Of a DNA stretch of 42,637 nucleotides, positions 1 through 42,637 are shown in pieces (the first letter of the stretch is position 1; each line of letters begins with the position of its first letter). The stretch is taken from positions 1-42,637 of the forward strand of contig JAKSLO010000009.1 of NCBI GenBank assembly GCA_024401185.1. The letters run 5' to 3'. The notes below the pieces were generated by a model. It saw only the letters and a program-made list of their open reading frames with translations, was not told the origin of the DNA and searched no databases. The stretch comes from Bacteroidaceae bacterium (GTDB taxonomy: Bacteria; Bacteroidota; Bacteroidia; Bacteroidales; Bacteroidaceae). The position numbers were made by a program, and so were the translations under genes.

Positions 1-18
1 CATAGTTCATAGTAATTT

Positions 19-3000
19 ATGCTGAACAAAATCATACAATTCTCATTGCGCAATCGTCTGGCCATTCTGGTGGCAGCCTTGCTAATCTGCATAGGTGGTG
101 TGTACACAGCCTTGACGATGGAAGTGGATGTCTTTCCCGACCTTAATGCTCCCACCGTGGTGGTGATGACCGAGGCACGAGGCATGGCTCCCGAAGAAGT
201 GGAACGTATCGTTACCTTCCCCATAGAGACGGCCATGAATGGTGCCACGCATGTGCGACGTGTGCGCAGCAGTAGTACCACGGGCTTCTCGTGTGTGTGG
301 GTAGAGTTCGACTGGGGTACAGACATCTATCTTGACCGCCAGATAGTCAACGAAAAACTGGCAGAGGTAAGTACCTCGCTTCCCTCTACGGTGGGACAAC
401 CCACATTGGGGCCGCAGTCCAGCATCTTGGGCGAGGTGATGATTATCGGACTCACGGGAGGCGATCCGCAACAGCTGCGAACCCTGGCCGACTGGACGTT
501 GCGTCCGCGTCTGCTCAGCATTGGTGGCGTGGCACAGGTCAGCGTGCAGGGAGGTGAGGAAAAGGAATATCAGGTTACCCTGCATCCCGAGCGTATGAAG
601 TATCATGGCATCAGCGTGGATGAGGCTGTGGATGCCGTTCGTGACATGAATCAGAACGTGTCGGGAGGCGTGCTCTATGAGTATGGCAACGAGTACCTTA
701 TCCGTGGTGCCCTGGCTACCAACGATGTGGAGGAACTGGGTCAGACGGTGGTAAAGGTGGTGGACGGTTCGCCTGTTACGCTCAACGAGTTTGCCGACAT
801 CAAGGTGGGCAACAAGACACCCAAGACGGGTACTGCCTCCAATAATGCACAGCCTGCCGTGCTTCTCACCGTAGCCAAGCAGCCCAATGTATCGACAGAG
901 GAACTGACATCGCGCCTGGACAATGCGCTGGATGAGATACAGAGACAGTTGCCCGAAGGCGTAAAGGTGGATTCGCAGATATTCCGTCAGGAACGCTTCA
1001 TCGATGCCAGCATCAGCAATATCAAGGAGTCGCTCATAGAGGGTGCCATCTTTGTCATCATCGTGCTATTCCTCTTCCTGATGAATCCCCGCACCACAAT
1101 CATCTCGTTGGTCAGCATCCCTGTGTCGCTGTTGGTGGGCATTCTCTCACTCCGTTACATGGGGTTGACCATCAACACCATGTCAATAGGTGGTATGGCC
1201 ATTGCCATCGGTTCGTTGGTGGACGATGCCATCGTGGATGTGGAGAATGTGTATCGTCGCTTACGCGAAGTGAAAAGTGAAAAGTTAAAAGTTATCTACG
1301 AGGCTTCGCGCGAGGTGCGTATGCCCATCCTCAACTCCACGCTTATTGTCGTGGTGTGCTTCCTTCCCCTCTTCTTCCTCGATGGCATGGAGGGACGTAT
1401 GCTGGCACCTCTGGGTATAGCCTTCATCGTGTCGCTCTTTGCCTCTACCATGGTGGCACTTACCCTTACGCCCGTGCTGTGCAGCTACTTCTTGCATGGT
1501 GCTGTGTCTTCAGGTTCCTCAGCCTCTTCTGATTCTGCCACCGATGTGGATGGAATGGAGTCTGGTGACGTACGTTGGATAGCCTCTCTCAAGCGTGTCT
1601 ATGCCTCTATGCTTCGTCGTGCACTCTGCCATCGCAGGTCTATCCTCTCTGCAGTGGCGGTCTTTGTGGTGGTGGCGGTGGTGTTCTTCGCCAATATGGG
1701 ACGTAGTTTCCTGCCCAGTTTCAATGAAGGCTCCTACACCATCAGCCTCTCTACGTTGCCAGGCATCTCACTTGAGGAGAGCGACAAGATAGGACGTCGT
1801 GCCGAACAGTTGCTGATGAGCATACCCGAGATACAGACGGTGGCACGCAAGACGGGACGTGCCGAACTGGATGAACATGCCTTCGGTGTGAATACCAGCG
1901 AGATTGAGGCACCTTTTGAACTGAAGGATCGTTCGCGTGCCGAACTTATGGCTGAGGTGCGTCAGAAGCTCTCCACGCTATCGGGCGTGAGTATTGAGAT
2001 TGGGCAGCCCATCTCTCACCGCATCGATGCCATGCTGTCGGGTACGCAGGCCAACATTGCCATCAAACTCTTTGGTCAGGACCTCAACCGCATGTATCGT
2101 CTTGCCAACGAGATCAAGATGGAGATACACGATGTGGAGGGTATTGCCGATCTCAATGTGGAACAGCAGGTGGAACGTCCACAGATACGCATCTCACCTC
2201 GTCGCCATCTCATGGCTCGCTATGGTGTTACGCCCAGGCAGTTTGCCGACTATGTGAGCGTGCTGCTTGAGGGCGAGACGGTGTCGCAGGTATATGAGGG
2301 CACAATGGCCTTCGACCTTACCGTCAAGGTGGATGACGAAGACCGCAGGGGCATTGAAGACATTCGTTCCCTGATGATTGATGCCAACGGAAAGAAGATT
2401 CCACTCTCGTACATTGCCGAGATTACCTCTACCACGGGTCCCAATACCATCAATCGTGAGAATGCCCAGCGCAAGATTGTGATTTCTGCCAATGTGGAAG
2501 GACGCGACCTCCGTGGTGTGGTGAATGAGGTACAGGCACGCATCAACGAACGTGTCCACTTGCCCGAAGGCTATCACCTGGAATATGGTGGTCAGTTTGA
2601 AAGTGAGGAGTCGGCCACACGTACCTTGCTGATGGTAAGTCTGCTGAGCGTGCTCATCATCTTCCTGTTGCTCAACAATCAGTTTCATAGCATTAAGCAG
2701 AGTGCCATCGTGCTGGTCAACCTCCCCCTGGCACTCATCGGTGGCGTGTTTGCCCTGCAGATTACGGGTGGTGTGCTGAGCATTCCTGCCATCATTGGCT
2801 TCATCTCGCTCTTTGGCATTGCCACTCGTAATGGCATCTTGCTGATAGACAGATTCAACCAGACGGGCGATGTCATACAAGGTTCGCTCGACCGTATGAC
2901 TCCCATCCTCATGACGGCACTCACTTCGGCCTTGGCTCTTGTGCCCTTGGCCATTGGAGGCGACCTGCCAGGCAATGAGATTCAGTCGCCTATGGCTAAG

Positions 3001-3078
3001 GTGATGCTGGGTGGTCTGATAAGCAGTACGCTCCTCAATATGTTTGTTGTACCGATGATGTGGAAACCTAAAAAGTAA
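19..3078 (+). CDS. RND efflux permease, CzcA/CusA-like
   Basis: Inner-membrane proton-driven pump of the resistance-nodulation-division superfamily, which moves substrates out through a tripartite complex. At 1019 residues it has the normal family length. The N-terminus has the usual first membrane segment followed by a VDVFPDLNAPTV motif, close to the CzcA/CusA signature. The fourth membrane segment carries GSLVDDAIVDVENV with the paired aspartates of the proton relay, and a late segment reads GIATRNGILLID. Two large periplasmic loops separate the membrane blocks. The ATG at 19 starts the open frame. The gene is followed after 5 bp by the outer-membrane factor, so they are co-transcribed; the membrane-fusion adaptor is not in the window and would be expected to the left. 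Three heptamer repeats at 1270-1290 encode residues EVKSEKLKV in the cytoplasmic stretch after the fourth segment. Heavy-metal export is the family default; the actual substrate cannot be read from the sequence. Confidence 0.93.
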   Translation: MLNKIIQFSLRNRLAILVAALLICIGGVYTALTMEVDVFPDLNAPTVVVMTEARGMAPEEVERIVTFPIETAMNGATHVRRVRSSSTTGFSCVWVEFDWGTDIYLDRQIVNEKLAEVSTSLPSTVGQPTLGPQSSILGEVMIIGLTGGDPQQLRTLADWTLRPRLLSIGGVAQVSVQGGEEKEYQVTLHPERMKYHGISVDEAVDAVRDMNQNVSGGVLYEYGNEYLIRGALATNDVEELGQTVVKVVDGSPVTLNEFADIKVGNKTPKTGTASNNAQPAVLLTVAKQPNVSTEELTSRLDNALDEIQRQLPEGVKVDSQIFRQERFIDASISNIKESLIEGAIFVIIVLFLFLMNPRTTIISLVSIPVSLLVGILSLRYMGLTINTMSIGGMAIAIGSLVDDAIVDVENVYRRLREVKSEKLKVIYEASREVRMPILNSTLIVVVCFLPLFFLDGMEGRMLAPLGIAFIVSLFASTMVALTLTPVLCSYFLHGAVSSGSSASSDSATDVDGMESGDVRWIASLKRVYASMLRRALCHRRSILSAVAVFVVVAVVFFANMGRSFLPSFNEGSYTISLSTLPGISLEESDKIGRRAEQLLMSIPEIQTVARKTGRAELDEHAFGVNTSEIEAPFELKDRSRAELMAEVRQKLSTLSGVSIEIGQPISHRIDAMLSGTQANIAIKLFGQDLNRMYRLANEIKMEIHDVEGIADLNVEQQVERPQIRISPRRHLMARYGVTPRQFADYVSVLLEGETVSQVYEGTMAFDLTVKVDDEDRRGIEDIRSLMIDANGKKIPLSYIAEITSTTGPNTINRENAQRKIVISANVEGRDLRGVVNEVQARINERVHLPEGYHLEYGGQFESEESATRTLLMVSLLSVLIIFLLLNNQFHSIKQSAIVLVNLPLALIGGVFALQITGGVLSIPAIIGFISLFGIATRNGILLIDRFNQTGDVIQGSLDRMTPILMTALTSALALVPLAIGGDLPGNEIQSPMAKVMLGGLISSTLLNMFVVPMMWKPKK
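1270..1290 (+). repeat. GTGAAAA heptamer repeat inside the RND gene
   Basis: Three head-to-tail 7-bp units, GTGAAAA, GTGAAAA and GTTAAAA. Together they are 21 bp, exactly seven codons, so the reading frame is kept. The same unit recurs inside the kduI signal-peptide codons at 39548-39575. Confidence 0.75.
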
Positions 3079-3083
3079 ACACG

Positions 3084-4229
3084 ATGAAAAGACTCCTCTT
3101 TATATTTTTGTTCTCTTTTGTGCATTATGGTGTGTTTGCCGATAACCTTACGGACATGTTGCAGCACATAGAGCAGAACAACACCACGCTTCGTGCCCTT
3201 CGTGATGGGGTAGAGGTGCAGAAACTGGAGAACCACACAGGACTTACACTCGACAATCCGGAGGTGGAGTATAGTCACTACTGGAGTTCTCCTGCTTCCA
3301 TGGGACCTCGCAATGACTTCTCCGTGAGTCAGAGCTTTGACTTTTCCACCCTCTTTGGCATAAAGCGAAAGACGGCTCGTTCAAAAGACCGTTTGGCTGA
3401 CATCAACTATGAGGAACGCCGTTTGGAAATATGGATTGAGGCTTGTCAGGTGTTTGTCAATGTGGTGTACTACAACAAGTGCCTTGCCCAGCATCAGCGG
3501 CAGAAGGACGAGATGCAACGTGCCGTCTCGCTCTCGCAACAAGCCTTTGAGGCAGGTCGCATCAATAAGATTGATTGCAACAAGACTCGTTTGGCGTTGG
3601 CAGAGATAGCCTCGAACATTGCGGAAGAGGAGATGAATCGTGAGGAACTGCTGATGAGGCTAAGCTTTCTCAATGGGGGACAGGCTGTAGTGCTCAACGA
3701 TACCGTTTACCCAAGCGCTCTGAGTGTGTCGCGAGGTGTGAAAGCCTTGACGGAAGAACGTGAGGGTGCCGAGCAACGTGTGGCAGAGAGTGAACTGAAG
3801 ATGGCCCGTTCTGCCTCTGCGCCTCAACTCAAGGTGGGTTATGTTTCTGAGTTGACGCGTGAGGAGAAGTTCCGTGGTGTTACCGTGGGTATGAGTGTGC
3901 CTTTGTGGAGCAACAAAAATAATGTGAAGCGTGCCAAGGCACAGTTGGTGGCGCAGAAGAGCGAACAAGACGATGCCCTGTTTCGCTTGCAAAACGAGTA
4001 CGATGCCTTGAAGCAGCGTGCAGAGCGTTTGCGTCAATATGCCCAAACACTCTTGGGCAATGTTCCCGTCCTTTCATCGGCTACAGTATTGCATAATGCC
4101 TTCCAGCGTGGCGATATCTCGGCTCTCGACTATTACATCGAACTCACAGCCGACTATGAACTCCTTCACAAAGCCTTGCAAGCCGAGCGCGACTATCAGA
4201 TGGCATTGGCGCAACTGGCATGGTTCTGA
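3084..4229 (+). CDS. TolC-family outer membrane efflux protein
   Basis: Outer-membrane channel of the tripartite pump encoded just upstream. The first 19 residues (MKRLLFIFLFSFVHYGVFA) form a signal peptide. The rest shows the long amphipathic helices of the OEP family, with runs such as QQAFEAGRINKIDCNKTRLALAE and a second half repeating the helical pattern, plus GMSVPLWSNKNNVKRAKAQ, typical of CusC/CzcC-like proteins. At 381 residues it is somewhat shorter than the usual 410-450. The gene lies 5 bp after the permease stop and ends the operon. Specific substrate unknown; family assignment is firm. Confidence 0.88.
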   Translation: MKRLLFIFLFSFVHYGVFADNLTDMLQHIEQNNTTLRALRDGVEVQKLENHTGLTLDNPEVEYSHYWSSPASMGPRNDFSVSQSFDFSTLFGIKRKTARSKDRLADINYEERRLEIWIEACQVFVNVVYYNKCLAQHQRQKDEMQRAVSLSQQAFEAGRINKIDCNKTRLALAEIASNIAEEEMNREELLMRLSFLNGGQAVVLNDTVYPSALSVSRGVKALTEEREGAEQRVAESELKMARSASAPQLKVGYVSELTREEKFRGVTVGMSVPLWSNKNNVKRAKAQLVAQKSEQDDALFRLQNEYDALKQRAERLRQYAQTLLGNVPVLSSATVLHNAFQRGDISALDYYIELTADYELLHKALQAERDYQMALAQLAWF

Positions 4230-4335
4230 CATCAGACAATCAATGACAGCCTTTGTGAGAGTCAGTATTTAGTCTGTATTTATTTCGATGTTTACTGCAA
4301 GAAAGCCATACAACACCATAACCGTCCATAGTCTT

Positions 4336-4530
4336 TGTATCAGAAGTGTGTCATTTTGATTTTTGGTACAAAATGATAGTTAATAGTATATATAATAGAT
4401 AGTTATGGTGTATCAAGCCTGATACAGACGAAGTGTATCACATGGGGTTTCTGTTTCAGTCTTGATACAGGTCAATTGCCAGATAATGTGATAATTACAT
4501 ATTGTTTTGTATCAATACGGAAATGATACA
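4336..4530. repeat. Cluster of TGTATCA / TGATACA heptamers
   Basis: Seven exact heptamers lie within 195 bp: TGTATCA at 4336, 4409, 4434 and 4508, and its reverse complement TGATACA at 4420, 4463 and 4524. The pair at 4409-4426 forms a perfect palindrome, TGTATCAAGCCTGATACA, with a 4-nt centre. The spacing is irregular. It could be an operator cluster or remains of a palindromic repeat; no function is established. Confidence 0.6.
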
Positions 4531-4661
4531 CTTGAGGGACGGCAGAAACAAACAATACACCGTGGCCAAGATGCCGGAGGACAATGAACCACACACACGA
4601 CATTGCAGATGTTATACTCGGCATTGCCGGAAATGAAAAGCCGCTTATAGCACATGCGTAA
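4523..4661 (+). pseudogene. Possible protein remnant (frameshifted)
   Basis: One frame from the ATG at 4523 gives a protein-like stretch with DGRNKQYTVAKMPEDNE; shifting frame near 4595 continues as DIADVILGIAGNEKPLIAHA and then a stop. Neither piece is a complete gene and the family was not recognised. It may be the C-terminal end of a decayed gene, or chance. Confidence 0.22.
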
Positions 4662-4696
4662 GCAGATGTGCAAATACCTTGGTTGTGGTTGCCAGT

Positions 4697-4760
4697 TTCG
4701 TAACAGTAAACATCATGTTTAGCAATCCTAAGTATTATCTTTAGACACCCTAAGTATTAT
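4697..4760 (-). repeat. 22-bp tandem repeat, locus 1
   Basis: Read on the minus strand there are two full 22-bp units (4739-4760 and 4717-4738) of the form ATAATACTTAGG..., followed by a diverged 20-bp unit (4697-4716) beginning ATGATGTTTAC. The second unit continuing into ATGAT matches the repeat at 18853-18879 at about 23 of 27 positions. Confidence 0.65.
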
Positions 4761-4908
4761 GTTTTTGAACGCAAAGAACTTCCTGAGCGACAGCAATCGC
4801 TTGGCATCCCGATAGGTGACGCTTCGCACAAAGCGCGGAAGAACTTCCTTTAAATTCTTAGCTCCCGAATACAGAAGTATGCGGAGCATGCGAAAGTTAA
4901 ATGTTCAA

Positions 4909-5373
4909 TTAATCGGTACTACCTTTATGTCCTGATTCGGAAGCTACTTGTATGAACTTGTCGAGCAGAGGCACCAGGGCTTGTAGTTCCTCCACGCTCA
5001 TGCCTTTGTCCACAATCTCTCGTGCCAGACAGTTGGGCACTTCCTTGATTTGTTCTTCCATCTTCTTGGCTTCGTTTGTAAGCGATATGATGCGCTGACG
5101 GGAGTCCGCTTGACTCTTCTGACGCACAATTAAACCTTGCTTCTCCATGCGTTGGAGTAGGGGAGTCACGGTGTTGGTCTCCAGCATCAGGCGTTCGGTA
5201 ATGTCGCTGATGATACGGTTGTCCTGTTCCCACAAAAGCATCAGTACCAGGTATTGTGGATAGGTGATGCCATGCTCCTTGAAGAAGGGAGTATAGTTAG
5301 CAGTAACCAGTCGTGCTGCCGTGTATAGCCGGAAGCACAACTGGTTATCAAGTTTCAATTGAGGGTATGCCAT
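4909..5373 (-). CDS. MarR-family regulator, OhrR-like
   Basis: Winged-helix transcription factor of 154 residues. The N-terminus, with LDNQLCFRLYTAAR and ITYPQYLVLMLLWE, closely matches the organic-peroxide sensor OhrR of Bacillus (my recollection of that family). The reactive cysteine of OhrR corresponds to Cys13, and the tyrosines that stabilise it correspond to Tyr17, Tyr27 and Tyr38. The recognition helix and wing follow (TNTVTPLLQRMEKQGLI, then RQKSQADSRQR). OhrR represses until its cysteine is oxidised by organic hydroperoxides. No ohr peroxidase gene is adjacent; instead the gene follows a small Cys-rich protein gene by 3 bp, so they share a transcript. Its targets here are unknown. 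Confidence 0.85.
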   Translation of the reverse strand: MAYPQLKLDNQLCFRLYTAARLVTANYTPFFKEHGITYPQYLVLMLLWEQDNRIISDITERLMLETNTVTPLLQRMEKQGLIVRQKSQADSRQRIISLTNEAKKMEEQIKEVPNCLAREIVDKGMSVEELQALVPLLDKFIQVASESGHKGSTD

Positions 5374-5376
5374 GCG

Positions 5377-5568
5377 TTATTTCTTAAGGTTATACTTTTC
5401 GCACACAGCCTTGCGGTCTTCCTCGCTCAGCGAGCCGAGGTACCCTTTCCATCCGGGACAGAAGCTGATGTGCCAGCGCCAGAAGCGTCCCATCAACGAT
5501 TTGGGGTTCTTGTCATATTTAGCGCGAAACTTACAGTTAGCGCATGGTTTTTCTTTGTTTGATGCCAT
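5377..5568 (-). CDS. Small conserved Cys-containing protein
   Basis: A 63-residue basic protein of unknown function. It carries a CANC pair (Cys9, Cys12), then His33 and Cys37 in a RFWRWHISFCPGWKGY segment, and Cys56. The two-plus-one cysteine arrangement with a nearby histidine suggests metal or Fe-S binding, but that is inference. It starts with ATG at 5568 and ends 3 bp before the OhrR-like regulator, so it is the first gene of that pair. Its coupling with a thiol-based regulator fits a redox role. Confidence 0.75.
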   Translation of the reverse strand: MASNKEKPCANCKFRAKYDKNPKSLMGRFWRWHISFCPGWKGYLGSLSEEDRKAVCEKYNLKK

Positions 5569-5756
5569 TTTATTGCTTTTTGGGTTTTCTTTTTTCTCTC
5601 CACCAGTTCTTAATGCGTTTCATCCCTTCCACGCCTACAATCGCGATTCGTCCAAAGTTTATGGGCAGTAAAAAACGGATTCCGGCTGCAAATTATCCTT
5701 TTGCTGTCATCCGCACCTACAATTGGCTTTATCAATTTGGTTTAGGCGAATGAGGG

Positions 5757-6167
5757 TTATTCCTTCCCACATTGCGGGCAAACGCCCTTGATGATGTACT
5801 CGGCATCTTGCATGGCAAAACCTTCGGGAAGATTGACCAGTGGGATGGTGTAGTCTTCCAGGCAGTAGGTTTTACCGCATCGGATGCAGGTAAAGTGTAT
5901 GTGGTTGAGATGATGGTCGTGGTCAGAACACCTGCACACGCAATACTTCTGGTAGCCAGTGCCATCGTTGATTTCGTGCAGCATCTCGTGTTCCACAAAC
6001 AGTCGCAGGGCACGGAAGATGCTGCTGCGGTCCATGTGTGGCAGCAGTTCTTCCAGGTCGTTGAGCGTGAACGTCTTCTTCTGTCTGGCACATTGTTGCC
6101 AAACCAGTATGCGTACCGACGTGGGTTTCACGCCATGTTCTTGCAAGTGTTCCTCTATGCTTTCCAT
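5757..6167 (-). CDS. Fur-family transcriptional regulator
   Basis: Metal- or peroxide-responsive repressor of 136 residues, normal for Fur/Zur/PerR. An N-terminal winged helix (residues 1-75) with FTLNDLEELL and DRSSIFRALRLF is followed by the dimerisation domain. The metal ligands are visible: His-rich HDHHLNHIHF (residues 83-92), Cys94-X2-Cys97 and a C-terminal Cys130-X2-Cys133, the structural zinc pairs. Which metal or oxidant it senses cannot be decided. It lies 21 bp downstream of the OYE-type oxidoreductase gene on the same strand, so it is probably the second gene of that operon. Confidence 0.88.
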   Translation of the reverse strand: MESIEEHLQEHGVKPTSVRILVWQQCARQKKTFTLNDLEELLPHMDRSSIFRALRLFVEHEMLHEINDGTGYQKYCVCRCSDHDHHLNHIHFTCIRCGKTYCLEDYTIPLVNLPEGFAMQDAEYIIKGVCPQCGKE

Positions 6168-6188
6168 CTTTTATGCTTGTTGCAGGTT

Positions 6189-8135
6189 TCACACGTCCAG
6201 CGCAGCATGGTAGCCCTCGTATATGGCCTTGGTGATGTTGGCAGGACGTAGGCAGTCGCCCACTTCGCGCACAAACGGTGCCGAGTATCTCAGTGCTTCG
6301 GCATCGGCGCGGTTGGCACGCTGTCCCAGGGCGCAGATAACCGTCTTTCCGGGTACGAGAACCTCGTTGCCATCCTTGTCCTGGCAAAGCACACCGTCGG
6401 CAGTCACCTTCAGTCCCTTGTATTCTGTGTGGGCTGTGGTGTATTCTGCCACCTTGCGCATCAAGATGGGACGGTTTCGTATGTTGCAGTCAGGAGCCAG
6501 CGTGTCGCGCATCTCCACAAGATGCACCTGCTTGCCCTCCATGCCCAGGTGTACGGCACATTCGCAACCAGCCAGACCACCACCCAGCACAACCACGGTG
6601 TCGCCCACCTTCTCCTTCTCCAAGTAGTAGTTGTTCACCACCACCACATTCTCGCCGTCGATGCCGGGGATGGGAGGCACGAGTGGGGTAGAGCCCACGG
6701 CCAGAATCAAGGCGTCGGGTTGCTCTTGCTCCACATATTCGGGGGTGACGGTGGTGTTGAGGCGAATCTCCACACCCTCGTCGTGTGCCTGACGCTCCAG
6801 TACTACGCCCAGCATATACATCTCATATTTAAAGGGAATGGCTTGTTCCGACTTGAGGATGCCACCCACGCGGTCACTCTTCTCGCAGAGTATTACCTTG
6901 TGGCCACGCTGGGCAGCTGTGATGGCAGCCTTCAGTCCGGCCACGCCAGCACCCACCACCATCACCTTCTTGCTGCGGGTGGCAGGAGTCACATCCGTTC
7001 CCTCTATCTCACGTCCGATGAGTGGGTTCACGGCGCATCGGCGAGTAAAGGTGACGGGGCGCTCGGCCATGCAGGTGTAGCAGCGCAGACAGCGCACGAT
7101 GCGGTCTTCCTGTCCTGCCATCACCTTCTGTGGCAGATAGGGGTCGGCCAGCAACTGACGTCCCATATACACCACGTCGGCCTTGCCCTCGGCAATAATC
7201 TGCTCACATTGCTCAGGGTCACTCAGTCCGCCAATGGTGGCTACTGGTTTGCTGACGTGCTTCTTAATCTCGGCAGCCAGCCACACGTTCACACCATGAG
7301 GGTCGAACATGGGTGGGGTGGTGTTGAAGAAACCAAACTGATATGAACCGGCCGACACATGAATCAGATCGACAAGGTCTTCCAGTGCATGAGCTATCTT
7401 GCATCCATCTTCAATGCCGTAGCCACCCTCGAAGAGTTCGCTACCGCTCAGACGCAGTTCTATGGGGAATCCGTCGCCAACAGCCTTACGCACGGAGGTC
7501 AGCACCTCACGGGCAAAGCGGATGCGGTTCTCCAGACTGCCTCCATATTCATCCTCGCGGTGATTCTGGTAGGGTGAAAGGAACTGGTGGATGAGCCAAC
7601 CGTGTCCGGCATGCACCATGATCATCTCATATCCGGCACGCTTGCACAGCGCGGCATTCTCGCCGTATGCCTTCACGATGTCGGCAATCTGCTCCTTCGA
7701 CAAGGCTTTTACCGGACGGCCGTCTGGACGAGTGCCGTCGCTCGGTCCCCACTGGCACAGGCTTGCCTTCTTGTTCTTGTCCGACATGTAGGTGCCGGCA
7801 TACTGGCCAGAGTGCGACAGTTCGATGCTGGGCACGGCACCATGGCGACGTATGGCATCGGCCACAAAGGTGTGCGAGGCAAGGCAACCCACCGTTTCGA
7901 GGTTGAGGTGCAGCATGTGGCTGCCGTCGGTCTCGGGGTGCACCACCAGTTCGCTCACCGTCACAGCAGCGGCTCCACCCTTGGCGCGCAATTCATAGAA
8001 GCCTTGCGTGCGCGGACCGGGACAGCAGTCGGCGGTAATGTCGGTAGCTCCCATAGGAGCCGAGAAGATGCGGTTGCGAAAGATAACACGACCCAGTTGG
8101 ATGGGACTGTTCAGATGAGGATATTTGTTTTTCAT
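6189..8135 (-). CDS. OYE-family NADH:flavin oxidoreductase with 4Fe-4S cluster (enoate reductase type)
   Basis: A 648-residue enzyme of the 2,4-dienoyl-CoA/enoate reductase type. Residues 1-345 form the FMN-binding TIM barrel, with the family signature HAGHGWLIHQFLSPYQNHR starting at 175. Cys349, Cys352, Cys355 and Cys367 would hold the 4Fe-4S cluster. A FAD-binding GAGVAG loop lies at 395-400 and a second nucleotide-binding VVLGGGLAGCE in the C-terminal domain. Such enzymes pass electrons from NAD(P)H through FAD and Fe-S to FMN to reduce activated C=C bonds; substrates vary widely, so none is named. Start: ATG at 8135, which gives the expected N-terminus (HLNSPIQLGRVIFRNR). It is transcribed with the Fur-family gene and divergently from clpB. 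Confidence 0.9.
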   Translation of the reverse strand: MKNKYPHLNSPIQLGRVIFRNRIFSAPMGATDITADCCPGPRTQGFYELRAKGGAAAVTVSELVVHPETDGSHMLHLNLETVGCLASHTFVADAIRRHGAVPSIELSHSGQYAGTYMSDKNKKASLCQWGPSDGTRPDGRPVKALSKEQIADIVKAYGENAALCKRAGYEMIMVHAGHGWLIHQFLSPYQNHREDEYGGSLENRIRFAREVLTSVRKAVGDGFPIELRLSGSELFEGGYGIEDGCKIAHALEDLVDLIHVSAGSYQFGFFNTTPPMFDPHGVNVWLAAEIKKHVSKPVATIGGLSDPEQCEQIIAEGKADVVYMGRQLLADPYLPQKVMAGQEDRIVRCLRCYTCMAERPVTFTRRCAVNPLIGREIEGTDVTPATRSKKVMVVGAGVAGLKAAITAAQRGHKVILCEKSDRVGGILKSEQAIPFKYEMYMLGVVLERQAHDEGVEIRLNTTVTPEYVEQEQPDALILAVGSTPLVPPIPGIDGENVVVVNNYYLEKEKVGDTVVVLGGGLAGCECAVHLGMEGKQVHLVEMRDTLAPDCNIRNRPILMRKVAEYTTAHTEYKGLKVTADGVLCQDKDGNEVLVPGKTVICALGQRANRADAEALRYSAPFVREVGDCLRPANITKAIYEGYHAALDV

Positions 8136-8448
8136 AAGTTTCTCTTTTTTGTGAATTACAAAGCGAAGTTACGAAAAAAAAATGATAACAGATAATAGTT
8201 GAATGACATTTTTGTCATTCTAACGAAAAAGTATGCCGAAATGGCTGATTATCTGTCAAAAAGTCATAATTTTTCACATTGGCTTCGCTATTGCGATGCC
8301 ATAAGTGAGAACAATAAACCATTCATACATTCTTCTCTCGCCCACACCATGGGAGGTTGCAATGAAGGCTCGGAGCCATCCGCAAAAACTCTTTTGGGGA
8401 GAGAGGAGAGGAAAGAAACGAAAGAAACAACAAATAAATCCCACAATT
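8136..8448. other. Divergent intergenic region, oxidoreductase / clpB
   Basis: These 313 bp separate the minus-strand oxidoreductase from clpB. Apart from the palindrome at 8201-8220 no gene was found. The clpB frame stays open leftward to 8305, but the translation there is not protein-like for the family. No convincing TAnnTTTG promoter was identified on either strand. Confidence 0.5.
8201..8220. promoter_or_regulatory. Perfect palindrome, candidate operator
   Basis: GAATGACA-TTTT-TGTCATTC, an 8-bp perfect inverted repeat with a 4-nt centre, lies 66 bp from the oxidoreductase start in the divergent promoter region. It may be an operator, possibly for a redox regulator such as the Fur or MarR proteins nearby, or just a hairpin. 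The regulator assignment is a guess. Confidence 0.4.
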
Positions 8449-10587
8449 ATGAACATGCAAAGTCAAAACAACCACGGCGCACAGCAGTATGAGAACCTGC
8501 AGCGCTTTGCCCGCAACCTTGTAGCGGATGCACGAAATGGAAAACTGGACCCTGTGATTGGACGTGATGATGAGATTCGTCGCGTGTTGCAGATCCTGTC
8601 GCGCAGAACCAAGAACAACCCAATCTTGATAGGTGAGCCCGGTACGGGTAAGACCGCCATTGTGGAAGGACTGGCACACCGCATCCTCCGTGGCGACGTA
8701 CCCGAGAACCTCAAGGGTAAGCAACTCTATTCGCTCGATATGGGCGCGCTGATTGCCGGTGCCAAGTATCAGGGCGAGTTTGAGGAGCGCCTCAAGGGAG
8801 TCATCAAGGATGTGACCAGCAGCGAAGGCAACATCGTGCTCTTCATCGACGAGATACACACCCTCGTGGGAGCTGGTCAGGGACAGGGTGCCATGGATGC
8901 TGCCAATATCCTGAAGCCTGCTCTGGCACGTGGCGAGTTGCGCAGCATCGGTGCCACCACTCTCGACGAGTATCAGAAGTATTTCGAGAAGGACAAGGCC
9001 CTGGAGCGACGCTTCCAGAGTGTCATGGTGGACGAGCCCGACACGCTGGCCAGCATCAGCATACTGCGTGGACTGAAGGAACGCTATGAGCAGCACCACC
9101 GTGTGCGCATCCAGGATGATGCCATCATCGCTGCCGTAGAACTCAGTAACCGATACATCACCGAACGATTCCTTCCCGACAAGGCCATCGACCTCATGGA
9201 TGAGGCTGCTGCCAAACTGCGTATGGAGCGTGACTCCGTGCCCGAGGAACTTGACGAACTGTCACGCCGACTCAAGCAACTGGAGATTGAGCGCGAAGCC
9301 ATCAAGCGTGAGAACGACCAGCCTAAGCTTGAGCAGCTTAACAAGGAAATCGATGAGCTGAAAGCCAAGGAGAACGTCATGCGCCAGCAATGGGAGGCAG
9401 AGAAGGGACAGGCTGAGCGTATTCAGCTCATCAAGGACCAGCAGCAGCAACTCAAGCGCCAGGCAGAGCAATGTGAACGCGACGGCGATTATGCCAAGGT
9501 GGCTGAGATACGCTACTCACGTCTGCCAGCACTCGACAAGGAACTGGAGCAGTTCAAGGCTTCCGAGCAACAGGAGAAGATGATTCGTGAGGAGGTGACT
9601 GCCGACGATATAGCCGATGTGGTGAGCCGCTGGACGGGTATTCCCGTGAGCCGTATGCAGACTTCCGAACGTGAGAAGTTGCTGCATCTGGAAGAGGAAC
9701 TTCACAGACGTGTAGTAGGTCAGGAAGAGGCTATCCAAGCCGTGAGCGATGCCGTGCGCCGCAGCCGTGCCGGTTTGCAGGACAACAAGCGTCCCATTGG
9801 CTCCTTCATCTTCCTGGGTTCAACGGGAGTGGGCAAAACGGAACTGGCAAAGGCATTGGCCGAGTACCTCTTTGATGACGAGACCATGATGACGCGTATC
9901 GACATGAGCGAGTACCAGGAGAAGTTCAGCGTAACGCGCCTCATTGGAGCGCCTCCAGGATACGTAGGTTACGAGGAGGGTGGACAGCTCACCGAGGCAG
10001 TACGTCGCAAGCCCTATCAGGTGGTGCTCTTTGATGAAATCGAGAAGGCACATCCCGATGTGTTCAACACCTTGCTGCAAGTGCTCGATGATGGTCGTCT
10101 GACCGACTCTAAGGGGCGTCTTGTCAACTTCAAGAACACCATCATCATCATGACGAGCAACTTGATAACCAACGAAAAGGAGGGTGAGGGCAAGATGCGC
10201 GAACTGCTTATCCAGCGTGGCATCCGTCCCGAGTTCCTCAACCGTATCGACGAGATCATCATGTTCCATCCCTTGAACTGGGGTGAGATCAAGCAGATTG
10301 TGCGTTTGCAGATTGATGGTGTACAGAAGATGCTGCAGCAGAATGGCATCCGTCTTACGCTCACCGATGAGGCCATCGACCTCCTTGCCAACGAGGGGTA
10401 TGATCCCGACTTTGGCGCACGTCCCGTGAAGCGTGCCATCCAGCGTATGTTGCTCAACGACCTTTCCAAGGCTCTGCTTTCCGGCAGCATTGGCAACACA
10501 CTCCCTATCCAGGTCGAGGTGGAGGACGGAAAGCTCACTTTCCACAACGAAGCTTTAGGAGATAAAGGAAGTTGTCGCTTCGCTTAA
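8449..10587 (+). CDS. clpB: ATP-dependent disaggregase ClpB, N-domain-less form
   Basis: Hexameric AAA+ protein disaggregase that works with DnaK on heat-damaged proteins. Starting at the ATG at 8449 (712 residues) it opens directly with the linker to the first AAA+ module: GEPGTGKT Walker A at residues 62-69, and FIDEIH Walker B. A coiled-coil middle domain of normal size (about 260-390, [13 protein letters not shown] onward) identifies ClpB rather than ClpA/ClpC. The second module has GSTGVGKT and [14 protein letters not shown]. The roughly 150-residue substrate-binding N-domain of usual ClpB (about 860 residues) is absent, and the upstream DNA does not encode it. The last residues (about DKGSCRFA) come from a palindromic repeat that enters the gene end. 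Confidence 0.92.
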
Positions 10588-10676
10588 CTTCGGGGAAGTT
10601 ATCGCTTCGCTTGGGAAGTTAAAGGAAGTTATCGCTTCGCTTAACTTCGGGGAAGTTATCGCTTCGCTTAACTTCC
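10567..10676. repeat. Palindromic tandem repeat after clpB (possible terminator)
   Basis: Four copies of a 26-27 bp unit: GGAAGTTA, the loop TCGCTTCGCT, then TAACTTCC, with small variations (10567-10593, 10594-10612 shortened, 10624-10650, 10651-10676). Each complete copy is an 8-bp inverted repeat able to form a hairpin; the last copy is perfect. The first copy overlaps the clpB stop codon at 10585-10587. It may stop or stabilise the clpB transcript. Confidence 0.7.
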
Positions 10677-10724
10677 TACCACCAAGGTGGGAAACTTAAA
10701 TTCGTGCAATAAAAAACATCTTCG

Positions 10725-10756
10725 TTTGCTAATTTCACAAAAAGTGCTTATCTTTG
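10725..10756 (+). promoter_or_regulatory. Bacteroidota-type promoter of the FMN-binding gene
   Basis: TTTG at 10725-10728, 20 nt, then TATCTTTG at 10749-10756, a full match to the TTTG/TAnnTTTG pattern. Transcription would start near 10763, leaving a leader of about 90 nt. Confidence 0.75.
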
Positions 10757-10855
10757 CACGGACAAACGAATAATCTAAGTAAGTGGACTAAATCGGTTCA
10801 CTTGCTTAGTCGTTTTAAAACAGTTTTGATCAGTTACTTAATATTAGTTGTGATT

Positions 10856-11254
10856 ATGAAGAAGTCAATGAGCATAGTGCTCTTGATGCTGCTGACCTTG
10901 GGGGCATCGGCACAGAAGAAGGCAAAGCAAGATGGAGTGATGACAAAGCAGAATGGACAGTACGTGGTGAACACCACCACGCTGTGCCAGGCCAAAGGCT
11001 TCAAGGACATCACCCCACTCAAGGTGACGTTCAACAAGGAGGTTATTGTCAAGGTGGAGGCATTGCCCAATAAGGAGACACCCAGCTTCTTTGATCGCAT
11101 CACCAAGGAGTTGCTTCCCAAGTATGAGTTGCTGAAAATCAGCGAACAGGATAAGGTCGATGCCGTGTCGGGAGCCACAATGAGCAGCCGTGCCGTAAAG
11201 GCAAACGTGAAGGCTGCCTGCGATTATTACAAGGCTAACAAGGCTAAAAAATAG
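10856..11254 (+). CDS. Exported FMN-binding domain protein
   Basis: A 132-residue protein with a signal peptide (MKKSMSIVLLMLLTLGASAQ) and one FMN-binding domain. The DAVSGATMSS motif near residue 105 is the flavinylation site used in RnfG/NqrC-type domains, where ApbE attaches FMN to the threonine of SGAT. It would be a periplasmic electron carrier; its partner is not visible. The ATG at 10856 is chosen over the longer frame because it gives the signal peptide. It is preceded by a strong promoter and followed at 40 bp by the helicase gene, so it probably heads the operon to 16292. Confidence 0.82.
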   Translation: MKKSMSIVLLMLLTLGASAQKKAKQDGVMTKQNGQYVVNTTTLCQAKGFKDITPLKVTFNKEVIVKVEALPNKETPSFFDRITKELLPKYELLKISEQDKVDAVSGATMSSRAVKANVKAACDYYKANKAKK

Positions 11255-11294
11255 TACGCAGAGATTGTACGAACGTAGAAAAAGCGGATGAAAC

Positions 11295-13313
11295 ATGGCT
11301 GCACACAACGATGAGATGAACCTGGCCTGGCAGTTTGTGGAGGGCACCGACGTATCGGTGTTCCTCACGGGTCGTGCCGGTACGGGCAAGACGACTTTTC
11401 TGCGCCGCATCAAGGAACTGGCACCCAAGCGAATGGTGGTGGTGGCACCTACGGGTGTGGCAGCCATCAACGCACGTGGAGCCACGATTCATTCATTTTT
11501 CCAGTTGGCACCAGGCATCCATATTCCTGGCATGGTAGAGGTCGGCAAGAGTCGTTTCTACCAGATGAGTAAGGATAAGAAGAACATACTGCGTTCCATG
11601 GACCTCCTCATTATTGATGAGATCTCAATGGTGCGCTGCGACTTGCTCGATGCCATCGACGGCGTGCTGCGCAAGTACAAGGACCGCAACAAACCCTTTG
11701 GCGGTGTGCAGCTGTTGCTCATCGGTGACCTTCAACAGTTGGCTCCTGTAGCCGACGATAAGGAGTGGGAGGCGCTATCGCCTTACTATGATACACCTTA
11801 CTTCTTCAGTTCACACGCCTTGCAGCAGATTCAGTATGTCACCATCGAATTGCAGCACATCTACCGCCAGAGCGACAGTAACTTTGTGGACCTCCTGGGA
11901 AAGATACGTGAACACCGCATCGACGAGGACGTGGTCAGACAACTCAATGCCCGACATATTCCTAATTTCGTACCTAAGGATGGGGAAGGCTGGATTCGCC
12001 TCACCACCCATAACTACATGTCGCAGCGCTACAACGAGCAGCGTCTGGCTGTGCTGACGGGCGACCTGAAACTCTTCGATGCGGAGATAAAGGATAATTT
12101 CCCGGAGAATAACTTCCCGGCCGAGAAGCAGTTGGGTTTGAAGGTGGGGGCACAGGTGATGTTCCTGAAGAACGACCCTTCGCCCGATCACCTTTACTAC
12201 AACGGCAAGATAGGTGTGGTGACCAATCTCTCGTTTGGTGAGGTCAAGGTGCTTTGCCAAGGCGAGGAGCACCCCATCACGGTGCCCAAGATGACGTGGG
12301 AGAACACTCACTACGTCATTGATGAAGAGACCAAAGAGATAAAGGAGGAGGTGGATGGCACCTTTACGCAGTATCCCTTGCGACTGGCATGGTCCATTAC
12401 CGTGCACAAGAGTCAGGGTCTGACGTTCGACCATGCTGTGCTCGACATCAACAGCGCTTTTGCCCACGGACAGGTGTATGTGGCGTTGAGCCGTTGCCGC
12501 AGTCTTGAGGGACTCGTCCTGGCACGTCCCCTGCAAGTGGCTTCGCTGAAGAACGACGAGCAGGTAGATGCTTTCATCGCCAAGGAACTGCAGGCGGCAC
12601 AGCATGCGCGTGGCAAACTGGATGAGATGCGTTATGCCTATTTCACTACCTTGCTCAACGAACTCTTCAGCGTGCGGCAGTTTGGACCCGACTTCAACTA
12701 CTTTGTGCGTGTGGTCGATGAGCATCTCTACCATCAGCAACCACAGTTTCTCAGCATGCTGAAAGAGCGACAGGGAAGGTTAGCCAACGAGGTAGTGGCG
12801 GTGATGGAAAAATTCCAACATCAATGTGCCCAGATATTGCAAGGCATACGTGGCAGCGTGACGCCCACAGCCTATGCCAGCGACCCGCATCTGCAGGAAC
12901 GTGTCAAGGCGGCTGCCAACTATTTCGTGGAACGTCTTACCGAGATTTTTGTACCCGTGCTCAATGGTGCCAAGATAACCATAGGCAACCAGCAGGTGAA
13001 GAAGCAATACACGAATGCCCTGGAGGCCATGATGCAGAGCTACAAGAGCAAGATGGCCACGATGCGCACTTGTGCCAACGAGGGCTTTACTATAAAAACC
13101 TATCTTAAGAGCAAGGCCACATCAATGGTGGAGGACGATGCTGCGGGAAAGAAGAAAAAGTCAACACGTTCGTCGGCATCCACCAGCAAGCCTGTCAGAC
13201 GGCCTTATGCTCAATCTTCAGCATCAAATGGAGTGTCCGAGAGTCCGCTGGGACCCGACTCTCCTGAAGGAACCGAACAGAAGCCTGCTTGGAAATGGTA
13301 TTGGAAGAAGTAG
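11295..13313 (+). CDS. Pif1-like SF1 DNA helicase with C-terminal extension
   Basis: 5'-to-3' helicase of superfamily 1B, acting on DNA structures or recombination intermediates. Walker A GRAGTGKT is at residues 26-33, Walker B IIDEIS at 106-111, motif III GDLQQL at 144-149, followed further on by VHKSQGLTFD and YVALSRCRSLEGL (motifs V and VI). Bacteroides Pif1 proteins studied structurally are about 430 residues; this one has 672. The extra C-terminal 240 residues include a helical stretch (FTTLLNELFSVRQFG..., IKTYLKSKATSM) and a Ser/Lys-rich tail. The role of the extension is unknown. The MATE gene begins 6 bp after the stop. Confidence 0.9.
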   Translation: MAAHNDEMNLAWQFVEGTDVSVFLTGRAGTGKTTFLRRIKELAPKRMVVVAPTGVAAINARGATIHSFFQLAPGIHIPGMVEVGKSRFYQMSKDKKNILRSMDLLIIDEISMVRCDLLDAIDGVLRKYKDRNKPFGGVQLLLIGDLQQLAPVADDKEWEALSPYYDTPYFFSSHALQQIQYVTIELQHIYRQSDSNFVDLLGKIREHRIDEDVVRQLNARHIPNFVPKDGEGWIRLTTHNYMSQRYNEQRLAVLTGDLKLFDAEIKDNFPENNFPAEKQLGLKVGAQVMFLKNDPSPDHLYYNGKIGVVTNLSFGEVKVLCQGEEHPITVPKMTWENTHYVIDEETKEIKEEVDGTFTQYPLRLAWSITVHKSQGLTFDHAVLDINSAFAHGQVYVALSRCRSLEGLVLARPLQVASLKNDEQVDAFIAKELQAAQHARGKLDEMRYAYFTTLLNELFSVRQFGPDFNYFVRVVDEHLYHQQPQFLSMLKERQGRLANEVVAVMEKFQHQCAQILQGIRGSVTPTAYASDPHLQERVKAAANYFVERLTEIFVPVLNGAKITIGNQQVKKQYTNALEAMMQSYKSKMATMRTCANEGFTIKTYLKSKATSMVEDDAAGKKKKSTRSSASTSKPVRRPYAQSSASNGVSESPLGPDSPEGTEQKPAWKWYWKK

Positions 13314-13319
13314 AAACGA

Positions 13320-14675
13320 ATGCGAACAAAGGACGAACTTTTTGGACTGCTGCGTGATGGTGGCACCATGACCCGTGGCGAGAAGGTGCGCTTGGTGAGC
13401 ATGCTGAGTGTGCCTGCCATGCTGGCACAGCTGAGCAGTATCATCATGCAGTATATTGATGCCATGATGGTAGGACGCATCAGCGCTTCTGCCTCAGCCA
13501 GCATCGGACTGGTCAGCACCACTACATGGCTCTTTGGCGGTCTGTGCGTGTCCATCGGTACGGGCTTCTCTGTGCTTGTGGCTCATCATTTCGGAGCTAA
13601 GGAGTATGGACGTGCCCGCGATGTGCTGCGTCAGTCGCTGTTGCTCTGCCTCGGTTTTTCTTTGATCATCAGTCTGTTCTGCGTGAGCATACATGGGGTG
13701 CTTCCCGTGTGGTTAGGCGGCCAGGGTGAGGTGGTGGATCAAGCCAGCAACTACTTCCTGATATGGGCTCTCACAGTTCCTGTCATGCAGATGTATCACC
13801 TCTCTAATGGTATGCTGCGCTGTTCGGGCAATATGACCGTTCCGATGATACTGGGCATACTGATGTGCGTGCTCGATGTGGTCTTCAACTGCATCTTCAT
13901 CCCACGCTGGGGTGTCACGGGTGCAGCACTTGCCACTTCGCTGGCAGCCGTGGTGTGCGCCTCATCCAGCATGGCTTATCTGCTGGGATGGAGCAAGGAA
14001 CTGAAACTTGTGGGGCATCCGGGACGTCTGCGTCTGGAGTGGGACATCCTCAAGCGTTCGCTCCGCATCAGTCTGCCCATGGTGGTAGAGCATGCCGTGT
14101 TCTGCGGTGCACAGGTTGTGAGCACCCTCATCGTGGCACCTTTGGGCACCGTGGCCATTGCGGCCAATACCATCGGCATCACCGTGGAGAGCCTGTGCTA
14201 CATGCCTGGCTACGGCATAGGCGAGGCTGCCACCACCCTGGTGGGACAGAGTGTGGGGGCTAAGCGTTACGACCTCATACGCAGCTTCTCCATACTCACC
14301 GTGTCGCTGGGTATGGCGGTGATGACCTTGTTGGGCATTGTCATGTACGTCTTTGCCCCTGAACTGATGGCTTTCATGAGCATCGACCCCGACGTGCAGC
14401 GTGTGGGAGCCGAGGCCTTGCGCATAGAGGCGTATGCCGAACCCATGTATGCTGCCTCCATCGTGGCATACGGCGTGTTTGTAGGCGTGGGCGATACACT
14501 CATCCCATGTGTCATGAATCTGTGTAGCATCTGGATGGTGCGCATCCCCTTGGCATGGTTCCTTGCCTCTCGCATGGGACTTCCAGGTGTGTGGATGGCC
14601 ATGTGTATTGAACTTTGTGTGCGTGGCATTATCTTCCTTATAAGGTTGAGGCTTAAGAAACCTAAAAAACATTAG
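13320..14675 (+). CDS. MATE-family multidrug/metabolite exporter
   Basis: Inner-membrane cation-coupled exporter of 451 residues with about twelve hydrophobic segments in two similar halves. The N-terminal half begins LVSMLSVPAMLAQLSSIIMQYIDAMMVG and the second half IAANTIGITVESLCYMPGYGIGEAATTLVGQ, both characteristic of MATE proteins. The substrate is not predictable. It is the third gene of the operon, 6 bp after the helicase stop; a functional link to the helicase is not apparent. Confidence 0.92.
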   Translation: MRTKDELFGLLRDGGTMTRGEKVRLVSMLSVPAMLAQLSSIIMQYIDAMMVGRISASASASIGLVSTTTWLFGGLCVSIGTGFSVLVAHHFGAKEYGRARDVLRQSLLLCLGFSLIISLFCVSIHGVLPVWLGGQGEVVDQASNYFLIWALTVPVMQMYHLSNGMLRCSGNMTVPMILGILMCVLDVVFNCIFIPRWGVTGAALATSLAAVVCASSSMAYLLGWSKELKLVGHPGRLRLEWDILKRSLRISLPMVVEHAVFCGAQVVSTLIVAPLGTVAIAANTIGITVESLCYMPGYGIGEAATTLVGQSVGAKRYDLIRSFSILTVSLGMAVMTLLGIVMYVFAPELMAFMSIDPDVQRVGAEALRIEAYAEPMYAASIVAYGVFVGVGDTLIPCVMNLCSIWMVRIPLAWFLASRMGLPGVWMAMCIELCVRGIIFLIRLRLKKPKKH

Positions 14676-14706
14676 CGGATTGTCCGTTGTCGAAAAAACA
14701 ATGATT

Positions 14707-15555
14707 ATGAAAAAGATAGAAAATCAAGAGTTTGGTGGCGAGCGTCCACTGTATTGCGAACATGACCTGGAACTGCGTGGAGTCACCATTCATGTGGGAG
14801 AGTCGTCGTTGAAGGAAACATCGAACATCGATGCGGAAGACTGTACCTTTGAGGGGAAGTATGTCTTCTGGGAGTGTCGTGGTTTTAGTACCCGTAATTG
14901 CCTGTACAAGTCGAGCGCACGTTCCTCGTTGTGGTACAGCGAGCGTGGCGAACTGCTCAACTGCAAGGTGGAAGCTCCCAAGATGTTCCGTCGCATGAGT
15001 GGCATCAAGATCAGCAACTGTGTCTTTAGTGATGCACAAGAGACGCTGTGGGACTGTCGCGACGTCAACATCAAGGATACCCGCATCGAGAATGCCGACT
15101 ATCTGGGTATGCACACCGACGACGTGGTGATTGACAACCTGCACCTGGAAGGCAATTATTCGTTCCAGTACTCCAAGAACGTAGTCATCCGCAACAGTTT
15201 GCTCAACTCCAAGGATTCACTCTGGGAGAGCGAGAACGTCACCATCTACGACAGCGAGATTAACGGTGAGTACCTGGGATGGTATGCCAAGAACCTCAAG
15301 CTTGTACGTTGTCACATCACCGGCGAACAGCCCCTGTGCTACTGCGAGAATCTCATCATGGAGGATTGCACCATGGGCAGTGATGCTAATCTGGCATTCG
15401 AGTACTGTACCATCCAGGCCACTATCAAGGGCGATGTGCATAGCATCAAGAATCCCACCAGTGGCTCCATTCGCGTTGAGGGCAGGGTAGGCGAGATCAT
15501 CATCGATGAGAATCAGAAGGCTCCTGCCAACGCAGAGATAGTGGCTAACTCATAG
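14707..15555 (+). CDS. DUF3737-type beta-helix protein
   Basis: A 282-residue protein without signal peptide, built from short repeated strands each with a small polar turn (for example LWDCRDVNIKDTRIEN, SFQYSKNVVIRNSLLN, LWESENVTIYDSEIN), the pattern of a right-handed parallel beta-helix like pectate lyases. The opening MKKIENQEFGGERPLY is typical of the DUF3737 family, whose function is unknown. I chose the ATG at 14707; an ATG two codons earlier (14701) is also possible. It lies about 30 bp after the MATE gene and just before the next gene of the operon. Confidence 0.85.
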   Translation: MKKIENQEFGGERPLYCEHDLELRGVTIHVGESSLKETSNIDAEDCTFEGKYVFWECRGFSTRNCLYKSSARSSLWYSERGELLNCKVEAPKMFRRMSGIKISNCVFSDAQETLWDCRDVNIKDTRIENADYLGMHTDDVVIDNLHLEGNYSFQYSKNVVIRNSLLNSKDSLWESENVTIYDSEINGEYLGWYAKNLKLVRCHITGEQPLCYCENLIMEDCTMGSDANLAFEYCTIQATIKGDVHSIKNPTSGSIRVEGRVGEIIIDENQKAPANAEIVANS

Positions 15556-15569
15556 CAGAGGTTCCAATC

Positions 15570-16292
15570 TTGTCAGTAATTCGTTTGATACATACCCCGC
15601 ACACATCGTGCATTGAAGTGTGCTATGCCGTCAAGGCAGATGGCCCTTTCCTGTATCTTTGCCATCTGTCCAGCCATCGCATGCTCGGGGCACTCGATGC
15701 CTTGTGGCACGACTATGTGTCATGGGATGCCACGCGCTATGTGGCAGAAGACCCTTTGCTCTTTGAGATTGCTCATGGTGAAAAGTCGGAATCCTTGAGC
15801 GAGGAGGCCTCCCGCCTCATCCATGACATTCACAGTCGTCTTGTCAGTTTGCAACGTCTGGGCGTAAACCTGCGTACCGTTCGTGAAGCGCTCTTGCAGT
15901 ATCAGGCACCCAGTCGCATACAGGTGAAGTCCGACAATCGCATTCTGCTCCAGGACTATGCCGACATGGAGGTCCCCCTCACCCCTCTCTGCAAGGCACT
16001 CTATCTGTTTTTCCTTCAGCACCCTGAGGGTGTCACGCTCAAGCAGATGTCATGCTATCGCGACGAACTGCTCGTTTTGTATCAGCGTTTTGCTCCAGGC
16101 ATCAATCCACAGCGTCGCCAGTCTCATATCGACTCCCTTGTGTCACCCCTCAGCAACTCACTCCACGAGAAGCTCTCTCTCATTCGCCGCACCTTTTCCC
16201 ACCTCCTTGACGAGTCCCTTTTGCCCTTCTATGTAATCACGGGCCAAAAGGGTGGGGTGTATAGCCTGCAGCATGTGGCTCCCTCTTGTTAG
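15570..16292 (+). CDS. Conserved hypothetical protein
   Basis: A 240-residue, probably cytoplasmic protein that I do not recognise. It is polar, without signal peptide or membrane segment. The middle (LVSLQRLGVNLRTVREALLQY; VPLTPLCKALYLFFLQHPEGV) looks helical, and the phrase around 'LYLFFLQHPEGVTLKQMS' resembles a winged-helix wing, so a DNA-binding role is possible but speculative. No ATG lies near the 5' end; the start is taken as TTG at 15570, so the exact N-terminus is uncertain. It follows the DUF3737 gene by 14 bp and ends the operon. Confidence 0.65.
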   Translation: MSVIRLIHTPHTSCIEVCYAVKADGPFLYLCHLSSHRMLGALDALWHDYVSWDATRYVAEDPLLFEIAHGEKSESLSEEASRLIHDIHSRLVSLQRLGVNLRTVREALLQYQAPSRIQVKSDNRILLQDYADMEVPLTPLCKALYLFFLQHPEGVTLKQMSCYRDELLVLYQRFAPGINPQRRQSHIDSLVSPLSNSLHEKLSLIRRTFSHLLDESLLPFYVITGQKGGVYSLQHVAPSC

Positions 16293-16327
16293 CTTTTGTC
16301 ATCTTTTTTTCTTCGTCCTATAGTACT

Positions 16328-16397
16328 CCCGATATTAACCCGATATCAACCCGTTATTAACCCGTTACTTTCCCGAAGGATTTCAACCCGATAAAAA
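16328..16397. repeat. 11-bp tandem repeat (CCCGATATTAA type)
   Basis: Six units each beginning CCCG: CCCGATATTAA (16328), CCCGATATCAA (16339), CCCGTTATTAA (16350), CCCGTTACTTT (16361), a longer 15-bp unit (16372) and CCCGATAAAAA (16387). Period is 11 bp for the first four. It lies in the 350-bp gap before the AAA-like gene; no other gene is visible there. Confidence 0.65.
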
Positions 16398-16685
16398 TGG
16401 GTGTTTTGGGGTGTTTTGGCCTTGTGTGTGTCAAGAAAAACGAACGTCATCTGACTGTCAAAAGCAAACAGAACAAAGCTAATTCGAGGAGATTCTGGAA
16501 ATTTGTGGCCAATAATGCGTGCAATTCGAAATAAAAGCCTATCTTTGCAGGGTATCTCTGCTTCTCTGTGCTCCAAATGAAAAAGAACGCTGCCTTTTTG
16601 TGGATGACTTATAAAATAACTTCCAAAAAGTTTTTTTATCTCAGTGGAAAACGTTAACTTCGCCATCGAAAACAAATTGTCAGCG

Positions 16686-18263
16686 ATGCGAATACCCCGC
16701 AAATTGCCTATCGGCATACAAGATTTTGAAAGTCTGCGCAAGGATGGCTATGTCTATGTGGACAAGACCGAGCAGATAAACCGTCTTATCAGTATGGGAC
16801 GGTATTACTTCTTGTCACGTCCACGCAGATTTGGCAAGTCGCTGCTGATGACCACCATACATGCTTTGTATTCGGGTAAGAAGGAATTGTTCGACGGTAC
16901 AATAGGATCACGCCTCTCTATTGCTGATGACGAGACTTTCACATGGGTCAAGCATCCCGTTATGCATCTGGATTTGAATACGAATAGCTATGACTCGGCA
17001 GATGTACTTTGTAAGAAGCTGAATGACTCGCTCGAACAGTGGGAAGAGGAGTACGAATGCCCTGCCAAGGATGTTCCTTTTGGAATGCGTTTTGAGCATG
17101 TCATACAAGCTGCCTATAACAAAACCGGTCAGCGAGTTGTCATCCTTGTTGATGAGTATGATAAACCTATGCTGCAGGCTATTGCAGACAGTGCCTTGCA
17201 AGATGAGTTCCGAAGCATACTGAAAGGTTTCTACGGAGCGCTTAAGTCAAAAGACGGGTGCATTAAGTTTGCCCTTCTCACAGGTGTCACTAAGTTCGGA
17301 AAAATCAGCGTGTCCAGCGATTTGAACAACCTGAATGACATCTCTATGGATGCTCGTTTTTGGGACATCTGTGGTTTGAGCGAGAAAGAACTCGTGGAGA
17401 ACTTTCCTCAGGAGATAATGGAACTTGCAAAAGCCAGCAACATCGATACGGATAAGTGTATTGAGGAACTTCGTGCTCGTTATGACGGATATCATTTTCA
17501 CCATGCTTCGAAAGGCGTGTATAATCCGTTCAGTGTATTAAGCACCTTGATGAAAAGGGAGTTTGGGAGTTATTGGTTTGAAACCGGCACGCCTACCTAT
17601 TTGGCAGAACTACTAAAGACCTATGACTACAACTTGCAGGAAATGTCTCAGGTTGTGACGGATGCAGACACACTCAATAGTATCGACTCTAACAAGAATC
17701 CCATTTCCGTCATCTACCAAAGTGGGTATTTGACGATAAAGAGTTTTGATGCCCGATTCCAAACCTATACGTTAGGTTTCCCTAATATGGAAGTTGAGGA
17801 TGGTTTCCTGCGTTTTCTGTTGCCTCGATACACATCGGTAACTGAAGGAAAAACAAGTTTTAGCATCCAGCAGTTTGTTACGGATGTGGAGAATGGAAAT
17901 ACAGAAAAATTCCTTCTCCGACTGAAGTCTCTCTTTTCTGATACCCCTTATGAACTCATCAAGGATTTAGAAAACCACTATCAGAATGTCATCTGGTTGG
18001 TATCTAAGTTGATGGGGTTCTATGTTAAGGCCGAGTACCACACAAGTGAGGGGCGTATCGACCTGTTGCTGCAGACGTCTCGTTATTGTTATGTGATGGA
18101 ATTTAAACTGGATGGCTCTGCCGAGGAAGCATTGCAGCAGATTAGCGACAAGCATTACACTTTGCCCTTTGAAACAAATTGTCAGCAAATCATCCGCATT
18201 GGTCTGAACTTCGACAGCAAGACACGTAACATAGGGCAATACCTCATTGGTAGAATCAGCTAA
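16686..18263 (+). CDS. AAA-ATPase-like / PD-(D/E)XK nuclease-like protein
   Basis: A 525-residue protein of a family abundant in gut Bacteroidota, with an N-terminal AAA-like domain (PF09820 type) and a C-terminal PD-(D/E)XK nuclease-like domain (PF08011 type). Visible: KLPIGIQDFESLR at the start, a Walker A-like RPRRFGKSL at 45-53, Walker B VILVDEYDKPM, and near the end GRIDLLLQ...YVMEFKLDGSAEEALQQI with the D...ExK nuclease core. Its role is not known. The ATG at 16686 is preferred because family members begin just before KLPIGIQ; an upstream GTG at 16644 also keeps the frame. A TATCTTTG box at 16540-16547 lacks a good TTTG partner. Confidence 0.85.
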   Translation: MRIPRKLPIGIQDFESLRKDGYVYVDKTEQINRLISMGRYYFLSRPRRFGKSLLMTTIHALYSGKKELFDGTIGSRLSIADDETFTWVKHPVMHLDLNTNSYDSADVLCKKLNDSLEQWEEEYECPAKDVPFGMRFEHVIQAAYNKTGQRVVILVDEYDKPMLQAIADSALQDEFRSILKGFYGALKSKDGCIKFALLTGVTKFGKISVSSDLNNLNDISMDARFWDICGLSEKELVENFPQEIMELAKASNIDTDKCIEELRARYDGYHFHHASKGVYNPFSVLSTLMKREFGSYWFETGTPTYLAELLKTYDYNLQEMSQVVTDADTLNSIDSNKNPISVIYQSGYLTIKSFDARFQTYTLGFPNMEVEDGFLRFLLPRYTSVTEGKTSFSIQQFVTDVENGNTEKFLLRLKSLFSDTPYELIKDLENHYQNVIWLVSKLMGFYVKAEYHTSEGRIDLLLQTSRYCYVMEFKLDGSAEEALQQISDKHYTLPFETNCQQIIRIGLNFDSKTRNIGQYLIGRIS

Positions 18264-18660
18264 CTGAACTTTCCCACCCTTGAGTTGTAAGAAAAAAAAC
18301 GAAATACACCCCTTGTACTTGATGCTATGTCTCTTCGAGCCATTGATGCTAAGCCATTGTGATTTTCCTTGTGAGCCCCCTTTGGGATGCTCCCAGAAAA
18401 TCCCAATACCTTAACATCACCCTACCGGGTTAGCATCAATCTCAAGGCGATAAGCCACAAAAACCTTTCATCAGTACACTATTCACTAACTATGCACTAT
18501 TCACTAACTATGCACTATGAACTATGCACTATGAACCATGCAGCATAACGCAAAAAGACGCAGAAGAAAACACCACACTCATTTTCCTAACCAGCATTTG
18601 CTCAACCCAATAGTATTTAGTAACTTTGCACTTGTAAAGAGAAGAAACGCCCCATGACTA
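18264..18660. other. Gene-free region after the AAA-like gene
   Basis: No gene seen. A weak hairpin (TTGGGAT ... ATCCCAA around 18380-18410) may end the upstream transcript. A tandem repeat at 18477-18540 is listed separately. Confidence 0.45.
18477..18540. repeat. Tandem repeat of CACTATTCACTAACTATG type
   Basis: Two exact 18-bp units, CACTATTCACTAACTATG, at 18477-18494 and 18495-18512, then two 14-bp units, CACTATGAACTATG (18513) and CACTATGAACCATG (18527). The reverse complement of ACTATGAACTATG also occupies the first 13 bases of the window, before the RND gene. Confidence 0.75.
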
Positions 18661-18669
18661 TCTGTTGTC

Positions 18670-18735
18670 CTACTGTTCGCCTACTGTTCACCTACTGTTC
18701 GCCTACTGTTCACCTACTGTTCGCCTACTGTTCAC
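18670..18735. repeat. 11-bp tandem repeat CTACTGTTCRC
   Basis: Six perfect 11-bp units alternating CTACTGTTCGC and CTACTGTTCAC, so also three 22-bp double units. An open frame from 18654 runs through it, but it only translates the repeat and is not treated as a gene. Confidence 0.85.
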
Positions 18736-18808
18736 CTACATCCGACCTTTTACACATGATTAATCCAGGTAGCCAATACATAACGCCTAACAAAACAGAG
18801 AACAAGTT

Positions 18809-18894
18809 ATCATACTTACGATGTCTAAATATCATACTTACGATGTGTAAAGATAATGCTTAGGACTGTTAAACATGATTCTTAGCCCTTACAG
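18809..18894 (+). repeat. 22-bp tandem repeat, locus 2
   Basis: Four units: ATCATACTTACGATGTCTAA.. (18809-18830), nearly identical 18831-18852, ATAATGCTTAGGACTGTTAA.. (18853-18874) and a shorter 18875-18894. The unit is the same family as the minus-strand repeat at 4697-4760. Confidence 0.7.
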
Positions 18895-18920
18895 ATGATT
18901 GCTGCTTGCATATCAACAAC

Positions 18921-18946
18921 ATTATTTTAACATCACTCTTATTCCC
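18921..18946. repeat. Partial copy of the dispersed element
   Basis: The segment ATTATTTTAACAT..CTCTTATTCCC resembles 39650-39672 (TTATTTCAACATTGCTCTTATTCCC) with a few differences, then diverges. It is a short, uncertain third copy of the element at 27908-27988 and 39635-39724. Confidence 0.4.
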
Positions 18947-18978
18947 CCTTGGGGACTACTTTTCCGTTAATCTTTCTT

Positions 18979-19005
18979 AATGTACAAGCCTTGTTCTTGT
19001 ACATT
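18979..19005. terminator. Perfect hairpin, possible terminator
   Basis: AATGTACAAG and CTTGTACATT form a perfect 10-bp stem around a 7-nt loop, followed after a few bases by a T-rich run ending in seven T (19014-19021). It could stop plus-strand transcripts entering the region or be an operator. Confidence 0.45.
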
Positions 19006-19052
19006 TCTTCTTCGTTTTTTTAAAGCATCTTATCTTTGCAAAAAAGTTCAAA

Positions 19053-19415
19053 ACCCCACGCCGATGCTTTTTTATTATTGTTTTTATTATTTTTTTGCAA
19101 ATAATTTTGTATTATGTTAAAAAAAGCATATATTTGCAAAGCTTGAAGCTACTTATGCGCAGAAGTGGTTGGAAAGTCGCGAGGCAAAGCGGTGCCCGCA
19201 GTCTCCCAGCCAGCATAATGTAGGCAGAAAGCAGACATAATAAGAAAGCGTACTTGACGCTTTGTTCATGGCCCTTGAAACCTAGGAAATTTCAAAATGC
19301 TATCATGAACATTGCAACGAGAGTGCTCACACGTCAAATAGTGTGCCAAGCGAGTTCATGGTATCTGCAGGTGCAGATACTATGTCCTCGTAGCAAACAC
19401 ATATCGGCGTGGGGT
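19053..19415. repeat. 13-bp inverted repeat flanking a promoter
   Basis: ACCCCACGCCGAT at 19053-19065 is the exact reverse complement of ATCGGCGTGGGGT at 19403-19415. Between them lie the promoter 19106-19136 and most of the structured RNA. The right arm is also one side of the terminator at 19407-19492. Confidence 0.75.
19106..19136 (+). promoter_or_regulatory. Bacteroidota-type promoter of the structured RNA
   Basis: TTTG at 19106-19109, 19 nt, then TATATTTG at 19129-19136. Transcription would begin near 19142, at the left edge of the structured RNA. A second TATCTTTG box at 19031-19038 has no good upstream partner. Confidence 0.75.
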
Positions 19416-19499
19416 CTTGAGTTGCTCGTTCCTATAGCATGGGTTTTCCTAGGACCTAGAGGGCGGAACGAGTGGCGAGATAGACCCCACGCTTTTTTT
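19142..19499 (+). ncRNA. Large structured RNA, family not recognised
   Basis: A promoter-to-terminator unit of about 358 nt with no convincing coding frame and many perfect stems. Helices: 19149-19152/19220-19223, 19153-19158/19213-19218 and 19166-19172/19206-19212, stacked as one long arm; AAAGCGT/ACGCTTT at 19245/19257; GTTCATG/CATGAAC at 19264/19304 with TTGAAA/TTTCAA nested inside; CACAC/GTGTG at 19328/19341; a 12-bp stem 19357-19368/19373-19384; and the terminal arm 19407-19417/19482-19492 with CTCGTTCC/GGAACGAG inside. It does not show the conserved motifs of tmRNA, RNase P RNA or SRP RNA. It could be an independent RNA or a leader of the surface-protein operon starting at 19552. Confidence 0.65.
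19407..19499 (+). terminator. Intrinsic terminator closing the structured RNA
   Basis: GCGTGGGGTCT (19407-19417) pairs perfectly over 11 bp with AGACCCCACGC (19482-19492), directly followed by seven T. An inner 8-bp stem lies at 19425-19432/19465-19472. CACGC at the end can instead pair with GCGTG at 19500-19504 around the T run, a smaller alternative hairpin. Confidence 0.75.
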
Positions 19500-19551
19500 G
19501 CGTGTTGCTTCTTTTACTTTGCTATCAAATTAATTATTATACTGTTTAATT

Positions 19552-22500
19552 ATGAAAAGGATTAGATTTTTCTTTCTTTCGGTACTGATGTTGGTGGCAT
19601 CACTACCCATGATGGCGTACGAGGATTGGACGTCAACAAATGCTAAAGATGATGAAACGACGAGTAATGAATGGAATCTGTCTGTAAAAAGTGGACAGTA
19701 TATTGTCTTCGATTACGATGTCTCGGAGTCTTCTGATCTCGAGAGGACGTATTGTTATTTAAGAGCTTACTTTAATGGCAATAGTAGCAGCAATATGATA
19801 TACTATTATAGCAATGCCTATTTGAGCTCCAATACTGTTGTATATAAGAGTTCCACTACTGGAAACTTCAAATTAAAAATTGAGTTCCATTCGGATTCCT
19901 CTTCACGAACTGCTAAAATCACAAATGTGAAGGTGGTTGATGCACTGCCCGACCTGAAGAGTATAAGTGCACCCGATGGTTCTGTGGGTGTGACAACTGT
20001 TCGTAGTTGCTCTTATGTTCTTTGTCCAGAGTACATGAATTGTACCCCTTCTATTCAGTATGTATGGAGCTCTTCCAATACAAGCGTGGCATCCTTCTCC
20101 AGTTCTACATCATCATCGTTAACTGGTAAAGCAAAGGGTAAGACCACCGTTACCGTTAAGGCTACTTACAATGGGAAGACAGTTACCGGTACAGCTAATT
20201 ACAAGGTGGTAGAAACTGAAAAGATTGAACTCAAGGATCGTTATGTAGGTACTTCAGGAGAAAGTAATTATAGTTACCCTGTCAGTAGTTCTGTAACCCC
20301 TTCTGCAGCTTCTTATAATTTCGATTGGAAATCGTCAGATGAGTCTGTTGCAACAATTTATAGCAATGGTTATGTGATAGGCCATAAAGAAGGTAAGGCT
20401 ACTATTACCGCTACAGCAAAAGATGGTTCTGGTGTAAGTGGTAGCTGTGAGGTAACTGTAATTGATGGCTATTCGGTTAATTCTTATCATGGGTATGGTG
20501 ATAAGTCGAATGGTATTGATATAAAATATGTGCAGTCTTCTTCAAGTGATCCATGGGATAAATGGGTGTATTTCAAAAGAAATGGTGAACTGTACTATGA
20601 AATCTCCACTGATTGGATGGATAATTACGAGAACAGCTATACTTATGGTTGTGTAGGTCAGAATGGAAACTTGAAGTATGTATTTAGTTCTGAAGGATAT
20701 ACACAGCTACAATACGGATTACTTTTTGGAGGCTCTCAACTTCCTTCTATGACTGTAACATTGGATGGTGCAACCATTTTTACACCATCTGAAAGTTATA
20801 GCTATGATGGAAATTGCTATCAAAATTATACTTTTGGTGATGGCACAAGTGTATGGAGCACGAATGGCGATCAGAATTGGGTGGTTACACCTGGCAACCA
20901 CGTGTTGGAGTTCTCATTTTCTCATGTCAATTCATCAGACAGAAACTTCGTGTGTCTTAGGAGTCTTTATTTTAGTGGAAAGAGTGTAAAACAGACATGG
21001 GATGAAATTGCTGCGGAGAACAAAGTGGCCATGGAACATATCACGGTTCTGCGTGAAGGTACTCTTGGTGGTGAAGCCTTGAAACTCCACGAAAACTTCA
21101 CGGATTTCACAGGACTTAGCATTACAGGTCCTTTGGATGATTATGATTGGAGAACCCTTCGTGAAATGACCAATTTACGCTGCTTGGACTTGAGTGAAGC
21201 GATAGAGGATGAATATCCCAATATTAGCCTTAGTCAGATCAAGGCTGTAAAGCTGTCAAAGCATGTAGCCGAAATCAATCGTAATCCTTTTGATAATGCT
21301 GGATATTACTATGTACCAGATGAAGTTAAATCGATAAGTGCCCAGCCTTTGAGGAATTCAAATCTTGTATTCTTCATGGATGGTGCAAAGGGTGTTGAGA
21401 AGATTGCAGAACGTGCATTTGAAGGTAGCAATCTTGGTGGTGCATACTCATTGCCTAATCTTAAGTCCGTACCCAGTAGAGCATTTATGGATTGCAAATA
21501 CTTGTCGGACTTGACTTTGGCAAAGGCTACGGAGATAGGTGATTCTGCTTTTGCAAAGAGTGCATCGTTGGTTAGTGTGGATGCCCCTGTTGCTACAAAG
21601 ATTGGTGCATACTCTTTCTATAAAACGAATGTAAAAGAGGCAAAATTTCCTAAAGTGGAGAGTGTGGGAAGATATGCATTTTTTGCTCCAGTGGAGAAAG
21701 TGTCTTTGCCTAATGTCAAGACTCTTGATGTCGGTGCTTTCTCAACGGCACACGAATATCGATATAAGGAATACTCCTGGAGTTCCTGGTACTCAAGCAA
21801 TACAGAACGAAATGCGGCCACGATTGAAGATGTGGACATTTCTTTAATTGAGGAGATTGGTGATAGTGTATTCTATGGCCAGACGAAAATTAAAACATTA
21901 GTAACACCCAAATTGAGATTAGTGGGTGATGATGCTTTTTATTATAATAGTAATTTGAGCTCAATAGATTTGTCTAACGTGACGGCTGTAGGACGCAATG
22001 CATTCTACGATTGTCAACAATTACAAAAGACCAATCTTAAAAAGGCAGTGACCATAGGTGCGCATGCTTTTTACGACAATCAGAGTCTAAAGGACGTAGA
22101 TCTAACAAGTGTTCAAAAGTTGGGCGGATCTGCTTTCAGTTCTTGCAGAAGTTTGCCTTCTGTTAGCATACCGAATGTGAATAACGTACCTTCTGATGCT
22201 TTCTCGGGATGTACGAGCATAACCTCGCTTGATGCACGAAGAGCAACATATTTTGGAAGTAATGCTTTTTCTGGGTGTGGCAAGTTGGAGACTGCTAATC
22301 TCTCAAAGGCGGACACTATCTGTAGCCAAGCATTTTATAATTGTACAAGTCTGAAAGAAATTAATCTGCCCAATTTGACAAATCTTGGTAGCTCTGCTTT
22401 TCAAGGTTGCAAATCAGCCACAAACATAAAGCTTTCTGATAAGCTTACTGTGATTGGTGGTGAGTCATTCTTCGGTTGTACTGCCGCAGAAACATTGACT

Positions 22501-24057
22501 TTGCCTGCATCATTAACCAGGTTGCCAGACAGATGTTTCAACGGTTCCAACAACATCAAGACCATAAATATCAATGCTCCTGCACCTCCTGCAGTAGGTG
22601 AGACTCCTTTTACCATGCAGACATTGTACACCGCTAAGCTGAATGTGCCAGAGTCAAGTATCGCACTCTACCAGGTACATGACTACTGGAAGCATTTCTA
22701 TTACTGGGGCGTGAACCCCGATGTGCTTAAGGACCTCATCTTGGCTTCGAGCATCAACCTCGGAAGTGTACGTATGGATAAGACCCACCTCACCATCAAC
22801 CCTGGTGTGAGTTTGAGTATGAGTGGCACAAGCGCACAGGAGTTCCGTAGCGTGCTGTTCAAGGCCAACGCAACACAGGCTGGTATGTTGCTGAGTGACT
22901 GCTCACGCATCAGTAGCGATCAGACAAGTGCAGAACTCGATATGACGGGTTTGAAGTGGTACTTTATCGCCCTGCCCTTCGACGTGACGGTGAGCGACAT
23001 TACCAACAGCGAGAATGCACAGTTGGCTATCTACAGCTATGATGGCGCTACGCGTGCCAGCAAGAATGCTACAGGCTATAGTTGGAGCCGCATCCGCGAT
23101 GGTAAGCTGACTGCAGGTCAAGGTTATATCATTCAGGCCTCAAAGGCTACCTTGCTGACATTGCCTGCAACATACGAGACTAAGGATGTGCCCTTCCAGC
23201 CCAACGACATTACTACAGCCCTCGCTGCTAATGTGGCAAACAGCGCCGCTCACCAGGGTTGGAATTTTGTGGGTAATCCCTATCCTACGTACTTCGACAT
23301 TGCTAAGCTCGACTTTGCAGCTCCCATCACCGTTTGGAATGGAAGCACTTATGTAGCATACACTACGGCTGATGATGACTATGCTTTGCCTCCAATGACT
23401 CCTTTCTTTGTGCAATGTCCCACTGGCGTGAAGAACTTGAAGTTCCATGCTGAAGGTCGTCAGGTAACTGCCGAGATCACTCGTCCCAGTGAGGTGAAGG
23501 GGCAGTTCTCTTCTGCTAATCGCCGTTATGTGGTTGATTTGACTTTGGCTGGTAATGAGCATAGCGATCGCACACGTGTAGTTGTTAACTCATTGGCTAC
23601 TGATGCTTACGACATGAACTGTGATGCTGCCAAGATGATGAGTATGGATGAGCAGGTACCCCAGCTCTACACTATGCGAAGCGGTGTTGAGTATGCAATC
23701 AACGAAGGTCCTCAAGAGGACGGCATCATCGACCTTGGCTTCCTGGCTCCTGCAGAGGGACAGTACACCATCCGTCTGGGCCGTCATGACGTAAACGTTA
23801 AGTTGATCGACAATCTTACAGGCGAGACCATTGAACTTGGTGCAGAGGGTTACACCTTTAATAGTGTAAAGGGCGAGATTCACGACCGCTTCCAGTTGAT
23901 GATAGAAGAAACAGAGGAAACTGCTATTGCTGGCGTTAATGCAGAGCAAAGTGGCGAGGATGTTTACGACCTTACTGGTAAACGTCTCAGCACTCGTACA
24001 CGTGGCGTGAATATTATTCGTAAGGGTGGCTCTGTAAGCAAGCAACTGAACCGATAA
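19552..24057 (+). CDS. BspA-like leucine-rich-repeat surface protein
   Basis: Large secreted protein of 1501 residues. A signal peptide (MKRIRFFFLSVLMLVASLPMMA, cleavage after Ala22) is followed by a beta-rich domain, two Ig-like Big_2 domains (about 143-225 and 226-305; WSSSNTSVASFSS, WKSSDESVATIYSNG), another beta region, and from about 500 to 1035 many LRR_5 units of BspA type (for example AFMDCKYLSDLTLAKATEIG, AFSGCTSITSLDARRATYFG). The last 450 residues are beta domains ending in a VYDLTGKRLSTRTRGVNII tail. Such proteins bind host or bacterial surfaces. The first two thirds of the gene look visibly more AT-rich than the C-terminal third. It heads a likely four-gene operon and is preceded by the structured RNA. 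Confidence 0.9.
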   Translation: MKRIRFFFLSVLMLVASLPMMAYEDWTSTNAKDDETTSNEWNLSVKSGQYIVFDYDVSESSDLERTYCYLRAYFNGNSSSNMIYYYSNAYLSSNTVVYKSSTTGNFKLKIEFHSDSSSRTAKITNVKVVDALPDLKSISAPDGSVGVTTVRSCSYVLCPEYMNCTPSIQYVWSSSNTSVASFSSSTSSSLTGKAKGKTTVTVKATYNGKTVTGTANYKVVETEKIELKDRYVGTSGESNYSYPVSSSVTPSAASYNFDWKSSDESVATIYSNGYVIGHKEGKATITATAKDGSGVSGSCEVTVIDGYSVNSYHGYGDKSNGIDIKYVQSSSSDPWDKWVYFKRNGELYYEISTDWMDNYENSYTYGCVGQNGNLKYVFSSEGYTQLQYGLLFGGSQLPSMTVTLDGATIFTPSESYSYDGNCYQNYTFGDGTSVWSTNGDQNWVVTPGNHVLEFSFSHVNSSDRNFVCLRSLYFSGKSVKQTWDEIAAENKVAMEHITVLREGTLGGEALKLHENFTDFTGLSITGPLDDYDWRTLREMTNLRCLDLSEAIEDEYPNISLSQIKAVKLSKHVAEINRNPFDNAGYYYVPDEVKSISAQPLRNSNLVFFMDGAKGVEKIAERAFEGSNLGGAYSLPNLKSVPSRAFMDCKYLSDLTLAKATEIGDSAFAKSASLVSVDAPVATKIGAYSFYKTNVKEAKFPKVESVGRYAFFAPVEKVSLPNVKTLDVGAFSTAHEYRYKEYSWSSWYSSNTERNAATIEDVDISLIEEIGDSVFYGQTKIKTLVTPKLRLVGDDAFYYNSNLSSIDLSNVTAVGRNAFYDCQQLQKTNLKKAVTIGAHAFYDNQSLKDVDLTSVQKLGGSAFSSCRSLPSVSIPNVNNVPSDAFSGCTSITSLDARRATYFGSNAFSGCGKLETANLSKADTICSQAFYNCTSLKEINLPNLTNLGSSAFQGCKSATNIKLSDKLTVIGGESFFGCTAAETLTLPASLTRLPDRCFNGSNNIKTININAPAPPAVGETPFTMQTLYTAKLNVPESSIALYQVHDYWKHFYYWGVNPDVLKDLILASSINLGSVRMDKTHLTINPGVSLSMSGTSAQEFRSVLFKANATQAGMLLSDCSRISSDQTSAELDMTGLKWYFIALPFDVTVSDITNSENAQLAIYSYDGATRASKNATGYSWSRIRDGKLTAGQGYIIQASKATLLTLPATYETKDVPFQPNDITTALAANVANSAAHQGWNFVGNPYPTYFDIAKLDFAAPITVWNGSTYVAYTTADDDYALPPMTPFFVQCPTGVKNLKFHAEGRQVTAEITRPSEVKGQFSSANRRYVVDLTLAGNEHSDRTRVVVNSLATDAYDMNCDAAKMMSMDEQVPQLYTMRSGVEYAINEGPQEDGIIDLGFLAPAEGQYTIRLGRHDVNVKLIDNLTGETIELGAEGYTFNSVKGEIHDRFQLMIEETEETAIAGVNAEQSGEDVYDLTGKRLSTRTRGVNIIRKGGSVSKQLNR

Positions 24058-24079
24058 CTCACCCCTAAATGACTTACGT

Positions 24080-25219
24080 ATGATAAAAAAAATATTATGC
24101 TTCCTTAGCTTGATGTGCATTCTTCCTGGATGGACGTTGGCTCAGAGCAACGACGACTTCAACCCAACTTTGCCGGCAGAGCCCGGCCAGTTGGCGCGAG
24201 TCGTGGTAAGCGTGAGCCCGGTCGAAGCAGGATCGGCATCGGGTGGAGGAACCTATAAGGTTGGAGCCAGCCAGAGGATAAGCACTTCGTCGGCAGGCGC
24301 ACAATGGAAGTTCAAGCAGTGGCGCAATGCTGCTACGAACGCCGTGGTTAGCACCAGCACCAGCTTCTACTATACCACCGTGTGGGGTACCACCAAGCTG
24401 GTGGCTGAGTATGAGGAACTGCCAGTGACATCGCTGACGCTGGAGTGTGAACCCAAGGAGGCCAATGCCTCGCTGAGCGGTGCTGGCGACTATGTGCAGG
24501 GCGTGAGCTGCTCTGTAACAGCCTACAATCCTACAGGCTTCACTTTCTCGCATTGGACGGACAAACGCACAGGTGCAAGGTTGAGTACGAGCAGAAGCTT
24601 CAACTTCACCAAGTCGGGTGTGAAGGATACGCTGGTAGCTCACTACAACTTTACATCCAGCATGCCCATAGAGCCTACCAAGCCTGCCGACCCCATCATC
24701 TACCACAAGGTGACGGTGACGCAGAACATAGCCGAGGGCGGTAGCACCAGCATCAAGGAAACACAGGTGCAGGTGGGCAAGACACTCACGGTGTCGGCCT
24801 ACAACAACACGCACTATGCCTTCCTTGGCTGGATGCAAGGTAGTGAACTGGTGTCTCAGAACAGCACTTACACTCTGACCATGGGCAACAATGACATTAA
24901 ACTGGAAGCTCTGTTCGATTTTGCTCCCGGTACCCCCAAGGAACCTGAAGGTACGGTGATAGATCCTGTTGGCCCTATCGAACCTGAACCAGAAGATCCC
25001 GAGCACGAAGGTCCCAGTACGCTTCTGGGTGATGTGAATGGTGACTGGAAGATAGACTATACCGATGCCACATACATTAAGGAATATATTAATGGTAATG
25101 TGCTGCCTGGTTTTGTGTTGGAGAACGCGGATGTTAAACCTGATGGACGTATTAATGCAGCTGACTTCGGTCACATACATTATCTGATTAATCATCCTGA
25201 TGAACAAAAAAGAAGATGA
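24080..25219 (+). CDS. Secreted protein with InlB-type repeats and a C-terminal dockerin
   Basis: A 379-residue secreted protein. Signal peptide at 1-21 (MIKKILCFLSLMCILPGWTLA). Three repeats of about 75 residues of the bacterial/InlB B-repeat kind follow, recognised by FKQWRN, FSHWTD and FLGWMQ positions and ends such as LVAEY, LVAHY and LEALF. A Pro/Glu-rich linker leads to a dockerin type I module: calcium loops DVNGDWKIDYTD (318-329) and DVKPDGRINAAD (351-362), each followed by a helix. Dockerins bind cohesins to build multi-protein complexes, and the next gene encodes a cohesin-like domain. It starts 22 bp after the BspA gene and ends 1 bp before the next start. Confidence 0.85.
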   Translation: MIKKILCFLSLMCILPGWTLAQSNDDFNPTLPAEPGQLARVVVSVSPVEAGSASGGGTYKVGASQRISTSSAGAQWKFKQWRNAATNAVVSTSTSFYYTTVWGTTKLVAEYEELPVTSLTLECEPKEANASLSGAGDYVQGVSCSVTAYNPTGFTFSHWTDKRTGARLSTSRSFNFTKSGVKDTLVAHYNFTSSMPIEPTKPADPIIYHKVTVTQNIAEGGSTSIKETQVQVGKTLTVSAYNNTHYAFLGWMQGSELVSQNSTYTLTMGNNDIKLEALFDFAPGTPKEPEGTVIDPVGPIEPEPEDPEHEGPSTLLGDVNGDWKIDYTDATYIKEYINGNVLPGFVLENADVKPDGRINAADFGHIHYLINHPDEQKRR

Positions 25220-25220
25220 C

Positions 25221-26642
25221 ATGAAAAAGATATTATTTTTAATTCTTTCCCTATTGGGAACGCTGCAGTCATCAGCTCAATGTTCGCTTAGTGTCTCAAC
25301 ACCAGTGGAGGATATAACGGGTGACTGGCTTGTGGATATCTCGCTTCATAATCCTGGTGTAAAGATTACGACCATACAGTTTGACTTGACTGTCTCTTCT
25401 GATTTCAGTTTCGACCCCGACAACTACAATTTCGCTGCACGTGCCAAGAAGTTGGTAGGAGGCAAACTGATGGATACCCATAGTATTTATGCTCATCCCA
25501 TTACAAATGGCGGTACGATTCGAGTACTGGTGTACAGCATGGATACCGAGGCCATTCAAGGTGAAGATGGTGTGTTTATGACCATCCGACTTACAGGTCT
25601 TGGCTCAGCACACGCAGCTCCTTGTAACCTCACCAACGTTGTATTGGCCCAGTTGGATGATGAAGGTAGAATCAAGGATGAGGTAATCTACCCTCAAGCC
25701 GTTATCAACGACTACTCCATGCCGTGTTATGATGTGATGGACGATGATGCTGTGGTAATAGGCGCAATGAATGAGACTCAACTGAATGAGATGCAGACCT
25801 GTTTCATTACCAATCCGTCTTTGAAACTTGTAAATCTTACTCATTGCACTAATGCAGAGATGGGAAGTCTACCCATTTTGAACGATGAGGCATGGATATA
25901 CTGCGCTTTCAAGGGGCAGGTAGATAATACTGAACGTGTGCTTTACATGGAAGGTGACAAGTTGGTGAAGGACGAACTGGTGTTGGACGAGTCGGCAGAT
26001 GTGTGCCTTTTGCCCATAGATTTTGTTGCCAAAGAATTCTTGTATAAGCGTAATTTCAAAAATGACAAGTGGCAGGCTCTCTACTTGCCCGTGGAATTGG
26101 ATGTCGCAAAGCTCCTTCCAAATTATGCCGTGGCAAATGTCGAGAGCATCAAGGAGAAGTCGGGCATCTTTTATGTGGTGGCTAATTCTATCACCGAAGG
26201 CACGTTGAAACCCAACACTCCCTATTTCATTAAGGCAAAGAACACGGGTGAGCAAACCATCGCTCAGAGTGGTGTCAACGCAAGCAAGTCGAGCGAAGAG
26301 AGCATATCCTTATATGCAGGTTCTTCTACATTTACCTTTACCGGTAGTTATGCTTTGAAGACGGATATGTATGCCACAGGAGCTTATGGTATGTCAGATG
26401 GTGGCCTGAAGCAGGCCGAGAATGCTAGTGTAAGTTTGGGAACTTATCGTTGGTTCATGCTTATTACTGGTGGTGCAGGCGTCAAGGAGTTCCGTTTGCT
26501 CATTGATAGCGAAGAAGCCGATGGCTTGTCCATGGTTGAGAGTGAGAAGAAAGAGGCGGTAACATTCGACCTGCAAGGTCGTCGTGTGAGTCCTCGTGCA
26601 CATGGTGTGTATATTACTAACGGCAAAAAGGTGTTGAGATGA
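25221..26642 (+). CDS. Secreted protein with an N-terminal cohesin-like domain
   Basis: A 473-residue exported protein; signal peptide MKKILFLILSLLGTLQSSAQ. Residues about 21-170 look like a cohesin-type beta-sandwich: ISLHNPGVKITTIQFDLTVS, then GVFMTIRLTGL and LTNVVLAQLDDEG, the order seen in cohesin domains. The rest is beta-rich and of unknown role (FKNDKWQALYLPVELDVAK, then a Ser-rich part). It ends with FDLQGRRVSPRAHGVYI, the C-terminal tail shared with other exported proteins here. ATG at 25221 is chosen because it starts the signal peptide; an earlier in-frame ATG at 25200 would overlap the previous gene. The cohesin call is from pattern only. Confidence 0.75.
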   Translation: MKKILFLILSLLGTLQSSAQCSLSVSTPVEDITGDWLVDISLHNPGVKITTIQFDLTVSSDFSFDPDNYNFAARAKKLVGGKLMDTHSIYAHPITNGGTIRVLVYSMDTEAIQGEDGVFMTIRLTGLGSAHAAPCNLTNVVLAQLDDEGRIKDEVIYPQAVINDYSMPCYDVMDDDAVVIGAMNETQLNEMQTCFITNPSLKLVNLTHCTNAEMGSLPILNDEAWIYCAFKGQVDNTERVLYMEGDKLVKDELVLDESADVCLLPIDFVAKEFLYKRNFKNDKWQALYLPVELDVAKLLPNYAVANVESIKEKSGIFYVVANSITEGTLKPNTPYFIKAKNTGEQTIAQSGVNASKSSEESISLYAGSSTFTFTGSYALKTDMYATGAYGMSDGGLKQAENASVSLGTYRWFMLITGGAGVKEFRLLIDSEEADGLSMVESEKKEAVTFDLQGRRVSPRAHGVYITNGKKVLR

Positions 26643-26803
26643 AAAAGAAATATATAAAACCCTCTTCTGTGATGCGTTCATTATCTCCTCATCCTTATTT
26701 GTTAAATTCTAGTGATATTCCTGTTGGAGGCAATGCGAGTATCTACGACGTCAAAGAAGAAGCGGATATTGATGCTCCCGATGGTTGGAATTGGGAAGAT
26801 TAA
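26639..26803 (+). CDS. 54-residue peptide of unknown function
   Basis: Short gene overlapping the previous stop by ATGA (26639-26642), so translationally coupled. It starts MKKKYIKPSSVMRSLSP, has a Gly/Asn-containing middle (PVGGNASIYDV) and an acidic end (KEEADIDAPDGWNWED). This layout, a MKKxYIKP start with an acidic Trp-containing end, is common among small Bacteroidales peptides of unknown role. It has no signal peptide. It ends the operon before a strong terminator. Confidence 0.7.
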   Translation: MKKKYIKPSSVMRSLSPHPYLLNSSDIPVGGNASIYDVKEEADIDAPDGWNWED

Positions 26804-26880
26804 TAGGTTACGACTTATTCTGTTGTAACGTAAACGCTCGGTAAACTAAAGGTACTAATACTTATAATACCTATACATAG

Positions 26881-26923
26881 TACAGCGGCAATCACTTCAT
26901 CTTGGAGTTTGATTGTCGCTGTA
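26881..26923 (+). terminator. Strong hairpin ending the surface-protein operon
   Basis: TACAGCGGCAATCA (26881-26894) pairs with TGATTGTCGCTGTA (26910-26923) over 14 bp with one G-U pair, followed by ATCTTTTG. From here to 27157 nothing else was recognised. Confidence 0.75.
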
Positions 26924-27157
26924 ATCTTTTGTGCCTATATGCAGTATCCGTCCTAAATCTTCTCATGGAGCTTTGTCATTATACTTAGTTCTGTAGTTTC
27001 CATTTGTGAGGAAGCAGTTTCACAATCTCTGTAACTATTCGATAAATTGCACATTGTAGCAGCTGTAGAGTTGTCAGAGAATGCTTGGCATGAAGGGCAA
27101 AACATGGCTTTGTGAGTAGAAAAATGCACAGTGTTGAAAATAAGTGTGCCAGAAGTT

Positions 27158-27187
27158 TTTGAATATCATAGAAATAGAGTAATTTTG
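27158..27187 (+). promoter_or_regulatory. Promoter of the DUF234-type pseudogene
   Basis: TTTG at 27158-27161, 18 nt, then TAATTTTG at 27180-27187. It would still drive the collapsed gene at 27225. Confidence 0.6.
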
Positions 27188-27224
27188 CAAATAAATTATT
27201 TGTAATTTACAAATTTGTAAAGTT

Positions 27225-27526
27225 ATGAAGTTCCACGATAGAGAAAACGAAATAGTAGAACTGAGGCGGTTAGATGGTATTTCCGTCAGCAATACGGAGA
27301 GCGTGAGCGTGTGACTGAGGTTTCACACTGGTGGGATAGCAAAGGTGAAAATGAGATTGACCTTATCGCCATTGGGAAACTGGATAAACATGCTGTTGTA
27401 GCGGAGGTGAAGCGTAATGCAAGGAGATACTCGGCAGAGACGCTCAATGAGAAGTATCAGAACATCAAGTTACATCTCCGTGGGTATCAGGTAGAACTCC
27501 GAGGACTGTCGATGGAAGACATGTAA
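27225..27526 (+). pseudogene. Collapsed DUF234-type ATPase gene
   Basis: The ATG at 27225 encodes MKFHDRENEIVELRRL, the typical N-terminus of these AAA ATPases (compare MKFVDRTEE at 32100). After about 16 residues the frame breaks near 27270. In another frame the sequence continues RWYFRQQYGERERVTEVSHW, then DSKGENEIDLIAIG and EVKRN, the C-terminal DUF234 domain, to the stop at 27524-27526. About 300 internal residues, including the ATPase core, are missing. An internal deletion with frame change is the simplest explanation. The C-terminal frame alone (from 27311) is probably not a functional gene. Confidence 0.8.
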
Positions 27527-27596
27527 AGAGTCAGAGTTCGCTCGCGTCATATTAGAAAAAAATGTGGGTTCGATGTCAAGAAAGCATAGTGAAACG

Positions 27597-27627
27597 TTGC
27601 TTAATCCGTTGAAGTTGTGTATCTTTG
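27597..27627 (+). promoter_or_regulatory. Promoter of the small membrane protein gene
   Basis: TTG at 27597-27599, 20 nt, then TATCTTTG at 27620-27627; start of transcription near 27634, about 45 nt before the ATG. Confidence 0.6.
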
Positions 27628-27676
27628 CATTCAGAATTGAGTATTCTTCAATGACAATAAATAAAACAAGACGCTT

Positions 27677-27874
27677 ATGGGCTACTTTAGACTTCCAAGA
27701 TGGAACACATGGGGATTCTTGGGATCCATCATATTGATGTTTGTTTTTGTGGGATTGCTGATAATCTCACAGCATTGCGATAAGGAAATATTGCAGACGG
27801 TGCTGTATGTGCTGCTTGGCATAACGGCGGTTGTGTTTGTAGTGTCTTTGTACCATAAGTTTTTCAAGAAATAG
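27677..27874 (+). CDS. Small two-segment membrane protein
   Basis: A 65-residue protein with two hydrophobic helices (about 12-31 and 39-58), a short polar loop between them (SQHCDKEILQ) and a basic C-terminus (HKFFKK). Function unknown. A good promoter precedes it, which supports it as a real gene. It is followed by a dispersed repeat and then the calcium ATPase. Confidence 0.65.
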   Translation: MGYFRLPRWNTWGFLGSIILMFVFVGLLIISQHCDKEILQTVLYVLLGITAVVFVVSLYHKFFKK

Positions 27875-27907
27875 CTTGCGGACTCATTCAATGAGCTTTG
27901 TATAGAA

Positions 27908-27988
27908 GTAGCCTCCTAACCCCCGGCTTTTGACTTCGGTCAAAATGCAGGGAATAGGAGCAATGTTGAAATAACAAATTTGTTGTAC
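27908..27988 (+). repeat. Dispersed element, copy A
   Basis: An 81-bp segment nearly identical to the reverse complement of 39635-39724. It contains the hairpin TTTTGACTTCGGTCAAAA, the string GAGCAATGTTGAAATAACAA and the palindrome ACAAATTTGT. It ends 4 bp before the start codon of the calcium ATPase. Confidence 0.8.
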
Positions 27989-27992
27989 ATAA

Positions 27993-30716
27993 GTGAATAG
28001 GAGTAATTATAAAAAGACTTGCCTCGTAGAGGGTTCTGAAGATGTGGTGAAGGGGAAGGGCAAGAATGTCATCCCTCCTCCTGAAAAGGAATCGCTATGG
28101 GAAGGGTTCGTGGAGAAATTCAAGGATCCTATCATTGTGATACTTCTGGTGGTATTCGTGCTCTCTGTCGGAATATCCATGTATGAGATATTTGGCGAGG
28201 GGAAGCCATGGACATCCATCATAGAGCCTCTGGGTATCCTTGTGGCCTTGTTGTTGGCTACTGGTGTAGGATTCATCTTTGAGGTTAGGGCAAACCGTGA
28301 GTTTGCTGTGCTCAACAAGGTAAAAGACCACCGTAAGGTGAAGGTGTTCAGGAAATTCATGGGGAAGGTACAACTGATGGAGATACCTAAACATGACGTG
28401 GTGGTAGGAGATGTTGTGCATCTGGAGAGTGGAGATGAAATCCCTGCAGATGGTACTCTACTGGAGGATAATTCCTTGAGAGTGGATGAGTCTAACTTTA
28501 CGGGTGAACTGTATGCCACAAAGACGGTGGATGCTGCATCTGACACTTACGTGGCGGCTTATCCTGCAGATAAGTTGCTGAGAAGCAGCATTGTCATTGA
28601 AGGTACTGGCGTGATGCGAGTGGATAGTGTTGGTGTGGACACGGAAGAAGGAAGGGGCGTGATGCGCAGCGCAGAGGGAAGCGATGTGAAGACTCCCCTG
28701 AACCAACAGTTGGATAGGCTGGGGCATCTGATTTCCATTGCCAGTTTTGTGATTGCCTGCTTGATTGTGGTGGCTCGCCTTATAGTGTATTTCAGCAACC
28801 CTGATGGAGGAGATGTGGATTGGGTGGAGTTTGCAGATGTGCTGCTGAACAGCATACTGATAGCCGTGACCTTGATTGTGGTGGCTGTTCCTGAGGGACT
28901 ACCTTTGAGCGTGACCTTGAGCATGGCGTTGAGCATGCGAAAAATGCTCAAGCAGAAAAACCTGGTCAGAAAACTGCATGCTTGTGAAACGATGGGTGCT
29001 GCTACGGTGATATGTACGGACAAGACGGGAACGCTGACGCAGAACAGGATGAAGGTCATGGAGTCGGCATTCTTCGGCGATGAGGATGCAACAACCGTGG
29101 CTCGCCATATTGCCTGCAACTCTACGGCCGAACTGACTTACGATGCGCAGAGCTGCCAACTGAAACCTATTGGGAATCCGACAGAGGGTGCCTTGCTGTT
29201 GTGGCTGAACGAGAGTGGCATAGATTATGCAAAGATTCGTGAGGAGGCAGAGGTCATAGATTCAGTTCCTTTCTCGACAGAAACTAAATACATGTCAACC
29301 ACAGTACGTTTTGCTGATTCCTCGGTTTGCAGATACATAAAGGGTGCTCCTGAGATATTGCTTGAGATGTGCGACACTGTGGCTAATGGTGTGGCAAGAG
29401 AGGTTGTTGAGGAGAAGCTGGCCTCCATGCAATCCAGGGCAATGAGAACTTTGGCTTTTGCCTATCAGGAGGGGGACGGACCAGTTGTGTTCTATGGCAT
29501 TGTGGGCATTGCTGACCCTGTGCGCGAAGGTGTGGCAGAGGCAATCAGAATATGCCGCACACGTGCAGGGGTTCGTGTGATTATCGTCACAGGTGATACT
29601 GCCGGTACGGCACTTGAAATAGGCCATCAGGTAGGACTGGTGGCAAAGGATGAGCAGCACGTTGGCATGACCGGTGCTGAATTTGCATCGCTGAGTGATG
29701 AAGAGGCTAAGGAGCGAATCAAAGTTCCTTCCTTCAAGATCATCTCGCGTGCACGTCCTGAAGATAAGGCTCGCTTGGTGATGCTTTTGCAGGAACTGGG
29801 TGAGGTGGTGGCTGTTACGGGTGATGGCACGAATGATGCTCCTGCCTTAAGCAAGGCGCAGGTAGGATTGTCAATGGGTGATGGTACTGCCAGAGCCAAA
29901 GAGGCCAGCGACATTACTATCATAGACAACTCGTTCCTGAGCATAAACAATGCCATTATGTGGGGCCGTTCGTTGTACCTTAACATAAAGCGATTCATCT
30001 TATTCCAGATGACCATCAACATCTGCGCATGTCTGTTGGTACTGTTGGGTGCTTTTATTGGATTGGATTCTCCTTTGACTGTCACGCAGATGCTTTGGGT
30101 AAACCTGATTATGGACACGTTTGCTGCAATGGCATTGGCTTCCTTGCCAGCCGACAAGTCGGTTATGTACCATAAACCTCGTAATCCAAAGTCAAACATC
30201 ATAGATAGGGCAATGGCCAAACAAACCATCATCGTGGGTTTCTTTTTCTTTGTGGTGATGGGTGTTCTGTGGCAGATTATGGGGCATGACCATATTAATC
30301 TCACGGATGTCTCACAGATTATTGACAGTATCAAGCAACAGCCTTCTGCTATATGGGACTTCTCGTCTCATACCAATCCTTCTTCTGAGGAGCGCAGCAT
30401 CTTCTTCACCTTCTTCATCATGCTGCAATTCTGGAATATCTTTAATGCAAGGTATTTTATGACCAGACGTAGTATGATTCTGGACATCTGCAGTATGTTC
30501 AGCAAGAAGGGACGTCAGCGTGTCTCGTTCAGCAAGGGCTTCTTCTTTGTGGTTGCAATTATCCTTGTTGGTCAGTATTTTATTGTCCAGTTTGGCGGTG
30601 AGATGTTCAGCACAGATCCCATGAGTTGGCACGAGTGGGGACTGGTGTTATTGCTGACCTCTCCTGTGCTGATTATCCCTGACGTATTGCGAACGATTAA
30701 GATATTGTCAAAATGA
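27993..30716 (+). CDS. P-type calcium-transporting ATPase
   Basis: Inner-membrane pump of 907 residues, P2 type, closest in layout to plasma-membrane-type Ca2+ ATPases found in Bacteroidota. It has the TGE loop (170-172), the PEGLP kink in membrane helix 4 (300-304), the phosphorylation site DKTGTLT with Asp343, GDGTNDAPAL in the hinge, and NLIMDT in helix 6. The start is GTG at 27993, directly preceded by an in-frame TAA; the N-terminal cytoplasmic part is slightly short (KTCLVEGSEDVVKGKGKNV). A dispersed repeat occupies the leader. It converges with the DUF234-type ATPase gene, whose stop is 7 bp away. Confidence 0.9.
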   Translation: MNRSNYKKTCLVEGSEDVVKGKGKNVIPPPEKESLWEGFVEKFKDPIIVILLVVFVLSVGISMYEIFGEGKPWTSIIEPLGILVALLLATGVGFIFEVRANREFAVLNKVKDHRKVKVFRKFMGKVQLMEIPKHDVVVGDVVHLESGDEIPADGTLLEDNSLRVDESNFTGELYATKTVDAASDTYVAAYPADKLLRSSIVIEGTGVMRVDSVGVDTEEGRGVMRSAEGSDVKTPLNQQLDRLGHLISIASFVIACLIVVARLIVYFSNPDGGDVDWVEFADVLLNSILIAVTLIVVAVPEGLPLSVTLSMALSMRKMLKQKNLVRKLHACETMGAATVICTDKTGTLTQNRMKVMESAFFGDEDATTVARHIACNSTAELTYDAQSCQLKPIGNPTEGALLLWLNESGIDYAKIREEAEVIDSVPFSTETKYMSTTVRFADSSVCRYIKGAPEILLEMCDTVANGVAREVVEEKLASMQSRAMRTLAFAYQEGDGPVVFYGIVGIADPVREGVAEAIRICRTRAGVRVIIVTGDTAGTALEIGHQVGLVAKDEQHVGMTGAEFASLSDEEAKERIKVPSFKIISRARPEDKARLVMLLQELGEVVAVTGDGTNDAPALSKAQVGLSMGDGTARAKEASDITIIDNSFLSINNAIMWGRSLYLNIKRFILFQMTINICACLLVLLGAFIGLDSPLTVTQMLWVNLIMDTFAAMALASLPADKSVMYHKPRNPKSNIIDRAMAKQTIIVGFFFFVVMGVLWQIMGHDHINLTDVSQIIDSIKQQPSAIWDFSSHTNPSSEERSIFFTFFIMLQFWNIFNARYFMTRRSMILDICSMFSKKGRQRVSFSKGFFFVVAIILVGQYFIVQFGGEMFSTDPMSWHEWGLVLLLTSPVLIIPDVLRTIKILSK

Positions 30717-30744
30717 TGCTGAATCAACGGTACATGTTCAGCAT
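30716..30744 (+). terminator. Hairpin at convergent gene ends
   Basis: ATGCTGAA (30716-30723) and TTCAGCAT (30737-30744) form an 8-bp stem, followed on the plus strand by GTTTTC. It straddles the calcium ATPase end and the last codons of the opposing gene. Confidence 0.5.
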
Positions 30745-32100
30745 GTTTTCTGGCAGAATCACATTGTCAGCATTATCCTCAGGCTTAGTCTTTAGGAATA
30801 AGACGGGAACAATCTTCTTGTAGTCTTTAGAGAAGGGTAATAGACTTACTTTCCTTATGAGTTCCGATGTCAGCTGTGCAGCGTTCTTTTCGGTGGTCCA
30901 TTTGCATTCGCCAACCAAAAGGGTTTTCTTGTCAAGAGACTCTGCCATGACGTCTATTTCTATCTGCTCAGGCTTTCCTTCTTTATTCAAGGCACTTCCC
31001 CACCAGCGGTGAGCTTGTCCGTAGATGATGCCATTGTACTCATTGCCAGTTATTGCAACACGGCATAACTTTTCCCACTGCATACTTACATACTCTCCGA
31101 AGTGTGAGCTTAATGCCTGTTCTATGGGTTTCTTGCGTCCTAATTCGATAAATGAACGATTCGGTACCACAAACTGATAATAGAACGACATGAAAGGGTC
31201 TGCTATCTTGTATAGACTCTTCTTGGATGACTTTTCGTCGGTTCCAAATGGGACTTCACGTTCAATGAACCCCAGTTCCACAAGTTTCTTCAGTGGTCTT
31301 GACAGATTGGTTGCAGGTTCTCCTGCCCTTGAAGCAATCTCTGACAGACGGTTTGCACCACTGCCTACGTATGACATGAGTGTTGAAGTCTTTACAATAT
31401 CCTTCACATCATCCATCAAGAGTTTTGATGGCTCTTCGTACAATGTACCATTCACCGAGAAAATGTTAGTCCATAAAGAATCTTCGAGTGTTGGTTCTGG
31501 TTCACGCAGTTCCCAGTAGCGTGGAATACCTCCCCATACAGAATATTCCTCAATGGCACGTACGGCATCTTCTATCTGTAATGCCTCCTGCAAATGGGGA
31601 AGACGTATTGGTGTGAGTTTTATTATCGCACTTGTCCTTCCATAAAGAGGAGCATTGGAATCAAGGAAAGTTCCGTACATCATGGTTTGTGAGGAACCAC
31701 AGAAAATGAGATTGTAGTTTAGTGATTTTTCGTCAATGAGCTTTTGCAAGACTGATGGAAGTTCCTGAGACAACTCCACCATGTAGGGAAACTCGTCCAA
31801 GCATACGGTAATACGTTGCTGTACTCTATAGTTGATTGCACGGAACAGAGTTTCCCAATCTGGATATTCTACTTTATCAAAGTCGGGAATTGATTGCGCT
31901 ACAACCTTTGATAGAAGTTCACGTTGATGACGTCCTTCTGAGCGATCAGCCAGGAAATATATGTCTTTGTCCGTAAGAACCCTTTTTATCAGCTCCGATT
32001 TACCTATGCGCCTACGTCCATATACAACCATAACAGCTTTATCTCGGGATAAAAATGTCTTCAGACGGTGTGTTTCTTCTGTTCTATCTACGAACTTCAT
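30724..32100 (-). CDS. DUF234-type AAA ATPase
   Basis: A 458-residue protein of the archaeal-type ATPase family (ATPase_2 plus DUF234). The N-terminus MKFVDRTEETHRLKTF leads to a P-loop YGRRRIGKSEL (27-37). A Walker B-like CLDEFPYM and the sensor segment LIFCGSSQTMMYG follow. Then comes a winged-helix part (LSEIASRAGEPATNLSRPLKKLVELGFIE) and a C-terminal nuclease-like DUF234 domain with EIDVMAES...LLVGECKW. The role of the family is not known. A collapsed relative lies at 27225-27526. A TACCTTTG box in the minus-strand leader (about 32190) has no clear upstream partner. Confidence 0.85.
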   Translation of the reverse strand: MKFVDRTEETHRLKTFLSRDKAVMVVYGRRRIGKSELIKRVLTDKDIYFLADRSEGRHQRELLSKVVAQSIPDFDKVEYPDWETLFRAINYRVQQRITVCLDEFPYMVELSQELPSVLQKLIDEKSLNYNLIFCGSSQTMMYGTFLDSNAPLYGRTSAIIKLTPIRLPHLQEALQIEDAVRAIEEYSVWGGIPRYWELREPEPTLEDSLWTNIFSVNGTLYEEPSKLLMDDVKDIVKTSTLMSYVGSGANRLSEIASRAGEPATNLSRPLKKLVELGFIEREVPFGTDEKSSKKSLYKIADPFMSFYYQFVVPNRSFIELGRKKPIEQALSSHFGEYVSMQWEKLCRVAITGNEYNGIIYGQAHRWWGSALNKEGKPEQIEIDVMAESLDKKTLLVGECKWTTEKNAAQLTSELIRKVSLLPFSKDYKKIVPVLFLKTKPEDNADNVILPENMLNMYR

Positions 32101-32280
32101 TGCTATACGTTACTTCTTGGTATGTGCCTTATAATTTATTATGTCGCCGAAACATTATGTTGTGCGAGCATAATTGTTTTCTGCAAGTGCAAAGGTACAT
32201 AAAATAATGTTTTCCACACTATAAATGCGCAACTTTCTGCAATTTTAGTGCATATAATCGATGTATGGACAGTTATATCG

Positions 32281-32339
32281 GCAGGTCGCCGACCTGCGGA
32301 TACTATAGTATGACTTCGCTAAGGTCAGTTCTATCCGCA
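32281..32339 (-). terminator. Hairpins after the GH43 gene
   Basis: GCAGGTC-gcc-GACCTGC at 32281-32297, and a wider pair TGCGGATA/TATCCGCA at 32295-32302/32332-32339, directly beyond the GH43 stop on the minus strand. They probably end that transcript. The rest of 32101-32280 holds only the leader of the DUF234-type gene. Confidence 0.5.
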
Positions 32340-32346
32340 GGATTCA

Positions 32347-35319
32347 TCACTTTACTACCTTCTTGCCATTGACGATGTAGATGCCACGAGGTGTGGGGGT
32401 GCTGAGCTTGCGGCCTGTGAGGTCGAAGATGCCATGCTGGCTGGAGGGGTAGGGGGCAGAGAGGTGTTCCTCGATGCCTGTACCGTTCTCGCCCTTGGTG
32501 AAGTCGCTGACGCGGTTGCACATGGTGTTGAGCGTGCGTACATCGGTGACTGTAAGCTCGCGGTTATAGACCATCAAGTCATCGAAACATGCGTCGGCGC
32601 TACCCCAGAACGAACCATTACCCAGATAGAGGTACTTGAGCTGGCTGACCTTGCTGATGATGTCGGCAAGAGGGAGCGACTTGATCTTCGTAGTGGTAGA
32701 ACTACCGCTGGTGGCATAGCTGGTGGAGATGTTTGAGATGGTCTTGTTGCTACCATTGATGTAGAGGCGTATGCCGTTCTCAGGACCTACGGTGAGGGTG
32801 ACAAGTGCCCATTCGCCTACGGGGATGTTATCAATTACCTTGGTGTCGGGATGGTTCAAGTCGAAGAAGTTGCCGTTGGCATCGTTAAAGCCAAGATAGC
32901 TGTTGCCCGTGAGGTAGAGTCGTGCACTTGCCGTGTTGGTGGCATTGGTGGTGTTGAAGAATCCCCACAAAGCATCCCATGTATTGGCATCGTTGCGCTT
33001 TACCCAGGCAGAGATGGTAAAGCCGGTGAGCTGTTCGCTGTCTGCCGTCTGCTGTCCCAACAAGGGATTGGGCATTCTGCTGAAGCTGTTCTGGGCATTG
33101 GCTCCGAAGTATTGGTGGATGTACTGTCCGTTGCGCTCATAGTCACTTTCGAAAGCCGGTGTGGTGCCGTTGCCCCACTTGCCATAGATGACGCGGTCGA
33201 AGTCTTCTGCCGAGGGTGCCTTGTACTGGTTGTAGGTAGGCTTCTCGTCGAAGTTGTAGTAGGCAACGAGTCCGCTGAGGCAGTCGCCGTCCAGTTCGCC
33301 CTCCTCCTTTGCCCTGACGTTGTAAGTCTGTGTCCAGAAGTATTCGCCACACTCCATCTTGACGGTGAGGTCGATGGGAGTGCTCTCTGTGAGTCCTGCT
33401 GGGTTGTACTTACCGGTCTCGCTGATGATGCTGGGGTCGGATGACGTCCAGTTGAGCAGCACGTTATGGTTGGTGGGGAACATGAGTTTGAGGTTAGAGC
33501 TGACTATCTGACCGGCTTTCACGCCTATGGAATGGTTCTTGTAGTTATAGGACATGGCGCTCTTAGGCTCGAGTTTGTAGCCCCATACGGGTACGCCTGT
33601 GCTGGTATTTCCCTTGACATCGCATACGGCGGTAAAGGCGATGGCTTGCAGCGAAGAGGTCTTGTAGTTGGCCTTGGTGGCTCCGTTGATGGCTTGCTTG
33701 CAGAACACGCCGTTGAAGGTGGTGCCACCAACCTTGAGGGTCATCTGCGATGTTCCTTCGGTGAGTGTCCATGTTCCGGTATAGGCTCCCGACACTTTTC
33801 CGTCGGCGCTGAGGGTGATGGTGACGGGTGTGGACTCCTCAAACTCTGCATAGTTCTGCTTGTAGGGCTGTATCATGACCTGATAGTCGCCACAGAGTTG
33901 CTCTTGGGTCCATTCGCACTCGTTTGCCATGGTGGCATCGGTCTGCTCCTCGCCAGTGTAGCAGAAGGGGGCAGCCAACAGCCATCCGTTCTTGTTGGTG
34001 AACAATTGATGTACACGTACCTGATGGCCAGCCGTGCCATCGTTGAACTTGGTATGGTAAACCACAAAGGCACGTCCGTTTTCGTCCACGCAGGCTGAGT
34101 TGTGACCCTGTGAACGCTCGCCTACATTCTGCAGTTCGCCCCAGTTGTTGTAGGCACCCATGAGGCGCACACCACGATTGTCGTTGGCCGTGGGACCGAA
34201 GTTGAGGTTATAGCGTGTGTAGGTGGCCACGGTGCCGTTGGCATCCACATAGGGACCATCGGGCTTTTCGCTGCGGAAGATGCGCATATCATAGCCACCC
34301 TGGGGATTGCCGTTGCCGTCATAACCGCCCGGAGCAAATCCGCCATAGCTCATGAACAGGTAGTAGTACTTGCCAATATGCTGTATGTAACTGCCCTCGC
34401 CGCTGACGTAGTAGCCGCCGGCTATCTTCTTGCCAAAGTAGGGGTCGCTCACGCCATTGGCACCTGCCGAGGCATAATCGCTGGGGTAGGTGTGGGTGTA
34501 GTCGCGAAGACCGGTCTCCTTGTCGAGCTTGAGCATAAAGATTCCGCCGCTCCATGAGCCGTATGACATCCACAGTTCGCCCTCTTCGTCGTAGAACACA
34601 CAGGGGTCGATGCAGTTGGGCCAGTATGTGCCGTTGTCCTTACGGATGTAGCGTGAGGGGATGCTCTTCTCGCCGGTGGCAATCTCGTAGTCGGTCTCGG
34701 CAAACTTGGGCGCAGCCACGCCATTGCGTGTCTGTCCGTCGAAACCGCCCATCACCACGGGCCCTTGATAGGTAAAGGGGCCTGTGGCGGAATTGCCGGT
34801 AAGCAAGATGATAATGCTTGACCAGTGGTCGCCATTCAGACTGAGGTACATGCACCACTTCTTCATGGTGGGGTTGTAGATGATGTCGGGAGCCCACATG
34901 TTGCCATTGACCCACGTGTTGCGGTCGGCTGCGTAGCGGTTGCAGTATGCCTCGGCATCGAAGTTGGGGAAGTTTACCTCCTCGCCCTTATAGTTCTTTA
35001 TCTTAGTAACCTGCTGGGTGTTGAAGGCGTCGGCAAATCCGCATGCTGTGCTTGTGGTGGCACCTTGTGAAGCAAGCTTGCGGAAGGTGTTGTTGTCGGC
35101 ATGCTGTGGAGTCCAGTTGATTAAATCCTTGCTGGTGGCCACACCAAGGTGTGAGCCCCATACGGTGTACGTGCCGTTGTGAAGCACTACAGAGGGGTCG
35201 TGAATGCTGACCACCGAACCACCGGATGTGGTGTAGTTCATATCGGACGTGGTGAGCTGTATCTGAGCTTGAAGGGTGGTGGCAAGTGAAAAGGCTACCA
35301 CAAGGATTTGTTTTTTCAT
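32347..35319 (-). CDS. Secreted GH43 arabinanase-like enzyme with LamG-type domain
   Basis: A 990-residue exported glycoside hydrolase; signal peptide MKKQILVVAFSLATTLQA. The five-bladed GH43 domain occupies about 25-490. Asp41 in IHDPSVV is the likely base, Asp238 in NCIDPCVFYDEEGELWMSYG the pKa modulator and Glu308 in SGEGSYI the acid, the arrangement of endo-1,5-alpha-L-arabinanases. A beta domain and an Ig-like region follow, then a concanavalin-like LamG module (about 735-930; LVAYYNFDE, FTISAWVKR, FDDLMVYNREL), likely for sugar binding. The end (IFDLTGRKLSTPTPRGIYI) is the shared C-terminal tail. Arabinan is the probable substrate, by family. It lies 18 bp downstream of mrp, an odd partner. 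Confidence 0.88.
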   Translation of the reverse strand: MKKQILVVAFSLATTLQAQIQLTTSDMNYTTSGGSVVSIHDPSVVLHNGTYTVWGSHLGVATSKDLINWTPQHADNNTFRKLASQGATTSTACGFADAFNTQQVTKIKNYKGEEVNFPNFDAEAYCNRYAADRNTWVNGNMWAPDIIYNPTMKKWCMYLSLNGDHWSSIIILLTGNSATGPFTYQGPVVMGGFDGQTRNGVAAPKFAETDYEIATGEKSIPSRYIRKDNGTYWPNCIDPCVFYDEEGELWMSYGSWSGGIFMLKLDKETGLRDYTHTYPSDYASAGANGVSDPYFGKKIAGGYYVSGEGSYIQHIGKYYYLFMSYGGFAPGGYDGNGNPQGGYDMRIFRSEKPDGPYVDANGTVATYTRYNLNFGPTANDNRGVRLMGAYNNWGELQNVGERSQGHNSACVDENGRAFVVYHTKFNDGTAGHQVRVHQLFTNKNGWLLAAPFCYTGEEQTDATMANECEWTQEQLCGDYQVMIQPYKQNYAEFEESTPVTITLSADGKVSGAYTGTWTLTEGTSQMTLKVGGTTFNGVFCKQAINGATKANYKTSSLQAIAFTAVCDVKGNTSTGVPVWGYKLEPKSAMSYNYKNHSIGVKAGQIVSSNLKLMFPTNHNVLLNWTSSDPSIISETGKYNPAGLTESTPIDLTVKMECGEYFWTQTYNVRAKEEGELDGDCLSGLVAYYNFDEKPTYNQYKAPSAEDFDRVIYGKWGNGTTPAFESDYERNGQYIHQYFGANAQNSFSRMPNPLLGQQTADSEQLTGFTISAWVKRNDANTWDALWGFFNTTNATNTASARLYLTGNSYLGFNDANGNFFDLNHPDTKVIDNIPVGEWALVTLTVGPENGIRLYINGSNKTISNISTSYATSGSSTTTKIKSLPLADIISKVSQLKYLYLGNGSFWGSADACFDDLMVYNRELTVTDVRTLNTMCNRVSDFTKGENGTGIEEHLSAPYPSSQHGIFDLTGRKLSTPTPRGIYIVNGKKVVK

Positions 35320-35337
35320 GATAATTTTTTTTAAGTA

Positions 35338-36438
35338 TTACTTCTTGACGCCGACAATGGTAGTGGGTGCCTTCTCCATGTTGCGACGGTCGGTCTGTGT
35401 TACCACGCGAGCTGCCAATTGCAGGAAGGCGTTGCCTGTGATGCTGCTGGGGTCGAGCGATACGGGTTCACCGCTGTCGCCATGCTCGCAGATGTCCTGT
35501 ACTACAGGAATCTGCCCCAGGAGAGGCACGTTCATGTCTTCGGCCAACTGCTTCACACCCTCCTTGCCAAAGAGATAGTATTTCTCTTCGGGATGTTGGG
35601 CAGGAGTGAACCATGCCATGTTCTCTACCAGGCCCAGGATGGGTACGTCCACCTTCTCGTTCTGGTACATGTTGATGCCTTTACGGGCATCGGCCAAAGC
35701 CACCTGCTGTGGGGTGCTCACGATGACGGCTCCTGTGATGGGGAGCGTCTGTACGAGCGTAAGGTGAATGTCGCTGGTGCCGGGAGGGGTATCGAGGATG
35801 AAATAATCCAGTTCGCCCCAGTTGGCATCACCGATGAGTTGCTTCAAGGCATTACATGCCATTCCGCCGCGCCATAGCGTAGCTTGGTCGGGGTTGACGA
35901 AGAAACCGATGCTCAGCATCTTCACGCCATACTGTTCGATGGGCATGATGAGGTCACGTCCGTCGATGTTCTCGCTGTAGGGACGTGCATCCTCCACCTT
36001 GAACATCTTGGGCATGGAGGGACCGAAGATGTCACAGTCGAGCAAGCCCACGCGATGTCCCAGTCGGGCCAGTGACACGGCCAGGTTGGCAGCTACTGTG
36101 CTCTTGCCCACGCCACCTTTGCCGCTGCTCACGGCGATGATGTTCTTCACACCGGGCAGAAGGTCGGGCAAGTCGGGACGGGGAGCCTGCAGACTCTTCG
36201 TCTTGATTTCCACCTCAGCATCCTTGCAAGCGAAGGCATGGATGGCTGCTTCGCTGGCCTTGATGATGGATTTGATGAAGGGATCAGTGGGTTTATCGAA
36301 GATGAGCGTGAAGGACACGTGCAAACCGCTGATGCGCAGGTCGTCCTCCACCATGTTCATTTCTACTATGTTTTTGCCTGTGCCAGGGTAGCGAACCGTG
36401 GCCAGGGCGTCCATTATGAGTTTAGGATACAGTTCCAT
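35338..36438 (-). CDS. mrp: Mrp/NBP35-family ATP-binding Fe-S carrier
   Basis: Cytoplasmic P-loop protein of 366 residues that in this family carries and delivers iron-sulfur clusters. Residues 1-95 form the MIP18-like (DUF59) domain; GKGGVGKS (106-113) is the deviant Walker A, followed by LLDCDIFGPSMPKMF and ILDTPPGTSDIHLT. The CxxC pair that normally binds the cluster near the C-terminus (after ENM) is absent: here it reads ENMAWFTPAQHPEEKYYLFG. So either cluster binding differs or the protein has another role. A full promoter lies just upstream (36468-36499). The GH43 gene follows after 18 bp. Confidence 0.9.
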   Translation of the reverse strand: MELYPKLIMDALATVRYPGTGKNIVEMNMVEDDLRISGLHVSFTLIFDKPTDPFIKSIIKASEAAIHAFACKDAEVEIKTKSLQAPRPDLPDLLPGVKNIIAVSSGKGGVGKSTVAANLAVSLARLGHRVGLLDCDIFGPSMPKMFKVEDARPYSENIDGRDLIMPIEQYGVKMLSIGFFVNPDQATLWRGGMACNALKQLIGDANWGELDYFILDTPPGTSDIHLTLVQTLPITGAVIVSTPQQVALADARKGINMYQNEKVDVPILGLVENMAWFTPAQHPEEKYYLFGKEGVKQLAEDMNVPLLGQIPVVQDICEHGDSGEPVSLDPSSITGNAFLQLAARVVTQTDRRNMEKAPTTIVGVKK

Positions 36439-36467
36439 TCTCTGCTATTTTATAAATAATGATAGTG

Positions 36468-36499
36468 CAAAGATAGTCTATTATTCTCGTATTTCCAAA
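36468..36499 (-). promoter_or_regulatory. Promoter of mrp
   Basis: On the minus strand TTTG (36499-36496), 20 nt, then TATCTTTG (36475-36468), a perfect match to the Bacteroidota pattern; the leader is short, about 25 nt. Confidence 0.8.
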
Positions 36500-36923
36500 G
36501 GTTTTTGGATTGTTTTTTGCGTTTCACGTCGTGCCATGAGGTTTTCTCTTGTTTGAAAGCCCCAAAAAGACAGTTCTGCCTACATTATTCAGGGGAGTTA
36601 GCAGAGGTAAAACTGTTGGTTAAAGCTACTAACAACCTTGTTTGAAACAACTTTGTTTGTAACATGCTTGTTAGTTTGAAACCACAGCCCCTAACCACCT
36701 TGAGATATCTGACCCCATTCTTTCTGCTTGGTTGAAACGTCGTGTGTGGCATATAGGATAGGCATCTTTATATGCTTGATATCCGCATGAAATGTTAAAG
36801 AATCATGGTAAATGTTTAAAATTGGGTACTAAATAGCTGTGATAACTACTCTACTTCAATTATTTCTTGTACCTTTGCACCTTGAAAAGAATGTTTTTTC
36901 AGGAATAAAGAAATCACAAGCAA
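36500..36923. other. Gene-free region before the HlyIII-like gene
   Basis: No gene found. It holds three 15-bp palindromic units (36631-36675) and a TACCTTTG box at 36870-36877, the likely -7 element of the HlyIII-like gene, without a clear TTTG partner. A weak resemblance to the 22-bp repeat family occurs around 36780-36822. Confidence 0.45.
36631..36675. repeat. Three 15-bp palindromic units
   Basis: AACAACCTTGTTTGA, AACAACTTTGTTTGT and AACATGCTTGTTAGT in tandem. Each contains an AACAA...TTGTT inverted repeat, similar to the AACAAnTTTGTT palindrome in the dispersed element. Confidence 0.55.
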
Positions 36924-37544
36924 ATGTTTATACCAAAAGGAGAAGTAGGAAACACAGTGACCCATTTTATTGGCGTACTCTTTGCGCTGGGGGCAATGTG
37001 GATGGCATGGCCTGCCGTACATCAAGGTTGGGCCATGGGTATGGGTGTGTTGTTTTATATCTCGGGCATGTTCATCATGTTCCTGGCCAGTACCTTGTAT
37101 CACATGATGCCTGTAGGAAGGGCAAAGCGTGGGTTGCGCAAGTTCGACCACATCAGCATCTACGTCATGATTGCCTGTTCGTACAGTCCCATCTGCATCG
37201 GAGTAATTGGTGGATGGCTGGGTTGGCTCATCTTCGGCATACAATGGCTGGCGGTGATAGGTGGCACGTTCTATAAGCTCTTTGCCATGGATCGCATGCC
37301 CAAACTCTCCCTTGCCATCTATCTGGTAATGGGGTGGAGCATCCTGTTCATTGTGCCTCAGGTGTTTCAGCGTCTCTCGGCGGTGAGTCTGTCATTCCTT
37401 TTGGTAGAAGGTATCTTCTATACGGTAGGCACCTATTTCTTTGCCCACGACGAGCGTCCCAACTATCATTGGATATGGCACATCTTCGTGCTCTTGGGCG
37501 CCATGGCCCATTGGACGGTCGTACTCGGAATCTTGTTGGCGTAA
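36924..37544 (+). CDS. Hemolysin III / PAQR-like membrane protein
   Basis: A 206-residue integral membrane protein with about seven helices, of the HlyIII/YqfA (PAQR-related) family. The conserved putative metal-binding residues are present: Ser56 and His60 in STLYH, Asp75 in FDHISIY, and His182-X3-His186 in HWIWH. The family in bacteria is poorly understood; the 'hemolysin' name is historical and does not imply toxin activity. It lies alone on the plus strand between two minus-strand genes, mrp and trmB, and converges with trmB. Confidence 0.88.
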   Translation: MFIPKGEVGNTVTHFIGVLFALGAMWMAWPAVHQGWAMGMGVLFYISGMFIMFLASTLYHMMPVGRAKRGLRKFDHISIYVMIACSYSPICIGVIGGWLGWLIFGIQWLAVIGGTFYKLFAMDRMPKLSLAIYLVMGWSILFIVPQVFQRLSAVSLSFLLVEGIFYTVGTYFFAHDERPNYHWIWHIFVLLGAMAHWTVVLGILLA

Positions 37545-37579
37545 CCTCTTCTGTCTGATACAGCTGAAGCCTGTCTGGC

Positions 37580-37602
37580 ATAACCCGCCCCTCTCGGGTT
37601 AT
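37580..37602. terminator. Bidirectional terminator between HlyIII-like gene and trmB
   Basis: ATAACCCG (37580-37587) and CGGGTTAT (37595-37602) form a perfect 8-bp stem with a 7-nt loop. It includes the trmB stop codon (37599-37601) and lies 36 bp after the HlyIII-like stop, so it can serve both convergent transcripts. Confidence 0.65.
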
Positions 37603-38417
37603 TTGCTGGTTTCCAAACTTGAACGTTTGTCGCGGTTGTAACTACGATATTCGTCAAGAGGGATTTCTACGTCTGGTTCGATGAGTTCGCCTTCAAGAGG
37701 GAGGTGGAAGCGCAGGTACTTGATTTCGATGCCACGCGCACGCCACATCGACTCGTAGTAGGTCTGGAAGGAGCGAGCCTCGGCAAGTGCCTTCTTGTTC
37801 TCCTCCGATGCGGTTTCCTCTTCGGGAGTACGGGTGTAAAGGCTACGTGTGCACACCTCTGCGGGGATGTGGTTAGCCTTCAGCATCTCTTCGGTGTAGG
37901 TGAAGAGGAAGTTGCTGTCGGTCTTCAGATGCACGATGCCACCCTCCTGCATGAAGTGTCGGTAGCGTTGTAGGAAGTAGGTGGAAGAGAGACGTTTGGT
38001 AGCCTTCTTCATCTGAGGGTCTGAGAAGGTAAGCCATATCTCGCTTACCTCTCCGGGGGCAAAGAACTGATGTATGAACTCAATGTTGGTGCGCAGGAAA
38101 CCTACGTTCTGCATGCCACTCTCCAGGGCATCCTTGGCACCTGTCCACATGCGTGCACCCTTGATGTCCACACCAATGAAGTTCTTGTCGGGGTACATAC
38201 GTCCCAGTCCTACGGTATATTCGCCACGTCCGCATCCTAATTCCAGTACGATAGGATTGTCGTTGTGGAAGAAGTCGGAGTGCCACTTGCCTTTCATCTC
38301 GAAGTTCACCACAGGCTCCAGTCCGTCTGCCGTCTTCTCCATCTTGCAGAAGGGTACTTCCACCACGAGTGGATTGCTTGCCATCTCGGCGAATTTCTTT
38401 AGTTTTCCGTGTCCCAT
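37599..38417 (-). CDS. trmB: tRNA (guanine-N7-)-methyltransferase
   Basis: S-adenosylmethionine-dependent enzyme that methylates G46 in the tRNA variable loop. Its 272 residues include the SAM loop [16 protein letters not shown], then [12 protein letters not shown], the [19 protein letters not shown] motif typical of TrmB (usually FPDPWPKxRH; here [12 protein letters not shown]), and [11 protein letters not shown]. The variant of the usual PDPWPK motif is seen in Bacteroidota members as far as I recall. It is longer than the E. coli enzyme at its C-terminus. It ends in the bidirectional hairpin and starts 160 bp downstream of kduI. Confidence 0.88.
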
Positions 38418-38540
38418 GTTTCTTTTAATTCAAGTTTCGTATGTGTAAGGAGTTCTTCTGCAGGCGAGCTGCGAAGCGGCAAAATTTTGCATTCGACAAA
38501 ATGAATTTCATCTTGCTTGCCAAGCCAAGCGAAAGAATAT

Positions 38541-38560
38541 AAAGGAGCTTAACTCCTATA
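38541..38560 (-). terminator. Short hairpin after kduI
   Basis: AGGAG (38543-38547) and CTCCT (38553-38557) form a short stem followed on the minus strand by TTTATATTCTTT. It may end the kduI transcript. Confidence 0.4.
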
Positions 38561-38577
38561 AATTCCTCAAACTTATA

Positions 38578-39606
38578 CTATCGAATGTCAATTACAGGGA
38601 TGTTGTCCTTATCATTATAGTAGAGGTTCTCGCCAGCCATACCCCATATGAAGGTGTAGTAATAGGTACCGGCAGCAGCGTGCATACTCCACTCGGGCGA
38701 CATGATGGCCTGCTCGTTGTGTAGCCATACGTTGCGGCTCTCCTGAGGCTGTCCCATGACGTGTGAGATGGTCTGGTCCTGAGGCAGGTTGAAGTAGTAG
38801 TAAGCCTCGATACGACGACCATGAGTGTGGGGAGGCATGGTGTTCCATACTGCACCGGGATTAAGCTGTGTCAAGCCCAGCTGCAATTGGCAGGGACCCT
38901 CGGTCAGTACGTCGTTGACGATGAGCTTATACACGGTACGGTTGTTGGCTTCCTCGGTGGTGCCTACAGGACCCCATACGGCTGCCTTCAGCGAACCCTT
39001 ACGACCGTCGAGCGTAATCCATTGTGTCTTGTAGTGGGTATGGGCAGTTGCCGAGTTGAGGTAGAACTTGGCAGGCTTGCTGGCATCCTTGCTGCGGAAC
39101 TCGATGTTCTTGTTCACATCGGTCCAGTTGCCCTTGCTGTCTTTTACATGGCCACGGCCAATATAGAGTGCCTCCTTGGGAGAGAGTGCGTATTCCTTGC
39201 CATCCACGATGACGAAACCATCGCCCTGACCGCAGTTTACCACACCCAGCTCACGGTTGTACATGAAGTACTTCTCGGGGATGGTATTGTCCACGTCGAG
39301 ACCCAGTTCCCAGAAGTTCTCCAGCTTCAAGGTCTTGTTCACGGGCATTGCACCACCAAAGATGAAGCGGTCGTAGTGGCTGTAGGTCAGCAGGATGGAG
39401 TCGGCCTCCATCACCTTCTCCATGACGAAGCGCTCACGCAGCGTCTTGGTGTCGTAATGCTTCACGTCCTCGGGGTGGCATGCGGTCTGGAAGCGTACGT
39501 GCTGGTTGCCTACATAGCGGTCGGCCTCCTGTGCGACTGCGTCGCAAGTGAAAGGTGAAAATTGAAAAGTGAAAAGTGCTGCTAATGCAATCTGAGTCTT
39601 TTTCAT
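38578..39606 (-). CDS. kduI: 5-dehydro-4-deoxy-D-glucuronate isomerase with signal peptide
   Basis: Zinc isomerase of pectin and uronate breakdown, converting 5-keto-4-deoxyuronate to 2,5-diketo-3-deoxygluconate. The ligands His260, His262, Glu267 ([15 protein letters not shown]) and His309 (WSMHAAAG) have the same spacing as His196, His198, Glu203 and His245 of E. coli KduI. At 342 residues it is about 64 longer than the usual 278: some from loops in the middle and some from an N-terminal extension that reads as a signal peptide ([14 protein letters not shown]... DAVAQ), suggesting export to the periplasm, unusual for KduI. Codons for the hydrophobic core FTFQFSPFT come from a heptamer repeat (39548-39575). 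A dispersed element lies in its upstream region. Confidence 0.9.
39548..39575 (-). repeat. Heptamer repeat within the kduI signal peptide
   Basis: Plus-strand units GTGAAAG, GTGAAAA, TTGAAAA and GTGAAAA, four 7-bp steps. On the coding strand they give the Phe/Thr-rich signal-peptide core. Same family as 1270-1290. Confidence 0.75.
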
Positions 39607-39634
39607 ATTTGTTTTCGTTTATTTGTTACTTCAA

Positions 39635-39724
39635 TATAACAAGTTTGTTATTTCAACATTGCTCTTATTCCCTACAAACCCTACATTTTGACCGTAGTCA
39701 AAAGCTGGGGGGGTAGGGGGCTAC
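39635..39724 (-). repeat. Dispersed element, copy B
   Basis: A 90-bp copy of the element at 27908, here on the minus strand and so in the same orientation relative to the downstream gene (kduI). It has the hairpin TTTTGACTACGGTCAAAA and a 9-bp internal duplication (GTAGGGTTTGTAGGG) absent from copy A. Confidence 0.8.
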
Positions 39725-39733
39725 TATTCGATA

Positions 39734-41122
39734 TTACTTACCTACAGCCTCCGACTTCTTGATCTGTACCTTGTTCCAGATGACCATGCCCATGGTCAGC
39801 AGGATGAGCAGACCTGCGCCCACATACTTGAGGTACTTCATGGCCGAGTAGATGAGTGTGGACAGCGGAGAGGAAGCAAAGTCGAGTGCACCGGCCTGGA
39901 AGCCCTGGGGCACAGCCACGGCGCTGTCGTGCGTGTTGTTATATACGTCGGTGGCAGCGCTGGTAAAGTCGGGCGACATGAGCGTCACAAACCACAGGCC
40001 TATGCAGATGACCACCAGACCCACGATGAACGAGCGGAGCACGTTGCCGTTGGTATAGGGCAATACCATCACGAAGACGTAGAACATACCTGCCAATGAG
40101 GCCAGGGGCAGGAACTGGTTGCCGGGCAATGCCACAGCCAGCAGCAGGGTTACGGGGATGAGCAGCAGGCTCACTACCAACGTGGTGGGATGGCCGATGA
40201 CAAGGGCGGGCGACATGCCGATGTATAGCTCCTTCTTGTCACCAAACTTCTTCTTGATAAGCTCCTTGGTAGCCTCGCTGATGGGTTTCAGTCCCTCAAT
40301 GAAGAGGCTGGTGATGCGGGGAATCAGTTCCATGACGGCACCCATGTTGATGCCCAGTTTCAGGGTGGCAGGGATGTTGTTGACAATCTCGTCCCAGTCC
40401 TTGCATGCCAAGCAGCCGATGATGATGCCGATGATGACACCCAGCACGAGAGGCTCGCCAAAGAGGCCGAACTTCTTCTTCATACCCTCAGCGTCGATGT
40501 TCACCTTGTTGATGCCGGGCACGTAGTCGAGTGCCTTGTTGATGACCAGGGCGAAGGGCATGAAGCCTTGGCAGAATGGCTGAGGTATGCTGATGCCCTC
40601 CATGCCGGGGTAGAACTTCTGGAAGCGCTTGGCGGTCATGTCGGCCAGTACCAGGGTGATGATGTAGCAGATGATGGCACCAAAGAAGCCCCATGCCACG
40701 CTGTCGGTCATGAAGTAGATGACGGCGCCGATGAAGGCAAAGTGCCAGTAGTTCCAGAGGTCGATGTTCACGGTGCGGGTGCAGCCCAGCAGCAGCAGTA
40801 CAAGGTTCACGCCCAGGCATACTGGGATGATGAACGAGCCTACCAATGTGTTGTAGGCTACTGAGGCGGCGGCAGGCCATCCCATGTCAAACACCTGCAA
40901 CTCCAGTCCGTAGTTCTCTACTACCTTGCCCAATGCGGGGCCCAGACTGCTGGTTAGCAGACCGGTGATGATGCTCAGTCCCACAAAACCAACTCCCACG
41001 TACAGGCCGCTCTTGAGGGCTTTGCTGAACTTGATGCCAATGCACACGCCAAGGATGGTGAAGATGACGGGCATCATCACAGCGGCTCCCAGGCCAATGA
41101 TGTAACTGAATACTTCTTCCAT
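39734..41122 (-). CDS. GatC-like EIIC sugar permease (orphan PTS component)
   Basis: A 462-residue membrane protein of the galactitol-type EIIC family, with about ten hydrophobic segments. It opens IIGLGAAVMMPVIFTILGVCIGIKF and contains MGWPAAASVAYNTLVGSFIIPV and GMSPALVIGHPTTLVVSLLL, characteristic of GatC-like permeases. In a phosphotransferase system EIIC works with EIIA and EIIB; neither lies nearby, so it may act as a simple transporter. Its neighbour kduI suggests a uronate or related sugar as cargo, by inference. The upstream leader contains an 8-bp tandem array. A dispersed element separates it from kduI. Confidence 0.85.
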   Translation of the reverse strand: MEEVFSYIIGLGAAVMMPVIFTILGVCIGIKFSKALKSGLYVGVGFVGLSIITGLLTSSLGPALGKVVENYGLELQVFDMGWPAAASVAYNTLVGSFIIPVCLGVNLVLLLLGCTRTVNIDLWNYWHFAFIGAVIYFMTDSVAWGFFGAIICYIITLVLADMTAKRFQKFYPGMEGISIPQPFCQGFMPFALVINKALDYVPGINKVNIDAEGMKKKFGLFGEPLVLGVIIGIIIGCLACKDWDEIVNNIPATLKLGINMGAVMELIPRITSLFIEGLKPISEATKELIKKKFGDKKELYIGMSPALVIGHPTTLVVSLLLIPVTLLLAVALPGNQFLPLASLAGMFYVFVMVLPYTNGNVLRSFIVGLVVICIGLWFVTLMSPDFTSAATDVYNNTHDSAVAVPQGFQAGALDFASSPLSTLIYSAMKYLKYVGAGLLILLTMGMVIWNKVQIKKSEAVGK

Positions 41123-41155
41123 ATTGATTTTTTTGGTTAGTTTTGAGTTGTTGGC

Positions 41156-41297
41156 GGTATTCCGGTATCCCGGTATTCCGGCATTCCGGAGTTTCGGTAT
41201 CCCGAGATCCCGGCGCTCCGGTATCCCGGCGTTCCGGAATACCGTTGTTCCGGAACTTCAGGATGCCGTTGTTCCGGCACTCGGTGTTCCGGAGCCC
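41156..41297. repeat. 8-bp tandem array before the EIIC gene
   Basis: About 18 head-to-tail units of GGNNTTCC type: GGTATTCC, GGTATCCC, GGTATTCC, GGCATTCC, GGAGTTTC, GGTATCCC and so on, with one 7-bp unit near the right end. It fills almost all of the gap between the EIIC start (41122) and the coiled-coil gene stop (41299). Confidence 0.85.
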
Positions 41298-41298
41298 G

Positions 41299-42183
41299 CT
41301 ATTTAAAGCTAAACGTGGTGTGTCCGATGTTGTTGCCGTCGGCAAAGATGTCGGCACGGTAGGTACCGCTCGACAATGTCTCGGCCACGTCCCAGTACAC
41401 GGTTACGCTCGTTTCCTCGCCGGTGTATTCAATGTCCTTGCGCATAGAGTACTCCAGCGTGCGATTCTCGTAGGTGAAGGTGCCTCCGCGTGTCAGCACG
41501 TCGCCCAGAGGAGTGGTGATGCGCACGTAGATGCTGCGGTTGCCAGCCTGTGCGGTGACGTTGCGACTGATGTTGAACGACACGACGAACTTCTTCACGT
41601 CCTTGATCTTCTCGGTAGCCTTGCCCTTCTTGTTGTTGCCCTGGGCGTGTATGCCTGTGGCATCGAGCTGGGCTGCTATGGTGACCTTCTCGGTCAGTGC
41701 TGCACGCTCGGTGTTCAGGTTCGAGATGTGCATCTGCTGCTGCTCGTTGGTGGCGCGCAGGTTCTGGTTCTCGTTGTTGAGCTGCTCGTTGAGTCGTTGC
41801 AGCGAGTCCACCTGGTGCACAAAGTCCTGCAGTATGGCACGCAGGGTCTTCAGTTCCTCCTTCAGTCGCATAATCTCCTTGGCATCGGTAGCCTTGGTGC
41901 GTTGCAGTTCGGCCAGGGCAGCCTCGGTCTTCTTCTGTTCAGCCTCAAGCTGAGCCACCAGCGAGTCGTTGTTGATCTGCATCTTCATCTCGTGATACTG
42001 CATGGCGAAGTTCTGGTACTCGTTCTCCATCTCGGCCTTCTCCATCTCGGCCAGGTCCTTGAGTTCTTCCAGTTGCGCCTTGTCCTTCATGTCTTCGTTG
42101 TGCGCCTTCATGAGCCATACCACTACACCGATAAGACCAAGAATCACCACAGTGACAATGCCAATAATAATTTTGTTTTTCAT
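41299..42183 (-). CDS. Membrane-anchored coiled-coil protein
   Basis: A 294-residue protein of unknown function. One N-terminal membrane helix (IIIGIVTVVILGLIGVVVWLM) is followed by a long heptad-rich coiled coil (about 25-170; AQLEAEQKKTEAALAELQR, VDSLQRLNEQLNNENQNLR) and a C-terminal beta domain (about 190-294; VSFNISRNVTAQAGNRSIYV, TSVTVYWDV, GTYRADIFADGNNIG), resembling an Ig-like fold. It probably faces the periplasm. The ATG at 42183 is preferred to the one 6 codons upstream because it gives the standard MKNKIIIG start. A full promoter lies about 290 bp upstream. Confidence 0.8.
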   Translation of the reverse strand: MKNKIIIGIVTVVILGLIGVVVWLMKAHNEDMKDKAQLEELKDLAEMEKAEMENEYQNFAMQYHEMKMQINNDSLVAQLEAEQKKTEAALAELQRTKATDAKEIMRLKEELKTLRAILQDFVHQVDSLQRLNEQLNNENQNLRATNEQQQMHISNLNTERAALTEKVTIAAQLDATGIHAQGNNKKGKATEKIKDVKKFVVSFNISRNVTAQAGNRSIYVRITTPLGDVLTRGGTFTYENRTLEYSMRKDIEYTGEETSVTVYWDVAETLSSGTYRADIFADGNNIGHTTFSFK

Positions 42184-42637
42184 ATTCAAGCAAATAGTCA
42201 AAATTAAACTTATAAGTAATCGTGCAGATGCCTGTCAGTAGGCATGTCCCTCTACCTTGTCAGCAAGAGCGGGGTAACATACTGTAGCAATCTGCGTGGG
42301 TATATTTGTTTACGCTTATTGTTATTTATTCTGAGAGCAAGTCACAATACATTAGTTGTGTAGCCAGAGAACGAGGGTCCTGTGTCAGGTCTCGTTCTGG
42401 ACGAGTGTCGCATTTTGATGTTGCTACTTATTGATGCCATAAAATGCTATAGTCAAACATTTTCGACGATGCAAAAATACAAGTATTTTTTGTAAACTCC
42501 AAATCTTCGGCGCAAAATCTGTAAAGAACGGGCAAAATAATTCTATCAATCAACTATTTTCCATTTACATTTTCGCTTTAAGTTCAATACTTAGTTGATT
42601 TTTAATTTATTATCTAATTTTTAATATGTTAGACCAC
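42184..42637. other. Leader and AT-rich end of window
   Basis: No gene seen. On the minus strand 42184-42466 would be a long leader for the coiled-coil gene, with an 8-bp stem (AGAACGAG 42368-42375 / CTCGTTCT 42391-42398). From 42504 to the end the DNA is AT-rich, without recognisable features. Confidence 0.5.
42472..42503 (-). promoter_or_regulatory. Promoter of the coiled-coil gene
   Basis: On the minus strand TTTG (42503-42500), 20 nt, then TATTTTTG (42479-42472). Both boxes and the spacing match the Bacteroidota pattern. It predicts a leader of about 285 nt. Confidence 0.75.

Follow-up and report, generated by a model that had tools for sequence, protein, structure and literature searches.

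A large folded RNA upstream of a BspA-type gene represents an apparently undescribed multicopy family in Bacteroidota, with features of a cis-acting leader with a conditional terminator

A folded RNA unit ahead of a BspA-type gene

The window analyzed here is a stretch of 42,637 nucleotides from a Bacteroidaceae bacterium (positions 1 to 42,637 of contig JAKSLO010000009.1, assembly GCA_024401185.1), and every feature located below lies on its + strand. It encodes a 1501-aa BspA-type LRR_5/Big_2 protein (19552..24057), the start of which lies 52 nt past the U-run that closes a predicted terminator and which is the probable regulated gene of the RNA described here. A preliminary description of the locus had placed a structured RNA of unrecognized family at 19142..19499, upstream of the BspA operon. 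Our analysis bears out both the structure and the absence of a known family, whereas the extent appears too short, as the unit probably spans about 19043-19499. We moved its start because a 5' strand (CCCCACGCCGAT, 19054..19065), complementary to the 5' arm of the terminator, sits upstream of the reported start, 15 nt behind a Bacteroidetes-type -7 box of its own (TATCTTTG, 19031..19038), which is the probable promoter of the whole unit and would set the RNA start near 19043. This 5' strand forms a perfect 12-bp helix with 19403-19414 and would thereby compete with the terminator. It overlaps by two bases a variable 5' hairpin (19064..19129) with a 10-bp base (AUGCUUUUUU/AAAAAAGCAU), for which an 11th pair was tried and fails. 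The -7 box previously taken as the promoter (TATATTTG, 19129..19136) does exist and is possibly an internal promoter, but its assignment as the promoter and 5' boundary of the unit is probably wrong, given that the box of many long relatives precedes the 5' strand. Similarly, the stacked 17-bp arm reported at 19149..19223 is present as a 10+7-bp arm in the minimum-free-energy (MFE) fold, but it is not demonstrably conserved: no BLAST match from other genomes covers this 5' part, and none starts 5' of query position 92 (19233).

The conserved core of the element, as delimited by BLAST and the covariance model R1 (see below), is 19238-19499. It opens with the P2 hairpin (19246..19262), whose 5-bp register in the window is 61.5% paired in 89 long copies, so that the register in the family is uncertain. 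The P3 stem (19264-19270/19304-19310; 84.5% paired) then encloses side A, composed of strand A1 (19272..19276), arm A, a GAAA/UUUC hairpin (19277..19293) with a kissing loop at 19281-19287 (CCUAGGA), and strand A3 (19297..19303). These are followed by candidate strand 1 (19311..19342), an alternative upstream partner of strand 2; a hairpin with a 12-bp stem (19357..19384), which had been reported before and recurs in the MFE fold, its length and sequence varying among copies; and strand 2 itself (19403..19432), comprising AUCGGCGUGGGG and the upper 5' arm of the terminator. Side B consists of B3 (19434..19440), arm B, a GGU/ACC hairpin (19442..19456) with a kissing loop at 19447-19453 (UCCUAGG), and B1 (19459..19463). 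The unit ends with strand 3, the 3' arm of the terminator, and a U7 run (19465..19499); the terminator stem GCGUGGGGUC/GACCCCACGC with its seven T, as first reported, was found within 19407-19499.

The fold energy of 19142-19500 beats 100 of 100 dinucleotide shuffles (z = -6.2). The antisense strand is also stable (z = -5.4), as is the case with inverted repeats, and fold energy alone therefore cannot assign the strand. ARAGORN recovered neither a tRNA nor a tmRNA in the whole window, in agreement with the earlier statement that tmRNA features are missing. Short tandem-like repeats (CACTATGAACTATG... and CCTACTGTTCGCCTACTGTTCAC...) occupy positions 18478-18540 and 18660-18740, in the gap separating an AAA-ATPase/PDDEXK_9 gene from the RNA.

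A multicopy family across Bacteroidota

BLAST searches with the element against 61 genomes (its own and 60 relatives; E value threshold, 0.001) recovered matches in 12 genomes, its own included. Sixteen copies, including that of the window, were aligned to build model R1; the sole match of one genome (L011 of G039) was left out since by eye it lies in a coding stretch. R1 matched at least 75 of 295 genomes of the order and at least 10 of 296 genomes of a phylum sample, the window's own genome being among the 10. Among its weaker matches, some of which are included in these tallies, a compact form of 160 to 190 nt turned up. A second model, R2, made from an alignment of 16 compact copies (A2) without the window, matched at least 115 of the 295 order genomes and at least 37 of the 296 phylum-sample genomes. 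All these tallies are lower bounds, as 6 (R1) or 9 (R2) candidates were scored per genome; a deeper R1 search of ten genomes picked for their strong matches gave 7 to 25 matches each. R2 recovers the window element with an E value of 1.4e-5 for its own genome, and as this model was made without the window, the long and compact forms belong together. The window's genome contains matches at nine places, seven found by R1 and two more by R2 (contigs C10 and C18).

As an independent check, we used a pattern with 21 fixed bases derived only from the strand 1-2 hairpin and the downstream ACCTCA. In a genome collection of 84,980 species it recovered at least 120 stretches; among the 80 listed, one is from outside Bacteroidota (Nesterenkonia) and another has just "uncultured bacterium" for a title. 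R2 matched 97 of the first 100 of these stretches and 19 of the remaining 20, Nesterenkonia being among the four without a match. The same pattern found two stretches in viral contigs, one of them with an R2 match. The contig of this viral collection that bears a copy (L398) might be a real phage or a host fragment; blastn searches of phage and plasmid collections with the window element (E value threshold, 0.01) recovered no match in either.

Relationship to described RNAs

A cmscan search of Rfam 15 (4,227 families, those of 6S RNA, tmRNA, RNase P RNA, SRP RNA, T-box, Flavo-1, and Bacteroidales-1 included) gave no match at the gathering score for the window and none for 15 related loci, which supports the earlier view of an unrecognized family; at relaxed thresholds, only subthreshold matches were obtained, with a best E value of 0.25 for the region. 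A description of this RNA was likewise not found in the main texts of the open-access literature searched, where fragments of it may sit among thousands of supplementary candidates. Term searches of PMC8632094 and PMC11109978 returned none of the queried Bacteroidetes genus terms, and the portions consulted of PMC2864571, PMC8040213, PMC9723704, and PMC7366714 contain nothing describing it.

The part of PMC2864571 that tabulates RNAs lists Flavo-1, Bacteroidales-1, Bacteroides-1, Bacteroid-trp, and 6S-Flavo with Rfam numbers. Like the present element, these are structured RNAs of Bacteroidetes, but unlike it they are represented in Rfam, in which nothing matched the element. Bacteroides-2 and the GUCCY-hairpin stand in the same table without an Rfam number and so fall outside the Rfam comparison. 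In the portions consulted, PMC9723704 describes conserved structured small RNAs (sRNAs) of Flavobacterium psychrophilum, such as Rfp18, along with 64 structured 5' regions, and PMC8040213 describes HMP2 candidates (e.g., HMP2_4205). These too are Bacteroidetes structured RNAs or terminator-like palindromes, but the architecture of the element is absent from the accompanying descriptions of the Rfp sRNAs and HMP2 candidates that were compared with it (by description, not by sequence). The family of large folded RNAs, with many copies across Bacteroidota, is apparently undescribed.

A kissing core supported by covariation

Covariation was evaluated separately in the compact form (101 sequences; alignment A4) and the long form (alignment A6; 90 sequences, 89 of them distinct, with the window copy among them), both alignments being fitted to models whose structure contains some of the tested pairs. 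In the compact form, 95.5% of the cells of the structure are paired, against 72.9% with partners shuffled, and the covariation measure is 0.624 against 0.189; none of 500 shuffles is as high, and the signal collapses when columns are slid by one. On one measure, that of further pair types, 51 of the 500 shuffles do as well. For the window-derived structure in the long form, the corresponding values are 83.5% against 72.2% paired and 0.436 against 0.226, again with 0 of 500 shuffles as high. Homologs of the window element thus not only exist, but also display extensive compensatory base changes.

We complemented these counts with a register-independent swap test, in which RNAduplex energies of each copy's own partners are compared with those of partners exchanged among copies (2,000 permutations). 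Because the copies are related, the resulting z values should not be read as probabilities, and we rely on control pairings with other partners and on slid columns as safeguards. The strongest signals center on the two arms. The 7-bp kissing helix between the loops of A and B is 99.7 to 100% paired (for the window's pairs, 99.8% at six and 100% at one), with every one of its 7 pairs showing compensatory change in each form (two-sided in the long form), and its swap z is -23.6 in the compact (n = 101) and -18.7 in the long (n = 90) form. The corresponding values are -40.7 and -35.8 for A1:B1 (98.7% paired in 89 copies, with two-sided changes at 5 of 5 pairs), -34.3 and -27.8 for A3:B3, and -10.7 and -12.4 for P3. 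For all of these, as well as for strands 1:2 and 2:3 (see below), none of the 2,000 permutations was as low in either form, whereas the negative controls in the compact form gave z values of -1.5 (1:3), -1.4 (A1:B3), -1.9 (A3:B1), and +0.4 (kissing loop A with B1). In the long form, the fixed columns are weak at P2, at A3:B3 (51.0% and 58.7%), and at a single terminator edge pair (31.5%). We put the weakness of P2 and A3:B3 down to register shifts that fixed columns miss, and the support for A3:B3 rests on the swap test because its fixed-column count is weak. Of the local arms, B (GGY/RCC) is 99.6% paired, with C-G, U-G, or U-A as its third pair, and A (GAAA/UUUC) is less uniform at 85.5%. The kissing core is flanked by highly conserved letters, GAAA..UUUC on side A and GG..RCC on side B.

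A predicted terminator with contested arms

Strands 2 and 3 covary (z = -16.9 in 101 compact and -9.9 in 90 long copies), and in the long form the lower stem of the hairpin is 90.6% paired over 8 pairs and the upper stem 95.5% over 9 pairs, the edge pair at 31.5% being a pair of the window at the margin of the lower stem. The covarying stem is followed by a U-run, and we regard the two together as a predicted intrinsic terminator. Strand 2, however, has partners upstream as well as downstream, and the shared strands imply that these pairings are mutually exclusive. Strand 1 pairs with it in both forms (z = -10.8 in compact and -12.2 in long copies, with a strand 3 control of +1.0 in the latter), the window copy being better than average (-24.9 against a mean of -21.6). 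In the long form, the 5' leader does so as well (z = -5.6 with n = 90 and -5.0 with n = 89; strand 3 control, +2.4). The covariation thus points to an upstream partner of the terminator arm that would exclude the terminator.

Constrained folds of the window RNA from 19043 have energies of -163.3 kcal/mol with the A:B set, -163.8 kcal/mol with the terminator and P3, and -168.1 kcal/mol with the 5' strand and P3, the last being the free minimum. The terminated fold lies above the fold with strand 3 open by a median of 12.7 kcal/mol in the long form (n = 90) and 12.4 kcal/mol in the compact form (n = 101) and by 2.5 kcal/mol in the window, a gap that is biased against the terminator since nested-energy models cannot combine the A:B pseudoknot with it. 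In these models termination may be rare or in need of help; at most, the gap says that the predicted read-through folds are stable. A candidate closing helix, with the A-rich 5' flank on one side and the U-run plus AUGUC on the other, was convincing by eye but gave a swap z of -0.2; over 40-nt flanks, the z was -2.2 with 33 of 2,000 permutations as low, and the helix was dropped.

The sequence TAnnTTTG, which we take to be the Bacteroidetes -7 box, is found ahead of 75 of the 89 long copies, where shuffles average 11.9, and ahead of 76 of 100 compact copies, where they average 12.9. In 51 of the 89 long copies, the box lies 5' of the predicted partner strand of the terminator's 5' arm, at a median gap of 11 nt. 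No ATG or reading frame of a leader peptide is kept by eye among the copies inspected, and a short open reading frame (ORF) noticed in some copies (AUGGAAAAGGCG...) is, by eye, not kept in others.

Pairing beyond the U-run

In many copies, a small hairpin with a G-rich loop is visible by eye between the U-run and the start codon. Strand 3 covaries with the region past the U-run in both sets (z = -8.2 in 101 compact and -8.1 in 90 long copies), whereas strand 2 controls against the same region gave +1.2 and +1.1, respectively. Examples are AAAGUCCC with GGGACUUU (L299), AGUCCA with UGGACU (L310), and AGUUCCA with UGGAACU (L173). The pairing is not universal, as a copy's own pairing is below the swapped median in 68 of 101 compact and 67 of 90 long copies. 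The window copy is worse than average in this respect (-7.4 against a mean of -8.4) and seems to have lost the partner beyond the U-run. No support was obtained (z = -1.3 to +0.6) for pairing between the postterminator region and any of the kissing loops, A1, B1, or strand 1.

Diverse genes downstream

An ORF of at least 60 aa starts within 250 nt downstream in 160 of 185 loci, at a median distance of 63 nt; some of the 25 loci without one run into contig ends. When the requirement was a same-strand ORF of 100 aa or more beginning no further than 130 nt downstream, 120 of 176 loci qualified, compared with 12 of 174 divergent upstream controls, 15 of 176 on the antisense strand, and 47 of 136 on the sense strand 1,500 nt further on. 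This distribution would place the element in the 5' leader of a same-strand gene.

Among the 160 downstream proteins, some of which may not be the true gene as the ORFs were chosen by rule, single-linkage clustering (E value, 0.001) gave 117 clusters, 101 of them single and the largest with 15 members. In the 118 of the 160 ORFs searched against Pfam and PADLOC (mainly short ORFs and those cut by locus ends were left out), the commonest domains are the BspA-type LRR_5 (6 proteins) and the Por secretion tail (4 proteins). We judged diversity on the clusters, since the count of 116 Pfam families is inflated by overlapping models (many of them WD40). The diversity of these genes indicates that the RNA is tied to a position and not to one gene family. 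A crude signal-peptide rule was satisfied by 52 of 80 proteins downstream of compact copies, 33 of 76 downstream of long copies, and 1 of 4 further proteins of the window's genome. An association with defense genes was considered: 37 PADLOC models match among the 118 proteins, but the best 25 have only one or two members each, and several of the models name the same protein type; with so few members, the idea was dropped.

Interpretation as a leader with a conditional terminator

We consider it probable, if by no means assured, that the element, as the window's representative of a multicopy Bacteroidota family, acts in cis as a leader RNA with a conditional terminator. Riboswitch and attenuator leaders contain a mutually exclusive antiterminator and terminator. 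The element resembles them in its promoter box, folded domain, and same-strand downstream gene and in having one strand common to an upstream partner and the terminator; it differs from them in the absence of an Rfam match, its kissing two-arm core, its downstream genes without a common family, and the second partner of the terminator 3' arm past the U-run. T-box leaders are likewise long leaders with a competing antiterminator, but for the element there is no gathering-score match to an Rfam family, and the 25 Pfam families listed for the downstream proteins include no tRNA synthetase. A riboswitch-like attenuator is the best reading of its nature. Of the two options left open in the preliminary description, a complex leader fits better than a trans-acting RNA, with a close same-strand gene 3' of most loci and a terminator 3' arm that covaries with the mRNA beyond it.

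The leader would work as follows. RNA polymerase would start at the -7 box and make the large folded domain, in which hairpins A and B would kiss through 7 bp and be held by the long-range helices A1:B1 and A3:B3. If strand 2 paired upstream, with the 5' strand in the long form or with strand 1 in both forms, the terminator would stay open and transcription would read through; if strand 2 paired with strand 3 instead, transcription would end at the U-run. After read-through, strand 3 would, in many relatives, pair with the small hairpin before the start codon and could in this way couple the same switch to translation. The analysis itself establishes the family and its taxonomic spread, the covarying pairings with their shared strands, and the location ahead of genes; transcription of the element, the use of the alternative pairings, and their setting by a signal (a ligand, a protein, or a factor) are what we infer. 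As to the sensor, the kissing core formed by A and B is the leading candidate. Against a conditional terminator stand the diversity of the downstream genes, which is unusual for a metabolite riboswitch; the energy gap disfavoring the terminated fold; the apparent loss, in the window copy, of the partner past the U-run; and the lack of an ORF at 25 of 185 loci, places where the RNA could stand alone.

More tentatively, and with rather more doubt than conviction, we propose that the family is an undescribed class of Bacteroidota regulatory RNA with many copies per genome. Its kissing-loop core would read a common cellular signal or a dedicated factor, and its single terminator, for whose arms upstream strands and the mRNA past the U-run compete, would govern transcription as well as translation of variable accessory genes, among them surface, secreted, and some defense-like ones. 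If this is true, Bacteroidota, a major phylum whose members live in the gut, rumen, soil, and sea, carry an unrecognized global RNA control before diverse and often secreted or accessory genes, and the identity of the signal would show when such proteins get switched on. With covariation of this strength, probing and reporter experiments could be designed straight away, and structural studies of RNA would find a promising target in the kissing, strand-exchange fold.

The special case of the conditional terminator in which the kissing core is an aptamer for a signaling compound common to many genes, i.e., a strict small-molecule riboswitch, seems rather unlikely to us. The highly conserved letters adjoining the core, competing strands that resemble an expression platform, and the 7 to 25 matches in each of the ten chosen genomes all speak for it; however, the shared pathway expected of genes under a metabolite riboswitch is not seen among 117 clusters of 160 proteins (101 of them single) with the top Pfam family in 6 of 118, and a global messenger would be required to account for such a set.

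Somewhat less probable still is a stand-alone, trans-acting RNA that is structured, has a promoter and a terminator of its own, and lies upstream of genes by chance, its alternative pairings serving folding or a protein partner. Such an RNA would account for the promoter-like boxes (75 of 89 long and 76 of 100 compact copies have one upstream), the covarying terminator, the long and elaborate fold, and the 25 of 185 loci without a 60-aa ORF within 250 nt, and the F. psychrophilum sRNAs such as Rfp18 provide a precedent, to judge from the portion of PMC9723704 consulted. It sits poorly with the excess of close same-strand genes (120 of 176 loci; controls, 12 of 174), with the many divergent copies per genome, and with the covariation of strand 3 past the U-run in two sets of copies, as a terminated RNA would not contain that sequence.

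Apparent selection on the RNA and the position of copies on contigs

One pair between strands 1 and 2 is U-G in 93 of 101 compact sequences. As this pair would mismatch on DNA or on the opposite strand, selection seems to act on the RNA of the window's + strand. Of 138 copies with contig-end information (117 + 21, none of the latter within 2 kb), 13 lie within 500 nt of a contig end against about 3.1 expected and 25 within 2 kb against about 12.0, and assemblies could have been broken by several similar copies per genome or at variable junctions. A DNA-level recombination or mobile-element site folding as single-stranded DNA, for which such an excess would be expected from repeats or variable junctions, is highly improbable, since a folded DNA site should have no preference for G-T and the U-G pair, the upstream -7 boxes, and the same-strand gene relation all point to RNA, the first of them indirectly, and several similar copies per genome also explain the contig ends.

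Besides the two forms described above, a third variant of about 230 nt (CCAAGAAGGCGUUCCACGCUUU...), which includes a large G+C-rich hairpin, is present in the window's genome on contigs C2, C153, and C68 (L175, L176, and L178); the ORF downstream of the L175 copy opens with a signal-peptide-like stretch. Four loci (L308, L341, L342, and L392) have two R2 matches each within a few kilobases, in the same or opposite orientation. At L374 (1878-2276, - strand), two copies stand in tandem with 50 nt between them, and in the downstream copy the side B kissing partner is by eye mismatched to side A, as if decaying.
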